This document shows positions 1 through 64,000 of a stretch of 64,000 nucleotides of DNA, in pieces. Source of the DNA: Pseudomonas sp. B21-040. Lineage in GTDB: Bacteria; Pseudomonadota; Gammaproteobacteria; Pseudomonadales; Pseudomonadaceae. The stretch is taken from contig NZ_CP087176.1 in the NCBI RefSeq assembly GCF_024748695.1, positions 303,501-367,500 of the forward strand, in the 5' to 3' direction. The translations under genes and the position numbers were made by a program. A model generated the notes under the pieces. The model saw only the letters and a program-made list of their open reading frames with translations. It was not told the origin of the DNA and searched no databases. Every line of letters begins with the position of its first letter. Position 1 is the stretch's first letter.

Positions 1-1195
1 TGAGCGGAGTTTCGCAGAAGGTGCCCAGACGAACGGTATAGCCCTGCTCCCTGAGGAAAAGTGCCCGGTCGAGAACCAGCCATAGCTCCAACGGGCGTCG
101 GAAAAGTCCGCGCAGCAGCTCCAGATTGCGTACATGCGCCAAGCGCTGCCAGCCAGCGGCTTCGAGTGCGGACCAATCTTGCGCGCCAACTGTGGATAAC
201 TCTTTCAGCGCGGCCAGATGATGGCAGTACTCGGCGAAGGGTTTGTCCAGCCAGGCGCTGGGCAGGGACGGAGTCGGCAGGTATTCATCAACGCCGCGCA
301 GTTGCCGTTGCAGCAGGTCGAAACCCAGACGCCGGGCCATGGAGGTGTCACGTTGACGGCGCACGCGTGCACCGGCGGTGACGGTTTCGCTCATCGGGAG
401 GGCGAGATCGTCGAGGGACAGCTGTAGGTCGGAGCGTAAAGCCACAGAGGAAAGTGGCTGATAGGCCGCAAGACTGATCCGGTTATAACAGCACGGCGCG
501 ATGGCGAGTTGCTTGCAACCTGCCGCACTGGCGAGCTGGATCAGTCGCACATGCAAGTCACCGCATGCATGCAGCGCGACGGGTGTGTGTCCGTTGTGCA
601 GTAGTGATGCAGCATCCGAGGCCAGTACATCCTGTTCGACGTGCAGTGCGTGCAAGTGATGACGCTGGCTGAGTGCCTGTCCGCTGGCCACCAGTGCCGG
701 GTCGTATTCCAGACAGGTCAGTTGTTGCCCGGTTTGCAGCAAACGCCGGCCCAGGTGGCCCTTGCCCGAGCACCAGTCCAGCCAATGCCTCGGCGGCGCA
801 GCAAACGACAGGCGACTGGCAAACGCCTCAATCTGCTGCCACTTGCGCCCCGGCACATCGACGTTCAGGCGATGCCCGGCCGCTTGCAGTGCGTGCGCCG
901 GCAATTCAGCCACCTGGCTCAGCTCAAGCGACAGCGCCGCCAACGAAGCAAATGGCTCCGGCGCACTCAACGAGCAAGGGTGGTTGTGGCTGCTTTCCGC
1001 GTCGTCCAGCGAGCGGTTGCGTAGCCACAAGGACAATTCAGGGTAGGACGTTTCCCAAGGCAGGTGCAGATGAGTAAACGGCCGTGGCTTCCACAGCGCT
1101 TGATGCTCGATCAGAAAAGCATCCAGCGCCGTGAAGCGGGCGAGCAGGGCCTCGCCCGTCAGCACGCAGGAGGAATCAACGCCCTTGGCAGGCAT
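1..1195 (-). CDS. SAM-dependent methyltransferase, partial (C-terminus beyond window)
   Basis: An open frame runs from an ATG at 1195 off the left edge, giving about 398 visible residues. Around residues 140-152 it has a glycine-rich SAM-binding motif (DWCSGKGHLGRRL), and further on HACGDLH and a CC pair. That combination is typical of the Methyltransf_32 / GSTCD-like family, whose members are mostly uncharacterised and are suspected RNA methyltransferases. The start overlaps the end of the upstream permease gene by 20 bp in another frame, so it is probably the last gene of that transcription unit. No strong Shine-Dalgarno precedes the ATG, and an in-frame GTG ten codons on is an alternative start. 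The substrate cannot be told from the sequence. Confidence 0.8.
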   Translation of the reverse strand, partial: MPAKGVDSSCVLTGEALLARFTALDAFLIEHQALWKPRPFTHLHLPWETSYPELSLWLRNRSLDDAESSHNHPCSLSAPEPFASLAALSLELSQVAELPAHALQAAGHRLNVDVPGRKWQQIEAFASRLSFAAPPRHWLDWCSGKGHLGRRLLQTGQQLTCLEYDPALVASGQALSQRHHLHALHVEQDVLASDAASLLHNGHTPVALHACGDLHVRLIQLASAAGCKQLAIAPCCYNRISLAAYQPLSSVALRSDLQLSLDDLALPMSETVTAGARVRRQRDTSMARRLGFDLLQRQLRGVDEYLPTPSLPSAWLDKPFAEYCHHLAALKELSTVGAQDWSALEAAGWQRLAHVRNLELLRGLFRRPLELWLVLDRALFLREQGYTVRLGTFCETPL

Positions 1196-1865
1196 CGACG
1201 CGCAACCAGCGCTCCAGCAGCTTGAAGCCGCGAACCAGCACGTAAGCCATCAACAGATAGAACATGCCCGCGGCGAAGAAGATCTCCACCGGCAGGTAGG
1301 TTCGGGCAATGATGGTGCGGGCCATGCCGGTCAGTTCCAGCAGGGTCACGGTACTGGCCAGGGCGCTGGCCTTGAGCATCAGGATCACTTCGTTGCTGTA
1401 GGCCGGGAGGCCGATGCGCGCGGCTCGCGGCAGGATGATATAGAACAGCGCTTTGGCGCGAGACATACCCAACGCGCGCGCCGCTTCGATTTCACCCGGC
1501 GGAATCGCCTGGATCGCGCCGCGCAGGATCTCGGCGATGTAGGCAGCGGTGTGCAGGGTCATGGTCGCGGTGGCGCACCAGAACGGATCGCGCAAGTACG
1601 GCCACATGGAGCTATTACGGATGACATCAAACTGCGCCAGGCCGTAATAAACCAGGAACAGCTGAACCAGCAACGGCGTGCCGCGGAAAAAGAAGATATA
1701 GCCGTAGGGAAATGCCCGTACGTACCAGAGTCGTGACGAACGCGCGATGCCCAGCGGAATCGCCAGCAGCAAACCGGCGATCACGGCGATGGCCACCAGT
1801 TCCAGGGTCAGCGTTGCGCCTTGGGCCAGTTTCGGCAGCCACTTGATGATGACTTCCCAGTTCAT
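1176..1865 (-). CDS. hisM: Amino-acid ABC transporter permease, HisM type
   Basis: The 229-residue product is a polytopic inner-membrane permease of the His/Glu/Gln/Arg (HisM/QM) class. The EAA loop that contacts the ATPase is visible in the middle of the protein (EAARALGMSRAKALFYIILP). It should pair with the adjacent HisQ-type permease to form the translocation channel. Its ATG overlaps the stop of that gene (ATGA at 1862-1865), which indicates translational coupling. The symbol follows family similarity. Family members carry histidine, lysine, arginine, ornithine or other polar amino acids, and specificity is not decided by this sequence. Confidence 0.88.
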   Translation of the reverse strand: MNWEVIIKWLPKLAQGATLTLELVAIAVIAGLLLAIPLGIARSSRLWYVRAFPYGYIFFFRGTPLLVQLFLVYYGLAQFDVIRNSSMWPYLRDPFWCATATMTLHTAAYIAEILRGAIQAIPPGEIEAARALGMSRAKALFYIILPRAARIGLPAYSNEVILMLKASALASTVTLLELTGMARTIIARTYLPVEIFFAAGMFYLLMAYVLVRGFKLLERWLRVDACQGR

Positions 1866-2557
1866 TGGGTGCTCCTCGCGAAGCCGCGAGCGGCACGTCG
1901 TTCCATTAAGTGCATGCCGCTCATGGCGAGCACGGTCAAGCCCAGGTACATGAACGCGGCCACCATATAGAAGGTGAACGGTTGCTTGGACACGGTCACG
2001 CCGATTTGCGCGTGGCGCATGATTTCTTCCAGGCCGATGACCGATACCAGCGCGGTGTCTTTCATCAGGATCATGAACAGGTTGCCAAGGCCCGGCAGGG
2101 CGATGCGCCACATTTGCGGCATGATCAGTTTGGTGAAGATGCGAAACTTCGACAGACCCAACGCCACGCCGGCTTCACGGTGACCTTTGGGAATCGCCAG
2201 AATCGCGCCCCGAAACACTTCGGTGGCGTAGGCGCCAAAGCACAGCCCCAGGGCAATCACACCGGCTGCGAAGGCATTGAGTTCGAGGTCGGGGTTACCG
2301 AAAAACTCGCCCATGGCACGCATCAGGTTGACCGTGCCGAAATAGATCAACAGCACCCAGAGTAATTCCGGAATACCGCGAACCAGTGTCGAATAAGTGC
2401 CGCCAAGCCATTGCAGCGGCTTGTATGGCGAAGTCTTGGCCAAGGCGCCGAGCAGACCGAGCACCAGTCCCAGGCACAGGGCCGAGAGTGCCAGTTTCAC
2501 AGTCATCAGCGCGCCGGCGGCGAGCGCCGGGCCGAATCCGTAGAGATCGATAGTCAT
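1862..2557 (-). CDS. hisQ: Amino-acid ABC transporter permease, HisQ type
   Basis: The 231-residue product is the second permease of the transporter, with about five membrane segments and an EAA loop (REAGVALGLSKFRIFTKLIM). It begins 78 bp after the binding-protein stop and overlaps the next permease by four bases. The transcription order is ATPase, binding protein, HisQ, HisM, methyltransferase. The spacer before it contains a strong hairpin that may limit decay of the upstream binding-protein message. Function as a type I importer subunit is well supported; the exact substrate is inferred only as a polar or basic amino acid. Confidence 0.88.
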   Translation of the reverse strand: MTIDLYGFGPALAAGALMTVKLALSALCLGLVLGLLGALAKTSPYKPLQWLGGTYSTLVRGIPELLWVLLIYFGTVNLMRAMGEFFGNPDLELNAFAAGVIALGLCFGAYATEVFRGAILAIPKGHREAGVALGLSKFRIFTKLIMPQMWRIALPGLGNLFMILMKDTALVSVIGLEEIMRHAQIGVTVSKQPFTFYMVAAFMYLGLTVLAMSGMHLMERRAARGFARSTQ

Positions 2558-2593
2558 GGATTTCTTTTCAAATCGCGGCAGGCAATGCCGAGA

Positions 2594-2621
2594 ACCGGCA
2601 CCGCTATAAAGCGGCGCCGGT
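2594..2621 (-). other. Intercistronic hairpin downstream of the binding-protein gene
   Basis: A near-perfect inverted repeat (ACCGGC-a-CCGCT, loop ataa, AGCGG-c-GCCGGT) lies between the binding-protein stop and the hisQ start. It has no U-run, so it is not an obvious terminator. In many binding-protein operons such hairpins protect the 5' message and help the binding protein be made in excess over the membrane subunits. That role is inferred here. Confidence 0.6.
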
Positions 2622-2635
2622 CAGGCAGGTCAGAA

Positions 2636-3382
2636 TCAATAGATGCTGAACGGGAAGTACTTGTCGTTGATTTTCTTGTAGGTGCCGTCAGCGACGATTT
2701 CTTTCAGTGCGACGTTCAGCTTCTCGCGGATCGGGTCGTTTTTACGGACAGCGATACCGATTTTGTCGCTTTCTTCTACCGGATCGCCTTTGAATTCGTA
2801 AGACCTGCCGGCGTCGCTTTTCAGCCACTCGTAGTTGACGTATTTGTCGGCGAGGATGCCGTCCAGACGACCAGAGGTCAGGTCCAGGTAAGCGTTTTCC
2901 TGAGTGTCGTAGAGTTTGACTTCGACGTCGGGCATGTTGTCTTCCATCCAGGTACCGGCGAGGGTCGCACGTTGTGCGCCGATCACTTTGCCTTGCAGGG
3001 AAGCCTTGTCGGTTTTGAAGTCTGCGTCTTTCTTGGCGATGAATTGCAGCTTGTTCGAGTAGTACGGGTCGGTGAAGTCCACCGCACCCTTGCGCTCGTC
3101 AGTGATCGACATCGAGGAGATCAGGAAGTCGAACTTCTTCGCGTTCAGGGCCGGGATGATGCCGTCCCAGTCGGAGGTGACCACGGTGCACTCGACTTTC
3201 ATCTTGGCACACAGGGCGTCGCCGATTTCTTTGTCGAAGCCGACCACGTTGCCGCTGGCATCTTTGTTGTTGAATGGCGGGTAGGCCGCTTCGATGCCCA
3301 TCTTCAGGGTTTCGGCCATGGCACCGGCGCTGAACGCCAGGGTGACGGCGGCAGCCAGGAAGACCTTTTTGTAGTTCTGCAT
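2636..3382 (-). CDS. Periplasmic amino-acid-binding protein of the ABC transporter
   Basis: The product is 248 residues. It has a Sec signal peptide (MQNYKKVFLAAAVTLAFSAG, cleaved near AMA-ET) and the SBP_bac_3 fold of polar amino-acid binders. The ligand-site pattern YPPFNNKD near the N-terminus and the segment GFDKEIGDAL fit the HisJ/ArgT/AotJ group. The ATG at 3382 was preferred to an upstream in-frame start because it places the signal peptide at the N-terminus and follows GGAG. It lies 13 bp after the ATPase gene, so the two are co-transcribed. Histidine or basic amino acids are the likeliest ligands, not proven. Confidence 0.88.
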   Translation of the reverse strand: MQNYKKVFLAAAVTLAFSAGAMAETLKMGIEAAYPPFNNKDASGNVVGFDKEIGDALCAKMKVECTVVTSDWDGIIPALNAKKFDFLISSMSITDERKGAVDFTDPYYSNKLQFIAKKDADFKTDKASLQGKVIGAQRATLAGTWMEDNMPDVEVKLYDTQENAYLDLTSGRLDGILADKYVNYEWLKSDAGRSYEFKGDPVEESDKIGIAVRKNDPIREKLNVALKEIVADGTYKKINDKYFPFSIY

Positions 3383-3395
3383 GTGGGGAGCTCCG

Positions 3396-4169
3396 TTAGC
3401 GGTTGCTGGACATGAATTGTTTGCAGCGCGCCGAAAGCGGGTTTTCAAACACCTGCTGTGGCGATCCTTGCTCTTCTACCAGGCCCTGGTGGAGGAACAC
3501 CACTTCGCTGGAGACCTGACGGGCGAAGCCCATCTCGTGGGTCACGAGCAGCATGGTGCGGCCTTCTTCGGCCAGTGCACGGATGACATTAAGTACTTCC
3601 TGGACCATTTCCGGGTCAAGGGCTGAGGTGGGCTCGTCGAACAGGATCACCTTGGGCTGCATCGCCAGGGTTCGGGCGATGGCGGCGCGCTGCTGCTGGC
3701 CGCCGGACAGTTGCGCCGGGTAGGCATGGCGCTTGTCGGCGATGCCGACCTTGGCCAGCAGGGCTTCGGCCACTTCGATGGCTTCGGCCTTGCTCTGGCC
3801 GAGCACGCGGCGCGGAGCTTCGATGATGTTGTCGAGCACGCTCATGTGCGGCCAGAGATTAAAGTTTTGAAACACAAAACCAATCTCGCTGCGCAGGCGG
3901 TTGATCTGCTTGCCGTCGGCAGCGACCAGTTCGCCGTTCTTCGCCGCTTTGAGTTTGAGTTCTTCGCCGGCTACCAGAATCTGGCCCTGGTGCGGGTTTT
4001 CCAAGAGGTTGATGCAACGCAGGAACGTGGACTTGCCGGAACCGGAAGAACCCAGGATCGAGATCACGTCACCGTCGCGGGCGGTCAACGAGATGCCTTT
4101 GAGCACCTCAAGCTGTCCGTAGCGTTTGTGCAAATTGCGGATTTCAAGCGCGGGCGTGGCCTCAGCCAT
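3396..4169 (-). CDS. hisP: Amino-acid ABC transporter ATP-binding protein, HisP type
   Basis: The 257-residue ABC ATPase has Walker A GSSGSGKST (about residue 40), the signature LSGGQQQRAAIA, Walker B VILFDEPTSALDPE and the H-loop TH. It powers import through the two following permeases from the cytoplasmic face. It is the first gene of the minus-strand unit (ATPase, binding protein, HisQ, HisM, methyltransferase). The symbol is by family resemblance to HisP/GlnQ. The length and all motifs are normal. Confidence 0.9.
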   Translation of the reverse strand: MAEATPALEIRNLHKRYGQLEVLKGISLTARDGDVISILGSSGSGKSTFLRCINLLENPHQGQILVAGEELKLKAAKNGELVAADGKQINRLRSEIGFVFQNFNLWPHMSVLDNIIEAPRRVLGQSKAEAIEVAEALLAKVGIADKRHAYPAQLSGGQQQRAAIARTLAMQPKVILFDEPTSALDPEMVQEVLNVIRALAEEGRTMLLVTHEMGFARQVSSEVVFLHQGLVEEQGSPQQVFENPLSARCKQFMSSNR

Positions 4170-4453
4170 GTGCGTTCCTCATAGTGTTTCGCTCCTGCTG
4201 TTGGCGGCCTTCCTGGCGAGGCGGCCACGCTAGCATAGCGTTTGAATGGCAGCCAACAGCGCTATGGGCGGTAAACGGAAGTGATGTGGCAGGTTGTCGC
4301 ATCGGTACAGCAGACTGTCGCGCTGCTATCAACCGAACAGCCGTTTGATCCTGCTTTTAAATACAAAGCAGCCGCGGGTGGCGTAAAAAAGGGCGCGATG
4401 TTGCCAGCTTTGGCGGGGTGTTGGAAGCGCTAAGCGGCCAAACGTTCCTGATC
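4170..4453. other. Intergenic region between divergent hisP and gabP
   Basis: This is the hisP-proximal part of a 562-bp divergent spacer. No open frame with coding character is visible. A short palindrome (CGCTA-gca-TAGCG) near 4230 lies where the hisP promoter would be expected, but I cannot assign -35/-10 boxes with confidence. The GC-rich stretch around 4365-4440 could be a leader or sRNA, but I recognise no family. Confidence 0.4.
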
Positions 4454-4470
4454 CGCACTTTTATTGTGCG
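4454..4470. promoter_or_regulatory. Candidate NtrC-binding palindrome upstream of gabP
   Basis: CGCACTTTTATTGTGCG is a perfect GCAC-N7-GTGC inverted repeat with the half-sites and spacing of enterobacterial NtrC sites (TGCAC...GTGCA). It lies about 180 bp upstream of the predicted sigma54 start for gabP, a normal enhancer distance. NtrC itself is encoded at 29992-31428. Confidence 0.5.
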
Positions 4471-4621
4471 TCGAGCGTTTACCGGATGTGTTTCTGGTGC
4501 GCGCGCTCGTTGGAAAAGTGAGTCGCAGGGTAACGTTCTGGCGAAGTGCTATTACTTTCAATGACTTGCGATGACTGTCCGGTCAGGTCGAGATCGCCGT
4601 GATAGACGGTTTTGAAACATT

Positions 4622-4637
4622 TTGGCGCAATTATTGC
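4622..4637 (+). promoter_or_regulatory. Candidate sigma54 promoter for gabP
   Basis: TTGGCGCAATTATTGC has the invariant GG and GC separated by exactly 10 bases and matches the sigma54 consensus at TGGC and TTGC. The predicted start is near 4649, leaving a leader of about 83 nt before the gabP ATG. The leader contains an imperfect hairpin around GGTTTC/GAAAACC. Confidence 0.55.
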
Positions 4638-4731
4638 GTGCAGAATCCAGAACGCCCCGTTGGTTTCTTTTTACGAGAAAGAAAACCAGGCGGGATGCAT
4701 GCATTCGCTTTTCCTTACAAAGGTAGTTTCA

Positions 4732-6123
4732 ATGAGCAGTACCCCAAACTCCAATGGCCTCGAACAGGGGCTTAAACCGCGTCATGTGACCATGCTGTCG
4801 ATTGCCGGGGTTATCGGCGCCGGCTTGTTCGTAGGCTCGGGTCACGCCATCGCCGCCGCCGGCCCGGCCGTGCTGTTGGCTTACGCTGCCGCCGGTATGC
4901 TGGTGGTGTTGGTGATGCGCATGCTCGGTGAAATGGCTGTTGCTTCGCCAGACACCGGCTCCTTCTCGACGTACGCCGATCGCGCGATCGGTCACTGGGC
5001 CGGTTTCACCATCGGCTGGCTGTACTGGTGGTTCTGGGTGCTGGTCATCCCGTTGGAAGCCAACGCCGCCGCCACCATCCTGCACGCCTGGTTCCCGAAC
5101 GTGGCGATCTGGGCGTTCACGCTGATCATCACCCTGCTGTTGACGGTGACCAACCTGTTCAGCGTCAAAAACTACGGTGAGTTCGAATTCTGGTTCGCCT
5201 TGATCAAGGTTGTAGCGATCATCGGTTTCATCGTCCTTGGCGTTCTGGCGATCTTCGGCTTCCTGCCAAGCAGCCAGGTCAGTGGCGTTTCGCACCTGTT
5301 CGACACCCAGGGCTTCCTGCCAAACGGCATGGGCGCGGTATTGGGCGCGATCCTGACCACCATGTTTTCCTTCATGGGCACCGAGATCGTGACCATCGCG
5401 GCCGCGGAATCGAAAAACCCTGGCCAGCAAATCTCCAAGGCGACCAACTCGGTTATCTGGCGGATCGGCTTGTTCTACCTCGTGTCGATCTTCATCGTCG
5501 TGGCCCTGGTGCCATGGAACGACCCGATTCTGGCCAGCGTCGGTTCTTACCAGACTGTGCTTGAGCGCATGGGCATCCCGAATGCCAAGCTGATCGTCGA
5601 CATCGTGGTACTTGTGGCTGTGACCAGCTGCCTCAATTCGGCGCTGTACACCGCCTCGCGCATGATGTTCTCCCTGGGCAAGCGCGGTGACGCACCGGCC
5701 GTTTCCCAGCGCACCAACAAGAGCGGCACGCCGTACTGGGCTGTGATGTTGTCGACCGGTGCTGCGTTCCTCGCCGTGTTCGCCAACTACGTCGCCCCGG
5801 CTGCGGTGTTCGAGTTCCTGCTGGCCAGCTCCGGCGCCATCGCGCTGCTGGTGTACCTGGTGATCGCCATTTCCCAGCTGCGTATGCGCAAACAGCGTAT
5901 GGCACGCGGTGAAAAAATTGCCTTCAGCATGTGGCTGTTCCCGGGCTTGACCTACGCGGTGATCATTTTCATCGTGGCGGCCCTGACCATCATGTTGTTC
6001 CAGGAAGCGCATCGCGTAGAGATTCTCGCGACCGGCCTGCTGGCGCTGTTGGTAGTCGCGGCAGGCGTGCTGGTAGCTCGTCGTCGTCACAATGAGAAGC
6101 TGAGCGCAGCCTTGGCGCGCTGA
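4732..6123 (+). CDS. gabP: 4-aminobutyrate (GABA) permease
   Basis: The 463-residue, 12-TM permease belongs to the amino acid-polyamine-organocation superfamily (AAT family). It matches E. coli GabP closely throughout, including LKPRHVTMLSIAGVIGAGLF at the N-terminus, the TGSFSTYAD segment and FMGTEIVTIAAAES in the middle. It should import GABA, or related amino acids, with protons across the inner membrane. The ATG at 4732 was preferred over an upstream in-frame ATG because the family starts here and AAAGGTAG precedes it. No gabDT genes are adjacent, so it is transcribed alone, probably from the sigma54 promoter upstream, and ends at the terminator at 6161. Confidence 0.87.
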   Translation: MSSTPNSNGLEQGLKPRHVTMLSIAGVIGAGLFVGSGHAIAAAGPAVLLAYAAAGMLVVLVMRMLGEMAVASPDTGSFSTYADRAIGHWAGFTIGWLYWWFWVLVIPLEANAAATILHAWFPNVAIWAFTLIITLLLTVTNLFSVKNYGEFEFWFALIKVVAIIGFIVLGVLAIFGFLPSSQVSGVSHLFDTQGFLPNGMGAVLGAILTTMFSFMGTEIVTIAAAESKNPGQQISKATNSVIWRIGLFYLVSIFIVVALVPWNDPILASVGSYQTVLERMGIPNAKLIVDIVVLVAVTSCLNSALYTASRMMFSLGKRGDAPAVSQRTNKSGTPYWAVMLSTGAAFLAVFANYVAPAAVFEFLLASSGAIALLVYLVIAISQLRMRKQRMARGEKIAFSMWLFPGLTYAVIIFIVAALTIMLFQEAHRVEILATGLLALLVVAAGVLVARRRHNEKLSAALAR

Positions 6124-6160
6124 GATATCTGACTCAAGCCAATTGTTGTTGAGGCACCGA

Positions 6161-6197
6161 AACGACCGCCATCAGAAATGATCGCGGTCGTTTTTTT
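6161..6197 (+). terminator. Rho-independent terminator of gabP
   Basis: The perfect 9-bp stem AACGACCGC / GCGGTCGTT is followed by a run of seven T. It lies about 40 bp after the gabP stop. Confidence 0.9.
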
Positions 6198-6504
6198 GCC
6201 TTTCATTCAGGTGCTTTATTGGGTAGTAAGCGGATAGACACGATGATGGCGAGATAGTAGCCTTTGCACCGAATGTGTATCTCGCTGTTACGGGATACGA
6301 TGGAGTTTCAGGACACGGATTGTTCGACGCCCTCAGCCTTTGCGGCTAAAAGCCCCCCGACCCTTTCTTGCCTGCTCCTTCATCTGCGGTGTGTTCACAG
6401 ATGCATTTGCGTGTGCCTGCCGTTCAAGCGGCAGATCAGAGTCAGCGCTGCATGGAGCTAGCCCGGCCACTCAGCCAACCCATTGGGGCATCAAGGAGAC
6501 AGGC
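6198..6504. other. Intergenic region before the small membrane-protein gene
   Basis: About 300 bp between the gabP terminator and the next start codon. I see no convincing coding frame, RNA fold or repeat. The promoter of the following gene must lie here but I cannot place its boxes reliably. Confidence 0.4.
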
Positions 6505-6831
6505 ATGGCGTTTACATCGGTTGTGTTCAAAAACCCGAATACCGGTGCCATGAAAGAAGCGCCAATCGGCTTCTCGTGGACTGTGTTTTTCTTTGGCTTT
6601 TTCCCGGCTTTATTCCGTGGTGATTTCAAGTGGGCAGCGATCATGTTTGTCGTGGCCTGCTTCACTTTTAGCCTCAGCAACCTCGTGTTCATGTTCATCT
6701 ACAACAAGCTGTACGTTAAGGATCTGATCGGTGCCGGCTTCAAGGCTCAATCCATTGCCAGCGGTGATCTTAGCTACGCCAGTGCCAAGATCGGCATGGA
6801 AATCCCGCGTCTGAATCCTGTGGCTGCCTGA
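6505..6831 (+). CDS. Small membrane protein of unknown function
   Basis: The product is 108 residues with two closely spaced hydrophobic segments. The first contains the aromatic run WTVFFFGFFPALFRGDFKWA and the second MFVVACFTFSLSNLVFMFIY, followed by a soluble C-terminus. This looks like the short DUF2628-type membrane proteins, but I would not name the family firmly. AAGGAG seven bases before the ATG at 6505 fixes the start, and a terminator follows directly. No neighbour suggests a role. Confidence 0.65.
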   Translation: MAFTSVVFKNPNTGAMKEAPIGFSWTVFFFGFFPALFRGDFKWAAIMFVVACFTFSLSNLVFMFIYNKLYVKDLIGAGFKAQSIASGDLSYASAKIGMEIPRLNPVAA

Positions 6832-6857
6832 GGCTTGTAGCTTCTGCAGGTAAAAAA

Positions 6858-6895
6858 AACGGCCGCTGTCAGTGATGACGAGCGGCCGTTTTTGT
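6858..6895 (+). terminator. Bidirectional terminator between convergent genes
   Basis: The inverted repeat AAACGGCCGCT / AGCGGCCGTTT is flanked by an A-run on the left and a T-run on the right. It can therefore stop transcription from both the small membrane-protein gene and the minus-strand gene ending at 6910. Confidence 0.88.
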
Positions 6896-6909
6896 TTGAG
6901 TCGTAATCC

Positions 6910-7353
6910 TTACTCGGCTTTTTCTTCCAGCGACTCACGGTAGACATCCAATGCAGCGCCGAAATCGGCGATGAACTGTGGCTCGCTCAGCCACGCCTGG
7001 GCGGCGTCGCGGTCCATGCCGTCGGCCCACATGCGGTAGTCGATCAGCATGTCGGCGGCCAGGTGGGTGGCAGCCATGCCTTCGTCGTCGGCGTTTTCCA
7101 TGTCCAGCAGTTCTGGGTGGTCGATGATGATAAAGGCGAGGTTCGTCAGCAACACCGAGAGCATTTCACTGCGGCTGACGGCTTCCGCATCGCGCATTTT
7201 GCTGAACATCGCCAGGGTGTATTCCGGGATCGGCTCATCGAGATGGCCAAGGTCATCGTCCAGCGCGGCGGGTTTGCGGCCGTGGATATTGATCTGCTTG
7301 GCTTTGGCCTTTGCGCGCTTGGCGCGTTTTTGTTGCTTGTTCAGGGATGCCAT
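6910..7353 (-). CDS. Conserved hypothetical protein, paralogue of the upstream gene
   Basis: The 147-residue soluble protein has a strongly basic N-terminus (MASLNKQQKRAKRAKAKAKQ) and an acidic, probably helical remainder. No enzymatic motif is visible. It resembles the product of the gene immediately upstream (7360-7776) in the N-terminal KRA-RAKAKAKQ tail and in the later pattern of a -YR-W- segment, a W(L/I)(S/E) motif and an (F)xADF/Y motif. The pair therefore looks like an old tandem duplication. The two genes are six bases apart and probably one operon. The lysine-rich tail could bind nucleic acid, which is speculation. Confidence 0.7.
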   Translation of the reverse strand: MASLNKQQKRAKRAKAKAKQINIHGRKPAALDDDLGHLDEPIPEYTLAMFSKMRDAEAVSRSEMLSVLLTNLAFIIIDHPELLDMENADDEGMAATHLAADMLIDYRMWADGMDRDAAQAWLSEPQFIADFGAALDVYRESLEEKAE

Positions 7354-7359
7354 GGGAAC

Positions 7360-7776
7360 TCAGTTGGTTTTCTGTTGGGTTTGGGCGGCGATGATATCGG
7401 ACGCTGCGACATAGTCGGCCTGGAAGGCCGGTGATTCGATCCACGCCAGGGCGCCGGCCTCGTCTGCTTCGGTCGACCATTGGCGGTACTCGATCAGCGC
7501 GGCGAGGATGAAGTCCATCGCGCCTTCTTCGCCTTCTTGCTCGTACACCAGCTCCAGCAGCGGGTCTTCCAGGAAGGCTACGCACATCGCTTGCTGGCTG
7601 ATTTTTTCGGCGTCGATCATTTTCTTGAACAGTTCGGTCAGGTCCACCGATTCGAAGTCGATGCGATCATCGTTCGGGTCCAGCTCGACCGGTGCGGCTG
7701 CCCGCTGCGTGCGGTTTTGCTTGGCCTTGGCTTTAGCGCGAGTGGCGCGTTTGTGCTGCTTGTTGGCGGAGGCCAT
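7360..7776 (-). CDS. Conserved hypothetical protein, tandem paralogue
   Basis: The 138-residue protein has the same basic head as its neighbour (MASANKQHKRATRAKAKAKQ) followed by an acidic region. The ATG at 7776 was chosen because it aligns exactly with the start of the paralogue; an earlier in-frame start at 7884 would add 36 unrelated residues overlapping the upstream hydrolase. No signal peptide or membrane segment is seen. It sits between an alpha/beta hydrolase gene and its paralogue on the same strand. Function unknown. Confidence 0.7.
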   Translation of the reverse strand: MASANKQHKRATRAKAKAKQNRTQRAAAPVELDPNDDRIDFESVDLTELFKKMIDAEKISQQAMCVAFLEDPLLELVYEQEGEEGAMDFILAALIEYRQWSTEADEAGALAWIESPAFQADYVAASDIIAAQTQQKTN

Positions 7777-7805
7777 GGGTGTCGTTCCGTAATTCGTTGA
7801 GGGGC

Positions 7806-8780
7806 TCAGTTGCGCGGGACTTGCCGCCCGGGGGTATCGGGGGCCAGTTCGCCGGTCTGCAACCAGGACAATGCAATGGGCCATAGTGTGGCTTGGTATG
7901 CGCTGCGAAAAAAGGCGAAATGTCCGACTTCTTTTTCGCCGATGTCTTCGGGGGCGATTCTCAGGTGGGTGTTTGTACTGCCGGTGAAGTAACCGAGCAG
8001 GCGTTCAATGGCCGCAACGGTGCCGTAAGGATCGTCGCTGATACTGATGGCCAGGGTTTTTGCGCTGACGTTAGCGAACGGGAGCCCACCGTCCCTGGCG
8101 TGGATGACGCGACCGCTGGGGCGTTTTTCGTAGCGGGCGGTGGGCGTGCTCCAGTCATGCACGACGCCGGCAGGCGTGTCTTCCAGCCAGCCAAGGCGTT
8201 TTCCGGGAAAGTAGCCATAAAGCATCGTCACCAGCGGCATCACTACATGCCATTTGCCAAACATTCGCCAGCGGTGGGCCGGCGCGTAATCGCGCCAGTA
8301 AGCAAATTGAGCGCCTACCGTCACCAAGCGCCGAATGACACGCCCAGAGGCTCCCAGGCCCGCTGCACAGCCTCCAAAGCTATGACCGACGACATCGCAG
8401 GGCTGGCCGGGGAATTCTCGCTGAGCGCGCCTGAGCATCGCCTCAAAGTCCAGTGCGCCCCAATCGGACCATGAAGCGTCGAGATCTCTCATTGAGGTGG
8501 GGCGGGACTCACCGATGCCTCGGTAGTCGAAGGTGATCACGTCGAAACCGTTGGCGAACAGGTAATCGGCGAAACGCGAGTAGTGGCGGCAGCGTACCGA
8601 GGTGGCGGCGTTGATGATAACGACCGGGCGGGTTGCATCCTGCCGGGCGTGCCGCCACGTGAAGCCGCCGAGCATGAAGCCATCTGCGGCGGGCTCTTTG
8701 AACGGTTCGCCGCAAGCCAGGGTGGGCTGCGACAGCACAATCTCTGCCGGCGCCAATGGCGGCATGTCCTGCACATTCAT
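7806..8780 (-). CDS. Alpha/beta-fold hydrolase
   Basis: The 324-residue cytoplasmic hydrolase has the nucleophile elbow GHSFGG near the centre, an upstream DYRGIGES segment typical of S33-like or lysophospholipase-like folds, and a C-terminal EVGHFAFFR that should supply the catalytic histidine. No signal peptide is present. The substrate is unknown; the family is usually annotated as a serine aminopeptidase or esterase-like hydrolase. It is followed after about 30 bp by the two paralogous small genes and may share their transcript. The start could be the ATG at 8780 or one five codons on. Confidence 0.78.
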   Translation of the reverse strand: MNVQDMPPLAPAEIVLSQPTLACGEPFKEPAADGFMLGGFTWRHARQDATRPVVIINAATSVRCRHYSRFADYLFANGFDVITFDYRGIGESRPTSMRDLDASWSDWGALDFEAMLRRAQREFPGQPCDVVGHSFGGCAAGLGASGRVIRRLVTVGAQFAYWRDYAPAHRWRMFGKWHVVMPLVTMLYGYFPGKRLGWLEDTPAGVVHDWSTPTARYEKRPSGRVIHARDGGLPFANVSAKTLAISISDDPYGTVAAIERLLGYFTGSTNTHLRIAPEDIGEKEVGHFAFFRSAYQATLWPIALSWLQTGELAPDTPGRQVPRN

Positions 8781-8848
8781 AGGTTTCGGGCCTTTGCGCG
8801 GAGTTGCTAACGATAGTCTTCACGTTGCTTGGGAGCAATCCACCGGCA

Positions 8849-9931
8849 CTATCGTGATTTCTGATAAAGCAGTCGTTCTTCTAGCGCTGCCTGCTCCCGA
8901 TCCAGCTCCGCACGAAGCTCCTCTTCGCTCGGCAGCACCAGTTTGTATTTGCTGGCGAACAGTTGCTCATTACCCTCCAGGATTGAAAAACGCACCACTG
9001 ATTCATCTTTTTGGGCGCAGAGAATGATGCCGACAGTGGGGCCGTCCTCCGGTCCTCGTCTGAGCTCGTCGTACATGCGCACATACATGTCCATTTGGCC
9101 GACGTCCTGGCAGGTCAATTCGCCGCGCTTTAGGTCGAAGATGACGAAGCACTTGAGCAGATAGTTGTAGAACACCAGATCGATGTAAAAGTCTTTGCTG
9201 TCGGTACTGATGCGTTGCTGTCGGGCGATAAAGGCAAATCCTTTGCCCAGTTCGAGCAAAAAGCCCTGAAGTTGGTTGATCAGTGCTTGTTCGAGTTCGG
9301 TTTCCAGCACCTGACCTGCGTTGGGCAGGCCAAGAAACTCCAGTACGACGGGGTCACGAATGAAATCCCTGGGGCTGGCGCGCATTTTCTGGATATTGGT
9401 ATCTGCTTCATCCTTGACGGCATCGCGGTCCCGACTCGCCAGCAGGCGCTCGTAGTAAAGCGTGTTGATCTGGCGCTCCAGCGCACGGCTGGACCAGTTT
9501 TGAATGGCTGATTCGTTCATGTACCAGTGGCGAGCATGGTCATTGTCGACTCGTAACAGGCGGCGGTAATGGGTCCAGCTCAATTCGTGACGCAGTGCGT
9601 CACACATTGGGAATGCTTGATAGAACAGGCGCATGTAACGAAGGTTGGAGGCATCAAAGCCTTTCCCAAATTCGGCTGTCAGAACCTTCGCCAGCGTTGA
9701 CAGCAACTGCTTGCCATAACCTGCCCGCCGGGCCCCCTCCTGCTCAAACTCCACAATATGCCGCCCGATCTGCCAGCAGGTTTGTACTTGAGCGGTATCG
9801 ACCGCGCGCAGCACCTTTTGACGTGCCTGGCGGATCAGTTCCCCAAGATTGCCCACCAGTGAGGCGAGTTGTGGGTCTTGCAGGTGATCGGATTTGACGA
9901 GGCTGAAGGAACAGGCGAAAGAGGATGACAA
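8849..9931 (-). CDS. YhcG-type PDDEXK nuclease-domain protein (DUF1016)
   Basis: The 360-residue protein has the two-part build of the YhcG family. The N-terminal DUF1016 helical domain (about residues 25-160) has the conserved WQIGRHIVEFEQEGARRAGY and LSWTHYRRLLRV stretches. The C-terminal PDDEXK nuclease fold carries DFYIDLVFYN and CFVIFDLKRGEL, where the catalytic acid and lysine are expected. Such genes often sit in restriction-modification or defence islands and are patchily distributed. Here it stands alone, with no methylase or other defence gene beside it. The molecular role is not established for most members. Confidence 0.82.
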   Translation of the reverse strand: MSSSFACSFSLVKSDHLQDPQLASLVGNLGELIRQARQKVLRAVDTAQVQTCWQIGRHIVEFEQEGARRAGYGKQLLSTLAKVLTAEFGKGFDASNLRYMRLFYQAFPMCDALRHELSWTHYRRLLRVDNDHARHWYMNESAIQNWSSRALERQINTLYYERLLASRDRDAVKDEADTNIQKMRASPRDFIRDPVVLEFLGLPNAGQVLETELEQALINQLQGFLLELGKGFAFIARQQRISTDSKDFYIDLVFYNYLLKCFVIFDLKRGELTCQDVGQMDMYVRMYDELRRGPEDGPTVGIILCAQKDESVVRFSILEGNEQLFASKYKLVLPSEEELRAELDREQAALEERLLYQKSR

Positions 9932-10151
9932 GGGAGCGCCATTCGGCGATGCAGGATGGCGCTGGTGATTCGCAAGGAAATGCCGGATCCGTTTTGCAGG
10001 AGCAAGCCGACGTCAGAGCACGTTTGTGGAATACAACCTGTAGTCCATTTCGCCGTGAGCCAAAGTACCAATCAATCTAAAACCCTGGCCTTCGGCGAGG
10101 CGTCTAAAAAGGGGTAACGATAGGGTTCTACAGAGCCCGGGAGTCGTCATC

Positions 10152-10595
10152 ATGAAAAACTTCCATTCATTCATGTTGCCCCTCATCGCTGTCGGTGTGC
10201 TGGTTTTTCCAGGGATCGCGCCGGCGGCCAGTCTTGATCCTGTTGATAACGCAGGCGTACAGGTCCAGCGTGAAGCGCAGAACGGCATCACTTACCTGAA
10301 CGGTGGTATCGGTGAGGATGAATCAAAGGCCATCCAGCAGACGTCGGGTTACAACCTGCACATGACGTTTTCTGTCGGGTCCGGGAATGAATACATACCC
10401 GATGTAGAGGTGGTGATTCAGAAAGCAGCGGGGCAAACAGTGTTGACGTTGAGTCAGGCTGGCCCGCTGGTTTATGTCCAGCTGCCTCCTGGCAAATACA
10501 CCGTTGTTGCGACTCGCAATGGAGAAACGCGGCGGGATACGACAGACATTGGTAGCGGCGCTGCACGCAACCTGGTTTTTCACTGGAACAGCTGA
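10152..10595 (+). CDS. Exported protein with carboxypeptidase-regulatory-like fold
   Basis: The 147-residue protein has a clear signal peptide ending near APAA-SLD. The secreted part contains the segments MTFSVGSGNEYIPDVEVVIQ and VYVQLPPGKYTVVATRNG, a beta-sandwich pattern seen in carboxypeptidase-regulatory-like or PEGA-like domains. It is probably periplasmic and non-enzymatic. The gene is monocistronic, converges on the next minus-strand gene, and no neighbour indicates a role. Confidence 0.65.
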   Translation: MKNFHSFMLPLIAVGVLVFPGIAPAASLDPVDNAGVQVQREAQNGITYLNGGIGEDESKAIQQTSGYNLHMTFSVGSGNEYIPDVEVVIQKAAGQTVLTLSQAGPLVYVQLPPGKYTVVATRNGETRRDTTDIGSGAARNLVFHWNS

Positions 10596-10632
10596 TCGGT
10601 TTCTTTAACGACCGACGTTATACCTTGAGCAA

Positions 10633-10666
10633 ACAGGCGGCAGTCGTCTTGAGACTGCTCGCCTGT
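10633..10666. terminator. Hairpin between convergent genes, weak terminator
   Basis: ACAGGCGGCAGTC pairs with GACTGCTCGCCTGT with a one-base mismatch. It sits between two converging genes but lacks a U-run on either side, so efficient intrinsic termination is uncertain. Confidence 0.4.
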
Positions 10667-10674
10667 CGGTCGCA

Positions 10675-11136
10675 TCAGGCCTGCGTCGTTTGACCGCGCA
10701 GGATCTGTTGCTTGCGTTGCTCTTCTGGCAGGTCATTGATGCAGTAGTTGATGTAGAAAACGTTCAGGAAGAAGGTGTAGAACGCGTTCATACGCAGATC
10801 GATTTTGTGCTCGCTGAGGGCGTATTCCGACAAGGCATTCTTGGCTTTGAACGCCCAGACGATATACAGCGCGTTGGTCGCAATAATCAGAATGCCCGAC
10901 AACGCTTCGAACAGTACTTCGCCTGAATTGGACAATGCGTGGCTCCAGCCAAGGCAGACGGCCAGCCAGATAATGTAGGTGTTATCGACCAGTTTGATCT
11001 TGGTGGTTTCGCTGATTTTCTGATTGGTTCTGACCAGCCACAGCAACAGGTACAGCCCGAAGGTTGCGACCGACAGCAAAACCATATTCAAGGTTTTGGT
11101 GTTGATCTTGTCTTTGAGTTCATTGATGTCAGACAT
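10675..11136 (-). CDS. Membrane protein resembling DUF4234 proteins
   Basis: The 153-residue protein starts with a short soluble segment (MSDINELKDKINTKTLNM) followed by about four membrane segments (VLLSVATFGLYLLLWLVRTN; a segment around residues 50-65; EALSGILIIATNALYIVWAF; FYTFFLNVFYINYCIND). This arrangement and the NxxIS pattern after the first segment resemble DUF4234 proteins. The ATG at 11136 was chosen because the hydrophobic pattern begins directly after it, while the longer frame adds 71 proline-rich residues. Function unknown. Confidence 0.6.
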   Translation of the reverse strand: MSDINELKDKINTKTLNMVLLSVATFGLYLLLWLVRTNQKISETTKIKLVDNTYIIWLAVCLGWSHALSNSGEVLFEALSGILIIATNALYIVWAFKAKNALSEYALSEHKIDLRMNAFYTFFLNVFYINYCINDLPEEQRKQQILRGQTTQA

Positions 11137-11423
11137 AACGGTTCCATGTTCAGGATCGAGGGGAGGGCGTGCTTGAAAGGGGGGGCAAATCGTCCTGCAG
11201 GGGAGAAGGTGTTCTGCGGGGAGGGGGTGAAAAGCACGCACTCCTTGCGCTGTCTCTAGCCTGTGGCGATTGATCCGAATGCGGGGGGCGTCGGGATCGA
11301 TGCTGACCATCTTCCATGTACGCGAAAAATGATAGCACGGAGCTATCACTGGACTGGATCAAAAAAAGGAAATGTTTCAGGCGTCTGTGCTGTGGTTTTC
11401 TGCCGTTATCAAATCGCAGGCAT

Positions 11424-11454
11424 AAAAAAACCCTGAATCTTGCGATTCAGGGTT
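11424..11454 (-). terminator. Terminator downstream of tRNA-Phe
   Basis: The perfect stem AACCCTGAATC / GATTCAGGGTT with a 4-nt loop is followed on the minus strand by seven U. It lies 10 bp beyond the 3' end of the tRNA gene. Confidence 0.9.
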
Positions 11455-11463
11455 TTCGGTATT

Positions 11464-11539
11464 TGGTGCCCAGAGACGGAATCGAACCGCCGACACGGGG
11501 ATTTTCAATCCCCTGCTCTACCGACTGAGCTATCTGGGC
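11464..11539 (-). tRNA. tRNA-Phe(GAA)
   Basis: Read from the minus strand the 76-nt gene folds as a cloverleaf. The acceptor stem is GCCCAGA / TCTGGGC, the anticodon stem GGGGA / TCCCC with loop TTGAAAA (anticodon GAA), the T-arm has TTCGATT, and CCA is encoded. It is followed by its own terminator. Its 3' end faces the variable gene patch at 6500-11140. Confidence 0.97.
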
Positions 11540-11642
11540 AACGGGGCGCATTAAACTGGTTTTTCAGGGGGTCGTCAAGAAAGTTTTCAAAAAAAATTTA
11601 ATTATTACCGTCGCTTACGATCCGACCCCCGATTTGGCGGGG

Positions 11643-11915
11643 TTATTCTGCCGGCGGCACGTAGCCTTCGGCCTTGGCGTATTCCTCGCCGGAGAAGTAC
11701 TTGTCCATCTCGCCCTGAAGATATTTGCGATCTTCGGCGTTCATCATGTTCAGGCGTTTTTCGTTGATCAGCAGCGTCTGATGCTTTTGCCAGTCGGCCC
11801 AGGCCTTGGCAGAGACGTGATCAAAAATGTCCTGGCCCTTGGTGCCCGGGAACGGAGCGCGCTCCAGGCCAGGCAATTCTTCTTTGTACTTGCGGCACAT
11901 GATGGTGCGGGTCAT
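11643..11915 (-). CDS. yggX: YggX, oxidative-damage / Fe(II)-trafficking protein
   Basis: The 90-residue protein has the normal YggX length and the conserved start [20 protein letters not shown], including the family cysteine, and the later segment [18 protein letters not shown]. YggX protects iron-sulfur proteins and is thought to handle labile iron. Its ATG overlaps the mutY stop (11912-11915), the usual mutY-yggX arrangement. The association fits, since MutY itself carries a 4Fe-4S cluster. Confidence 0.93.
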
Positions 11916-12979
11916 GACGATTCTCCTGCGTTCAATACGGCGGCCGCGCGTTCGAGCAAGGTTTTGACCGGGGCGGCAAGGCCCAGGCGCGGCGGGGTGG
12001 CGAGGTTATACCAGAGCCAGTCGGCCTCGGCCACGTGATGGCCGGCTTCCTGGACCCGGACCAGCCAGGGTTCGATGGACAATTGGAAGTGACTGAAGGT
12101 GTGTACCAGGCTCGGCAGCGCCTTTGGGCTGCCCAGCTCCAGTGAGTGTTGCGAAGCCAGATGTTGCAGGTCGTCGAGGTCGTCGAGCTCCGGCAAACTC
12201 CAGAGACCGCCCCACAAGCCCGTGGAAGGGCGACGGTAGAGCAGAATCGCGCCGTCACCGTTGGCGAGCATCGGCATCAGCGTGCGCTTCTGTGGCACGC
12301 TTTTACGCGGTTTTGGAATGGGGTAGCGGGTTTCCAGCCCAAGCATGTGCGCCTCGCAGCCCTTTTCCAGCGGGCACAGCAGGCAACTTGGCTTGCTGCG
12401 CGTACACAGCGTGGCACCCAGGTCCATCATGGCCTGGGTGTAGGCGTTGACACGATCATGCGGCGTAAAGCGCTCAGCGTTGGCCCAGAGCTGTTTGGCG
12501 ACCTTCGGCTCCCCCGGGTAACCCTCTTGCGCGGTAAAGCGCGCCAGGACGCGTTTGACGTTGCCATCGAGGATCGGCGCCCGCAGGCCCATGCTCAGGC
12601 TGGCGATGGCACCCGCCGTCGACAGGCCAATGCCTGGCAGGTCAACCAGCTTTTCGACATCACGAGGAAACTCGCCGCCATATTCAGCCACGACAATTTT
12701 TGCGGTCTTCTGCAGATTGCGGGCGCGGGTGTAGTAACCCAGGCCAGTCCACAGGTGCAGCACTTCGTCTTCCGGCGCGGCGGCCAGGGCTTCGACCGTC
12801 GGCAACGAAGCCATGAAGCGGTCGAAGTAATTCAACACGGTGCTGACCTGGGTTTGCTGCAACATGATTTCCGAGACCCACACGCGATACGGCGTAATGC
12901 CCTGCTGCCAAGGCAAATCGTGGCGGCCGTGGCGGTCGTACCAATCCAGCACCGCCGATGAAAACTGCTCGGATCTCAT
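11912..12979 (-). CDS. mutY: Adenine DNA glycosylase MutY
   Basis: The 355-residue enzyme removes adenine mispaired with 8-oxoguanine. Visible features are the N-terminal catalytic region with LPWQ and [10 protein letters not shown] (catalytic Glu), the helix-hairpin-helix [12 protein letters not shown] with the catalytic Asp a little later, and the 4Fe-4S cysteines in C-x6-C-x2-C-x5-C ([17 protein letters not shown]). A C-terminal NUDIX-like 8-oxoG-recognition domain follows. The start overlaps the end of the asmA-like gene (ATGA) and the stop overlaps yggX, giving a tightly coupled three-gene unit. Confidence 0.95.
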
Positions 12980-15201
12980 CGCTTGAACAGCCCCTTCAAT
13001 GCGTTTTTCAATTCAGGGCTGACCTTGTCGCCCAGCTTCTCGTCGATTTTTTCGCTGATCTTGTCGCCGGCCATTTTGCTCGCGACCTGGCCCATGCGTT
13101 CGTTATCGAGACGGCAAGCCTTGGCACCGAGTTCCAGCGGCCCACGGCAGCGCAGCGGCCACTCGACACCGACAAATTTGTCGCCGACCTGGCAAGCCGG
13201 GTCCGGCATGGCGCTTGTATCGCCTTCGACGATGATGCCCACGCGGTAATCCATGCCCAGCACGCGCAGATCAACGTCGCCGTCGCCATTCACGGTCATG
13301 CCCGGGATACGCACTTTCAGGTCCGGATTGCTGGCGACGCCGTTACGGAACGTCAGGTTGCCCTTGAGCTCCTGGAAGGGCGTGTCCTTGCCCCGTGGCT
13401 CGCCGCTGAGGGTTTTGCGGTTCAGGGTGGCGATGCCCTTGCACAGCTGTTGTTCGAGATTGGCATTGAGCAGCACGCCGTTGTTGATGACGAAGCTGGC
13501 GTTGCCGTTGAGGCTGTCGATCAGCGCCTTCTGGCTGTTGCCGCTACCGGTCAGCGCACTGTTGAGCGTCACCAGGCCTTTGACCGGCGGATTTTTCCCT
13601 TGGCTTTCGAGGATCTTTTCCGCCGGTACTTTGTTGATGTTCGTCTGCAGGCTCAGCGCCGGGACCTGCTGGCGCACGTCGAGAGTGCCTTTGGCTTCGA
13701 AGTTGCCGCCATACAGATCGCCGCGCAGGTTCTGCAGGGTCAGCAGGCCGCCCTGGCCCGTGGCCTTGAGTGCCGCGTTCTGGATCGGAAGCTTGTCGAG
13801 GGTCAACTGGCCGAAGGTCAGGTCGGCGTCCACGTCGAGTTTGCTCAAGCGCTCGACCGGCAAAAGGCGTTCGGAACTCCACGCATCTTTGGTCGGTTTC
13901 TCCGGCAGCGGCGTGCTGCCCGCACCCGCCATGGCGTCGGCCTCGGTGCTGGCGACTTCAGCCTGGCGCACCTGGGTCGCGCTGTTGGCTTCGGCGGATT
14001 TTGCTGGCAGATAGCGGTCGATGTTGAACGTGTCAGCCTTCAGGACTGCGTGTAGCGATTGCTTGGCGAAATCCTCAACAGCGATACGGCCGCTGAAACT
14101 GCTGTCATCGACTTTCAGATTGATATTGTCGAACGCCACGCTGCTCGGCGTGCCGGCCACGCGGCTGACCAGTTCGACTTTGCTCAGGCTGCCTTCAGCC
14201 ATGGCCGGAAGTTGCTGGCCAATGCTGTCGACGAATTTCGCCAGGTCGAACTGGGCAATCGAAATGCCGCCGCTGATTTGCGGGGTCTTGTCGAGGTCGT
14301 TGACCTTGAGTTCACCCAGTGCGCGCAGTTGATTGGCAGAGATCTTGATACCGGTCCATTCAGCGACGTTCGCCGCTTTATCGAGCAGCAATTGCCCCTG
14401 GGCAGAGAACGTCATGGTCTTGCCCTGCAGCGGATCACCCGCGAGTTCGCCGGACATTTTCATGTCTTCAAATTTGTAGCGTTGCAAGGCGCGCTCGAAA
14501 CGCAGTTCGCCATTGAGCTCGGTGCGCACGCGCAGAACCGGTTGGTTGGTGCCCAGGAATGCCGTGAGCTTGACCGGAATATTGGTCGAGTCGTGGACCG
14601 GGCCGGTGCTGAGCTGAATGCTCTCGGCGCTGAACTGCTTGCCCGTCTGCTCGTCGCTGTACTCAACGCGGGCGTTATTGACGGTCAGGCTGTCGATGTC
14701 CAGGCGCATGGGCTGGGCCGGTTTTTCCACTGGGGCCGTGGCCGCTGGCGAAGGCTCGCCGGTGGTGGTCGGCGTCGTGCTTGCAGTGGCTGGCGCGGGG
14801 ACCTTGCCCACGTCCTGCCAGTTCCCGTGGCCATCCTTGTCGCGGGTCAGGCGCAGGTTCAGCCCTTCGACACGGACATCGCTCATCTGCACTTCTCGGC
14901 GCAGCAGCGGCAGCACGCGTACCGACAGACCCAGCATCTGCAAGTCGGCGAACGGCTCGGTTGGCTTGACCAGGGTCGCGACACTGGCGTCATGCAACTC
15001 CAGGCCAAGCCACGGGAACAGGCTCCAGCCGATGTCGCCATTGAGCGTCAGCTCGATGTGGGCCTTGTCGCGGGCAATCTGGCGAATCTCGTCTTTGTAG
15101 TCGTTGGGATCGAAGAGGTGGGTCAGGGCAAAGCCCAGCGCCACAATGATCAGCAACAGCCCGAGAAGCACCAGACCCAGGATTTTGCCGAACGCTTTCA
15201 T
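12976..15201 (-). CDS. AsmA family protein
   Basis: The 741-residue envelope protein is anchored by one N-terminal membrane helix (ILGLVLLGLLLIIVALGFAL) with the rest in the periplasm. It has the AsmA N-terminal region (LFDPNDYKDEIRQIARDKAH) and the AsmA C-terminal repeat-like domain near residues 550-640 (VIVEGD, LRVLGMDYRVG). Proline/threonine-rich linkers near residues 135-160 and 400-430 look flexible. AsmA-like proteins of the repeating beta-groove type are linked to phospholipid transport and outer-membrane homeostasis. It leads the asmA-mutY-yggX unit. Confidence 0.85.
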   Translation of the reverse strand: MKAFGKILGLVLLGLLLIIVALGFALTHLFDPNDYKDEIRQIARDKAHIELTLNGDIGWSLFPWLGLELHDASVATLVKPTEPFADLQMLGLSVRVLPLLRREVQMSDVRVEGLNLRLTRDKDGHGNWQDVGKVPAPATASTTPTTTGEPSPAATAPVEKPAQPMRLDIDSLTVNNARVEYSDEQTGKQFSAESIQLSTGPVHDSTNIPVKLTAFLGTNQPVLRVRTELNGELRFERALQRYKFEDMKMSGELAGDPLQGKTMTFSAQGQLLLDKAANVAEWTGIKISANQLRALGELKVNDLDKTPQISGGISIAQFDLAKFVDSIGQQLPAMAEGSLSKVELVSRVAGTPSSVAFDNINLKVDDSSFSGRIAVEDFAKQSLHAVLKADTFNIDRYLPAKSAEANSATQVRQAEVASTEADAMAGAGSTPLPEKPTKDAWSSERLLPVERLSKLDVDADLTFGQLTLDKLPIQNAALKATGQGGLLTLQNLRGDLYGGNFEAKGTLDVRQQVPALSLQTNINKVPAEKILESQGKNPPVKGLVTLNSALTGSGNSQKALIDSLNGNASFVINNGVLLNANLEQQLCKGIATLNRKTLSGEPRGKDTPFQELKGNLTFRNGVASNPDLKVRIPGMTVNGDGDVDLRVLGMDYRVGIIVEGDTSAMPDPACQVGDKFVGVEWPLRCRGPLELGAKACRLDNERMGQVASKMAGDKISEKIDEKLGDKVSPELKNALKGLFKR

Positions 15202-15280
15202 GGGCGAGTCCTTGTAGTTAGTCGAATTCGAAATTTAGCCGGGGAGTATAGCGCTCCGAAGCGGACGACCGGTCAGGCGA

Positions 15281-15685
15281 TCAATCGGGCAACACATCCA
15301 GCGGCAGTTTCAGCTTGGCCGCCAGCGCCTGGGCTTCAAGATGCCCGGCGGGGGCCAGCAGACGCAGGGTTGCGCCCGACTCAGAGGCCATTTTTTGCGC
15401 TTGGTTCACCAGGCGCTCGGCGACGCCACGCCGACGGGTAATTTTTCGTACACACAATTGAGACAAGTGCCAAACGTCCTGATTCCGCTGTAAACGCGCG
15501 GCGCCGAGCAGTCGATCATTGAAGCGTCCTGCGATCAGCGAGCCGTCCCGCAGGCAGCCTTCGATCAACTGCGCTTCCCCTGAAAACGGGGCGAACAGCC
15601 ACAGCGGAGCGTCGCGGTAAATTTTCTGCAGGTCTTGCTGATCCTGGTACGTGGCCTCGTTCAACGGTTCGACAATGATCGGCAT
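15281..15685 (-). CDS. PanZ/PanM-like GNAT protein
   Basis: The 134-residue acetyltransferase-fold protein carries segments RFNDRLLGAARLQRN and LCVRKITRRRGVAERLV, which match E. coli PanZ (RFNERLLAAVRV, LRVREVTRRRGVGQYLL). PanZ binds acetyl-CoA and promotes self-cleavage of aspartate decarboxylase PanD. Members in bacteria whose PanD needs no helper may have another role. The RRRGV motif is the acetyl-CoA pyrophosphate loop. The gene is separate from the AsmA unit by about 80 bp and divergent from the transporter that follows. Confidence 0.75.
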   Translation of the reverse strand: MPIIVEPLNEATYQDQQDLQKIYRDAPLWLFAPFSGEAQLIEGCLRDGSLIAGRFNDRLLGAARLQRNQDVWHLSQLCVRKITRRRGVAERLVNQAQKMASESGATLRLLAPAGHLEAQALAAKLKLPLDVLPD

Positions 15686-15906
15686 GGTGTCTCCTTAAGA
15701 GGTACGAGAACAGATGACTTACAAAAGGTGATATCAGTTTGGTTTTTCTGTCACGTGCAAATGGTAACCTTTGCCCGTTCGTCCGTCCCGCTGCGACCAG
15801 ATGTCGCACAAAAAGGCACTTCACCCAACAAAACGGTCATGCGTGCGCATGAAGGCCGGGGGCGAGGAGTGGCTGGCGAACCCTACTAATAATTGGGGGA
15901 TACACA

Positions 15907-17571
15907 ATGACCACGAGCATCACGGCGGACGGCCTTAACGCCGGCCAGCCTGCGTTCCTGTCCAAGGAACGCATCATCGCCAAGCCCGGTTTCAACCGTT
16001 GGCTGGTACCACCGGCCGCCTTGGCCATCCACCTTTGCATCGGCATGGCCTACGGTTTTTCGGTGTTCTGGTTGCCACTGTCCAAAGCCTTGGGCGTCAC
16101 CAAGCCCATGGCCTGCGCGCCGGACATGAGCTTCATCTCGCAAGTGTTTTCGTCGCAGTGCGACTGGCCGATTTCGATGCTCGGCTGGATCTACACCCTG
16201 TTCTTCATCTTCCTTGGCTGCTCGGCAGCGATCTGGGGTGGCTGGCTGGAACACGCCGGGCCGCGCAAGGCTGGCGTGGTATCGGCACTGTGCTGGTGTG
16301 GCGGTCTGCTGATTTCGGCGCTGGGGATTTATACCCACCAGATCTGGCTGATGTGGGTCGGTTCCGGGGTCATTGGCGGTATCGGCCTGGGGTTGGGCTA
16401 TATCTCGCCGGTTTCGACGCTGATCAAATGGTTCCCGGACAAGCGCGGCATGGCGACCGGCATGGCGATCATGGGGTTTGGTGGTGGCGCGATGGTCGGT
16501 GCTCCGCTGGCCGCAGCCTTGATGGGCCATTTCGCTTCGCCAGACAGCGTCGGCGTATGGCAGAGCTTCCTGGTGATGGCTGCGATTTACTTCGTGTTCA
16601 TGATCGGTGGCGCATTGTCGTACCGCGTTCCGCCAACCGGCTGGAAGCCTGAAGGCTGGACGGCCCCGGCGAAAAAAGCGGCGAACGCGATGATCACCCA
16701 CCGTCACGTCCACGTGAACGTGGCGTGGAAAACTCCGCAGTTCCGTCTGGTGTGGCTGGTGCTGTGCCTGAACGTATCCGCCGGTATCGGCATCCTGGGC
16801 ATGGCTTCGCCACTGCTGCAGGAAGTGTTCGGTGGAAAACTGATCGGTGTAGACCTGCCGTTTGGTCAGCTGGACGCCGGGCAACTGGCTTCGATTGCGG
16901 CGATTGCGGCCGGTTTCACCGGTTTGCTGAGTTTGTTCAACATCGGCGGCCGTTTCTTCTGGGCCTCATTCTCCGATTACTTGGGCCGTAAAAACACCTA
17001 CTTCGTGTTTTTCGCATTGGGTTTCGCGTTGTACGCGTTGATCCCGAACCTGGGTCATCTGGGCAACGTCGCGCTGTTCGTCGCCGCGTTCTGCATCATT
17101 CTGTCCATGTACGGCGGCGGTTTTGCGACCGTCCCGGCTTACCTGGCGGACCTGTTTGGTACGCAAATGGTCGGCGCGATCCACGGTCGTCTGTTGACCG
17201 CTTGGGCGGCGGCGGGTGTGTTGGGGCCGGTGTTGGTGAACTACCTGCGTGAGTATCAGTTGAGCATCGGCGTTGAACGCGCTGCCGCTTACGACATCAC
17301 CTTGTACATCCTCGCAGGCCTGCTGGTGCTGGGTTTCCTGTGCAACCTGCTAGTGCGTCCGGTGGCTGACAAGTACTTCATGACCGACGCTGAACTGGCT
17401 GCCGAACAGGCGCTGGGTCATGACAAAGGTGCTGACAGCAGCACTGTGCTGGAATGGAAAGCCGATGCTGGCACCAAGCCGCTGGCCGTCGCTGCATGGC
17501 TGGTGGTGGGGGTTCCGTTGGCGTGGGGTGTGTGGGTGACCCTGCAGAAAACGGCGATCCTCTTCCACTAA
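15907..17571 (+). CDS. OFA-family MFS transporter (oxalate/formate-antiporter type)
   Basis: The 554-residue protein has 12 or more membrane segments and is longer than typical MFS carriers because of an N-terminal extension, an extra periplasmic loop (about residues 60-90) and a C-terminal extension with an added helix. Segments such as YGFSVFWLPLSKALG, GGIGLGLGYISPVSTLIKWF with PDKRGMATGMAI, and GGGFATVPAYLADLFG are characteristic of OFA carriers. Known members move oxalate, formate or other small carboxylates. No oxalate- or formate-metabolism gene is nearby, so the substrate is open. Confidence 0.85.
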   Translation: MTTSITADGLNAGQPAFLSKERIIAKPGFNRWLVPPAALAIHLCIGMAYGFSVFWLPLSKALGVTKPMACAPDMSFISQVFSSQCDWPISMLGWIYTLFFIFLGCSAAIWGGWLEHAGPRKAGVVSALCWCGGLLISALGIYTHQIWLMWVGSGVIGGIGLGLGYISPVSTLIKWFPDKRGMATGMAIMGFGGGAMVGAPLAAALMGHFASPDSVGVWQSFLVMAAIYFVFMIGGALSYRVPPTGWKPEGWTAPAKKAANAMITHRHVHVNVAWKTPQFRLVWLVLCLNVSAGIGILGMASPLLQEVFGGKLIGVDLPFGQLDAGQLASIAAIAAGFTGLLSLFNIGGRFFWASFSDYLGRKNTYFVFFALGFALYALIPNLGHLGNVALFVAAFCIILSMYGGGFATVPAYLADLFGTQMVGAIHGRLLTAWAAAGVLGPVLVNYLREYQLSIGVERAAAYDITLYILAGLLVLGFLCNLLVRPVADKYFMTDAELAAEQALGHDKGADSSTVLEWKADAGTKPLAVAAWLVVGVPLAWGVWVTLQKTAILFH

Positions 17572-17592
17572 GTAAACGCAGTACCCCTGTGG

Positions 17593-17706
17593 TTGATCGT
17601 TCCCACGCTCCGCGTGGGAATGCCTCCCGTGACGCTCCGCGTCACATTCAGAGCGGACGCGGAGCGTCCAGGGCTGCACTCCCACGCAGAGCGTGGGAGC
17701 GATCAA
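17593..17706. repeat. Compound intergenic inverted repeat (GATCGTTCCCACGC family)
   Basis: The 114-bp element is bounded by TTGATCGTTCCCACGCTC and its near-inverse (GCGTGGGAGCGATCAA). Each end folds into its own hairpin (CCCACGCtccGCGTGGG and CCCACGCagaGCGTGGG), and two more internal hairpins are built on GACGC/GCGTC units. A related element lies at 41461-41573 and a single-hairpin version at 21847-21877. Three copies in one window suggest a mobile or amplified repeat. Confidence 0.8.
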
Positions 17707-17820
17707 AGCCCGAAATTCTGCGCACCAGGCCGCTTGTACGGACATGTCTATCCCCGACCACACGGGTTTCTATCCGTCAGCGATATCACCTCTCGTGTTT
17801 CTGTTTCGTGCCCGCGCCCC

Positions 17821-17826
17821 TATAAT
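17821..17826 (+). promoter_or_regulatory. Candidate -10 box of the hisB operon
   Basis: A perfect TATAAT is present 39 bp before the hisB ATG. The -35 position 17 bp upstream (TTTCTG) is a poor match, so the promoter may be weak or need an activator. No histidine leader peptide or attenuator is visible, in keeping with pseudomonads. Confidence 0.5.
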
Positions 17827-17864
17827 GGCTGCCTTTTTCGCCCAATGATTTTGCGGAGCTGGTG

Positions 17865-18458
17865 ATGGCCGAACGTAAGGCGTCAGTCGAGCGCGACACT
17901 CTGGAAACCCAGATCAAAGCCTCGATCAACCTGGATGGCACCGGAAAGGCCCGATTTGATATCGGTGTTCCTTTTCTTGAGCACATGCTGGACCAGATCG
18001 CCCGTCACGGGCTGATCGACCTGGATATTGTCAGCAAGGGCGACCTGCATATCGACGACCACCACACCGTGGAAGACGTCGGTATCACCCTGGGTCAGGC
18101 TTTCGCCAAAGCCATCGGCGACAAGAAAGGCATCCGTCGCTACGGTCACGCCTACGTGCCGCTCGATGAAGCGCTGTCGCGCGTGGTGATCGACTTCTCC
18201 GGCCGCCCTGGCCTGCAGATGCACGTTCCCTACACCCGTGCCACCGTTGGCGGCTTCGACGTTGACCTGTTCCAGGAATTCTTCCAGGGCTTCGTCAACC
18301 ACGCGCTGGTCAGCCTGCACATCGACAACCTGCGTGGCACCAACACCCACCACCAGATCGAAACCGTGTTCAAGGCATTCGGCCGCGCACTGCGCATGGC
18401 CGTAGAGCTCGATGACCGCATGGCCGGTCAGATGCCATCGACCAAAGGCGTTCTGTAA
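17865..18458 (+). CDS. hisB: Imidazoleglycerol-phosphate dehydratase
   Basis: The 197-residue enzyme catalyses the sixth step of histidine synthesis, dehydrating imidazoleglycerol phosphate to imidazoleacetol phosphate. The two manganese-binding signature regions are visible: [13 protein letters not shown] and [10 protein letters not shown]. It is the monofunctional form, without the phosphatase domain of E. coli HisB. The ATG at 17865 fits the usual N-terminus ([12 protein letters not shown]) and follows GCGGAG. It opens a five-gene unit with hisH, a DUF2164 gene, hisA and hisF. Confidence 0.97.
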
Positions 18459-19096
18459 TGCAGACGGTCGCGGTTATCGATTACGGCATGGGCAACCTGC
18501 ACTCGGTGGCCAAGGCCCTCGAGCACGTCGGTGCCGGCAAGGTCTTGATCACCAGTGATGCCGACGTGATTCGCGAAGCTGACCGGGTGGTGTTCCCCGG
18601 CGTTGGCGCGATTCGCGATTGCATGGCGGAGATCCGTCGTCTTGGCTTTGATTCGCTGGTGCGTGAAGTCAGCCAGGACCGCCCGTTCCTCGGGATTTGC
18701 GTCGGCATGCAAGCCTTGCTCGACTCCAGCGAAGAGAACGATGGCGTTGACTGCATCGGCCTGTTCCCGGGGGCGGTGAAGTTCTTCGGCAAAGACCTGC
18801 ATGAAGACGGCGAACACCTGAAAGTCCCGCACATGGGCTGGAACGAAGTGAAGCAGAAGGTCAGTCACCCGCTGTGGCACGACATTCCGGACATGGCGCG
18901 TTTCTACTTCGTGCACAGCTACTACATCGCCGCCGGCAACGCGCGGCAGGTGGTGGGCGGCGGTCATTACGGTGTCGATTTCGCTGCGGCGCTGGCTGAA
19001 GGCTCGCGTTTCGCCGTGCAGTTCCACCCGGAAAAGAGCCATACCCATGGCCTGCAATTGCTGCAGAACTTCGCCGCGTGGGATGGTCGCTGGTAA
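18458..19096 (+). CDS. hisH: Imidazole glycerol phosphate synthase, glutaminase subunit
   Basis: The 212-residue class I glutamine amidotransferase has the nucleophile in GICVGMQ and the His-Glu pair in VQFHPEKS. It hydrolyses glutamine and passes ammonia to HisF, which makes IGP and AICAR. Its ATG overlaps the hisB stop (TAATG). The length and all catalytic residues are normal. Confidence 0.97.
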
Positions 19097-19354
19097 ATGG
19101 CGGTCAAGAAGAAGCCACCGATCCTGACCCTCACGCCCGAACAGGAGCGCGAGGCCAATCACAAGATCAAGCGCTTCATGGAGGATCGCTTCGAACTGGA
19201 CCTGGGTTCGTTCGAAGCGGCCGAAATCCTTGAGCTGTTTACCCGTGAAATTGCTCCGCACTATTACAACAGGGCGATTTTCGATGTGCAGACGCACCTC
19301 AAAGAGAGGTTCGAAAGCATCGAAAGCGACTTGTGGGCGCTCGAGAAAAACTGA
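19097..19354 (+). CDS. DUF2164 family protein
   Basis: The 85-residue protein starts immediately after the hisH stop and lies inside the his operon. It has a basic N-terminus and a mainly helical body (IKRFMEDRFELDLGSFEAAE, then APHYYNRAIFDVQ), the DUF2164 pattern. Function is unknown. Its position between hisH and hisA, with no spacer on the hisH side, suggests co-expression with histidine biosynthesis, which is inference only. Confidence 0.85.
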   Translation: MAVKKKPPILTLTPEQEREANHKIKRFMEDRFELDLGSFEAAEILELFTREIAPHYYNRAIFDVQTHLKERFESIESDLWALEKN

Positions 19355-19396
19355 TTTCCGAGCGAAGCTGAATACTCGAATTTGAAGGTTTGCCAG

Positions 19397-20134
19397 ATGC
19401 TGATTATTCCCGCTATCGATCTCAAAGACGGTGCCTGTGTTCGTCTGCGCCAGGGCCGCATGGAAGATTCCACGGTGTTCTCCGATGACCCGGTGAGCAT
19501 GGCTGCCAAGTGGGTGGAGGGCGGTTGCCGTCGTCTGCATCTGGTCGACCTGAACGGCGCCTTCGAAGGCCAGCCAGTCAACGGCGAAGTGGTCACCGCT
19601 ATCGCCAAGCGCTACCCGAACCTGCCGATCCAGATCGGCGGCGGTATCCGCTCGCTGGAAACCATCGAGCACTACGTCAAAGCCGGCGTCAGCTACGTGA
19701 TCATCGGCACCAAGGCTGTGAAAGATCCGGCTTTCGTCGCTGAAGCCTGCCGTGCATTCCCGGGCAAGGTCATCGTTGGCCTCGATGCCAAAGACGGTTT
19801 TGTTGCCACCGACGGCTGGGCAGAAATCAGCACCGTTCAGGTCATCGACCTGGCCAAACAGTTCGAAGCCGACGGCGTGTCCGCGATCGTTTATACCGAC
19901 ATCGCCAAAGACGGCATGATGCAGGGCTGCAACGTACCGTTCACCGCCGCGCTGGCTGCTGCTACGCGCATTCCGGTGATCGCGTCCGGCGGTATTCACA
20001 ATCTGGGTGACATCAAATCGCTGCTCGACGCGAAGGCGCCAGGCATCATCGGCGCGATCACCGGCCGGGCGATCTACGAAGGCACCCTCGATGTCGCCGA
20101 AGCGCAAGCTTTCTGCGATTCGTACAAAGGCTGA
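19397..20134 (+). CDS. hisA: ProFAR isomerase
   Basis: The 245-residue (beta-alpha)8 barrel catalyses the Amadori isomerisation of ProFAR to PRFAR. Phosphate-binding and catalytic segments are visible: [20 protein letters not shown] with the catalytic Asp, [17 protein letters not shown] with the second catalytic Asp, and IASGGI. The ATG at 19397 matches the family start; a TTG five codons earlier is less likely. hisF follows after 9 bp. Confidence 0.97.
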
Positions 20135-20143
20135 GGACTGACC

Positions 20144-20914
20144 ATGGCGCTGGCCAAACGCATCATCCCTTGCCTGGACGTGGACAACGGCCGGGTCGTT
20201 AAAGGTGTGAAGTTCGAGAACATTCGCGACGCCGGCGACCCGGTGGAAATCGCCCGTCGTTATGACGAGCAAGGTGCCGACGAGATTACCTTTCTCGACA
20301 TCACCGCCAGCGTCGACGGTCGCGACACCACACTGCACACCGTAGAGCGCATGGCCAGCCAGGTGTTCATTCCGCTGACCGTGGGCGGTGGCGTGCGTAC
20401 TGTGCAGGACATTCGCAACCTGCTCAATGCCGGTGCCGACAAGGTTTCGATCAACACCGCGGCGGTGTTCAACCCGGAGTTTGTCGGTGAAGCCGCGCAG
20501 CATTTCGGTTCGCAGTGCATTGTCGTCGCCATCGACGCGAAGAAGGTCTCGGGACCTGGCGAAACCCCTCGCTGGGAAATCTTCACCCACGGCGGCCGCA
20601 AGCCAACCGGGCTCGACGCCGTTGAATGGGCGAAGAAGATGGAAGGCCTGGGCGCTGGCGAAATCCTGCTGACCAGCATGGATCAGGACGGCATGAAAAA
20701 CGGTTTTGACCTCGGCGTCACTCGCGCCATCAGCGACGCGCTGGGCATTCCGGTGATCGCATCCGGCGGTGTCGGCAACTTGCAGCACTTGGCAGACGGC
20801 ATCCTCGAAGGCCACGCCAGCGCGGTATTGGCGGCGAGTATTTTCCACTTCGGCGAATACACCGTGCAGGAAGCCAAGGCCTACATGGCTCATCGCGGCA
20901 TCGTGATGCGTTAG
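20144..20914 (+). CDS. hisF: Imidazole glycerol phosphate synthase, cyclase subunit
   Basis: The 256-residue (beta-alpha)8 barrel partners HisH. Visible features are the N-terminal [20 protein letters not shown] with the catalytic Asp11 equivalent, TVGGGVRT, the second catalytic Asp in [11 protein letters not shown], and IASGGVG. It closes the his cluster of this locus, and length and motifs are normal. Confidence 0.97.
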
Positions 20915-20919
20915 GCTCC

Positions 20920-20995
20920 TACGAAAACTGCCTTCGCGACGATCATGCTGTATTGAAAGCGAGTTTGCTTGATCGCCGCTCGACGAGTTTTCGTA
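20920..20995. repeat. Widely spaced inverted repeat after hisF
   Basis: TACGAAAACT and its exact inverse AGTTTTCGTA bracket a 56-bp interior, directly after the hisF stop. There is no U-run. It could be a solo non-autonomous repeat or a long-range fold in the hisF 3' region. Confidence 0.45.
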
Positions 20996-21082
20996 CAGCG
21001 CCTAAACAAACGATACAGGCCAGTGGACATCATGGCGGGCTCAAGGCACTCTTGGGTACGCCATGGATTTCGGTAGCCAGAC

Positions 21083-21838
21083 ATGCTCAAACGCCTTCTT
21101 CTAGTCCTCGCCAGCGCCTCCCTGTTGTTTATCAATGGAGTGCGTGCCGCAGAAAGTCCCGGCACCGACCTGGTGTTGCTGACAGAAAATTTCCCGCCCT
21201 ACAACATGGCCAAGAACGGCAAAAACTTTGCTCAGGGCGAGAATATCGATGGCATCGCCGTGGACATCGTCCGCGAGATGTTCAAGCGTGCCGATGTTAC
21301 CTACAGCCTGACGCTGCGCTTCCCTTGGGAGCGGGTCTACAAACTCGCGCTGGAAAACCCCGGTTACGGTGCATTCGTGATGGCGCGGTTGCCGGACCGC
21401 GAGAGACTCTTCAAGTGGGTCGGGCCGATCGGTCCGGACGACTGGATCATGCTGGCCAAGGCTGACAGCACTATCACCCTCGAAACCCTGGATGACGCGC
21501 GAAAGTACAAAATCGGCGCTTACAAGGGCGATGCCATTGCCATGACACTGGCCAAGCAAGGCTTGAAACCGGTGGTGGTCCTGCGCGATCAGGACAACGC
21601 GAAGAAGCTGGTCAGCGGCCAGATCGATCTGTGGGCCACCGGTGATCCGGCCGGGCGTTATCTGGCGCGTCAGGAAGGTGTGAGCGGGCTCAAGACCGTT
21701 CTGCGCTTCAACAGCGCCGAGCTGTATCTGGCACTGAACAAAGAAGTGCCGGACGAAACGGTGGCCAAACTGCAGGCTGCGCTGGATCAGTTGCGTAAAG
21801 AAGGCAAGGTGGACGAGATCATGGCGCGGTATCTCTAG
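21083..21838 (+). CDS. Orphan periplasmic solute-binding protein (SBP_bac_3)
   Basis: The 251-residue protein has a signal peptide ending near RAAE and the amino-acid-binding fold (ENFPPYNM, GIAVDIVREMFKRA, GAYKGDAIAM). It has no permease or ATPase genes beside it, so it either serves a distant transporter or has another periplasmic role; many Pseudomonas genomes keep such lone proteins. It follows hisF on the same strand after 168 bp and converges on yibQ. Confidence 0.83.
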   Translation: MLKRLLLVLASASLLFINGVRAAESPGTDLVLLTENFPPYNMAKNGKNFAQGENIDGIAVDIVREMFKRADVTYSLTLRFPWERVYKLALENPGYGAFVMARLPDRERLFKWVGPIGPDDWIMLAKADSTITLETLDDARKYKIGAYKGDAIAMTLAKQGLKPVVVLRDQDNAKKLVSGQIDLWATGDPAGRYLARQEGVSGLKTVLRFNSAELYLALNKEVPDETVAKLQAALDQLRKEGKVDEIMARYL

Positions 21839-21846
21839 GGGGCACT

Positions 21847-21877
21847 GATCGTTCCCACGCAGAGCGTGGGAACGATC
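21847..21877. repeat. Solo hairpin of the GATCGTTCCCACGC repeat family
   Basis: GATCGTTCCCACGC, a 3-nt loop AGA, and GCGTGGGAACGATC form a perfect 14-bp stem. It is the minimal unit of the elements at 17593 and 41461. It lies between two convergent genes and may act as a transcription barrier for both. Confidence 0.8.
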
Positions 21878-21882
21878 CCACT

Positions 21883-22659
21883 TCAACGGTACACGCCGTC
21901 CTTGCCATGAGCCGCTGTCGCCCGATTGCCGCGCACGCTGATCATCTGCTTGATATCAATCCACTCGATTCCCTGAGCTTTCAGCTTCGGCAACTCCCGC
22001 TCCAGCACCGCCAGCGTCTGCGGGTACGGATGCCCGATCATCACCGCCGACCCCTGCTTTCGCGCCAGATTGATCGCCGTTTGCAGCTGCGTGAAAATCG
22101 CCGCCTCGGTTCGCTCATCATCCAGAAACACATCCCGCGATACGCTCGCCAAGCCAATTTTCTGTGCCTGGGCGGCGGCAACGGTTTGCGCACTGGTACG
22201 GCTGTCGACGAAGAATTTGTGGCGCTGCTGCAAGTCCGCCATCAACCAGGCCATGGCAGCCGGTTGGGCAGTCATCCGGCTGCCCATGTGGTTGTTGATC
22301 CCGGCGGTGTAAGGCACAACCTTGAACGCCGCATTCAGGCGTTTTTCCAGCTCCTCGATGGGCAAGTCAGGATGCCAGGCGAACGGGCCGGTCGCCGGGT
22401 CCATGGGCATGTGCAGGATCACGATTTTGCCGGCGCGATGGGCTTCGCGGGCGAACTCGGTGGCATGGGGGGTGTCGGGCATGATCGCCGTGGTCACCGG
22501 GCCGGGCAGGGCGAGCACGCGGCGATCCCGGGGCAGGTTCTGCCCCAGGTCGTCGATGATCAGGCTCAGGTAGGCTTTTTGAGAAGGCGTTTCGACGGGC
22601 GCTGCGTGAACAGCACCCGCCAGGCAGAGACACAGCCCCAGGATAAACCGCTGGAACAT
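21883..22659 (-). CDS. yibQ: Divergent polysaccharide deacetylase family protein YibQ
   Basis: The 258-residue secreted protein has a signal peptide ending near VHA-AP. It has the fold of the divergent polysaccharide deacetylase family (LSLIIDDLGQNLPRDRRVLA, VILHMPMDP, INNHMGSRMT). The substrate is unknown; envelope glycan processing is the family-level expectation. It starts one base after the ctpA stop and so is coupled to ctpA and envC. Confidence 0.87.
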   Translation of the reverse strand: MFQRFILGLCLCLAGAVHAAPVETPSQKAYLSLIIDDLGQNLPRDRRVLALPGPVTTAIMPDTPHATEFAREAHRAGKIVILHMPMDPATGPFAWHPDLPIEELEKRLNAAFKVVPYTAGINNHMGSRMTAQPAAMAWLMADLQQRHKFFVDSRTSAQTVAAAQAQKIGLASVSRDVFLDDERTEAAIFTQLQTAINLARKQGSAVMIGHPYPQTLAVLERELPKLKAQGIEWIDIKQMISVRGNRATAAHGKDGVYR

Positions 22660-22660
22660 C

Positions 22661-23980
22661 TCAGCGGCCGGAGGTGATGCTCAACCCTTTGAGCAGGCTC
22701 AAGGCCTGGGCCAACTGGTAATCATCATCCTGCGGCATGGCCTTGGGTTTGCCGCTGGAGCTGGTCGGTTTGTCGGCGCCGCCGTTGCCATTACCCAGGT
22801 GACCTTGCAGGTCGGCTTCCTTGAAGTATTCGCCGTCCTGCTCGTTGGTGATCTTGGCCTTGCGCACTTCGATGTCTGGAACGATGCCCTGGGCCTGGAT
22901 CGAGCGGCCATTGGGCGTGAAGTACAGCGCGGTGGTGATCTTCAGTGCGCGATCGTTGTTCAGTGGCAGCACGGTTTGCACCGAGCCTTTGCCGAAACTG
23001 GTGGTACCCATCACCACGGCACGCTTCTGGTCCTGCAAGGCGCCAGCAACAATCTCCGAGGCCGAGGCACTGCCGCCGTTGATCAGCACGACCATTGGCA
23101 CGGCTTCGCTTTCGTCCTTGCCCGTCGCATTGAAGCGCAGTTCGGAGTTGGCGATACGGCCCTTCGTGTAGACGATCAAGCCCTTGGTGATGAAGTGATC
23201 GACCACTTCCACCGCGGACTGCAGCACACCGCCCGGGTTGTTGCGCAGGTCGAGGATGATGCCTTTGAGCTTCTTGCCGTTTTCCTTGCGCAGCTTGGTC
23301 AGGGCCTGGGAAACCTCTTCGCCGGTCTTGACCTGGAACTGAGTGATGCGGATGTAGCCGTAGCCGGATTCCAGCAACTGCGACTTCACGCTCTTCACTT
23401 GAATGATGGCGCGGGCCAGGGTCACGTCGAACGGCGGGCCGCCATCGCGCACCAGGGTCAGGGTGATTTTCTGGCCGATCTTGCCGCGCATCTTGTCCAC
23501 GGCTTCGGTCATGCTCTGGCCGCGAGTCGGCTGGCCGTTGATTTTGACGATGAAGTCGCCGGCCTGAATACCCGCCTTGGAGGCCGGGGTGTCATCGATC
23601 GGCGAAACCACCTTGATGAAACCGTCTTCGGCGCCGACTTCGATGCCCAGACCGCCGAATTCACCGCTGGTGCTTTCCTGCAACTCGGCGAAGTCTTCCG
23701 GGCCCAGGTAGGCGGAGTGTGGGTCGAGGTTGCTGAGCATGCCTTTGATCGCGTTTTCAAGCAGGGTCTTGTCGTCCACCGGTTCGACATAGGCAGCCTT
23801 GATCCGGTCCATGACCTCGGCAAAGGTGCGCAGTTCTTCCAGCGGCAACGGCGCCTTGGTCGTCGCGGCAGTGCCCGCAGGCGCGACTGCCGGGGCCGGC
23901 TGAGCGGCGAACGCCAGAGGCGCGCCGATCACCAGGGCGATCGTCAGGGCCAGCGAGGTAAGGCGGGACAAATGCAGCAT
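22661..23980 (-). CDS. ctpA: Carboxyl-terminal processing protease, S41 family
   Basis: The 439-residue periplasmic protease has a signal peptide, a PDZ domain (about residues 95-180, SGEFGGLGIEVGAEDGFIKV) and the S41 catalytic core. The nucleophile is in INGGSASASEIVAGAL and the catalytic lysine in SFGKGSVQTV. In P. aeruginosa CtpA degrades peptidoglycan cross-link hydrolases with the lipoprotein LbcA. It sits between envC and yibQ on one transcript, a cell-wall remodelling cluster. Confidence 0.92.
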   Translation of the reverse strand: MLHLSRLTSLALTIALVIGAPLAFAAQPAPAVAPAGTAATTKAPLPLEELRTFAEVMDRIKAAYVEPVDDKTLLENAIKGMLSNLDPHSAYLGPEDFAELQESTSGEFGGLGIEVGAEDGFIKVVSPIDDTPASKAGIQAGDFIVKINGQPTRGQSMTEAVDKMRGKIGQKITLTLVRDGGPPFDVTLARAIIQVKSVKSQLLESGYGYIRITQFQVKTGEEVSQALTKLRKENGKKLKGIILDLRNNPGGVLQSAVEVVDHFITKGLIVYTKGRIANSELRFNATGKDESEAVPMVVLINGGSASASEIVAGALQDQKRAVVMGTTSFGKGSVQTVLPLNNDRALKITTALYFTPNGRSIQAQGIVPDIEVRKAKITNEQDGEYFKEADLQGHLGNGNGGADKPTSSSGKPKAMPQDDDYQLAQALSLLKGLSITSGR

Positions 23981-24011
23981 GTCTAACGAACTCCTGAATT
24001 AGGCGGCACGC

Positions 24012-25310
24012 TTATCCTTGCGCGCGGCACCATTGCGCCGGATCACTCGGGTGACCCTGCTGACGAATAGCGAAATACAGCGCTGGTGTGTCCTGCCCGC
24101 CACTGTTGCCGACAGTGGAGATGGACTCACCGGCTTTTACGACGTCACCCGCAGACTTGAGCAGCGTCTGGTTGTGACCATAAAGACTCAAAAAACCGTT
24201 GCCGTGGTCGAGAATTACCAGCAGCCCGGCGCCCCGCAACCAGTCGGCAAACACCACGCGACCGCCGTGCACGGCATGCACCTGGCTGCCGGCGGAGGCG
24301 CTGATCATCACGCCGTCCCACTTGGTGCGGGCGTCGTCGCCACGGGTTTCACCGAAACGTGCCAGCAGTCGACCATCAACTGGCCAGGGAAGTTTTCCCC
24401 GGGTTGACGCGAAAGGGCCGCCAAAGGTCTCGCCTGAACTTGAAACCAGAGCGCCGGGTGTCGATTTAACCGGTTTGCGTGGGGCGTCGGTAGTCTCTGC
24501 ATCTGCTGCAGCCTGCGCCTCACGTAAACGCTTTTTTTCGGCTTCCTGCTGGGCGATCAGCGCTTTTTGCCGCGCTTCTTCTGCCTCACGGGCCTGGCGA
24601 GCCAAGGTTTCTTCAATGGTTTTAAGGACTTTAGACAGGTCTGCCTGATCCTGCTCGCGGGATGCCAGTTTCTGGTCGCGAGCCTTTACGTCGTCGCTGA
24701 GCTTGGCCAGGACTTTCTGGCGCTCCTGACGGACTTTGTCGAGTTCGTCACGCTGGCTGTCGAGGCTGCTCTTCTGCACCAGCAATTGCGCCTGCTGCGC
24801 GGCAATGTCTTTTTCGACATTGGCCAGTTGGCGCAGGGTTTCGTTGAAATTCTTCAGCTGCTCCAGGCGCGCCTGGCTCAGGTAATCGTAATAGGTGAGG
24901 GTGCGGGCGAATTTTTCCGGGTTTTGCTGGTTCAGCAGTAGCTTCAAATACTCCTGACGGCCATTTTGATAGGCCGCACGGGCCTGGATGGCGATCAGTC
25001 GTTGCTGTTCAATGCGCGCGCTCTGGAGTTTTTTTTTCTCCGCATCGAGTCGCTGCAGCTCGGATTCGCTTTTCTTCAGCTCTTTTTGCAGGGCATCGAC
25101 CTGCTTCTCGAGCTTGCCCATTTCGGTTTCGGTGCCTTTGAGTTCTTTTTGAACACCGGATTTCTCTTCCTGCAACTTGCCCAGCAGTTTTTTCAGCTCG
25201 GCAATGTCCTGACGCGTGGCGTCCAACTGTTGTTGGGTTTGCTCGCGCTCGTCAGCAAAAGCCGGTTGGAGCAGGCAAGTCAGTGCGAGGGCTATCAGGA
25301 CGCGAAGCAT
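24012..25310 (-). CDS. envC: EnvC-like murein hydrolase activator
   Basis: The 432-residue protein has a signal peptide (MLRVLIALALTCLLQPAFA), a long coiled coil (residues about 20-260) rich in Gln, Glu, Lys and Leu, and a C-terminal LytM fold. In the LytM domain the metal-binding His and Asp of active enzymes are missing (WDGVMISASAGSQVHAV), as in E. coli EnvC, so it should act by activating amidases under FtsEX control. The ATG at 25310 was chosen because it puts the signal peptide first; the longer frame adds 45 non-coding-like residues. Confidence 0.9.
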   Translation of the reverse strand: MLRVLIALALTCLLQPAFADEREQTQQQLDATRQDIAELKKLLGKLQEEKSGVQKELKGTETEMGKLEKQVDALQKELKKSESELQRLDAEKKKLQSARIEQQRLIAIQARAAYQNGRQEYLKLLLNQQNPEKFARTLTYYDYLSQARLEQLKNFNETLRQLANVEKDIAAQQAQLLVQKSSLDSQRDELDKVRQERQKVLAKLSDDVKARDQKLASREQDQADLSKVLKTIEETLARQAREAEEARQKALIAQQEAEKKRLREAQAAADAETTDAPRKPVKSTPGALVSSSGETFGGPFASTRGKLPWPVDGRLLARFGETRGDDARTKWDGVMISASAGSQVHAVHGGRVVFADWLRGAGLLVILDHGNGFLSLYGHNQTLLKSAGDVVKAGESISTVGNSGGQDTPALYFAIRQQGHPSDPAQWCRAQG

Positions 25311-25443
25311 AGAGGCGGGCGGCACCAGGGAAAGGGACGGCCTAGTATGCCCGCCAAGCGTGGCAAAAAAAATGCCCAATTGGGACTGTGTGATAACTGG
25401 GCTGGGATACATCTGCAAATAATCTTTAAAACCACCACAAACC

Positions 25444-25537
25444 ACTGTGGGAGCGGGCTTGCCCGCGATAGCTTTCGACCATTCAATATGTATGTTGGCG
25501 GTCAGATTGCTATCGCGGGCAAGCCCGCTCCTACAGG
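25444..25537. repeat. REP pair (BIME) between gpmI and envC
   Basis: Two inverted copies of the Pseudomonas REP (CTGTGGGAGCGGGCTTGCCC and its inverse) are separated by about 40 bp. Each folds into a hairpin through GCGGGCTTGCCCGC. Confidence 0.92.
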
Positions 25538-25560
25538 TTTTTTGGTGTTTGGAGGTTTGA

Positions 25561-27090
25561 TTACACCAGAATCGAAGTCCCGGTCATTTCCGCCGGTTGT
25601 TCCAGGCCCAGCAACTTCAGCATGGTCGGCGCTACATCCGCCAGGACGCAGCCTTCGCGAACCTTCAGGTCTCGCTTGCCGAAATAGATGAAAGGCACCG
25701 GCTCGGTGGTGTGGGCGGTGTGTGCCTGGCCAGTGGTTTCATCGGACATTTGCTCGACGTTGCCGTGGTCAGCGGTGATCAGCGCTTCGCCGCCGACTTT
25801 TTCCAGCGCATCGACGACGCGGCCGACGCACTGGTCCAGGCATTCCACTGCCTTGACCGCTGCCTCGAACACGCCGCTGTGGCCGACCATGTCGCCGTTG
25901 GCGTAGTTGACCACGATCACGTCGTAACGCTGGTTTTCGATGGCATCGACGATGCGGTCGGTGACTTCAGGTGCGCTCATTTCCGGCTGCAAGTCATAGG
26001 TAGCGACTTTTGGCGACGGGATCAGGATGCGTTCTTCGCCCGGGAACGGTTCTTCGCGACCGCCGGAGAAGAAGAAGGTCACGTGGGCGTACTTCTCGGT
26101 TTCAGCGATGCGCAATTGAGTTTTGCCGTTTTTTGCCAGGTAGTCGCCCAGCACGTTTTCCAGGCTGCCCGCGGCAAACGCCGACGGCGCAGGGATGCTG
26201 GCGGCGTATTGGGTCAGCATGACGAAGCCGGCCAGTTTCGGCTGACGGCTGCGTTCGAACTCGTTGAAACCGTCTTCGACGAACACGCGAGTCAGTTCAC
26301 GGGCGCGGTCAGCGCGGAAGTTCATGAACACCACGGCGTCGCCGTCTTCTACTTTTACCGGCTCACCGATGGAGGTGGCTTTGACGAATTCGTCGCTCTC
26401 GCCACGCTCGTAAGCGGCTTGCAGGCCTTCCTGGGCGGTGGCGGCGTTGAATTCGCCGTTGCCGTCGACAATCAGGTTGTAGGCCTGGGCCACGCGGTCC
26501 CAACGATTATCGCGGTCCATGGCGAAGTAACGGCCAATGATGCTGGCGATCCGGCCTTTGCCCAGCGCCTGGAAGCTGGCGTCGAGCAATTCGATGGACG
26601 ACTGTGCGCTTTTAGGCGGGGTGTCGCGACCGTCGAGGAAGGCGTGCAGGTAGATTTTCTCGGCGCCGCGCTTGAATGCCAGTTCCGCCATGGCGATGAG
26701 GTGGTCCTGGTGGCTGTGAACGCCGCCATCGGACAGCAGGCCCATGAAATGCACGGCTTTGCCGGCAGCGACGGCTTTGTCCACGGCGGCGCAGATGGTC
26801 GGGTTCTCGAAGAACTCGCCGTCACGGATCGATTTGGTCACGCGCGTGAAGTCCTGATACACCACGCGGCCGGCGCCGAGATTCATGTGGCCGACTTCGG
26901 AGTTGCCCATCTGGCCGTCCGGCAGGCCGACGTCCATGCCACTGCCGGAGATCAGGCCGTTCGGCACGGTGGCCCACAGACGGTCCAGCACGGGTTTCTT
27001 GGCCGCAAAGATGGCGTTGGATTCAGGGCTCTCACTGTGACCGAAGCCATCGAGAATAATCAGGACCAAAGGTTTAGGCGTGGTAGTCAT
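25561..27090 (-). CDS. gpmI: 2,3-bisphosphoglycerate-independent phosphoglycerate mutase
   Basis: The 509-residue manganese enzyme interconverts 3- and 2-phosphoglycerate. It belongs to the alkaline phosphatase superfamily, with metal-binding [10 protein letters not shown] at the N-terminus, the phospho-acceptor serine in [12 protein letters not shown], and C-terminal metal ligands in [13 protein letters not shown] and the following histidines. The ATG at 27090 matches the family start. The downstream spacer to envC contains a REP pair, so the two may be only partly co-transcribed. Confidence 0.96.
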
Positions 27091-27242
27091 GGATTCACTC
27101 TGGCTCAAGTTAAAAGAGGGCGATGGAAAAGGGAGTGGCAGTTTAAAGCGAAGTTCCGGCCACGTCACCGCCGGACGGGGTTTGGCCCACCATAGTGGCT
27201 GTGTATACTGGCCGACATTTTAACGCCCTGGAACCTCCTTCG

Positions 27243-27656
27243 ATGGTTGCTCACCTGATTGAATTTGCCACTAACCACTACATTCTTGTCGGTATCTTCG
27301 TCGTACTGCTGGCGTCGCTGATTGCCTATCAAATGCAAGGCGGCGGCCGTAGCCTGAGCACCGGTGAACTGACCGGGCTGGTCAACAAGGACGCGGGCGT
27401 TGTGATCGACATTCGGTCGACCAAGGACTTTGCCGCTGGTCACATCGTTGGCGCGGTGAACATTCCTCACGACAAACTGACCGCTCGCATCGGCGAACTG
27501 GAAAAGCACAAGGCCAAGACCATTATCCTGGTCGACGCCATGGGCCAGACCGCCGGTACGCACGCTCGCGAGCTGATGAAATCCGGCTTCACCGCCGCCA
27601 AGCTCTCCGGTGGTATTTCCAGCTGGAAGGGCGACAACCTGCCGCTGGTGAAGTGA
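27243..27656 (+). CDS. Rhodanese-like membrane protein, YibN type
   Basis: The 137-residue protein has an N-terminal membrane helix (YILVGIFVVLLASLIAYQMQ) and a cytoplasmic rhodanese domain (DIRSTKDFAAGHIVGAVNIP). The position of the sulfur-accepting cysteine is occupied by DAMGQ, so it is probably not a sulfurtransferase. E. coli YibN next to grxC and secB has the same arrangement. The ATG at 27243 follows CCTCCTTCG poorly but places the helix at the N-terminus. grxC starts one base after its stop. Confidence 0.88.
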   Translation: MVAHLIEFATNHYILVGIFVVLLASLIAYQMQGGGRSLSTGELTGLVNKDAGVVIDIRSTKDFAAGHIVGAVNIPHDKLTARIGELEKHKAKTIILVDAMGQTAGTHARELMKSGFTAAKLSGGISSWKGDNLPLVK

Positions 27657-27657
27657 T

Positions 27658-27912
27658 ATGAGCAACGTCGTCGTCTACTCCAGCGATTACTGCCCTTACT
27701 GTTCGCGAGCCAAGTACCTGCTCGAGAACAAAGGTGTGGCCTTCGAAGAGATCAAGGTCGATGGCAAGCCGCAGGTGCGCGCCGCCATGGCCCAGAAAGC
27801 CGGACGTACGTCCGTGCCGCAGATCTGGATCGGCAGCACCCACGTGGGCGGTTGTGATGATTTGTTTGCCCTTGAGCGCGCCGGTAAGCTCGACGCAATG
27901 CTCAAGGCCTGA
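27658..27912 (+). CDS. grxC: Glutaredoxin 3
   Basis: The 84-residue thioredoxin-fold protein has the dithiol site CPYC at residues 12-15 and the glutathione-binding TSVPQIWI and GGCDD segments. It reduces disulfides and mixed disulfides with glutathione in the cytoplasm. It lies between the YibN-like gene and secB, the common proteobacterial order. Confidence 0.95.
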
Positions 27913-27953
27913 ATGCCTTCCCTATAAGACCCCAAGATCAGAAAGGATCTGAG

Positions 27954-28445
27954 ATGACTGACCAACAGAACACTGCAGCTAGCGAAGAAGAAACCGCACC
28001 GCAATTCTCCTTGCAGCGCATCTACGTACGCGACTTGTCCTTCGAAGCCCCGAAAAGCCCGGCAATTTTCCGCCAGCAGTGGGAACCGAGCGTCGGTCTG
28101 GATCTGAACACTCGTCAAAAGACCCTGGAAGGTGACTTCCACGAGGTCGTGCTGACCCTGTCGGTTACCGTGAAGAACGGTGAAAACGGCGAAGTGGCGT
28201 TCATTGCTGAAGTGCAACAGGCCGGGATCTTCCTGATCAAGAACCTGGACGACGCTTCGATGAGCCACACCCTCGGCGCGTTCTGCCCGAACATCCTGTT
28301 CCCGTACGCTCGTGAAACCCTGGACAGCCTGGTCACCCGTGGCTCGTTCCCGGCCCTGATGCTGGCGCCAGTGAACTTCGACGCGCTGTATGCGCAAGAG
28401 CTGCAGCGCATGCAGGCTGCGGGCGAGACGCCGACCGTTCAATAA
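27954..28445 (+). CDS. secB: Protein-export chaperone SecB
   Basis: The 163-residue chaperone matches SecB over its length ([49 protein letters not shown]). The homotetramer keeps preproteins unfolded and delivers them to SecA. GGATCTGAG precedes the ATG at 27954. It ends the yibN-grxC-secB unit just before a REP pair. Confidence 0.96.
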
Positions 28446-28460
28446 ACGGCGCTGCTGAAA

Positions 28461-28523
28461 ATCGCGGGCAAGCCCGCTCCCACAGGGTTGTGCGAAACCT
28501 GTGGGAGCGGGCTTGCCCGCGAT
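28461..28523. repeat. REP pair between convergent secB and trmL
   Basis: Two inverted REP units (ATCGCGGGCAAGCCCGCTCC, then GTGGGAGCGGGCTTGCCCGC) are separated by about 20 bp. Confidence 0.92.
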
Positions 28524-28553
28524 TGTTTCTGTCCGGCGAAAATGATCTTGGGG

Positions 28554-29009
28554 TTACTTGAAGCCGTTCTGGCGCCACGCTTCGTACACGGCGACCGCCA
28601 CGGTGTTCGACAGGTTCAGGCTGCGACAGCCTTCACGCATCGGTAAGCGCAGGCGCTGTTCCGCAGGCAAGGCGTCGAGCACGTCGGCCGGCAAGCCGCG
28701 GCTTTCCGGGCCGAACAGAAAGGCGTCGCCCTCGGCGAAGCTGGCATCGTGGAAGGGCCGCGAGCCCTTGGTGGTGAAGGCGAACAGCCGAGGATGACCG
28801 AGGCTCTCCAGGCAACTGGCGAGGTCTGCGTGACGTTGCAGGGTGGCATACTCGTGGTAATCGAGACCGGCCCGGCGCAGGCGCTTGTCGTCCATCTCGA
28901 AGCCTAGCGGTTCGATCAAATGCAGGTGGCAGCCACTGTTGGCGCACAGCCTGATAACGTTGCCGGTATTCGGCGGAATTTCTGGTTGAAAAAGGATGAC
29001 GTGAAACAT
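28554..29009 (-). CDS. trmL: tRNA (cytidine(34)-2'-O)-methyltransferase TrmL
   Basis: The 151-residue SPOUT methyltransferase has the knotted C-terminal motifs [10 protein letters not shown] and [19 protein letters not shown] and an N-terminal [20 protein letters not shown]. It methylates the wobble nucleotide of tRNA-Leu isoacceptors. The start at 29009 matches the family; its ATG shares two bases with the ATG of the divergent gene on the other strand. Confidence 0.94.
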
Positions 29010-29448
29010 GCACGGCTCCGAAGGTAAAGATGACGGGCATTCTACGCCGCCAAAGGACCCGCGTTCGAAACTATTCCCGCGAGTGCTTGGTTCGCTGGCG
29101 ATTGTCGGAATGATGGTGGGGCTGATGATCGGTCGCCTGACCGCGCCCGACCCGACTGTTTTGCAGCAGGTCGAGGTCACAAGCGACGGGCTGGTGGCGT
29201 GGTTCAACAACGAACCCAAGAGCCACGGCGAGTTCGTGGACGGTAGTCTCGCGCTGCTGTTCGAGGCTGAGGGCAAGGCGCAGAAAGGTCAGCTCAGGCT
29301 CGGCGACAAAAGCGTCAACTGGCGGGTGCGTTTGAGTGATGGGGGGTTGTTGCTGTCGGTGGTTGCGGCCCGGCCGCTGCAAGGCGAATGGGCCGGCAGC
29401 GAGGTCGATGACCGCTGGCGGTTGGAGATCCATCTCCGGGAGCAATAA
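29008..29448 (+). CDS. Hypothetical inner-membrane-anchored protein
   Basis: The 146-residue protein has a short basic N-terminus, one membrane helix ([20 protein letters not shown], residues about 26-45) and a periplasmic beta-rich domain ([34 protein letters not shown]). I recognise no family. The ATG overlaps the trmL start codon on the other strand, and AAAGGA eight bases upstream supports it. The stop lies on the 3' end of the convergent NrsZ gene. Confidence 0.72.
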
Positions 29449-29673
29449 AAGAGGGAATCCCCGGCCTGCCTGTACCAAGGTTCCCAAAACGGCAGGGCTC
29501 GCGCATTGCGTCGTGAGCCCGGTGTAAAGAAGGAACCCCTGACCTGCCTGTATCAAGGGCCCCAAAACTGTTTGGGCTCGTCGCTTGTGCGGTGTGAGCC
29601 CGATGTTAAAGAGGGGAATCCCCGGCCTGCCTGTACCAAGGTCCCCGAAACCGGGTAGTGAACCGAATCACTG
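29446..29673 (-). ncRNA. nrsZ: Small RNA NrsZ
   Basis: The minus-strand transcript predicted from a sigma54 promoter runs about 228 nt to a U-rich end (TCTTTTATT) that follows a GGGAA/TTCCC stem. It consists of three related modules, each with the core CCTTGRTACAGGCAGGYCRG, the first two followed by a CGGGCTCA...GAGCCC hairpin. P. aeruginosa NrsZ, as I recall it, is a 226-nt RNA downstream of ntrC with repeated stem-loops, made under NtrB/NtrC and sigma54 control and processed into shorter species. Position, strand, length and repeat layout all agree. Confidence 0.85.
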
Positions 29674-29683
29674 AATGGACTAT

Positions 29684-29700
29684 TGCAGGGGGCGTGCCAG
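29684..29700 (-). promoter_or_regulatory. Sigma54 promoter of nrsZ
   Basis: Read on the minus strand, CTGGCACGCCCCCTGCA fits the sigma54 consensus almost perfectly, with TGGCACG at -24 and TGCA at -12 and exactly 10 bases between GG and GC. The predicted start is near 29673. Confidence 0.85.
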
Positions 29701-29740
29701 GTTTTAACAATTTGGTACAGAAAGCCGTCCTTGAACGCGC

Positions 29741-29773
29741 AAAGCCCCGTATTTCGGGGCTTTCGTGTTTTTT
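29741..29773 (+). terminator. Plus-strand terminator opposite the nrsZ upstream region
   Basis: AAAGCCCCG / CGGGGCTTT with a short loop is followed by GTGTTTTTT on the plus strand only. The only plus-strand gene upstream without a terminator is 29008-29448, so its transcript would cross nrsZ in antisense and stop here. Confidence 0.8.
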
Positions 29774-29830
29774 CGAGTGGGGTTCAATTGCGAAAAAATG
29801 CGAGGTTGTGAATCAGTCTTTGTGCGCGAT

Positions 29831-29859
29831 TGCGGTTCACGGTGCATTCAGTCGGTGCA
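29831..29859. promoter_or_regulatory. Candidate NtrC sites upstream of nrsZ
   Basis: Two overlapping elements, TGCGGTTCACGGTGCA and TGCATTCAGTCGGTGCA, resemble the 17-bp NtrC palindrome (TGCAC...GGTGCA). They lie 135-165 bp upstream of the sigma54 promoter, a normal enhancer distance. Confidence 0.55.
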
Positions 29860-29874
29860 CTCTGACCCCAAAAG

Positions 29875-29959
29875 CATCGCGGGCAAGCGTTGCTCCTACC
29901 GGTCATGCGCAATGTCAAAATTGGCGTATGACCGGTAGGAGCAAGGCTTGCCCGCGATT
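29875..29959. repeat. REP pair (variant with ACCGGTCAT stem) downstream of ntrC
   Basis: The outer arms ATCGCGGGCAAGCGTTGCTC and GAGCAAGGCTTGCCCGCGAT are inverted, and the interior adds a second inverted pair (CTACCGGTCATgCGCAAT / ATtGGCGtATGACCGGTAG). It is a longer cruciform than the other REP pairs. Confidence 0.85.
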
Positions 29960-29991
29960 GGATGTAACAGTCAGTGAAGAACTAAAGCTGC

Positions 29992-31428
29992 TTAGCCCTC
30001 ATCCCCCTCGTCATCATCCCCACCATCAACCTTCATTCCCAATTCCTTGATCTTGCGCGTCAGGGTATTGCGACCCCAGCCCAGCAAAACGGCAGCATCG
30101 CGGCGGCGACCGGCGGTGTGTTTGAGCGCGGTTTCGATCATGATCCGTTCGAAGGCCGGCACGGCGCTGTCGAGCAGGCTTGACTGACCACGCGCCAGCG
30201 CCTGATCGGCCCACTGGCGAAGCGCTTGCTCCCAGTTGGTCACCGGCGCCGAATCTTGCGGCAGGCTCAGCAATTCCGGCGGCAGGTCGCTGATGTGCAC
30301 TTCGCGACCGGAGGCCATCACCGTAATCCAGCGGCAGGTGTTCTCCAGCTGGCGCACGTTGCCGCCCCACGGCAGGTTTTTCAGGTATTCCTCGGTTTCG
30401 CTTTTCAGCAGCTTCGGCTCGACCGCCAGTTCTTGCGCGGCGCGGCTGAGGAAGTGCTTGGCCAGCGTCGGGATGTCTTCACGACGGTCCGACAGGCGCG
30501 GAATGTGGATGCGGATCACGTTGAGGCGATGGAACAAGTCCTCACGGAATTTCCCGGCATGCACCAGGGTTTCCAGATTCTGGTGAGTCGCGGCGATGAT
30601 TCGCACATCGACCTTCACCGGCACATGACCGCCCACGCGATAGAACTCGCCGTCGGCCAATACACGCAGCAAGCGCGTCTGGGTGTCGGCCGGCATGTCG
30701 CCGATTTCATCAAGGAACAGCGTGCCGCCGTCAGCCTGCTCGAAACGGCCGCGACGCAAGTTGGCCGCGCCGGTGAACGCGCCTTTCTCGTGGCCGAACA
30801 GCTCTGATTCCATCAAGTCTTTTGGAATGGCCGCCATGTTCAGCGCGATAAACGGCGAGGCGGCCCGTGGGCTGTGGCGGTGCAGCGCGTGGGCTACCAG
30901 TTCTTTACCGGTACCGGATTCGCCATTGATCAACACGGTGATGTTGGAGTGGCTCAAGCGCCCGATGGCGCGAAACACTTCCTGCATGGCCGGCGCTTCA
31001 CCGATGATTTCCGGGGTACGCGTCAGGGTTGGCGCGACTTCCAGGCCTTGCTGTTCCTGGGCGTGCTGATTGGCGCGCTTGACCAGGGAGACGGCTTCAT
31101 CGACATCGAATGGCTTGGGCAGGTACTCAAAAGCGCCACCCTGATAGGACGCGACAGCGCTGTCCAGATCAGAGTGAGCCGTCATGATGATCACCGGCAG
31201 CCGTGGATGTTGCTCGCGGATCCGTGCCAGCAGGTCCAGGCCACTGGCACCCGGCATGCGGATGTCAGAGATGATCACATCCGGCTGCTGGCGCGCCAGG
31301 CGACTCATCACGCCATCGGCACTGTCAAAGCTTTGCGTAGTCATGCCTTCCTGTTGCAAGGCTTTTTCCAGGACCCAACGGATAGAACGGTCGTCATCGA
31401 CGATCCACACGGTTTCACTACGGCTCAT
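29992..31428 (-). CDS. ntrC: Nitrogen regulation response regulator NtrC
   Basis: The 478-residue activator of sigma54 promoters has three parts. The receiver domain (residues 1-120) has phospho-acceptor Asp in DVIISDIRMPG. The AAA+ domain has Walker A GESGTGKE, the sigma54-contacting GAFTGA loop and Walker B GGTLFLDEIGD. A Fis-type helix-turn-helix lies at the C-terminus (AAVLLGWGRNTLTRKIKELG). Its start overlaps the ntrB stop. Predicted targets inside this window are glnA, ntrB, nrsZ and gabP. Confidence 0.96.
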   Translation of the reverse strand: MSRSETVWIVDDDRSIRWVLEKALQQEGMTTQSFDSADGVMSRLARQQPDVIISDIRMPGASGLDLLARIREQHPRLPVIIMTAHSDLDSAVASYQGGAFEYLPKPFDVDEAVSLVKRANQHAQEQQGLEVAPTLTRTPEIIGEAPAMQEVFRAIGRLSHSNITVLINGESGTGKELVAHALHRHSPRAASPFIALNMAAIPKDLMESELFGHEKGAFTGAANLRRGRFEQADGGTLFLDEIGDMPADTQTRLLRVLADGEFYRVGGHVPVKVDVRIIAATHQNLETLVHAGKFREDLFHRLNVIRIHIPRLSDRREDIPTLAKHFLSRAAQELAVEPKLLKSETEEYLKNLPWGGNVRQLENTCRWITVMASGREVHISDLPPELLSLPQDSAPVTNWEQALRQWADQALARGQSSLLDSAVPAFERIMIETALKHTAGRRRDAAVLLGWGRNTLTRKIKELGMKVDGGDDDEGDEG

Positions 31429-32510
31429 GTCGATGTGGCTCCTTGTTCCAGTGGCAGAAAGATCGAGAAAGTGGTGTGGCCTGGGTGGCTGTCACATTCG
31501 ATCAAGCCCTGGTGCTGGCTGATGATGTTCTGGGTAATGGCCAGCCCCAGCCCGGTACCGTCCGGACGACCGCTGACCATGGGAAAGAAAATGGTTTCCT
31601 GAAGTTCCACAGGAATGCCCGGACCGTTGTCGATGATCTCGATCTTGGTCACCAGGCGATGGCGCACGTGGCCGATGGTGAACTGGCGCATGGCGCGGGT
31701 GCGCAGGCTGATGCGACCCAGGCGCAGTTCGTTCTGGCTGCTGATGGCCTGCATCGCGTTGCGCACGATGTTCAGGACGGCCTGAATCATTTGTTCGCGG
31801 TCGATCAACACGTCGGGAATGCTCGGGTCGTAGTCGCGCACCAAGGTGATGCAACCCTGGCTTTCCGCTTCCACCAGATGACACACGCGTTCCAGCACTT
31901 CGTGGACGTTGCACATGGCCAGCGAGGGCAGCTTGTTCGAGCCGAGCATGCGGTCGACGAGGTTTCGCAGGCGATCGGCTTCTTCAATGATGACGTTGGT
32001 GTAGTCGCGCAGGCTTTCTTCCGGCAGTTCGCGGGCGAGCAATTGCGCCGCGCCGCGAATCCCGCCCAGCGGGTTCTTGATCTCGTGAGCGAGGCCGCGC
32101 ACCAGCATCTTGCTGGTTTCCTGCTTCGACAACTGCGCCTCTTCCTTGGTGATGCGCAACAAGCGATCACGCGGGTGGACTTCCAGCAACAGCAGGGTGG
32201 CGCCGTTGGCCAGGATCGGCGTTACGGCGTAGTCGACGGTCAATGTCTGGCCGGTGAGGGCGGTGAGCATCGCTTCGCGCTTGGTAAAGGGGTGCGCCTG
32301 CTCGACGGCCTGGCGCAGGGAATTCAACGCTTCGGTGGATTCGGTGAACAACTCGCTGATGAACTGCCCATGGCTACGCTGGCCGCTGATGGCCAGCAGC
32401 ATCTCCGCCGCCGGGTTCATGTACTCAAGGCGCAGTTCGGCGTCGAGCAGGATGGTGGCAGTGGTGAGGTTGTCGAGTAGCAAACGGTGTAGTGCGTCGC
32501 TAATGGTCAT
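31425..32510 (-). CDS. ntrB: Nitrogen regulation sensor kinase NtrB
   Basis: The 361-residue cytoplasmic histidine kinase/phosphatase has an N-terminal PAS domain (residues about 10-110), the phospho-acceptor histidine in GLAHEIKNPLGGIRGAAQLL, and an ATPase domain with DNGPGIP and GTGLGLAIT. With PII protein it sets NtrC phosphorylation according to nitrogen status. The ATG at 32510 was chosen over a much longer frame because the PAS domain begins directly after it and GAGGTCCCG precedes it. A candidate sigma54 promoter lies about 60 bp upstream. Confidence 0.95.
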   Translation of the reverse strand: MTISDALHRLLLDNLTTATILLDAELRLEYMNPAAEMLLAISGQRSHGQFISELFTESTEALNSLRQAVEQAHPFTKREAMLTALTGQTLTVDYAVTPILANGATLLLLEVHPRDRLLRITKEEAQLSKQETSKMLVRGLAHEIKNPLGGIRGAAQLLARELPEESLRDYTNVIIEEADRLRNLVDRMLGSNKLPSLAMCNVHEVLERVCHLVEAESQGCITLVRDYDPSIPDVLIDREQMIQAVLNIVRNAMQAISSQNELRLGRISLRTRAMRQFTIGHVRHRLVTKIEIIDNGPGIPVELQETIFFPMVSGRPDGTGLGLAITQNIISQHQGLIECDSHPGHTTFSIFLPLEQGATST

Positions 32511-32566
32511 CGGGACCTCTTCTGGGGCGGAGCGTGCGCACGAAACAAGCGCTGATGCGGGGAAAA

Positions 32567-32583
32567 TGCAAAAACCAAACCAA
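32567..32583 (-). promoter_or_regulatory. Candidate sigma54 promoter of ntrBC
   Basis: On the minus strand TTGGTTTGGTTTTTGCA has GG-N10-GC spacing and an ideal -12 element (TTTTTGCA); the -24 element is less complete (TTGGTT). The predicted start is near 32557, about 47 nt before the ntrB ATG. Confidence 0.55.
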
Positions 32584-32696
32584 GGCTCCGAAAAGAAGCG
32601 TTTAACCCCTGAAACGGACGTTTGAAGCTCGTTTGCGTGGCGTTCTGCCAGCTTTCGCGGGTACTTTCGAACCAAAATGGGTTGCGATGTGGGAAC

Positions 32697-32724
32697 GGTG
32701 CAACCTATTGCACCAATATAGTGC
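32697..32724. promoter_or_regulatory. Tandem NtrC-type palindromes upstream of ntrB
   Basis: GGTGCAACCTATTGCACC and GCACCAATATAGTGC overlap head to tail. The second is nearly the enterobacterial NtrC site. They lie about 130-150 bp upstream of the candidate sigma54 promoter and fit autoregulation of ntrBC. Confidence 0.65.
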
Positions 32725-32740
32725 GCAAACCTGAACGGCG

Positions 32741-33361
32741 TTAGAACAAACGCAAGAACGGATTTTTTTCTTCTGCCGGTTTGTCTTTGAGCGGGCATTC
32801 CGGTCGTTGACCGTAGTCGGTGAGGGTGCAGGGTTTGACCTGGCGTTTTTGCGCGAGGGAGGTTCGCTGCATGTGAAATGGCTGGTTAGCCGTGCGTTCG
32901 ACAGTACGGCCTTGCTCATCGAGGATTTCCACGGACAGGTTGTGCGTGCCGCGATCGATATTGCTCAGTGGGAATACCGGGCTGAAGCCGGGTTCGGCAG
33001 TGGGTTGGCCATCAAGCAGCAGCCGGTAGCGATGACCCGGTTGCAGGCCGGGTTCGTTGGTGACGCTGACAATGATTTCGCCGGCACTGCTACGGATCGT
33101 CGCGTCCGGTTCGGGCACCAGTATGCGCAGCATGTCGTAGTGAAAAAGCGGCTGTTCTTCGGGCGGGTTCGCCGCCAACAACGGCTGTGCAGCGGTAGGG
33201 TGGGCGGCCATGCGGTTGCTGGTTGCCAGCGGCACACGTTTGGCGTTGCCGTGCGTCGGCTGGTCGGTGAAGGTGCGGTTGCCTTGGGCGTCGATGTAAG
33301 TGAACACCTCGGCCGACACAGGAAGGGCGATCAGCCAGGCCGCCAGCAGCCACCGACTCAT
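32741..33361 (-). CDS. DUF4124 domain protein
   Basis: The 206-residue protein has a signal peptide (MSRWLLAAWLIALPVSA) followed by the DUF4124 motif (EVFTYIDAQGNRTFTDQPTH). The C-terminal half (YRLLLDGQPTAEPGFSPVF, NIDRGTHNLSVEILD) looks like a beta-sandwich. It overlaps the upstream DUF4124 gene by four bases and is its paralogue. Periplasmic location is predicted; function unknown. Confidence 0.83.
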   Translation of the reverse strand: MSRWLLAAWLIALPVSAEVFTYIDAQGNRTFTDQPTHGNAKRVPLATSNRMAAHPTAAQPLLAANPPEEQPLFHYDMLRILVPEPDATIRSSAGEIIVSVTNEPGLQPGHRYRLLLDGQPTAEPGFSPVFPLSNIDRGTHNLSVEILDEQGRTVERTANQPFHMQRTSLAQKRQVKPCTLTDYGQRPECPLKDKPAEEKNPFLRLF

Positions 33362-33864
33362 GACTTATGCACCCTTTGTACGGTGAGCGTCACGGTCGGA
33401 CTTTGCTGAAGCACGGTCTCTCCATTGAGTACCTGCACCGCCAGGCGGTGTTCGCCACGGTCGATGTTCACCAGCTGCAGGATCGGCACGTTGCTGGGTT
33501 GGCCGTAGGGTTGACCGTCCAGCAGCAGCCTCAACACATGCGGCGCCTGCAAGCGAGGCTTGATCAACACGGTGACGGTGAACGTGCCGTTGTTGGCGCG
33601 CAAGGCCTCGTCGGTGGGCAGGCCGGTCAACTGCAGCACCTCGTAGGCGCTGCGAGGCTGTTCGTCGCGGGTGACGTTCGACGTTGCGGGAGGCGTTTGG
33701 CGTTCCACACTATTGAGCGGTGGCAACTCAACCGGCTGCGCCTTGACGCCATCGGGCGGCTGATTGCTGTAAGCGGTGTTGCCGTCGACGTCGGTGTATT
33801 TGTAGATCTGGGCCATCACGGGAGAAACGAAAGACAGCAGCAGAAGCATAAAAAATGGCCGCAT
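33358..33864 (-). CDS. DUF4124 domain protein, paralogue
   Basis: The 168-residue protein has a signal peptide ending near VMA-QI, the DUF4124 motif (IYKYTDVDGNTAYSNQPPDG) and a second domain sharing LRLLLDGQPYGQPSN and LVNIDRGEHRLAVQVLNG with its neighbour. The two genes are coupled by an ATGA overlap and are a tandem duplication. They lie between glnA and ntrB on the same strand, a common Pseudomonas arrangement, but no nitrogen role is evident. Confidence 0.83.
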   Translation of the reverse strand: MRPFFMLLLLSFVSPVMAQIYKYTDVDGNTAYSNQPPDGVKAQPVELPPLNSVERQTPPATSNVTRDEQPRSAYEVLQLTGLPTDEALRANNGTFTVTVLIKPRLQAPHVLRLLLDGQPYGQPSNVPILQLVNIDRGEHRLAVQVLNGETVLQQSPTVTLTVQRVHKS

Positions 33865-33889
33865 TCAGACTCCCTGTTAAAGCAAGGAC

Positions 33890-34315
33890 TTACTCCGACA
33901 ATGGAATACCTTCGCTGCCAGCATAGAACACAATAAGTTCTACCGGTTCATCACCGGTGACCCCTCGATGGGTGATATTGACCATTTCTGCGACGGCTTC
34001 GCCTTGTTTGACGCGTCTGGTCTGGCCGCTGTCCTTGCTCTCGATAATCAGCTCGCCGGAGAGGATATAACCCGCATTGGGAATCGCGTGGATGTGCCAG
34101 GGCAGTCGGGTGTTGGCCGGTATCTTGAGTTTGAGCACGGTCAGTTCGGGTGCGGCATCCGGGTAACGCATGTAAGGCGAGTTGTCCCACGACTGGCTGC
34201 TTTTGAGCAGGATTTCTCGTTCGATTTCTGTCGATTGAGGTTTTGTGGTGCAGCCTAGAAGGGTGAGGGCGGTGAAGGCGGCCAGTAGCGTCTTGAGTGG
34301 GAAAGTTTTCATCAT
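33890..34315 (-). CDS. Cupin-domain lipoprotein
   Basis: The protein of about 141 residues has a lipoprotein signal ending in LTLLGCTT. A single cupin beta-barrel follows (LKIPANTRLPWHIHAIPNAG, with metal-ligand histidines WHIH, and GYILSGELII). The second cupin motif is partial (GEAVAEMVNITHRG). It is probably attached to a membrane facing the periplasm. The ligand is unknown. ATGs at 34324, 34315 and 34312 are all in frame; TGGATGGA favours 34315. The IS1182 element lies directly upstream and may have altered its transcription. Confidence 0.75.
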   Translation of the reverse strand: MMKTFPLKTLLAAFTALTLLGCTTKPQSTEIEREILLKSSQSWDNSPYMRYPDAAPELTVLKLKIPANTRLPWHIHAIPNAGYILSGELIIESKDSGQTRRVKQGEAVAEMVNITHRGVTGDEPVELIVFYAGSEGIPLSE

Positions 34316-34436
34316 TCCATCCATTGATTGCAGGTAGTGAACAGGCTACGAGTCATTCAACTGGGTTGATGCCGGACGATGCTGTGTGTGTGGGAGGAGA
34401 AATCGATATTCGTTGTCGGAAGCCGCCCACAAAAAA

Positions 34437-34443
34437 GGCCTCC
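34437..34443. terminator. Left arm of the split glnA terminator
   Basis: GGCCTCC preceded by AAAAAA is one arm of a hairpin whose other arm (GGAGGCC, then TCTTTTT) is at 36047-36053. Joined without the IS they form a 7-bp stem with a CGAA loop, flanked by an A-run and a T-run, that is a bidirectional terminator. The IS separates the arms. Confidence 0.75.
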
Positions 34444-34483
34444 CGAACAGACTGTGTGAAAACGCGCTGAAGGCCGGCCCAAC

Positions 34484-34511
34484 AAACGCCCCGACTTGTT
34501 CGGGGCGTTTG
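34484..34511. terminator. Terminator at the 3' end of the IS transposase
   Basis: AAACGCCCCGA, loop cttg, TTCGGGGCGTTT forms a strong stem inside the left IS end, 33 bp beyond the transposase stop. The T-run on the plus-strand side is better than that on the minus-strand side. Confidence 0.7.
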
Positions 34512-34543
34512 TTTTGGTGCGGGCGACAGGCGAAAAAAGCCTT

Positions 34544-35962
34544 TCAGCCCATTAACGCCATCAATTGGCGGGCCCCGAGCACACTAATTGCGCGTTTTAG
34601 GTTGTAGGCACTCACTGCCAAGGCCATTTCCGCTCTCGCGCCCTCCAGTTGACGCAACAGGAAGCGAGCATTGCCAAACAGCCATTGCTTCAGGTTGCCG
34701 AAGGGGTGCTCAACAATGGATCTTCGGTTGGCCATCATCTGCGGATGGGCCAGCATTCGTTGCTCCATTCGCTCAAAGGCTTCCTCATGGGCGTGGCGTG
34801 AGACGTAGCGGCGCTGAGCGCCAGTGCATTGGGATTTGAGCGGGCAGGCGGCGCAGTCGCTGACATCTGCCTGATAGATCCGATCGCCCTTGTGGCGCTG
34901 TTTGAGCGTTAACCACTTGCCTGCCGGGCACTGATAACGATCGTGTTCGGCTTCGTAGATAAAGTCTTTGCGCTCAAAAAAGTCCTCACCACCAGGATTG
35001 ACCGAGCGGTTGGGCGGCACATAAACGGTAATCGCAGCCTCCTCGCAGGCCTGAAACTGCTGGCCGTTGGAGTAGCCGGCATCGGCAGTCACGGTCAGGG
35101 CATCTTGTTCCAGCTGTTCTTTGGCGGCTTTAGCCATTGGTTCGAGTTGCTTGCGGTCGTCGCCATCCTGGGTAACCTCATGATGCAGAATCAGGCAATG
35201 CTTGGCATCCACGGCGCTCTGCACGTTATAGGACACACGCGGCCCCTTGGGCGTGCGCATCATTCGGGCATCGCTTTCGTGGGTGTTGAACTGCTCCAGG
35301 CCCATCGAGTTCATCAGCGCTTGGCAGCTCTGATTGTCCTGCTGGCGAACTTTAAGCTGCACCAGTGCTGTTTTGATCGCGCCGCGATCAATCACCTCTC
35401 CCGCATCGAGCCTGTCAGCCTCATCCAGTTCGGCCAGATACTGAGCGATGCGCTTATCCAGTTTTTCTTCCTGACGCTTGAGTTGCTTGAGGTTCATATG
35501 GCGCCGCGAGGAAGCGACTGCCTGAAACTTGCTGCCGTCGATGGCCACCAAGTCTCCTGCGATCAGACCGGCCATGCGGCAAAACCGGACGAAGGCACCG
35601 CACGTCGCCACAAAGGCGGATTTGTTGTTTTTGCGAAAGTCGGCGATGGTCTTGAAGTCGGGCTTAAGCCGGTTGATCAGCCACATCACTTCGATGTTGC
35701 GCTGGCACTCGGCTTCGAGACGCCGCGATGAGCGAATCCGCTGAAAATAGCCATAGAGGTAGAGCTTGAGCTGATCGGCAGGATCATAAGAAGGACGACC
35801 TGTGCTTTTGGGCAGCGCTTTATCAAAGCCCAGTTGCACCAGATCCAGCTTGGCGACGTACAGGTCAATAACCCGAACGAGATGATCCTCGGGGATCAGT
35901 TCTTCCAGCGAGACCGGGAACAGACTGGTCTGGCTACGGGACTCACCTTGGATGTAAGCCAT
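34544..35962 (-). CDS. IS1182-family transposase
   Basis: The 472-residue DDE transposase has a DUF772-type N-terminal domain (ESRSQTSLFPVSLEELIPED), the first catalytic Asp in VAIDGSKFQAVAS, a second in TVTADAGYSNG, and the Glu in RRSIVEHPFGNLK. A cysteine cluster (DCAACPLKSQC) typical of IS1182 precedes the C-terminal part. It appears complete. The ATG at 35962 follows GGAG, which is buried in a hairpin. Two more ATGs upstream in frame lie inside that hairpin region and are unlikely starts. Confidence 0.93.
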   Translation of the reverse strand: MAYIQGESRSQTSLFPVSLEELIPEDHLVRVIDLYVAKLDLVQLGFDKALPKSTGRPSYDPADQLKLYLYGYFQRIRSSRRLEAECQRNIEVMWLINRLKPDFKTIADFRKNNKSAFVATCGAFVRFCRMAGLIAGDLVAIDGSKFQAVASSRRHMNLKQLKRQEEKLDKRIAQYLAELDEADRLDAGEVIDRGAIKTALVQLKVRQQDNQSCQALMNSMGLEQFNTHESDARMMRTPKGPRVSYNVQSAVDAKHCLILHHEVTQDGDDRKQLEPMAKAAKEQLEQDALTVTADAGYSNGQQFQACEEAAITVYVPPNRSVNPGGEDFFERKDFIYEAEHDRYQCPAGKWLTLKQRHKGDRIYQADVSDCAACPLKSQCTGAQRRYVSRHAHEEAFERMEQRMLAHPQMMANRRSIVEHPFGNLKQWLFGNARFLLRQLEGARAEMALAVSAYNLKRAISVLGARQLMALMG

Positions 35963-35968
35963 AACGAA

Positions 35969-36000
35969 AAATGCTCCGTATCTTTCGATACGGAGCATTT
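35969..36000 (-). promoter_or_regulatory. Hairpin covering the transposase ribosome-binding site
   Basis: AAATGCTCCGTATC, loop tttc, GATACGGAGCATTT is a perfect inverted repeat just upstream of the transposase ATG. In the minus-strand RNA the 3' arm contains the GGAG Shine-Dalgarno and is followed by five U, so it could block translation, end incoming transcripts, or both. Confidence 0.7.
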
Positions 36001-36046
36001 TCTTTGAGCTTTGCGCAGATTGCTAGGTTTTCACACAGTCTGCGAA

Positions 36047-36058
36047 GGAGGCCTCTTT
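36047..36058 (-). terminator. Right arm of the split glnA terminator
   Basis: GGAGGCC followed by TCTTTTT is the glnA-proximal arm of the hairpin interrupted by the IS. Its partner is at 34437-34443. On its own it cannot form the original stem. Confidence 0.75.
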
Positions 36059-36089
36059 TTGTCACGCTGCGTGCCGCAGCGCTACCGGA

Positions 36090-37496
36090 TCAGCAGCTGT
36101 AGTACAGCTCGTATTCCAGTGGGTGTACGAAGGTACGTACCTTGATTTCTTCTTCGCTTTTCAGGGCGATGTAAGCGTCGATGAAGTCGTCGCTGAAAAC
36201 GCCGCCTTTGGTCAGGAACGCACGACCTTTGTCCAGTTCTTCCAGGGCTTCTTTCAGGCTACCGCAAACTTGTGGGATCTCTTTCGCCTCTTCAGGCGGC
36301 AGGTCGTACAGGTTTTTGTCAGCTGCGTCGCCAGGGTGGATCTTGTTCTGGATGCCGTCCAGGCCAGCCATCAGCAGTGCGGCGAAGCACAGGTACGGGT
36401 TGGCAGCCGGATCCGGGAAACGTGCTTCGATACGGCGGGCTTTCGGGCTCGACACGTAAGGAATACGGATCGAAGCGGAACGGTTGCGAGCCGAGTAGGC
36501 CAGCATCACTGGAGCTTCGAAGCCTGGAACCAGACGCTTGTAGGAGTTGGTAGCCGGGTTGGTGAAGCCGTTCAGGGCCTTACCGTGCTTGATGATACCG
36601 CCGATGAAGTACAGGGCGGTGTCGGACAGGCCGGCATAACCTTCGCCAGCGAAGGTGTTCTTGCCATCTTTCCAGATGGACATGTGTACGTGCATACCCG
36701 AGCCGTTGTCGCCGTACAGAGGCTTAGGCATGAAGGTCGCGGTGCGGCCGTAGGCATCGGCAACGTTGTGCACGACGTACTTCAGGGTTTGGGTTTCGTC
36801 GGCTTTCTTCACCAGGGTGTTGAACTTGACGCCGATTTCGTTCTGGCCGGCAGTCGCCACTTCGTGGTGGTGAACTTCGACGGTCAGGCCCATTTCTTCC
36901 AGTGCGTTGCACATGGAGGTACGGATTTCGTGGTCGTGGTCGAACGGCGGAACCGGGAAATAGCCGCCTTTGACGCCTGGACGGTGGCCTTTGTTGCCGC
37001 CTTCGATGTCCTGGTCGGACATCCACGAACCTTGTTCAGAGTAGATCTTGAACATGGAGCCGGAAATGTCGGACTTGAATTTGACCTGGTCGAAGATGAA
37101 GAACTCTGGCTCTGGACCAGCGAACACGGTGTCACCGATACCGGTGGCTTTCAGGTGTTCTTCGGCGCGGCGGGCGATCGCACGTGGGTCGCGGTCGTAG
37201 CCTTGCATGCTCGAAGGTTCGATGATGTCGCAGACCAGGATCAGGGTCGGCTCTTCGGTGAACGGGTCGAGAACAGCGGTGGAGTCGTCCGGCATCAGGA
37301 TCATGTCGGAGGCTTCGATGCCTTTCCAGCCAGCGATGGAGGAGCCATCGAACATTTTGCCGACTTCGAAGAAGTCGTCATCCAGCGCGTCGCGAGCCGG
37401 CATGGTCACGTGGTGCTGAGTGCCTTTGGTGTCTGTGAAGCGCAGATCAATCCACTTGACGTCATGATCTTTGATGAGTTGAACCGACTTCGACAT
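36090..37496 (-). CDS. glnA: Glutamine synthetase, type I
   Basis: The 468-residue enzyme makes glutamine from glutamate, ammonia and ATP and forms a dodecamer. Visible features are the N-terminal [20 protein letters not shown], the active-site loop [18 protein letters not shown], the ATP site region [15 protein letters not shown], and the adenylylation tyrosine in [10 protein letters not shown], so control by GlnE is expected. A sigma54 promoter lies about 90 bp upstream. The gene's terminator has been split by an IS. Confidence 0.98.
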
Positions 37497-37593
37497 AGTG
37501 TCCTCCGGGTGGCTTCGGGCTTAGTAGTGGATGCCCTTAGAATGTTGGTGATGCCGGCGCGAATACTCTGCCAAGGCAACCTGCCTCACAAGG

Positions 37594-37611
37594 GAGCAAA
37601 TTGCATGCCAG
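37594..37611 (-). promoter_or_regulatory. Sigma54 promoter of glnA
   Basis: On the minus strand CTGGCATGCAATTTGCTC has GG-N10-GC spacing and both conserved elements (TGGCA and TTGC). The predicted start is near 37584, giving a leader of about 88 nt. Confidence 0.8.
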
Positions 37612-37714
37612 TGCCCCACCATGGGTTTTTTGCCCCAAATACACGCTTATAAAGGCGCAAAGGCCCTTTAGGTGGGAAATCCCGCCCTACAATGTAGCGC
37701 TGAATTTCACAAAT

Positions 37715-37758
37715 GACCCGTTTTGGTGCGCGCAAAACCTTCTGCACATTAATTGGTT
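37715..37758. promoter_or_regulatory. Candidate NtrC sites for glnA
   Basis: On the minus strand GCACCAAAACGGGTC (37715-37729) and, on the plus strand, TGCACATTAATTGGTT (37743-37758) each resemble an imperfect NtrC palindrome. They lie 130-175 bp upstream of the predicted glnA start. Confidence 0.45.
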
Positions 37759-37778
37759 AAACCTTGAGCAATTTCCGC

Positions 37779-37784
37779 TATAAT
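37779..37784 (+). promoter_or_regulatory. Candidate -10 box of thiI
   Basis: A perfect TATAAT is present 43 bp before the thiI ATG; TTAAAC about 16-17 bp upstream is a possible weak -35. Confidence 0.5.
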
Positions 37785-37826
37785 CCGCGCCCCCCTTTTT
37801 CGGCAGGCCATGCGCGCGCTGTTTCC

Positions 37827-39281
37827 ATGAAATTAATCGTAAAAGTCTTCCCTGAGATCACCATCAAGAGCCGCCCGGTACGGATGCGTTTCATCCGCCA
37901 ATTGGCCAAGAACATCCGTGCCGTGCTCCGCGATCTGGACCCGGCCGTGGTGGTGAACGGCGTGTGGGACAACCTCGAGCTGGAAACCCGCGTCAGCGAC
38001 CCCAAGGCCCTGAAGGAGATGGGCGAGCGCCTGAGCTGCATGCCGGGCGTCGCGCACTTCCTGCAGATCGATGAGTACCCGCTGGGGGATTTCGACGACA
38101 TCGTTGAAAAATGCAAGCAGCACTACGGTGATGCGCTGGCCGGCAAGATTTTCTCGGTGCGTTGCAAACGCGCCGGCAAGCACCCATTTAGCTCGATAGA
38201 TATTGAGAAGTACGTCGGCAGCCAGTTGCGCCGTCAGTGCGGTGCCGCCGGGATTGACCTGAAAAAGCCTGAAATCGAAGTCCGAATCGAAGTTCGCGAC
38301 CAACGGTTGTTCGTAATCCACAGTCAGCACAACGGCATCGGCGGTTATCCGCTGGGTGCACTGGAACAGACACTTGTGTTGATGTCCGGCGGCTTCGACT
38401 CCACCGTGGCGGCCTACCAGATCATGCGTCGCGGCCTGATGGCTCACTTCTGCTTCTTCAATCTGGGCGGAAGGGCCCACGAGCTGGGCGTGATGGAAGT
38501 CGCGCACTTCATCTGGAAGAAGTACGGCAGCTCCCAGCGCGTGTTATTTGTCAGTGTGCCGTTCGAGGAAGTACTGGGAGAAATTCTCGGGAAAGTCGAT
38601 AACAGTCATATGGGTGTAGTTTTGAAGCGTATGATGTTGCGCGCTGCTTCCCGTATTGCTGATCGACTGCAAATCGAAGCGCTGGTGACCGGCGAGGCGA
38701 TCTCCCAGGTGTCGAGCCAGACTTTGCCGAACCTGAACGTGATCGACTGCGTGACCGAGAAGCTGGTGCTGCGTCCGCTGATCGCCAGTCACAAGCAGGA
38801 CATCATCGACCTGGCCAACGAAATCGGGACGGCCGACTTCGCCAAGCACATGCCGGAATACTGCGGGGTCATCTCGGTTAATCCGAAGACGGCTGCCAAG
38901 CGCCACCGGGTGGAGCACGAAGAGAAAGAATTCGACATGGCGGTGCTCGAGCGTGCGCTCGAAAACGCCAAACTGGTGCCGATCGATCGCGTAATCGACG
39001 AATTGGGCCAGGACTTGCAGATTGAAGAAGTCAGCGAAGCGCTGGCGGGGCAAATCGTCATCGACATCCGTCACCCGGATGCCGCTGAGGATGACCCGCT
39101 GGACCTCGCTGGCATCGAGGTACAAACGATGCCGTTTTATGCATTGAACGCTCGTTTCAAGGAACTGGACCCTACTCGCCAGTACCTGCTGTATTGCGAC
39201 AAAGGCGTGATGAGTCGCCTGCATGCCCACCATTTGCTCAGTGAGGGGCATGCCAATGTGCGCGTTTATCGACCGAGCTAA
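37827..39281 (+). CDS. thiI: tRNA 4-thiouridine synthase ThiI
   Basis: The 484-residue enzyme inserts sulfur into U8 of tRNAs and can supply sulfur for the thiazole of thiamine. Domain order is ferredoxin-like N-domain, THUMP domain (about residues 60-165), PP-loop ATPase with [14 protein letters not shown], and a C-terminal rhodanese domain whose persulfide cysteine is in [12 protein letters not shown]. The start at 37827 ([12 protein letters not shown]) matches the family; a longer frame is possible but lies over the promoter. Confidence 0.96.
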
Positions 39282-39420
39282 GAGCCCGGGGCTGTATGCC
39301 TGTGGCCTGCGTCACCGGCCCCCCGACTCTGCCGTCAAGCTGTAACGGCAAGGCCTGACTCTACTGTAAATCGCTGCCAAGACTTGTCAGCACACCGAAT
39401 CCTCTGATCGAGATACACAA

Positions 39421-41241
39421 GTGATCGAAAATCTACGCAACATCGCCATCATTGCTCACGTTGACCATGGTAAAACCACCCTGGTAGACAAACTCTTGCG
39501 TCAATCCGGCACCCTGGAGCGCAACGAGCTCAACGACGAGCGCGTGATGGACTCCAACGACCAGGAGAAAGAGCGCGGTATTACCATTCTGGCGAAAAAC
39601 ACCGCCATCAACTGGAACGGCTACCACATCAACATCGTGGACACCCCGGGCCACGCCGACTTCGGCGGTGAAGTTGAACGCGTAATGTCGATGGTTGACT
39701 CCGTTCTGCTGCTGGTTGACGCTCAAGACGGCCCTATGCCGCAAACCCGTTTCGTGACCAAGAAGGCTTTCGAAGCCGGCCTGCGTCCAATCGTGGTCAT
39801 CAACAAGGTTGACCGTCCAGGCGCGCGTCCGGACTGGGTTCTGGACCAGATCTTCGACCTGTTCGACAACCTGGGTGCTACCGAAGAACAGCTGGACTTC
39901 AAAGTCGTCTACGCCTCGGCCCTGAACGGTATTGCTGGTCTTGACCACACCGCCATGGCTGAAGACATGACCCCGCTGTACCAGTCGATCGTCGACGATG
40001 TACCAGCACCGAAAGTCGACCGTGACGGTCCGTTCCAGATGCAGATCTCCGCTCTGGACTACAACAGCTTCCTGGGTGTTATCGGCGTTGGCCGTATCGC
40101 TCGTGGTCGCGTCAAGCCGAACACCCCGGTTGTGGCAATCGATGCCGACGGCAAGCGCCGTAACGGTCGTATCCTGAAGCTGATGGGTCACCACGGTCTG
40201 CACCGCATCGACGTTGAAGAAGCAGCTGCCGGCGACATCGTCTGCGTTAGCGGCTTCGACCAACTGTTCATCTCCGACACTCTGTGCGACCCACTGAACG
40301 TTGAAGCGATGAAGCCGTTGACCGTTGACGAGCCAACCGTTTCGATGACCTTCCAGGTTAACGACTCGCCGTTCTGCGGCCGTGAAGGCAAGTTCGTGAC
40401 CAGCCGTAACATCAAGGAACGTCTGGACAAAGAGCTGCTGTACAACGTTGCTCTGCGCGTTGAAGAAGGCGACTCGGCTGACAAGTTCAAAGTGTCCGGC
40501 CGTGGTGAGCTGCACCTCTCGGTACTGATCGAAACCATGCGTCGCGAAGGCTTCGAAATGGGTGTTGGTCGTCCGGAAGTGATCATCCGTATGGTTGACG
40601 GCGTCAAGCACGAACCGTACGAAAACGTGACCATCGACCTGCCGGAAGAATCCCAGGGCGCGATCATGGAGCAAATGGGCCTGCGTAAAGGCGACCTGAC
40701 CAACATGGTTCCGGATGGCAAGGGCCGTGTGCGCCTTGAGTACAACATCCCGGCTCGTGGCTTGATCGGTTTCCGTAACGAGTTCCTGACCCTGACCTCC
40801 GGTGGCGGCATCCTGACCTCGATCTTCGACCGTTACGACGTGATGAAGTCCGGCGACATGTCCGGCCGTCAGAACGGCGTGCTGGTATCGGTTGCTACCG
40901 GTAAGGCTCTGACTTACTCGCTGGAAACCCTGCAGGCGCGTGGCAAGTTGTTCGTAGAACACGGCCAGGACATCTATGAAGGTCAAATCGTTGGCTTGAA
41001 CAGCCGCGACAACGACCTGGGTGTTAACCCGACTAAAGGCAAGAAGCTCGACAACATGCGTGCTTCGGGTAAAGACGAAACCATCGCACTGGTTCCGCCT
41101 GTCAAGTTCACTCTGGAGCAAGCTCTGGAGTTCGTACAAGAAGACGAACTGTGTGAAGTCACTCCTAAGTCCATCCGTCTTCGCAAGAAGATCCTGGGCG
41201 AAAGCGAGCGTACCCGCGCTGCGAAGAAGTCCGGTAACTAA
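39421..41241 (+). CDS. typA: Ribosome-associated GTPase TypA/BipA
   Basis: The 606-residue translational GTPase has G1 [10 protein letters not shown], switch I RGITI, G3 DTPGHADF and G4 NKVDRP, followed by EF-G-like domains and the BipA-specific C-terminal domain. It assists 50S ribosome assembly and stress responses. The start is GTG at 39421, which matches the conserved [14 protein letters not shown] strong terminator follows. Confidence 0.97.
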
Positions 41242-41264
41242 GTCATTTAGTTAGCTGGCAAAAA

Positions 41265-41297
41265 AACGCCCCCGACCGCAAGGTCGGGGGCGTTTTT
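41265..41297 (+). terminator. Terminator of typA
   Basis: AACGCCCCCGACC, loop gcaa, GGTCGGGGGCGTT is a perfect 13-bp stem flanked by an A-run upstream and a T-run downstream. Confidence 0.95.
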
Positions 41298-41309
41298 GTT
41301 TGTCTGGCT

Positions 41310-41454
41310 ATAGCAGCTGCCGAGCTTGCGAGGCTGCGTTCGGCTGCGCAGCTGTCGTGAAATCAAACGCTGCGGTGCATCATTTCGACCTTGTCCCCGG
41401 ACTGCGACTGCTGCGCAGCCGAACGCAGCCTCGCTGAGGCTCGACAGCTGCTAC
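41310..41454. repeat. Large inverted repeat, AGCAGCTG family
   Basis: The outer ends are TAGCAGCTGccGAGC and GCTCGaCAGCTGCTA. Inside them lie GAGGCTGCGTTCGGCTGCGC and its inverse (GCAGCCGAACGCAGCCTC). Related elements occur at 59030 and 61208. The whole could fold into one long hairpin of roughly 145 nt. Confidence 0.8.
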
Positions 41455-41460
41455 GGGGGA

Positions 41461-41573
41461 TTGATCGTTCCCACGCTCTGCGTGGGAATGCCTCTATGGA
41501 CGCTCCGCGTCCGCTTTAGTGCGGGGAGCGTCTCGGGCTACATTCCCACGCCGAGCGTGGGAATGCTCATGCG
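41461..41573. repeat. Compound inverted repeat, GATCGTTCCCACGC family
   Basis: It begins TTGATCGTTCCCACGCTCTG and ends CCCACGCCGAGCGTGGGAAT, with internal GGACGCTCCGCGTCC and related hairpins. It is closely related to the element at 17593-17706. It abuts the AGCAGCTG-family element. Confidence 0.8.
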
Positions 41574-41579
41574 AAGGGG

Positions 41580-42023
41580 TTAAAACTTCTCGAGGGGCCG
41601 GCGACTGCTGCTGGTCTCGCGCGCCACTTCCTTGGGCTTGTAGGCGCAATACCCCGGGCGCGGCCCGATTTTCGGGTGGTTGCGGCACGTGTCAGGGCGC
41701 TTTTCATAAATAGTGCACAGACGGCTCTTACGATCCAGGTACAGGCAATCGTTGTTGCTCATGCGCTGGAGGGTAAAGATCTCGGTTTTCTGGCTGTAGC
41801 GCTCGACGATCCCTTCCTTCTGCAGGCGCTTGGCGATGTTTTTCGCCGGCTCGCCGCGCTCGAATTCGTCGACGATACCGATGCGGATCAGATCCTTGAT
41901 CTTGACCTCGACCGGCAGCGTGCAGCAGCTGGACACGCAGGAACCGCACATCGGCGCAGAGTACTTGGCCCAGGTATCGAGGCGATCGATCTCAGCGGCG
42001 GCGATCAGGTTGGGCTTCATCAT
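41580..42023 (-). CDS. YkgJ family cysteine-cluster protein
   Basis: The 147-residue protein has the cysteine arrangement of the YkgJ family (CxxCVSSCC near residue 26, then C in DCLYLD, RLCTIYEKRPDTCRNHP and GYC). Such clusters probably bind zinc or an iron-sulfur cluster. Function unknown. Start could be either of two adjacent ATGs. It is flanked by repeats downstream and divergent from glgP. Confidence 0.83.
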   Translation of the reverse strand: MMKPNLIAAAEIDRLDTWAKYSAPMCGSCVSSCCTLPVEVKIKDLIRIGIVDEFERGEPAKNIAKRLQKEGIVERYSQKTEIFTLQRMSNNDCLYLDRKSRLCTIYEKRPDTCRNHPKIGPRPGYCAYKPKEVARETSSSRRPLEKF

Positions 42024-42278
42024 CGGTTGTTACCAGCACGTGCATCAGGGCGCGCGATCATACCGGGACTGGTGGATTTTTGAACAACCTTTCGCCAGAT
42101 TTTTTTGTATTGCCCAATCGGCACCGTTAATCCGGCACGGCCCCTGCATTGATTCAGGCACACGACAATGTAATGCCGACCGATCTCGCACTCTCAGGAA
42201 AAACTGCCGAACCAGAGCCCCCAGCGTCTGTCAGACCGTCTAGGCTCAACAACTCCACGCTCGCTCGAGGTCCTATCG

Positions 42279-44729
42279 ATGACTCAAGAACCACTTGTTC
42301 GCGATGCAGAGGTGGCCGCATTCCGCGACGCCGTCTTGACCAAACTCACTTACGCGGTGGGTAAAGACCCGGATCACGCCTTCGACCACGACTGGTTCGA
42401 AGCCATCGCCCTGGCGGCACGAGATCACATGGTCGAGCACTGGATGGACCACACCCGGCAGATCTACCGCAAAGGGCAGAAACGGGTTTATTACCTTTCC
42501 CTGGAATTTCTTATTGGCCGGCTGCTCTACGACAGCCTGAGCAACCTTGGCCTGCTCGACGTCGCTCGCGAAGCCCTGACCGAACTCGGTGTCGACCTTG
42601 AACGCATCCGCCTGCTGGAACCCGATGCGGCGCTGGGCAACGGCGGCCTCGGTCGTCTGGCCGCGTGCTTTATGGAAAGCATGTCGACCCTCGGCATCGC
42701 CGGTCATGGTTATGGCATTCGTTACGAGCACGGTTTGTTTCGCCAGGCCATCGTCGACGGCTGGCAGCAGGAGCAGACCGAACACTGGCTGGACTTCGGC
42801 AACCCGTGGGAGTTTGAACGGCCAGAGGTTGTGTACCCGATTGGCTTTGGTGGCAGCGTCGAAACCTTCACCGATGAAAACGGCAAGACCAAGCAGGTCT
42901 GGACCCCGGTGGAAACCGTCCGCGCCATTGCGTATGACACGCCGGTGGTCGGTTGGCGCGGGGCGAGCGTCAACACGCTGCGTTTGTGGCGCGCCCGGGC
43001 CATGGAAGATTTGCACCTGGAACGTTTCAACGCTGGCGACCACTTGGGTGCGGTGGCCGAAGTGGCCCGGGCCGAAAGTATCTCCCGCGTGCTCTACCCG
43101 GCGGACAGCACCGAAGCCGGCCAGGAACTGCGTTTGCGTCAGGAATACTTCTTTGTCGCCGCCTCCCTGCAAGACTTGCTGCGCCGCCATCGCAACATGC
43201 ACACCTCGGTCCTGACCCTGGGCGATCACGCGGCGATCCAGCTCAACGACACCCACCCCTCGATTGCCGTGGCCGAATTGATGCGCCAACTGGTGGATGT
43301 CTACGACGTCGCCTGGGATGCGGCGTGGCAGGTTACCGTCGACACGCTTTCCTACACCAACCACACGCTGCTGCCGGAAGCGCTGGAAACCTGGCCAGTC
43401 GGCTTGATGGAGCGGATGCTGCCGCGACACATGCAGATCATTTACCTGATCAACGCCCATCACATCGATTCGCTACGTGCCAAAGGCGTGCACGATTTCG
43501 ACGTGCTGCGCGCTGTGTCGCTGATCGAGGAAGACAACGGTCGGCGTGTGCGCATGGGTAACCTGGCGTTTCTCGGCTCCCACAGCGTCAACGGCGTGTC
43601 CGGCCTGCATACGCAATTGATGCGTAAAACGGTGTTCTCCGAACTGCACAAGCTATACCCGAATAGGATCAATAACAAGACCAACGGCATCACCTTCCGC
43701 CGCTGGCTGTACCAGGCCAACCCCGAGCTGACGTCGATGATGGTCGATGCCCTCGGCCCTGATTTGCTGGACAACCCCGAAGGGCGCTTGCTTGATCTGG
43801 AACCGTTCGCCGAGAAATCCGCGTTCCGCAAGGCGTTCGCGGAGCAGCGGCTGCACAGCAAGAAAGCCCTGGCGCACCTGATTCACGAGCGGCTGGGGGT
43901 GGCGGTCAACCCGGCGGCGATGTTCGATGTGCAGGTCAAGCGGATCCACGAATACAAACGCCAGTTGCTCAACCTCATGCACACCGTGGCGTTGTATCAG
44001 GCGATTCGGGCGGAACCTGAAATCGACTGGGTACCGCGGGTGAAGATCTTCGCCGGCAAGGCGGCGGCCAGTTATCACCAGGCCAAGCTGATCATCAAAC
44101 TGACCAATGACATCGCCCGGGTGGTGAACAACGACCCGACGGTGCGCGGCTTGCTCAAAGTGGTGTTCCTGCCCAACTACAACGTCAGCCTGGCGGAGAG
44201 CATTATTCCGGCGGCGGATTTGTCGGAGCAGATTTCCACCGCCGGCTTCGAAGCCTCCGGCACCAGCAACATGAAGTTCGGCCTCAACGGTGCATTGACC
44301 ATCGGCACCCTTGACGGGGCCAACGTGGAAATGTGCGAGCGCATCGGCTCTGAGCACATGTTCATCTTTGGCCTCAGTGCGCAGCAGGTTGAAGCGCGCA
44401 AGCAGAACCATGAATTCAATGCGACGCCGGATATCGCCGCGTCTCATCGACTCAATGACGTGTTGCAAGCGATTCGTGGCGGGGTGTTTTCGCCGGATGA
44501 TCCGTCCCGTTACGCCGGGCTGATCGATTCGCTGGTGGATTACGACCGCTTCCTGGTGTGCGCCGATTTCGATTCTTACTGGAATGCGCAGATGCGCGTC
44601 GAAGCCCATTGGCACGACTCCAAGGAATGGTGGCGCTCGGCGGTGCTGAACACGGCGCGGATGGGCTGGTTCTCCTCGGACCGGACCATTCGCGAGTACG
44701 CCACGGATATCTGGAAGGCGCTGGAGTAA
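42279..44729 (+). CDS. glgP: Glycogen/alpha-glucan phosphorylase
   Basis: The 816-residue enzyme releases glucose-1-phosphate from alpha-1,4-glucans. Near the C-terminal third is EASGTSNMKFGLNGA, containing the lysine that binds pyridoxal phosphate. Other family segments are EPDAALGNGGLGRLAACF and KRIHEYKRQLLN. The length is normal. No other glycogen genes are adjacent in the window, so it is transcribed alone. Confidence 0.96.
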   Translation: MTQEPLVRDAEVAAFRDAVLTKLTYAVGKDPDHAFDHDWFEAIALAARDHMVEHWMDHTRQIYRKGQKRVYYLSLEFLIGRLLYDSLSNLGLLDVAREALTELGVDLERIRLLEPDAALGNGGLGRLAACFMESMSTLGIAGHGYGIRYEHGLFRQAIVDGWQQEQTEHWLDFGNPWEFERPEVVYPIGFGGSVETFTDENGKTKQVWTPVETVRAIAYDTPVVGWRGASVNTLRLWRARAMEDLHLERFNAGDHLGAVAEVARAESISRVLYPADSTEAGQELRLRQEYFFVAASLQDLLRRHRNMHTSVLTLGDHAAIQLNDTHPSIAVAELMRQLVDVYDVAWDAAWQVTVDTLSYTNHTLLPEALETWPVGLMERMLPRHMQIIYLINAHHIDSLRAKGVHDFDVLRAVSLIEEDNGRRVRMGNLAFLGSHSVNGVSGLHTQLMRKTVFSELHKLYPNRINNKTNGITFRRWLYQANPELTSMMVDALGPDLLDNPEGRLLDLEPFAEKSAFRKAFAEQRLHSKKALAHLIHERLGVAVNPAAMFDVQVKRIHEYKRQLLNLMHTVALYQAIRAEPEIDWVPRVKIFAGKAAASYHQAKLIIKLTNDIARVVNNDPTVRGLLKVVFLPNYNVSLAESIIPAADLSEQISTAGFEASGTSNMKFGLNGALTIGTLDGANVEMCERIGSEHMFIFGLSAQQVEARKQNHEFNATPDIAASHRLNDVLQAIRGGVFSPDDPSRYAGLIDSLVDYDRFLVCADFDSYWNAQMRVEAHWHDSKEWWRSAVLNTARMGWFSSDRTIREYATDIWKALE

Positions 44730-44817
44730 CTTTTAGCAATAATTGCGTGCAAGGCCCGGCGATTGTTGGGCCTGATCGATATACTAAGCGCCAGTTTCAG
44801 TGAGCGCTGCGCGCTCA

Positions 44818-44880
44818 ATCGCGGGCAAGCCATGCTCCCACAGGATCACACGGACTGTGGGAGCATGGCTTGCCCGCGAT
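44818..44880. repeat. REP pair, CATGGCTTGCCCGC variant
   Basis: ATCGCGGGCAAGCCATGCTC and GAGCATGGCTTGCCCGCGAT are inverted copies about 25 bp apart. The variant replaces GCGGGC by GCATGG in one arm, so each unit folds less perfectly than the classic REP. Confidence 0.85.
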
Positions 44881-44930
44881 GACGTCAGTGCAGACGCCAC
44901 AAGGCAATGGGCCGCTTAGGGATATCGACC

Positions 44931-47900
44931 ATGCAATGGATTTTCATGCTGATAGGGCTGGTGCTCGGCTGGATACTCGACGAGTCGTTCAGTGATGCAC
45001 TCTTGGGCGGCTTGCTCGGGTTGGGGATTGGCCAGGCCATTCGCATCGGCCGTCTGGATTCGCAAGCCACCGCGCAACGCCAATTACTGGCCCAGGCGCA
45101 GGTGGCGCTTGAGGCGGTGCAGCAACGTCTGGCGTTGCTGGAGGTGTCTGGCGTCCAGGTGCCTGATACCAGCGAGTCGGTTGCCAATGAATCGATTGCT
45201 AGTGAGCCGGCCCCGACTGCCGGGTTCTCACTCGACGAAATTGCGCTCCATACCCCGGAGCTGATCTGGGACCTGCCTCCCGAGCTCGAACCCATTACGG
45301 CGGCGGCCACTGAAACCAGTCGGGCACTGCCTGCCGATGCCTGGAAACCCGAACCGGTCGCCCACGAACCGCAAGAACCCGTCACCCCGCGCGGGCCCAA
45401 CTTCATCGACCGCGCCATCAGTGGCGCCCGCGCTTGGCTGTTCGGCGGCAACACCGTGCTGCGGGTCGGTGTGGTGCTGCTGTTTCTCGGTCTGGCCTTT
45501 CTGCTGCGCTACGCCACCGAAGGCATGGTGGTGCCGATCGAATTGCGTTACGCCGGCGTCGCAGCGGCGGCATTGGGGCTGCTCGGTTTGGGCTGGTGGC
45601 TGCGCCATCGCAATACCAATTATGCGCTGATGCTGCAAGGCACCGGGATTGCCGTGCTGTACCTGACGGTGTTCGCGGCGATGCGTTTGCATCCATTGCT
45701 GGATCCGACGGCGGCCCTTGGCCTGTTGGTGGCGGTGACGGTGTTCTCGGCCATTCTGGCCATCACCCAGGACTCACTGGCGCTGGCGTGCGCCGCCGCG
45801 CTGGGCGGTTTTGCCGCGCCGATCCTCACGTCTACCGGCGCCGGCAACCACGTCGCGCTGTTCAGCTACTTCGCCTTGCTCAATGCCGGCATCCTCGCCA
45901 TCGCCTGGTTCAAGGCCTGGCGGCTGCTCAACCTGATTGGCTTTGCCGGCACCTTCGGCATCGGTTTCGCCTGGGGACTGCGTTCCTACGCGCCAGAATT
46001 GCTGTGGAGTACCGAGCCGTTTCTGATCCTGTTCTTCCTGATGTACCTGGCCATCGGCCTGCTGTTTGCCCGGCGCAAGTTGCTGGAAATGAGCGACGCC
46101 CCTGACGACGACAGCCGCGAGGCGCTACTGCGCTGGTCGGCGCGCAAGGGTGATTACGTCGACGGCACGATGCTGTTTGGGCCACCGCTGGTGGGCTTCG
46201 GCTTGCAGTTCGCGCTGGTCCAGCATCTGGAATTCGCCGCTGCGTTCAGTGCGTTGGCGCTGGGCATGATCTACATGGGCCTTGCCCGTTTGCTGATGGG
46301 CGGACGGGCGCTGCTGTTGGCGGAAACCTGCCTGGCACTGGGCGTGATCTTCGCCAGCCTCGCGATTCCTTTGGGGCTCGATGCCCGTTGGACCGCCGCT
46401 GCCTGGGCCGTCGAAGGCGCCGGAATCTTCTGGCTCGGCCTGCGCCAGCAACGCCCATTGGCCCGAGCCTTTGCCTTGCTGTTGCAACTGGGTTCGGCGC
46501 TGGCGTTCCTCAGTGAACTGCGTATCGGTGAAGGCAGCCTGCTCGACGGCTCGCCGCTGGGCGCGATGATGCTCGGCATCGCATTGCTGTTCAGCTTCTA
46601 TCAATTACGCAAGGCCTTGCCCGAGCATACCTCGCAGTGGGAACGCCAAGGGCTGCCCGTACTGGCATGTCTCGGCCTGACCTTCCTCTATCTGCTGGCG
46701 CCGTTGTTCTTCCTCACCCACGGCACGGCGATCAGTTGGGCGTTGGCGGGGTTGGCGACGTTGTTTGTCGGTCTGCGCCTGCAATCGCGCACGTTCCTGT
46801 TCACCGCGTTTGCTGTGCAGTTGCTCGGTGGCGCGTTGTTTCTGCTGCGGCTGCAAGGGGCGAGCGGCGAGTCGGCTGCGGTGTTCAGCGCCGGCTGGAG
46901 CGGATTGCTCAGCGCATCGTTGATCGGCCTGGCGTTGATCGCCGGCATGTTGCTGGCGGCGCGCGATGACATGGTGCGCAGCGACGTGAGATTGCTGCGC
47001 GGTTTGTCGGTGGTGTTGCTGGCCGGTCTGGTGCTGATCAATCTGGCGGTGTTGTTCGTCTTGCCATGGCAAACCGCGAGTGCGGTGTGGGCGGCCAGCG
47101 GTCTGTTGATCATCTGGCTGAGCCTGTACCTGAAGCAGCGCGTGAGTTTTGTCTTCGGTCTGTTGTTGCAGGTGATCGGTGGCGCGGCGTTTCTGTTCGC
47201 CGGGCCGCAATTGCTCGGCCCGTTGGCCAGCGAAGGGCTGAAGCCGCTGGCGCACAGCGGTTTCTGGACGCCGCTGGTGCTGGGCCTGGCCGCGCTGGTC
47301 GGTGCCTGGCGCTTGCAACTGGGTAACCATGGCTCCGCGTTCGATGTCCTGAGTTTGCGGCGTTTGTCTGAAGTGTTGCTGGTGTGGGGCGCGGGGTGGT
47401 GGGCGCTGGCGTGGATCAGCGAAGTGCTGCGTTTTGCGCCGCAGAGTCTGCAAGCAACGTTGCTGTTGGCGGTCGCGGCGGTCAGCGTGGTGCTGTGGAG
47501 CGTGTTGGCGCTACGTCTGAACTGGTCGGCGCTGGGCTTGCTCTGCACATTGCTGATGCCTGCTGCCGGCGTCGTGCTGCTCGCGGCCTGGCAGTCGCGT
47601 TATCACCCGGCGGCCAGTTTCGGCTGGCTGGCCTGGGCCGCGGTGTTTGGGGTGCATTTCGTTTCACTGAAGCGTCTGGCGCCGATGTTGCCCGCCCGCG
47701 CCCTGAGCACCGCGCATGTGCTCGGCTGCTGGCTGTTGATCGGTGTGTTGGCGCTGGAGCTGCGTTACGGCTTGCTGCTGTTGTCCGAGCAATACAACGC
47801 CTGGCGCTGGTTGGGTTGGGCGATTCTGCCGAGCCTGTACCTGGTGCTGATGGCGGCACCGCGCAACTGGCCGTGGCCGGTGTCGGCTTATCCTCGCGAA

Positions 47901-48533
47901 TATCGCCTGTATGCGGCGGCGCCGCTGGCGTTGCTGATGCTCGGCTGGTTCTGGCTGGCAAACGTCGTCAGTGACGGCACCGCCGAACCGCTGCCGTATG
48001 TGCCGCTGATCAATCCCTTGGAGTTGGGCCTGCTGTTTGCACTGTTCGGCGTCTACCTCTGGTCGCGCAGCGCCGTGACGCAACTGGCGATCCGCAAGGA
48101 CTACGCCGCACACGCCACGCAACTGATCGCCGGGGTTTCGCTGTTCGTGTTCTTCACCGCGCTGGTCATGCGCACGGCTCATCATTGGGGTGGCGTGCCG
48201 TTCGAGTTCGACGCGTTGCTTGAATCGATGCTGGTGCAGGCCGGGCTGTCCATCGTCTGGACCCTGATGGCGCTGAGCCTGATGATCGGCGGTCATTTGC
48301 GTCATCGCCGCGAAGTCTGGCTGATCGGTGCGGCGTTGATCGGTGTGGTGGTGGCCAAGTTGTTCTTTGTTGAATTGAGTAACCGCGGCGGACTGGCGCG
48401 GATCGTCTCGTTTATCGGCGTTGGCGTGTTGCTGTTGGTCGTCGGTTATTTCGCACCGCTGCCGCCCAAGCGCGCCGAGGCTGTGCCGGAATCAGAAAAA
48501 CCGGCCCCGGAAACCGAAGGAGTGTCGTCTTGA
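44931..48533 (+). CDS. DUF2339 giant membrane protein
   Basis: The 1,200-residue protein has a first membrane segment (MQWIFMLIGLVLGWILDE), a soluble Glu/Ala/Pro-rich stretch (about residues 50-170), then more than 25 predicted hydrophobic segments running to a hydrophilic C-terminus. This is the DUF2339 pattern; no biochemical function is established. The ATG at 44931 was chosen because the hydrophobic start follows it and TTAGGGAT precedes it. It overlaps the DUF3999 gene by three bases, so the two products probably act together in the envelope. Confidence 0.85.
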   Translation: MQWIFMLIGLVLGWILDESFSDALLGGLLGLGIGQAIRIGRLDSQATAQRQLLAQAQVALEAVQQRLALLEVSGVQVPDTSESVANESIASEPAPTAGFSLDEIALHTPELIWDLPPELEPITAAATETSRALPADAWKPEPVAHEPQEPVTPRGPNFIDRAISGARAWLFGGNTVLRVGVVLLFLGLAFLLRYATEGMVVPIELRYAGVAAAALGLLGLGWWLRHRNTNYALMLQGTGIAVLYLTVFAAMRLHPLLDPTAALGLLVAVTVFSAILAITQDSLALACAAALGGFAAPILTSTGAGNHVALFSYFALLNAGILAIAWFKAWRLLNLIGFAGTFGIGFAWGLRSYAPELLWSTEPFLILFFLMYLAIGLLFARRKLLEMSDAPDDDSREALLRWSARKGDYVDGTMLFGPPLVGFGLQFALVQHLEFAAAFSALALGMIYMGLARLLMGGRALLLAETCLALGVIFASLAIPLGLDARWTAAAWAVEGAGIFWLGLRQQRPLARAFALLLQLGSALAFLSELRIGEGSLLDGSPLGAMMLGIALLFSFYQLRKALPEHTSQWERQGLPVLACLGLTFLYLLAPLFFLTHGTAISWALAGLATLFVGLRLQSRTFLFTAFAVQLLGGALFLLRLQGASGESAAVFSAGWSGLLSASLIGLALIAGMLLAARDDMVRSDVRLLRGLSVVLLAGLVLINLAVLFVLPWQTASAVWAASGLLIIWLSLYLKQRVSFVFGLLLQVIGGAAFLFAGPQLLGPLASEGLKPLAHSGFWTPLVLGLAALVGAWRLQLGNHGSAFDVLSLRRLSEVLLVWGAGWWALAWISEVLRFAPQSLQATLLLAVAAVSVVLWSVLALRLNWSALGLLCTLLMPAAGVVLLAAWQSRYHPAASFGWLAWAAVFGVHFVSLKRLAPMLPARALSTAHVLGCWLLIGVLALELRYGLLLLSEQYNAWRWLGWAILPSLYLVLMAAPRNWPWPVSAYPREYRLYAAAPLALLMLGWFWLANVVSDGTAEPLPYVPLINPLELGLLFALFGVYLWSRSAVTQLAIRKDYAAHATQLIAGVSLFVFFTALVMRTAHHWGGVPFEFDALLESMLVQAGLSIVWTLMALSLMIGGHLRHRREVWLIGAALIGVVVAKLFFVELSNRGGLARIVSFIGVGVLLLVVGYFAPLPPKRAEAVPESEKPAPETEGVSS

Positions 48534-49903
48534 GTCAGAAGCTGAGTCTGGGCTGGTTGAGCGTGGTTGCGCTGGGTGTGACGCTGTCGGTTGGCGCACA
48601 GGAACAACCCGCGGATTTCACCACTCAAGTGCCGTTGTCCGTGAGCGGCGAAGGCCCGTGGTATCGCCTCGATTTGCCGTTGAGCGTGCAGTTGAATGCG
48701 CGCCAAACCGACCTGAGCGATGTACGCGTGTTCAACGCTGCTGGCCAGGTTCAGGCGTATGCCTTGGCCCGAGAATCGGCCCAGACCCGCGAAAGTCGCG
48801 CGCTGACCGATGTGAAGTGGTTCCCGTTGTACAGCTCGGCGGATTCCACCGAGCGCGCGCCCAGCGTGCGGGTGCAATCAAGCGCCAACGGCACGTTGGT
48901 CGAGGTGCAGCCGTCCAGCCAGTTGGAGGCGGGCGAAGAAGAACTGCGCGGCTGGTTGCTCGATGCCAGTGGCATCAAGGCGCCGTTACAGCAATTGGTC
49001 CTCGACTGGACCACCGAGCACGACGGCTTCCAGCGATTCAGCATTGAAGCCAGTGACGACTTGCAGCATTGGCAGTCATGGGGCGACGGGCAGGTGGCGC
49101 GGTTGGCGTTTGCCGACGAACGGGTCGAGCAGCATGAGGTCGGCTTGCCGGGGCAATCGGCGCGTTATCTGCGCTTGCTGTGGACTTCACCACAATCGGC
49201 GCCAGTGCTGACGTCCGCGCAACTGGAAAGCGCGAGCAGCCGCAGCCTGCCACTGCCGTTGGTCTGGTCACAGGCCTTGGCCGGCAGCAGCTCGAAGGCG
49301 GGTGAATACACCTGGCAGTTGCCGATGGGGCTGAATGTCGAACGGGTGCAGATCGACCTGAGCCAACCCAATAGCCTGGCGCCGGTCACCTTGTCGGGTC
49401 GCCGGGAGAGCAGCTTGCCGTGGCAGCCACTGGGCAGCGGTTTGCTGTATCGCCTGACCCAGAATGGCCAGGACGTGGTGCAGAACGAATTGCAGTTGCC
49501 GGGGCAAACCGTGCAGCAGCTGAAGCTGGTGGTGGATGAGCGCGGCGGTGGCCTGGGCAGCGCCGCGCCGACGCTGAAATTTGCCGTGCGCTCGACGCAA
49601 CTGGTATTCCTGGCGCGCGGCCCCGGCCCCTACACGCTGGCGCTGGGCAGTGCGACGGCGAAAGCGGTGAGCTTGCCATTGTCGACGCTGATTCCCGATT
49701 ACAGCGCGCAGAAGGTGGCGACGTTGGGTAAGGCGACGGTGGACGGCGGAGCGGTGGTAACGCCGGTGTCTACATCGGCGGCCCCGGCGACGGGTGACAC
49801 GAGCTGGAAGAAGCTCGGCCTGTGGGCCGTGTTGTTGCTCAGTGTGGTGTTCCTGGCGGCGATGGCGTTCAGTTTGCTGCGCAAACCACCGGTCAAACCC
49901 TGA
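48530..49903 (+). CDS. DUF3999 protein, partner of the DUF2339 protein
   Basis: The 457-residue protein has a signal peptide (LGWLSVVALGVTLSVGAQEQ), a large periplasmic beta-rich part and a C-terminal membrane helix (LGLWAVLLLSVVFLAAMAFS) with a short cytoplasmic tail. This is the DUF3999 type. The start is TTG at 48530, supported by GAAGGAG seven bases upstream, and it overlaps the DUF2339 stop. Function unknown. Confidence 0.82.
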   Translation: MSQKLSLGWLSVVALGVTLSVGAQEQPADFTTQVPLSVSGEGPWYRLDLPLSVQLNARQTDLSDVRVFNAAGQVQAYALARESAQTRESRALTDVKWFPLYSSADSTERAPSVRVQSSANGTLVEVQPSSQLEAGEEELRGWLLDASGIKAPLQQLVLDWTTEHDGFQRFSIEASDDLQHWQSWGDGQVARLAFADERVEQHEVGLPGQSARYLRLLWTSPQSAPVLTSAQLESASSRSLPLPLVWSQALAGSSSKAGEYTWQLPMGLNVERVQIDLSQPNSLAPVTLSGRRESSLPWQPLGSGLLYRLTQNGQDVVQNELQLPGQTVQQLKLVVDERGGGLGSAAPTLKFAVRSTQLVFLARGPGPYTLALGSATAKAVSLPLSTLIPDYSAQKVATLGKATVDGGAVVTPVSTSAAPATGDTSWKKLGLWAVLLLSVVFLAAMAFSLLRKPPVKP

Positions 49904-49926
49904 GAACGGCTGGCGCTGCGCGCCAA

Positions 49927-50008
49927 ATCGCGGGCAAGCCCGCTCCCACAGGTGACCGGGTTTCATTAGAGATACGCGGTCGAATGTGGGAGCGGGCTTG
50001 CCCGCGAA
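49927..50008. repeat. REP pair between DUF3999 gene and fbp
   Basis: Inverted units ATCGCGGGCAAGCCCGCTCC and TGTGGGAGCGGGCTTGCCCG are separated by about 35 bp. Confidence 0.92.
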
Positions 50009-50197
50009 GGCGGACTGCCTGGCAAAGAAAATCTCGAATCTGCCCCCTGCCACCGGTCCACATCCGGCCCGTTTCGAACTACGCTCATCCCCGCGCATGA
50101 ACTCTCTTGGGCGTATCACGTCTGATAGGAGGAAATGCGCCTCGACTCGCGTTAAACTGCGCGGGTTTTTAGCCCCCCCATTCCACCGGAGCCTTCC

Positions 50198-51208
50198 ATG
50201 TCCCGCGTTACCCTGAGTCGCTATTTGATTGAGCAGACCCGTAGCAACAACACTCCTGCCGATCTGCGTTTCCTGATCGAAGTGGTGGCGCGTGCTTGCA
50301 AAGAAATCAACCACGCCGTGTCCAAAGGCGCCCTGGGTGGTGTTCTGGGCAGCATGGGCACTGAAAACGTCCAGGGCGAAGTGCAGAAGAAGCTCGACGT
50401 GATCTCCAACGAGATCCTGCTCGAAGCCAACGAATGGGGCGGTCACCTGGCCGGCATGGCGTCCGAAGAAATGGACAATGCCTACCAGATCCCGGGCAAA
50501 TACCCGAAAGGCGCGTACCTGCTGGTATTCGACCCGCTGGACGGTTCGTCGAACATCGACATCAACGCCCCGGTCGGCACCATCTTCTCGGTACTGCGCT
50601 GCCCGAACGAATACCTGAGCCAGAACGAGCCCTTGAATGAAAAGGCCTTCCTGCAGCCAGGCACCCAGCAAGTAGCCGCCGGTTACGCGATCTACGGTCC
50701 ACAGACCATGCTGATCCTGACCCTGGGCGACGGCGTGAAAGGTTTCACCCTGGACCGTGAAATGGGTAGTTTCGTACTGACCCACGAAAACATCACCATT
50801 CCTGAGTCCACCCAGGAATTCGCCATCAACGCGTCCAACCAGCGTCACTGGGAAGCACCGGTACAGCGTTACGTCGGCGAATTGCTGGCAGGCGATGAAG
50901 GTCCGCTGAAAAAGAACTACAACATGCGCTGGGTCGCCGCGATGGTGGCCGACGTGCACCGTATCCTGACCCGTGGCGGTCTGTTCATGTACCCACGCGA
51001 CAGCCGCGAGCCGTCCAAGCCGGGCAAACTGCGCCTGATGTACGAAGCCAACCCGATGTCGTTCCTGGTCGAGCAAGCCGGCGGTGCTTCCACCGACGGT
51101 CACCAGCGCATTCTCGACATCAAGCCTGATGGCCTGCACCAGCGCGTGGCAGTGTTCCTCGGCTCGAAAGAAGAAGTCGAACGCGTTACGGCTTACCACA
51201 AGGCCTGA
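50198..51208 (+). CDS. fbp: Fructose-1,6-bisphosphatase, class 1
   Basis: The 336-residue enzyme removes the 1-phosphate of fructose-1,6-bisphosphate in gluconeogenesis. Family motifs are the metal site [19 protein letters not shown] and the C-terminal [22 protein letters not shown] precedes the ATG at 50198. The DUF924 gene follows after 3 bp, so the two are co-transcribed. Confidence 0.97.
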
Positions 51209-51211
51209 TTC

Positions 51212-51814
51212 ATGACCGCGCCCTGGCAGCCGTTGCTCGATTGGTGGTTTGGTTCTTTCCAATCCGCCAGCGAAATAGCGGCTGACAAGGGCAAGTTGTG
51301 GTTCGGCAAGCGCGACAGCCAGGACCTCGAAGCGCACACGCGTTTCGGGGACTGGGTCGAGCAGGCACTGACCGGCGGTTTGACTGACTGGGCGCAACGC
51401 CCCGAAGGTTGGCTGGCTCTGGTGCTGTTGCTCGATCAACTCCCGCGAATGATCTACCGCGACACTCCCAAATCCTATTCCGGCGATCTCAGGGCTCAGG
51501 CACTGGTGGCGCAAGGCATTGCTGCGGATTTCGACCGGCAGTTGCGGCCGATTCAGCGGGTGTTCATCTATCTGGTGCTGGAGCACTGCGAACACCTGGT
51601 GGTGCAGAACGAGTGCATCTCGCGTTACATCGATTTGCTGGCGCAACAGCCGGAGGCGGATCGAACACTGTTTACCGACTATCTGGACTATGCCGAGAAA
51701 CATCAGAGGGTGATTGCGCAGTTTGGGCGGTTTCCGCATCGCAATGCGGTGTTGGGGCGGGAGTCGACGGCTGAGGAGTTGGCGTTTCTGTCGAAGCCTG
51801 GGTCCAGGTTCTAA
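51212..51814 (+). CDS. DUF924 family protein
   Basis: The 200-residue, mostly helical cytoplasmic protein has the DUF924 signature (ALVLLLDQLPRMIYRDTPKS, then FIYLVLEHCEHLVVQNECI and GRFPHRNAVLGRESTAEELA). Members resemble tetratricopeptide-like helical proteins and have no known activity. It follows fbp directly. Confidence 0.88.
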   Translation: MTAPWQPLLDWWFGSFQSASEIAADKGKLWFGKRDSQDLEAHTRFGDWVEQALTGGLTDWAQRPEGWLALVLLLDQLPRMIYRDTPKSYSGDLRAQALVAQGIAADFDRQLRPIQRVFIYLVLEHCEHLVVQNECISRYIDLLAQQPEADRTLFTDYLDYAEKHQRVIAQFGRFPHRNAVLGRESTAEELAFLSKPGSRF

Positions 51815-51839
51815 ATCTTCAATGCGGTTGATGACCCCA

Positions 51840-51895
51840 TCGCGGGCAAGCCCGCTCCCACAGTGATCCATGTGGGAGCGGGCTTGCCCGCGATG
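51840..51895. repeat. REP pair between convergent genes
   Basis: ATCGCGGGCAAGCCCGCTCC and GGAGCGGGCTTGCCCGCGAT are inverted with a short interior (CACAGTGATCCATGTG), so the two units may fold together into one long hairpin. Confidence 0.92.
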
Positions 51896-51912
51896 GGGCC
51901 CGAGAGAGCGCC

Positions 51913-53814
51913 TTAGATCCGGAAGCTGCCGACCAACTGCTTCAACCGCGCCGCCTGCTGTTCCAGGTCAGCGCAGGCGCGCAAGGTTGACTGCAAGTTT
52001 TCCACGCCTTCCTGGTTCAACGTGTTGATCTCGGTGATGTCGACGTTGATCGATTCCACCACGGCAGTCTGTTCCTCAGTCGCTGTCGCCACCGACTGAT
52101 TCATCCCGTCGATTTCGCCAATGCGCTGCGTCACGCTGCCCAGGCGTTCGCCAGCCTGGTTGGCGATGCCGACGCTGCTTTCGCTCTGGCGCTGGCTGTC
52201 GGTCATGGTGCTCACCGCTTCGCGGGCGCCGACTTGCAATTCCTCGATCATCTTCTGCACTTGCTGCGCCGAATCCTGCGTGCGGTGCGCCAGGTTGCGC
52301 ACCTCGTCCGCCACCACGGCAAAACCACGACCGGCTTCACCGGCGCGAGCCGCTTCGATGGCCGCGTTCAGGGCCAGCAAGTTGGTCTGCTGGGAGATGC
52401 TGGTGATCACTTCCAGAATCTGCCCGATGTTCACGGTGTTGCTGTTGAGCGTTTCAATGTTGCCGCACGAATCACTGATCTTCGCCGACAGCTGCTGCAT
52501 CGCCGCGATGGTCTTGTCGACGACTTGCTGGCCATCTTCTGCCATGGCGCGGGCATCGCTCGAATGCTGGGAAGCGAGGGCGGCGTTCTGGGCGATTTCC
52601 TGGGCGGCGGCACCCAACTCGTTGATCGCCGCGGCCACGCTGCTGGTACGCGAGGCCTGTTGATCGGAGTTGAACATCGACGAGTTGGAAGCGGCCACCA
52701 CACGCAGGGCGACTTCGTTGACTTGGCCGGTGGCCGACGACACTTCACGAATCGAGGTGTGAATACGCTCTACAAAGCGGTTGAAGGACGTGCCCAGTGC
52801 ACCAAATTCGTCCTGGCCATGAATGGTCAGGCGCTTGGTCAGGTCACCTTCACCTTCGGCGATGTCATGCATCGCGCGGCCCATGGTCAGCAGCGGCTGC
52901 ATCAGGACGCTGATCAACACGCCCAGCAACGCGATGATGATCACCACGGCAATCACCATGGCGATGATCGCCGAGGTGCGGAATTCGCTGAGCATCGAGA
53001 ACGCGGTGTCCTGATCCAGCACCAGTGCCACGTACCAGTCTGCCGACGGCACACCGTTGACGTGGGTGAAGGACATGAACTGTTTCTTGCCGTCGATCTC
53101 GACTTCTTTCATGCCCGGGCTGACGTTCGGCGCGCCGTTCGGGTAGGCGTCGGCGAGGCCTTTGAGCACCAGTTTGTTGTCCGGGTGAATCAGGATCTTG
53201 CCGTCGGCACTGACGATGAACGCGTGGCCGTGGCCGCCGAAGTTCAGCGAGTTGATGATCGCGCTGACGCTGGACAGGTCAATGTCCGCGCCGGCAACGC
53301 CGATCATCTGGCCCTGATACTTCACTGGCGTGGCGACGGTGATCACCAGTTTGCCGGAGGATGCGGCAATGTATGGTTCGGTGACGATGGTCTGTTGTGC
53401 GCTGTTGGCCGCCTTGTACCAGCCGCGGGAACGAGGATCGTAGTCGGCGGCGCGATTGCCGGCCGGGACCGAGAACATCACGCCGTCAGTGCCACCGAAA
53501 TAGCTCAGCTGGAAGTTGCTGGTGTAGGCCGGCAGGTCGATGGCGCGTTTCAGGCTGGCCTGGGCGCTGCCATCCACGGCGATCTGCTGGGACAGCGATT
53601 GCAGCAACTGGATGCGACTTTCCAGCCATGTCTGGATGTTGCTGGTGGTCAGGCTGCCGAGTTCCTGCATCGACGATTCGGTACTGCTGCGCAGGGTCTG
53701 GCGCTGGCGGTAGTCGTTGAACAGGATAAAGCAGGCGAACGCAACGGCGACCACGAGGGCGGCTGCCAACAGGATCTTGTGGCTGAACTTCATGTTTCTG
53801 GTCATTAAATGCAT
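51913..53814 (-). CDS. Methyl-accepting chemotaxis protein with dCache domain
   Basis: The receptor of about 633 residues has a membrane helix near the N-terminus, a periplasmic dCache_1 sensor, a second helix (about residues 285-307), a HAMP domain and a cytoplasmic signalling hairpin with the conserved tip [20 protein letters not shown]. The sensor has RSRGWYKAA, then TEPY and GAD, the residues expected for amino-acid-binding dCache domains such as Pseudomonas PctA/B/C. Amino-acid taxis is therefore likely. In-frame ATGs at 53814, 53805 and 53793 leave the exact start open. Confidence 0.9.
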
Positions 53815-54088
53815 TACCGCGGAGGGGCTGGTCGGCGAGGGGCGTCAAATCGTCACAGTCGAGGGCTTGGCGCTGCCTCTATGTCGACTGGTCAGCGCCA
53901 AAGATTAGGCGCGTTTTTGCAAAAACCGACGAAATACTCAATGGCGCGAGAAAGTTACTGATTTTTCGAAAGAAGGCAGACGAGTGGCCCGATAAATAGC
54001 ACAACAGTCGGGGAACCAGATGGGGGTTTGCTCTTCTAAGCTTCAGCTTGGCAGCCATGCCATTCCCCTTCGTTCCAGGAGTCTCACC

Positions 54089-54343
54089 ATGTCGCTGCGT
54101 TCTATCGCCTTGCTCTCGTTCTGCGTGTTGTTGGCCGCATGCAGCAAGGTCAATCAGGAAAACTACTCGAAACTATCGACCGGCATGCCCAAGGCCGAGG
54201 TCGAGACGTTGCTGGGTACACCTGCTGATTGCTCGGGCGCGCTCGGCATGTCCAGTTGCACCTGGGGCGACAAAAACAGCTTTATCAGCGTGCAGTACGC
54301 CGGTGACAAAGTATTGATGTTTTCCGGCCAAGGCCTGAAGTAA
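54089..54343 (+). CDS. Small lipoprotein, DUF3862 type
   Basis: The 84-residue protein has a lipobox (LLAAC) and a short SmpA/OmlA-like domain (YSKLSTGMPKAEVETLLGTP). DUF3862 is the likeliest family. Such domains stabilise outer-membrane assemblies or bind partners, but nothing is known for this type. CCAGGAG before the ATG at 54089 decides the start. The lipocalin gene follows after 31 bp. Confidence 0.78.
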   Translation: MSLRSIALLSFCVLLAACSKVNQENYSKLSTGMPKAEVETLLGTPADCSGALGMSSCTWGDKNSFISVQYAGDKVLMFSGQGLK

Positions 54344-54374
54344 ACCGGGGCGCTGCGCCCGCGGGAGAAAAACA

Positions 54375-54944
54375 ATGAAGCGGTTATTACTCGTACTTTT
54401 TGCCGGCCTGGTTTTGGCTGGCTGCGCCACTTCTGGCCAAGATCCGTTGGCGCCAAAAACCGTCAACAGCGTCAACCTCAAGCGCTACCAAGGGACCTGG
54501 TACGAGTTGGCTCGCATGCCCATGTATTTCCAGCGTGACTGCGCACAATCCGAAGCCCATTACACGCTCAAGCCGGACGGCAACCTGGCGGTCTTGAACC
54601 GCTGTCTGACGCCGCAGTGGCAGTGGGAAGAGGTCAAGGGCACGGCTTATCCACAGGTGCCGGGCAAAACCGACAAATTGTGGGTCAAGTTCGATACCTG
54701 GTTCTCTCGGTTGATCCCCGGCACGGCGAAGGGCGAATACTGGGTGCTGTACGTCAGCGACGACTACAAGACAGCCATTGTTGGCGACCCGAGTCGCAAG
54801 TATCTGTGGCTGCTGGCCCGCACGCCGATCGTCAATGGCGTCGTGCGCGAGGAGCTGCTGAGCAAGGCGCGTCAGCAGGGTTACGACACCTCGCGGCTGA
54901 TCTGGCGTGCGTCGGAGCAGCAGATGGCCAAGACCTCGGACTAA
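54375..54944 (+). CDS. Outer-membrane lipocalin (Blc type)
   Basis: The 189-residue lipoprotein has a lipobox in LVLAGCATS and the lipocalin signature (LKRYQGTWYELARMPMYFQR), followed by the expected eight-strand pattern (YWVLYVSDDYKTAIVGDPSR). Blc-type lipocalins bind lipids such as lysophospholipids at the outer membrane. It is probably co-transcribed with the small lipoprotein upstream. Confidence 0.9.
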   Translation: MKRLLLVLFAGLVLAGCATSGQDPLAPKTVNSVNLKRYQGTWYELARMPMYFQRDCAQSEAHYTLKPDGNLAVLNRCLTPQWQWEEVKGTAYPQVPGKTDKLWVKFDTWFSRLIPGTAKGEYWVLYVSDDYKTAIVGDPSRKYLWLLARTPIVNGVVREELLSKARQQGYDTSRLIWRASEQQMAKTSD

Positions 54945-54956
54945 CTGCACATATAC

Positions 54957-55041
54957 CTGTGGGAGCGAGCTCGCTCGCGATGAGGCCATCAGCTTCAACA
55001 GAAATGTTGACTGACAGGCCGCCATCGCGAGCAAGCTCGCT
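54957..55041. repeat. REP pair (GAGCGAGCTCGC variant), right unit interrupted by the IS110 element
   Basis: The left unit CTGTGGGAGCGAGCTCGCTC is complete. The right unit reads ATCGCGAGCAAGCTCGCT and then stops at 55041; its missing end CCCACAGGT follows the IS at 56211-56219. The variant carries GAGCTCGC in place of the classic GGGCTTGCCCGC. Confidence 0.9.
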
Positions 55042-55064
55042 TGTATGTTTAGACTTGAAGGGGT

Positions 55065-55131
55065 GGGCGGGACTAAAAGCTCGATTCCGACTCTAGCCAG
55101 TACGGACCGTGGGAGACTTCTCGTCCCGCCC
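55065..55131 (+). ncRNA. Candidate bridge-RNA target-binding loop of the IS110 element
   Basis: GGGCGGGAC (55065-55073) pairs perfectly with GTCCCGCCC (55123-55131). The internal loop between them holds AAGCTCG (55077-55083), identical to the left target half at 55033-55039, and GTGGGAG (55109-55115), the reverse complement of CTCCCAC at 56209-56215. A small stem TCCG/CGGA separates the two. This is the layout of the target-binding loop in IS110 bridge RNAs. The rest of the RNA, including a donor loop, would extend to about 55240. Confidence 0.7.
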
Positions 55132-55242
55132 CTTCTACCCGAAGCGCCGATAAGGAATTCATCGGTAAAACCGACGATAGAGGCAAGCCAGCGCAAGGGT
55201 AAACCCCGACAAGCCCTTAAACCCTAGCTCCGAGGATTCGTC

Positions 55243-56205
55243 ATGACAATCCTTACCTCGCCAACGGTAATCGGTATCGATGTAGCCAAGGCCGAAATCG
55301 TCGCTTACCGCGAAGACATGCAAACCACTCAACACATCAACAACGACCGAGAGACTCTTGGGCGTTGGCTCAAAGCTCTGCCTGCGCAAAGCTCAATTGC
55401 TTTGGAAGCCACCAGCATTTACCACTTGGACACGGTCGAACTGGCCCATGAAATGGGACACCGGGTTTACGTTGTGGATGCTTATCGTCTGAGCCACTAC
55501 CGCGAAAGCATTGGCCAACGGGCGAAAACCGACCCTTGTGATGCGCGCCTGCTCGCGCGTTACCTGTCTAGCGAGCAGGATCGACTGCGCCTCTGGAGTC
55601 CACCTCCGCAGGCCTACAAGGTGTTGAAAAGTCTGCTTCATAGACGCGCAGAGCTTATCAATGTGCGTGTGGGCATGACGCTGAGTTGGTCAGGTGAACC
55701 GCTTCTGAAGGATGAATTGGCCCGGCAATTGAAGTCCTTCAAACAAGCGGAGCAAGCCATCCAGAAATTACTGCACAAAGTCAGCAAAAAGGCAGGCATC
55801 ACCGAAAACATCAAGCGCTGCAAAGCCATTGAGGGGATCGGTGAGCTTACGGCTATGGGCTTGGCGACCGCATTCATGCGCGGTCACTTCGCCAACGGCG
55901 ATGCATTCATTGCTTTTTTGGGGATGGACTTGCGAGCAAAGGATTCAGGCAAGAAGAACAGCCCTCGCCACCTGTCCAAAAAAGGCGATACGGAGCTGCG
56001 GCGCCTGGCTCACAACGCGGCGATGGCGGCTTGTCGGTCTGCCACCTGGAAACCGTACTATGAGTCCTATCTCGTCAGAGGCTTGGCAAAAACCCAAGCC
56101 CTGGTGATCCTCGCCCGCAAGCTATGCCGGGTGGCATTCGCTCTCATGAAAAACCAGAGCGAATACCAGCCAAATTTAAGGCTGCAGGGTTCCCCTGCAA
56201 CATAG
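55243..56205 (+). CDS. IS110-family transposase/recombinase
   Basis: The 320-residue recombinase has the N-terminal RuvC-like DEDD domain (first Asp in VIGIDVAKAEIVA, Glu in ALEATSIYHL, two Asp in KTDPCDARLLARY) and the C-terminal Transposase_20 domain (AIEGIGELTAMGLATAF, then KDSGKKNSPRHLSKKGDTEL, containing candidate catalytic serines). CGAGGA precedes the ATG. The frame appears intact. Confidence 0.93.
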   Translation: MTILTSPTVIGIDVAKAEIVAYREDMQTTQHINNDRETLGRWLKALPAQSSIALEATSIYHLDTVELAHEMGHRVYVVDAYRLSHYRESIGQRAKTDPCDARLLARYLSSEQDRLRLWSPPPQAYKVLKSLLHRRAELINVRVGMTLSWSGEPLLKDELARQLKSFKQAEQAIQKLLHKVSKKAGITENIKRCKAIEGIGELTAMGLATAFMRGHFANGDAFIAFLGMDLRAKDSGKKNSPRHLSKKGDTELRRLAHNAAMAACRSATWKPYYESYLVRGLAKTQALVILARKLCRVAFALMKNQSEYQPNLRLQGSPAT

Positions 56206-56226
56206 AATCTCCCACAGGTTTTTTTA

Positions 56227-57591
56227 TCAGCCTAAAAGATCGCGCAGGACCTGGGTGAAAGCGCGGTTGCTTTCTTCCTCATCGGCATGACGCCCGTCAC
56301 GCACAACCCACTGGCCATTGACCAGCACATCGCGCACCTGGCGATCACCACCGGCAAACAGCCAGCGATTCAAAATCCCGTCGCCACTGGCCGTCGCCAG
56401 GTACGGATCATTGCCATCGAGCACCAGCCAATCTGCCCGCTTGCCCACTTCCAGCGCGCCAATCGGCTGCCCCAGTGCCTGTGCGCCGCCGTCCAGTGCG
56501 GCGTCGTACAGCGTGCGGCCCACCATTGGCTGATCCGCGCCATACAAGCGGTTACGCCGCTGATCGCGCAGACGCTGGCCATATTCCAGCCAGCGCAATT
56601 CCTCCACCACGCTCAACGAGACATGGCTGTCAGAGCCGATGCCCATGCGTCCGCCCTGAGCGAGGAAATCCACCGCCGGGAAGATCCCGTCACCCAGGTT
56701 GGCTTCAGTGGTCAGGCACAAGCCGGCGATGGCGCGACTCTTGGCCATCAGCGTGACCTCTTCGGCGTTGGCGTGGGTGGCGTGAACCAGGCACCAGCGC
56801 TGATCGACCTCGGTGTTTTCATACAGCCATTGCAGCGGACGGCGACCACTCCAGGTCAGGCAGTCATCGACTTCTTTCTGCTGCTCGGCGATATGGATGT
56901 GCACCGGGCATTGCTTGTCGCTGGCCGCCAGCACTTCGCTGATTTGCTGCGGCGTGACTGCGCGCAATGAGTGGAAACACAGACCCAGCGACTGCGCTGG
57001 TTGCTGCGCCAGGAGTGGTTGCAAGCGCGACTGAAGCTTGAGGTAGTTTTCGGTGCTGTTGATGAAGCGGCGCTGACCTTCGTTCGGGGTCTGGCCACCA
57101 AAACCGGAGTGGCTGTAGAGCACCGGCAGCAGGGTCAGGCCAATACCGGCGGAACTGGCGGCCTGGCTGATGCGCAGCGCCAACTCGGCCGGGTCCGCAT
57201 AAGGCTGGCCGTTGGTGTCGTGATGCACGTAATGAAATTCCGCCACCGATGTGTAACCGGCCTTGAGCATTTCGATGTACAACTGACGGGCGATGACGCC
57301 GAGTTGGTCCGGGCTGATTTTTCCGACGAGGCGATACATCAAATCGCGCCAGGTCCAGAAACTGTCGTTCGGATTGCCCGCCACTTCTGCCAGCCCGGCC
57401 ATTGCTCGCTGGAAGGCATGGGAGTGCAGATTCGGCATTCCCGGCAGCAGTGGACCGCTCAGCCGTTCGGCGCCATCTGCATGGGAATCGGCCTGGATAT
57501 GGGTCAAAACGCCCTCGGCATTGACCTCAAGACGTACATTGTTGGCCCATCCACTAGGCAGCAGCGCGCGTTCGGCAAAGAAGGCGGACAT
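56227..57591 (-). CDS. hutF: Formimidoylglutamate deiminase
   Basis: The 454-residue metal-dependent amidohydrolase converts N-formimino-L-glutamate to N-formyl-L-glutamate and ammonia, the fourth step of the five-step Pseudomonas histidine-degradation pathway. Metal-binding motifs are MPNLHSHAFQRAM, the His pair HIHIAEQ, HATH and the Asp in GSDSHVS. It diverges from hutC; the shared spacer has a HutC operator. Confidence 0.95.
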   Translation of the reverse strand: MSAFFAERALLPSGWANNVRLEVNAEGVLTHIQADSHADGAERLSGPLLPGMPNLHSHAFQRAMAGLAEVAGNPNDSFWTWRDLMYRLVGKISPDQLGVIARQLYIEMLKAGYTSVAEFHYVHHDTNGQPYADPAELALRISQAASSAGIGLTLLPVLYSHSGFGGQTPNEGQRRFINSTENYLKLQSRLQPLLAQQPAQSLGLCFHSLRAVTPQQISEVLAASDKQCPVHIHIAEQQKEVDDCLTWSGRRPLQWLYENTEVDQRWCLVHATHANAEEVTLMAKSRAIAGLCLTTEANLGDGIFPAVDFLAQGGRMGIGSDSHVSLSVVEELRWLEYGQRLRDQRRNRLYGADQPMVGRTLYDAALDGGAQALGQPIGALEVGKRADWLVLDGNDPYLATASGDGILNRWLFAGGDRQVRDVLVNGQWVVRDGRHADEEESNRAFTQVLRDLLG

Positions 57592-57617
57592 GGTTCAGCA
57601 CCCCATCGTGTGTTATT

Positions 57618-57633
57618 TGTATATACATATACA
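57618..57633. promoter_or_regulatory. HutC operator between hutF and hutC
   Basis: TGTATATACA is a perfect palindrome of the TGTA-N2-TACA type and is extended to TGTATATACATATACA. It lies 27 bp upstream of the hutF ATG and about 70 bp upstream of hutC, where it could control both. Confidence 0.7.
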
Positions 57634-57698
57634 GACGTTTGCCTGCCCGGTAAACTCCGGCAAGCTAGCGATATTCACTAAACGACCAAGGATTAACC

Positions 57699-58448
57699 GT
57701 GCCGACTCCGCCCCCAGTGTCACCGTTGGCCGCGAACATGGGCGACAGTCCGGCGCCCTTGTACGCCCGCGTCAAACAGATGATTACCCAGCAAATCGAC
57801 AGTGGAAACTGGCCGCCGCACTATCGCGTTCCGTCGGAAAGCGAGTTGGTCAGCCAACTGGGTTTCAGCCGCATGACCATCAACCGTGCGCTGCGGGAGA
57901 TGACTGCCGACGGTCTGTTGGTGCGCATGCAAGGCGTCGGCACGTTCGTCGCCGAGCCGAAAAGCCAGTCCGCGCTGTTTGAAGTGCACAACATTGCCGA
58001 CGAAATCGCCTCCCGTGGTCATCGTCACACCTGCAAAGTGATTACCCTCGAAGAAGAAGCCGCCGGCTCCGAACGCGCTTTGGCGTTGGACATGCGCGAA
58101 GGGCAGCGGGTTTTCCACTCGCTGATCGTGCATTTCGAAAACGATATTCCGGTGCAAATCGAAGACCGTTTCGTCAACGCGCTGGTGGCCCCCGACTACC
58201 TCAAGCAGGACTTCACCCTGCAAACGCCTTACGCCTACCTGAACCAGGTCGCGCCGCTGACGGAGGGCGAGCATGTGGTCGAGGCGATTCTGGCCGAAGC
58301 CAGCGAATGCAAATTGCTGCAGATTGAAAAGGGCGAGCCGTGCCTGCTGATTCGCCGCCGCACCTGGTCGGGCCGTCAGCCAGTGACCGCCGCCCGTTTG
58401 ATCCACCCCGGTTCCCGTCATCGTCTGGAAGGACGCTTTCATAAATGA
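57699..58448 (+). CDS. hutC: Histidine utilization repressor HutC
   Basis: The 249-residue GntR-family repressor has a winged helix-turn-helix (about residues 20-90, VPSESELVSQLGFSRMTINR) and a UTRA effector domain (about 105-245). Urocanate is the inducer in Pseudomonas. The GTG start at 57699 follows CCAAGGAT; ATG at residue 14 is an alternative. Its stop overlaps the hutD start (ATGA). Confidence 0.95.
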   Translation: MPTPPPVSPLAANMGDSPAPLYARVKQMITQQIDSGNWPPHYRVPSESELVSQLGFSRMTINRALREMTADGLLVRMQGVGTFVAEPKSQSALFEVHNIADEIASRGHRHTCKVITLEEEAAGSERALALDMREGQRVFHSLIVHFENDIPVQIEDRFVNALVAPDYLKQDFTLQTPYAYLNQVAPLTEGEHVVEAILAEASECKLLQIEKGEPCLLIRRRTWSGRQPVTAARLIHPGSRHRLEGRFHK

Positions 58449-59014
58449 ATGCTTTGAAGGTTTTGCGCGCCCAGGATTACCCACGCATGCCGTGGAAAAA
58501 CGGCGGTGGCAGCACAGAAGAAATCACCCGCGATGCAGGCACGGGCCTTGACGGTTTTGGCTGGCGCCTGTCGATTGCCGACATCGGCGAGTCGGGCGGC
58601 TTCTCGACGTTCACCGGGTACGAGCGCGTCATCACCGTGCTGCAAGGTGATGGCATGACCTTGCGGGTGGACGGTCAAGATACGCATCCGTTGTTACCGC
58701 TGACCCCGTTTGCCTTTAGCGGTGAGAGCGACGTGTCCTGCACATTGCTCGGCGGGCCGATTCGCGATTTCAACCTGATTTATGCGCCGCAGCGTTTTGA
58801 TGCGCGCTTGCAGTGGCTTTCCGGCGAGCAGCAGTTTTTCAGCTCGGCGAGTACGGTGTTGGTGTTCAGCATCAGCGACACATTGGACGTGCAGACAGGT
58901 AACAGCGCTTCGCACCTTGGTCGCCATGATTGCCTGCAACTCGACGGTAACACCGGCCTGCTGGAAGTCTCGACCAACGGCCCCTGCTGTGTGATCGAAC
59001 TGACGGCTCACTGA
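58445..59014 (+). CDS. hutD: HutD family protein
   Basis: The 189-residue bicupin-like protein has the HutD motif near the start (RMPWKNGGGSTEEITRD). It is not an enzyme of the pathway; in P. fluorescens SBW25 it has been described as a governor limiting hut expression. It is coupled to hutC by a four-base overlap. Confidence 0.93.
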   Translation: MNALKVLRAQDYPRMPWKNGGGSTEEITRDAGTGLDGFGWRLSIADIGESGGFSTFTGYERVITVLQGDGMTLRVDGQDTHPLLPLTPFAFSGESDVSCTLLGGPIRDFNLIYAPQRFDARLQWLSGEQQFFSSASTVLVFSISDTLDVQTGNSASHLGRHDCLQLDGNTGLLEVSTNGPCCVIELTAH

Positions 59015-59029
59015 GTCAACGCTCACTTT

Positions 59030-59156
59030 GTAGCAGCTGGCGCAGCCTGCGTTCGGCTGCGCAGCAGTCGTGAAATCAGCCACTGCGGTCTCCAGGGCCA
59101 TCTCATCTGATAGGCGACTGCTACGCAGCCGAACGCAGGCTTCGCCAGCTGCTACA
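59030..59156. repeat. Large inverted repeat, AGCAGCTG family
   Basis: Outer ends are GTAGCAGCTGGCGcAGCCTG and CAGGCTtCGCCAGCTGCTAC, with GCGTTCGGCTGCGCAGCAGTCG and its near inverse inside. The whole can form one long stem. It is related to the elements at 41310 and 61208. Confidence 0.85.
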
Positions 59157-59206
59157 GATCGCAAGTTGCCCGATACTTCATTTCTGTTCCCCTAAGCGCA
59201 CCAACT

Positions 59207-59252
59207 TGTTACCGAACGCCCCAGCGCGGCGCAAAACCTCGCTTTAGTAACA
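59207..59252. promoter_or_regulatory. Possible CbrB half-sites upstream of hutU
   Basis: TGTTAC (59207-59212) and its inverse GTAACA (59247-59252) lie 115-160 bp upstream of the hutU sigma54 promoter. They match the hexamers reported for CbrB activator sites, but the spacing of 34 bases is longer than the usual 14-15 as I recall it. Confidence 0.35.
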
Positions 59253-59364
59253 GCACCCCAGCGCTACCAAAAATCCCCCCGAAAAATTTCATCTACGCCA
59301 GAACCCTTGATTCAGGCGCTCTCCAGCCATGCCAAAAGGTTTTCTTGAACATCCATCCAACAAG

Positions 59365-59381
59365 TTGGCCGCTTGATTGCA
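59365..59381 (+). promoter_or_regulatory. Sigma54 promoter of hutU
   Basis: TTGGCCGCTTGATTGCA has GG-N10-GC spacing with good -24 (TTGGC) and -12 (TTGCA) elements. The predicted start, near 59392, falls inside the HutC operator. Confidence 0.7.
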
Positions 59382-59385
59382 TATG

Positions 59386-59399
59386 CTTGTATGTACAAG
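59386..59399. promoter_or_regulatory. HutC operator at the hutU promoter
   Basis: CTTGTATGTACAAG is a perfect 14-bp palindrome of the TGTA-N2-TACA class found at hut promoters. It overlaps the predicted sigma54 start point, so bound HutC could block open-complex formation or escape. Confidence 0.8.
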
Positions 59400-59530
59400 T
59401 AAAGACGTATGCGTATGAGTCACGAAGACTCAACCGTCGTCCACTGATTCGCCGGTGTGCACTGATGCCCATCGGCTTGCTCGCCCACTGCCTGGGTTGG
59501 TTTTGGATTGATTGCTGAGGAGTTTTTTTC

Positions 59531-61198
59531 GTGACTAAATTTCGTGACGTTGAAATCCGCGCTGCCCGCGGTAACAAGCTGACCGCCAAGAGCTGGCTGA
59601 CCGAAGCGCCACTGCGCATGCTGATGAACAACCTCGACCCGGAAGTCGCCGAGAACCCTAAAGAACTGGTGGTTTACGGTGGTATCGGTCGTGCGGCACG
59701 TAACTGGGAATGCTACGACAAGATCGTTGAAAGCCTGACCAATCTGAACGACGACGAGACCCTGCTGGTGCAATCCGGCAAGCCGGTCGGCGTGTTCAAG
59801 ACCCACAGCAACGCACCGCGTGTTCTGATCGCCAACTCCAACCTGGTTCCACACTGGGCAAGCTGGGAGCACTTCAACGAACTGGACGCCAAAGGCCTGG
59901 CCATGTACGGCCAGATGACCGCCGGCAGCTGGATCTACATCGGTAGCCAGGGCATCGTTCAAGGCACCTACGAAACCTTCGTCGAAGCCGGTCGTCAGCA
60001 CTACAACGATGACCTGAAAGGTCGTTGGGTCCTGACCGCAGGCCTCGGTGGCATGGGCGGCGCCCAACCGCTGGCCGCGACCCTGGCCGGTGCCTGCTCG
60101 CTGAACATCGAATGCCAGCAGGTCAGCATCGATTTCCGTTTGAACAGCCGCTACGTCGACGAGCAGGCCAAAGACCTCGACGACGCGCTGGCCCGCATCG
60201 CCAAATACACCAAAGAAGGCAAGGCGATTTCCATCGCGCTGCTGGGTAACGCGGCTGAAATTCTGCCGGAACTGGTTCGTCGTGGCGTACGCCCGGACAT
60301 GGTCACCGACCAGACCAGCGCCCACGACCCGCTCAACGGTTACCTGCCGGCCGGCTGGACCTGGGAAGAGTACCGCGCTCGCGCCAAAACCGAGCCTGCC
60401 GCCGTGGTCAAAGCCGCCAAGCAATCGATGGCCGTGCACGTTAAAGCGATGTTGGATTTCCAGAAAATGGGCATCCCGACTTTCGACTACGGCAACAACA
60501 TCCGTCAGATGGCCCAGGAAGAAGGCGTAGAAAACGCATTCGACTTCCCTGGCTTCGTACCGGCTTACATCCGTCCGCTGTTCTGCCGCGGCATCGGCCC
60601 ATTCCGTTGGGCTGCACTGTCGGGCAACGCTGAAGACATCTACAAGACCGACGCCAAGGTCAAAGAGCTGATCCCGGACGACGCCCACCTGCACAACTGG
60701 CTGGACATGGCCCGCGAGCGCATCAGCTTCCAGGGTCTGCCGGCCCGTATCTGCTGGGTTGGCCTGGGCCTGCGCGCCAAGCTGGGTCTGGCGTTCAACG
60801 AAATGGTACGCAGCGGTGAATTGTCCGCGCCTATCGTCATCGGTCGCGACCACCTGGACTCCGGCTCGGTAGCCAGCCCGAACCGCGAAACCGAATCCAT
60901 GCAGGACGGTTCCGACGCCGTGTCCGACTGGCCACTGCTCAACGCTCTGCTCAACACCGCGAGCGGCGCGACCTGGGTTTCCCTGCACCACGGCGGCGGC
61001 GTCGGCATGGGCTTCTCCCAGCACTCGGGCATGGTGATTGTCTGCGACGGTACTGACGAAGCGGCCGAGCGTATTGCTCGCGTCCTGCACAACGACCCGG
61101 CTACCGGCGTCATGCGTCACGCCGATGCGGGCTACCAGATCGCCATCGACTGCGCGAAGGAACAAGGGCTGAACCTGCCGATGATCACCGGCAAATAA
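59531..61198 (+). CDS. hutU: Urocanate hydratase
   Basis: The 555-residue NAD+-dependent enzyme converts urocanate to imidazolonepropionate, step two of histidine breakdown. Family segments are [40 protein letters not shown], and [20 protein letters not shown] and the NAD-binding glycines nearby. The GTG start at 59531 follows GAGGAG and matches the family N-terminus. A repeat separates it from the permease gene. Confidence 0.97.
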
Positions 61199-61207
61199 AC
61201 AAGCCAT

Positions 61208-61310
61208 GTAGCAGCTGCCGCAGGCTGCGTTAAGGGCCGAAGGACCTTCGTTCCGCGTTGGAATGCCGGGGTCGCTTCGCAACCCGACGCCGCCTTCGGC
61301 AGCTGCTACA
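61208..61310. repeat. Large inverted repeat, AGCAGCTG family, between hutU and the permease gene
   Basis: Ends GTAGCAGCTGCCGcAGGC and GCCTTCGGCAGCTGCTAC are inverted. The interior differs from the other two copies and carries GAAGGACCTTC and GGGTCGCTTCGCAACCC hairpins. Confidence 0.8.
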
Positions 61311-61353
61311 GAGATTGAGTGAAACCAGAATAACAATCCACAGAGGTTGAACC

Positions 61354-62823
61354 ATGGCTGTTAACAGCGAGCGTGCAGGTAACAAACCGTTGATCGAGAA
61401 ACGCTCGATCGACTACATCCCGGAAGCGGAAAGACACGGTCGTCTGTTGAGTCAGTTCACCCTGTGGATGGGTGCCAACCTGCAAATCACCGCGATTGTC
61501 ACCGGCGCATTGGCCGTGGTCCTTGGCGGTGACGTGTTCTGGTCGTTGATCGGTCTGTTGATCGGTCAACTGCTCGGCGGTGGTGTGATGGCGCTGCATG
61601 CCGCGCAAGGCCCCAAGCTTGGCCTGCCGCAGATGATCTCCAGTCGTGTGCAGTTCGGTGTTTACGGCGCGGCCATCCCGATCGTATTGGTCTGCTTGAT
61701 GTATCTCGGTTTCACCGCAACGGGAACCGTACTGTCCGGCCAGGCGCTGGGCCAGTTGTTTGGTGTCAGCGATACCGTCGGTATCCTCATTTTCGCCAGC
61801 GTCATCGTGCTGGTCACGGTGCTTGGTTATCGGGTGATCCATTGGATCGGCCGTGTCGCCAGTGTCATTGGTGTGATTGCCTTTGTTTATCTGTTCAGCC
61901 GTCTGATGAGCCAGACTGACGTCGGCGCGCTGTTGCAAATCCGCCACTTCAGCTGGAGCAGCTTCTTGCTCGCGGTGTCGCTCGCGGCGTCCTGGCAGAT
62001 CGCCTTCGGCCCGTACGTGGCTGACTATTCGCGCTACCTGCCGAGCAAGACTTCCTCGGTGAAAACCTTTTTCGCCGCAGGCGCCGGTTCGGTGATTGGT
62101 GCACAGGTGGCGATGGTCCTCGGCGTGTTCGCCGCCGCTTCGGCCAACGGACAATTCGCCGGCCACGAAGTGGCCTACATCGTGGGTCTGGGCGGTACCG
62201 GTGCCACCGCTGCGCTGCTGTATTTCAGCATTGCGTTCGGCAAGGTCACCATCTCCACGCTGAACTCCTACGGCAGCTTCATGTGCATTGCGACCATCAT
62301 CAGCGGGTTCCGTGGTGACCTGAAGGTATCGCGCTTGCAGCGTCTGGTGTTCGTGCTGGTCATCGTCGGGGCTGCGACCCTGATGGCGTTGCTCGGCCAG
62401 CACTCGTTCCTCGGTGCGTTCAAGTCTTTCATCCTGTTCCTGCTGGCGTTCTTTACGCCATGGAGCGCGATCAACCTGGTGGACTACTACTGCATCACCC
62501 GCGAGCGCTATGACGTGCCGGCGCTGGCCGATCCGAACGGTCGCTATGGTCGTTGGAACGTCCTCGGTATCAGCATTTATGTCTTCGGTGTGCTGGTTCA
62601 ACTGCCGTTCATCTCCACCAAGTTCTATACCGGTCCGCTGGTGGCGGCCCTGGGTGATGTGGATATTTCCTGGATCATCGGTCTGGTGATTCCCGCCGCC
62701 CTGTATTACGTGTGCGCAAAAAAATGGCACGGCACAGTGCCTGATCGTTTGATCCTGCCGGTCGAGCAGGACGCGATCACTGAACAAAAGCTGAATGTTG
62801 GTCGCGCTGCGGCGCAGGCCTGA
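61354..62823 (+). CDS. NCS1/CodB-family permease in the hut locus, likely urocanate transporter
   Basis: The 489-residue, 12-TM permease is of the cytosine/purine/allantoin (NCS1) family (SQFTLWMGANLQITAIVTGA, LGLPQMISSRVQFGVYGAAI, FTPWSAINLVDYYCITRERY). In P. fluorescens SBW25 the hut locus encodes a urocanate-specific transporter HutTu and a histidine transporter HutTh; position after hutU suggests this is HutTu, but I rely on memory of gene order. The substrate may be histidine or urocanate. Confidence 0.8.
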   Translation: MAVNSERAGNKPLIEKRSIDYIPEAERHGRLLSQFTLWMGANLQITAIVTGALAVVLGGDVFWSLIGLLIGQLLGGGVMALHAAQGPKLGLPQMISSRVQFGVYGAAIPIVLVCLMYLGFTATGTVLSGQALGQLFGVSDTVGILIFASVIVLVTVLGYRVIHWIGRVASVIGVIAFVYLFSRLMSQTDVGALLQIRHFSWSSFLLAVSLAASWQIAFGPYVADYSRYLPSKTSSVKTFFAAGAGSVIGAQVAMVLGVFAAASANGQFAGHEVAYIVGLGGTGATAALLYFSIAFGKVTISTLNSYGSFMCIATIISGFRGDLKVSRLQRLVFVLVIVGAATLMALLGQHSFLGAFKSFILFLLAFFTPWSAINLVDYYCITRERYDVPALADPNGRYGRWNVLGISIYVFGVLVQLPFISTKFYTGPLVAALGDVDISWIIGLVIPAALYYVCAKKWHGTVPDRLILPVEQDAITEQKLNVGRAAAQA

Positions 62824-62892
62824 TTGGACGTGGACAGGGCTGGATGCCTCTTGACTGCCGTAAGCCAATTCATGATTAGGAGCGTCACAACA

Positions 62893-63861
62893 ATGAAATC
62901 GAACAAGACCCTGCTGACCACATTGCTTTCCATGGGCCTGCTGGCCAGTGCCGGCGCCACTCAGGCAGCCGGTTGGTGCGAGTCGGGCAAACCGGTGAAA
63001 TTTGCCGGCCTGAACTGGGAAAGCGCCATGCTGCTGACCGACGTGCTGCAAGTCGTGTTGGAGAAAGGCTACGACTGCAAGACCGACAGCCTGCCGGGCA
63101 ACTCCATCACCATGGAAAACGCCCTGAGCAGCAACGACATTCAAGTGTTTGCCGAAGAGTGGGTCGGCCGCAGCGAAGTCTGGAACAAGGCCGAGAAGGC
63201 CGGCAAAGTCGTCGGTGTCGGCGCTCCGGTTGTTGGCGCGGTTGAAGGCTGGTACGTGCCGCGCTACGTGATCGAAGGCGACGCCAAGCGCAAACTGGAA
63301 CCTAAAGCCCCGGACCTGAAAAACATTGCTGACCTGGGCAAATACTCGGCGATCTTCAAAGACGCTGAAGAGCCGTCCAAAGGCCGTTTCTACAATTGCC
63401 CGGCCGGCTGGACCTGTGAGCTGGACAACAGCGAAATGCTGAAAAGCTACGGTCTGGAAAGCACCTACACCAACTTCCGCCCAGGCACCGGCCCGGCGCT
63501 GGATGCCGCCGTGCTGTCGAGCTACAAGCGTGGCGAGCCGATCCTGTTCTACTACTGGTCGCCCACCCCGCTGATGGGCCAGGTCGATGTGGTGAAACTC
63601 GAAGAGAAGCCAGGCGTGAACAAGACCGTGGATATCAAGGTCGGCCTGTCCAAGACGTTCCACGAACAAGCCCCGGAACTGGTGGCTGTACTGGAAAAAG
63701 TCAATGTGCCGATCGACATCCTCAACCAGAACCTGGGGCGCATGACCAAAGAGCGGATCGAGTCGCCAAAACTGGCCAAGATCTTCTTGAAGGAACATCC
63801 TGAAGTCTGGCACGCCTGGGTGAGCGAAGACGCAGCCAAGAAAATCGACGCGGCCTTGTAG
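62893..63861 (+). CDS. hutX: ABC transporter substrate-binding protein HutX
   Basis: The 322-residue periplasmic protein has a signal peptide (LLSMGLLASAGATQA) and the OpuAC/ProX glycine-betaine-type fold (GWCESGKPVKFAGLNWESAM, NALSSNDIQVFAEEWVGR). In pseudomonads this is HutX, with permease HutW and ATPase HutV, and it plays a minor part in histidine uptake. The ATG at 62893 was chosen because it starts the signal peptide and TAGGAGC precedes it. hutW follows. Confidence 0.88.
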   Translation: MKSNKTLLTTLLSMGLLASAGATQAAGWCESGKPVKFAGLNWESAMLLTDVLQVVLEKGYDCKTDSLPGNSITMENALSSNDIQVFAEEWVGRSEVWNKAEKAGKVVGVGAPVVGAVEGWYVPRYVIEGDAKRKLEPKAPDLKNIADLGKYSAIFKDAEEPSKGRFYNCPAGWTCELDNSEMLKSYGLESTYTNFRPGTGPALDAAVLSSYKRGEPILFYYWSPTPLMGQVDVVKLEEKPGVNKTVDIKVGLSKTFHEQAPELVAVLEKVNVPIDILNQNLGRMTKERIESPKLAKIFLKEHPEVWHAWVSEDAAKKIDAAL

Positions 63862-63872
63862 GTTGGGCCTCT

Positions 63873-63896
63873 CCGACTGCCGGTAGCGGCAGTCGG
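63873..63896 (+). other. Hairpin between hutX and hutW
   Basis: CCGACTGCC, loop ggtagc, GGCAGTCGG is a perfect 9-bp stem with no U-run, 11 bp after the hutX stop. It probably protects the hutX message or reduces read-through into hutW. Confidence 0.6.
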
Positions 63897-63931
63897 ACGC
63901 TTGATCGCAACCCCTTGATTGAGAGTCTCTT

Positions 63932-64000
63932 ATGTTTCCCGAAAGCTTTACCTTTTCCATCGCCGACTGGGTCAACGGTTGGGTCGACTCGTTGGTCACC
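63932..64000 (+). CDS. hutW: ABC transporter permease HutW, N-terminal fragment
   Basis: The first 23 codons (MFPESFTFSIADWVNGWVDS...) are visible before the window ends. The sequence and its position behind hutX fit the ProW/OpuAB-type permease of the HutXWV system. GAGAGTCTC before the ATG is a modest Shine-Dalgarno. Confidence 0.75.
   Translation, partial: MFPESFTFSIADWVNGWVDSLVT

Follow-up and report, generated by a model that had tools for sequence, protein, structure and literature searches.

The left end of an IS110-family element in Pseudomonas sp. B21-040 carries a predicted bridge RNA whose target guides match the REP that it interrupts

The locus described here raises the question of how an insertion sequence (IS) finds its place in a genome. 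In the window (i.e., the whole stretch of 64,000 nucleotides that was analysed), an IS110-family element lies inside a REP, and the letters on both sides of the insertion point are found again, in sense on the left and in antisense on the right, in the non-coding left end of the element itself. It is therefore asked whether the choice of the REP is written in this left end as an RNA guide, or whether it is due to the recombinase or to the REP repertoire of the host.

The element and the REP that it interrupts

The element and its surroundings consist of the following parts:

55042–56208, plus strand: IS110-family element, 1,167 bp, with four copies encoding an identical protein in its own genome
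55243–56205, plus strand: IS110 recombinase, 320 aa (PF01548, PF02371; NF033542; alignment to 8wt6)
55042–55242, plus strand: left non-coding end, putative bridge RNA region, 201 nt (covariance model match at 55052–55217)
55040–55041: left copy of the core dinucleotide CT, read in the sequence (a single CT in the empty site)
56209–56210: right copy of the core dinucleotide CT, read in the sequence
54956–55041: left part of the target, an inverted REP pair (REPIN-like), the interrupted arm of which ends in CGCGAGCAAGCTCG-CT (intact orthologue in the relative G010)
56211–56218: right part of the interrupted REP, CCCACAGG, read in the sequence (intact orthologue in G010)

First of all, the assignment of the element to the IS110 family, made in the first-pass annotation, was borne out by the protein, which contains the DEDD RuvC-like domain PF01548 and the C-terminal domain PF02371 with its conserved serine, and reaches 167 bits (cut-off 140) with NF033542, the NCBI model of IS110 RNA-guided transposases. 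In the alignment to 8wt6, D13, E55, D97, D100 and S235 fall on the catalytic motifs of IS621, and the catalytic role of the corresponding IS621 residues has been reported (PMC11208158). Among solved structures, only ISCro4 and IS621 came up as relatives at E up to 0.001, and a database protein labelled ISPpu10 (P0085) is 76% identical to that of the window. In the own genome, the fifth match after the four identical copies is 33% identical over part of the protein only.

The insertion point was fixed by comparison with G010, in which the orthologous place is an empty site, ...GAGCAGGCTCG-CT-CCCACAGGG..., that is to say, an uninterrupted inverted REP pair with one CT. The earlier claim that the IS splits a REP between CT and CT therefore holds, its coordinates having been rechecked. 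CT flanks both ends in all four own-genome copies, which is the short-core, site-specific insertion of the IS110 group, and the long left and short right non-coding ends of this group are also present (201 nt on the left against 3 nt on the right, between the stop codon ending at 56205 and the IS end at 56208). On the right of the element, the minus-strand gene at 56227–57591 presumably encodes a formimidoylglutamate deiminase, and that at 57699–58448 is taken by us to be a GntR-type histidine-utilisation regulator, both judged by eye.

The flanks of other copies show some further arrangements. A second REP lies nearby in the flank of a number of them too. In one genome (G066, C45, L143/L144), two IS copies share one orientation, have their gene starts 1,352 bp apart and possess separate REP flanks, and in another (G186, C10, L174) the same 18 letters, CTCCCACATTTGGTAGCT, stand on both sides of the IS, the left flank misfitting the guide AAGCCCG; this duplicated flank is possibly a tandem event or an assembly effect.

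The predicted RNA of the left end and its two loops

The target-binding loop of the predicted RNA consists of the following parts:

55065–55073, plus strand: 5′ strand of the target-loop stem, GGGCGGGAC (perfect 9-bp stem; arm-swap test)
55123–55131, plus strand: 3′ strand of the target-loop stem, GTCCCGCCC, pairing with 55065–55073
55077–55083, plus strand: left target guide AAGCTCG (guide–site co-variation, host-corrected test)
55086–55106, plus strand: inner stem-loop of the target loop, TCCGACT...AGT-A-CGGA (7 pairs, 100% paired, one changed on both sides)
55109–55115, plus strand: right target guide GTGGGAG, complementary to CTCCCAC (130 of 139 copies have a right guide that complements their right half site exactly)
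55116–55117, plus strand: target-loop handshake nucleotides AC, of which A can pair with donor position 7 (T)

The perfect 9-bp stem, with AAGCTCG on the left and GTGGGAG on the right of its loop, had been claimed before and was found at exactly these positions. AAGCTCG, which spans the seven letters left of the core, occurs also in the flank at 55033–55039, and GTGGGAG spans all of CT-CCCAC. In 2,000,000 mononucleotide shuffles of the loop strands 55074–55085 and 55107–55122, AAGCTCG arose in 0.0375% and GTGGGAG in 0.0165%, giving a product of about 6e-8. PMC11208160 assigns the bottom strand to the left target guide and the top strand to the right one, with the core included in both pairings; the role of the handshake nucleotides is known from IS621 (PMC11208158). 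The core-facing letters of the left guide in the window (55084–55085), where CT would pair, are AT; over the 139 related copies described below they are AT in 92, CA in 33, CT in 13 and AA in 1, and in IS621 they are CT. Core-facing letters other than CT might keep an element from targeting its own guide.

The donor-binding loop and the IS ends that it could read are arranged as follows:

55144–55147, plus strand: 5′ strand of the donor-loop stem GCGC, pairing with 55191–55194 (in the unconstrained fold; invariant in 21 sequences)
55191–55194, plus strand: 3′ strand of the donor-loop stem GCGC, pairing with 55144–55147
55152–55159, plus strand: left donor guide AAGGAATT, which can pair with the bottom strand of ATAGAAT-C
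55162–55174, plus strand: inner stem-loop of the donor loop, TCGGT/ACCGA (5 pairs, 93.3% paired, two changed on both sides)
55177–55187, plus strand: right donor guide AT-AGAG-G-CAAG, which can pair with CT-TGTAT discontinuously (IS621 layout)
55188–55189, plus strand: donor-loop handshake nucleotides CC, of which the first C can pair with target position 7 (G)
55042–55046, plus strand: right donor TGTAT (left end of the IS), partner of the right donor guide and identical to CT-TGTAT of IS621
56202–56208, plus strand: left donor ATAGAAT (right end of the IS), overlapping the stop codon

The order of these parts (left guide, stem-loop and right guide, all within the GCGC stem) was taken from distant relatives. 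The candidate donor guides fit the joined IS ends: the left one in 8 of 8 letters in G402 and IS621 and in 7 of 8 in G681, and in the window with five Watson–Crick pairs, two wobbles and one mismatch. Co-variation is seen in G404, where GAGC stands in the IS end as well as in the guide, against GAAT with GAAT in the others. As for the handshake, all four letters fit in G402, and the first donor-loop letter can pair with target position 7 in the window (C with G), in G080 and in G402 (G with C). The letter at this place is a U in G004 and G139 and does not pair with the C present at 4 of 5 of their sites.

Before this order was adopted, ATAGAGGC (55177–55184) and CAAG at 55210 had been read as the left and the right donor guide, respectively, a reading that was dropped because distant relatives keep the ATAGA end while their loops have no ATAGA, and two of them lack the second CAAG. 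The first-pass annotation had likewise connected ATAGA (55177–55181) weakly with the right end of the IS. The letters are present, but since the distant relatives and IS621 give the above order, they are best read as the start of the right donor guide, and their likeness to the right end as accidental. It is rather improbable that the adopted layout is wrong in detail, i.e., that ATAGA at 55177 is the left guide after all or CAAG at 55210 the right one, in which case the target guides would stand as they are. Such an error would agree with the two wobbles and one mismatch among the eight letters of the left donor pairing, with the near invariance of the donor ends within the clade and with the conservation of the second CAAG (55210–55213) among near relatives. 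It is opposed by G673, G559, G681 and G404, whose IS ends keep ATAGA, whereas their RNA letters at this place are ATACT, AATTC, ATTTC and AATTT, respectively; by the GAAT of the proposed left guide, which is kept in G673, G559 and G681 and replaced in G404 by GAGC together with the IS end; by the lack of the second CAAG in what was read of G681 and G404; and by the agreement of the proposed order with that of IS621 as read from an E. coli record.

The fold as a whole may be closed by one more helix:

55054–55063, plus strand: 5′ arm of a possible closing helix, CTTG/GGGG, pairing with 55204–55213 (in the unconstrained fold)
55204–55213, plus strand: 3′ arm of the possible closing helix, CCCCGACAAG, pairing with 55054–55063 (in the unconstrained fold)

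The secondary structure is conserved, with two of the five measures used not above shuffled. It was written by hand on the sequence of the window and counted over 21 sequences of its clade, in which 97.1% of the cells are paired, against 37–47% when the structure is slid by 1–3 columns, and 20 cells are changed on both sides, against 6.4 when shuffled (0 of 500). The arms of the target stem also pair better with their own partners than when swapped (0 of 5,000; 26 distinct pairs). The two measures not above shuffled were the pairs with a double change (4 vs. 2.8; 86 of 500) and the further pair types (7 vs. 7.8; 481 of 500). The unconstrained fold of the left end contains all 33 proposed pairs; in it, the two target guides are also paired to one another, and its energy is unremarkable (MFE z = −1.53). 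Two helices, of 8 and 4 pairs, show no double change at all: covariation tests neither the GCGC stem, because it is invariant, nor the closing helix, because none of its 8 pairs (98.2% of cells paired, 5 invariant) is changed on both sides. The arm swap of the closing helix was weak (49 of 5,000, with the 3′ arm misplaced for G000, the genome of the window, and G100), so the helix is given here as possible. An RNAalifold run on a 41-sequence MAFFT alignment, in which the registers of two clades were mixed, was replaced by the 21 sequences of the window's clade.

A covariance search of the left end, as had been advised, gave a divided result. The model R1, built from the 21 relatives (another own-genome copy is in the training set), matches the window at 55052–55217 and, of 16 loci outside the training set, recovers the RNA in 13 at E 1.3e-5 or better, other families included. 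The same model gave no match at E up to 10 to IS621 (L243) or to either copy of G402 (L227, L229), so that the element was not detected together with IS621 by one model, as a narrow IS621-type bridge RNA would be. Rfam 15, which may or may not include a bridge RNA model, gave no match at E up to 1 over 53000–58000. Together with the co-variation of the target guides, the R1 match supports the earlier claim of a guide-bearing RNA region, as predicted, in the left end.

Guides and insertion sites in related copies

In the search of the genus, relatives at E up to 1e-60 were found in 49 of 398 genomes among the matches listed, with at most five candidates scored per genome, and 139 copies were taken from 45 of those 49, the guide and the flanks being read by a single rule. 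The left guide fits its site exactly in 63 copies and with one mismatch in 45 (at most one mismatch in 108), and with at least three mismatches in 20, of which 16 come from G000, G382, G128 and G300, whose guides are shifted against their sites by one letter. An exact fit of the right guide is seen in 130 copies, a fit with one C-to-T wobble in 5 and a fit with one mismatch in 4, and in G080 this guide has one mismatch to all four of the genome's own sites. When the guides were shuffled among the 46 genome-guide groups, the guide–target identity fell from 0.839 to 0.678 (sd 0.017), and 0 of 10,000 shuffles were as high. The target guides (left in sense, right in antisense) therefore co-vary with their targets, the point for which an alignment of related copies with their insertion sites had been advised.

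One-letter-offset guides occur in G382, G128, G300 and G363, outside the genus in G404 and G559, and also at two of the four own-genome sites; bulged pairing may be tolerated in these elements. An asymmetry of wobbles was considered as evidence of strand pairing and dropped, as 119 copies held 22 wobble-direction and 21 reverse transitions (G382, G128, G300, G363, G091, G186 and G355, with offset or odd registers, were left out of this count).

The four own-genome copies lie at AAGCTCG, AAGCCCG, AAGCTCGG and AAGCCACG, all with CTCCCAC as the right half. The left guide fits one of these sites exactly and one with a wobble difference, and the other two have the one-letter offset; of the REP variant AAGCTCGG-CT-CCCAC, the genome has 25 intact copies. 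Of the earlier statement that the element is programmed for this REP subtype, the preference and the co-variation of guides with flanks thus stood, and the exclusiveness did not, with an exact left match at one of four own sites. On these sequences, the match to the subtype is to be read as a preference.

On the tree of 46 transposases, at least 23 guide changes occur among 18 guides (shuffled mean 33.5). The element of the window (G000) and that of G052 are sisters (support 97/91) with the guides AAGCTCG and AAGCCCG, and the latter lies at AAGCCCG in 5 of 5 copies. In P. syringae GR12-2, the guide AAGCTTG meets readable left flanks of AAGCTTG in two of three cases and AAGCTCG in the third, and in G094 both sides have changed: the guides AGTTCG and CGTAGGAG belong to AAGTTCG-CT-CCTACG in 4 of 4 copies. 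In independent pairs on the tree, guide and site change in the same way more often than in opposite ways at all seven positions (e.g., 3.3 vs. 0.0 at −2 and 3.1 vs. 1.0 at −3), with no single guide position reaching 0.05. Beyond the genus, a search at the level of the order found relatives at E up to 1e-30 in 6 of 293 genomes besides the own one. The left guide fits exactly in G673, exactly at one site and with a single mismatch at the second of the two sites in G402, and with a one-letter offset in G559 and G404. G681, 39% identical, has the guides CGCTACG and CACGTGAG for the site CGCTGCG-CT-CACATG, with one mismatch per side. G577 holds two guides, its left fit being exact in one copy and looser in three, with two mismatches between guide and site.

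These cases bear on the possibility that the protein itself recognises REPs or their hairpin, the letters of the loop being a by-product, e.g., REP sequence captured in the left end. REPs are palindromic, ISPsy8 of another family (IS3) also inserts in REPs according to PMC1525189, and the right half CTCCCAC is common to 129 of the 139 copies of the clade, all of which would suit recognition by the protein. Related elements with different guides, however, occupy different subtypes even after correction for the host; within G577 the guide AGGCAAG sits at AGGCAAG (the other three copies fitting less well); and the sites of G681 and G402 are other than the REP of the window, while their loops fit those sites. 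Recognition by the protein alone is accordingly held to be very improbable.

Since hosts differ in their REPs, the subtypes were counted per host. It could be supposed that the element enters any REP and that the match of guide and target only mirrors the REPs of the host and shared ancestry, for both the elements and the hosts are related, and the guides do agree with the host repertoire. In the control, four subtypes followed by CTCCCAC were counted in 24 genomes; 61 of the 139 copies fell outside it (51 lay in other genomes, 7 at other sites, and 3 had a different right half), and from the remaining 78, 13 with one-letter-offset guides were set aside. The best-matching subtype holds 52 of the 65 insertions used, against 33.6 expected from abundance, and this was reached in 0 of 20,000 draws from a null weighted by the REP counts of each host. 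Minority subtypes are also matched and over-represented among the copies, though in small numbers: G125 has 4 of 5 copies at a subtype with a share of 9.9% of the sites, G253 1 of 1 at 3.3%, G366 1 of 3 at 2.4%, and the own genome 1 of 2 usable copies at 14.2%. G295 has 4 of 5 at 42.4%, and misses were counted in G205 (0 of 2), G139 (0 of 1) and, for one of its two guides, G289 (0 of 3). Entry into any REP is held to be extremely improbable, and recognition of the site by an RNA (i.e., a bridge RNA with two loops), as judged from sequence comparison, is very probably the way in which this IS110-group element finds its place.

The agreement with the host repertoire is an observation in its own right. 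For 22 elements of 21 genomes (three more genomes, whose guides are offset, were excluded), the share of the guide's subtype in the own host is 0.514 on average, against 0.271 when hosts are shuffled (0 of 20,000). The guide corresponds to the top subtype of the host in 12 of 22 elements, against 5.9 expected (36 of 20,000); this statistic ignores shared descent and the filter by which an element is kept only in hosts with fitting REPs. It is conceivable, at somewhat less than an even chance, that guides in this IS clade evolve to follow the common REP subtype of the host, the IS and REP repertoires co-evolving; tentatively, REP tropism would then change fast, one or two letters of a 7-nt guide being enough to switch it.

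Proposed mechanism and relation to known elements

In the proposed mechanism, the left end would encode a bridge RNA with two internal loops. Of the target loop, AAGCTCG would bind the bottom strand on the left side of the CT core and GTGGGAG the top strand, over the core and to the right of it, while AAGGAATT and AT-AGAG-GCAAG of the donor loop would pair with the joined ends of an excised circle, ATAGAAT-CT-TGTAT. The recombinase would then exchange strands at the CT of both DNAs, so that one CT is left at each end. REPs would be chosen because of their abundance and their fit to both guides, and with small changes of the guides the element would come to insert into a different REP subtype or, among distant relatives, into a different sequence. 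The making of the RNA, its binding and directing of the recombinase, the circle and the catalytic steps are inferred from the work on IS621 and seekRNA.

Bridge RNA and seekRNA were described in 2024 (PMC11208160, PMC11208158, PMC11187229), so the element is a clear new example and not a new principle. REP-specific insertion by ISPpu9, ISPpu10 and ISPa11 had been described in 2006 (PMC1525189). The element of the window is, in other words, an unusually legible example of a known RNA-guided IS type, and REP-inserting IS110 elements of Pseudomonas are already in print. In the literature searched, no title was found on the programming for REP subtypes across Pseudomonas, a statement that holds for that search only.

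IS621 of E. coli, the letters of which were read from an E. coli record, shares with the element the two-domain recombinase family (E 2.4e-20 to 8wt6), the order of the loops, the CT core, REP targets, the right donor CT-TGTAT letter for letter and a right donor guide of the form AT...GCAAG; in IS621, the guide AT-TT-G-CAAG pairs with CT-TGTAT (PMC11208158). The two differ in that the protein of the window is distant, the right target guide has 7 nt here and 4 in IS621 according to PMC11208158, the right donor guide has four unpaired letters against two, the left donor is ATAGAAT against ACAGTAT, the left guide of the window faces the core with AT, and its RNA has the possible closing helix. 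In E. coli BS15R-A (L243, about 1580–1735), part of the left end of IS621 is present twice: the first copy breaks off at ATCGGGC-CT, the left target guide of that same IS621, and the second left end starts there; this looks like an IS621 inserted into the guide of another IS621.

ISPpu10 and ISPpu9 of P. putida KT2440 are likewise IS110-family elements with a 2-bp repeat at the insertion point, and 7 of 7 copies of each are reported in REPs (PMC1525189, PMC8450116). ISPpu10, whose likeness to the present element rests on a database label at 76% protein identity, is named in a figure legend of PMC11208160 among six elements with predicted bridge RNAs. For ISPpu9, the repeat is written AG, unlike here, and the small RNAs Asr9 and Ssr9 are described as regulators of tnp in PMC8450116. 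In the seekRNA elements, i.e., ISEc21 (IS110) and the IS1111 group, a non-coding region of the IS also sets the target, and a natural re-direction by a changed guide is described for ISEc11/ISXne4 (PMC11187229); IS1111 members are described with the RNA downstream of tnp, whereas it lies upstream in the element of the window. ISCro4 (PDB 9t56) is the best solved relative (E 1.4e-21), compared by protein only.

In summary, the element offers a compact recombinase of 320 aa, related to that of IS621, and a right target guide that is longer than in IS621. The target choice of REP-inserting IS becomes readable from raw sequence and testable against the REP repertoire of each host, and the related recombinases with different guides form a natural series in which the tolerance of mismatches, one-letter offsets and the switching of guides can be measured. 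If the agreement of guides and hosts survives a correction for descent, REP-inserting IS would be found to track the repeats of their hosts.
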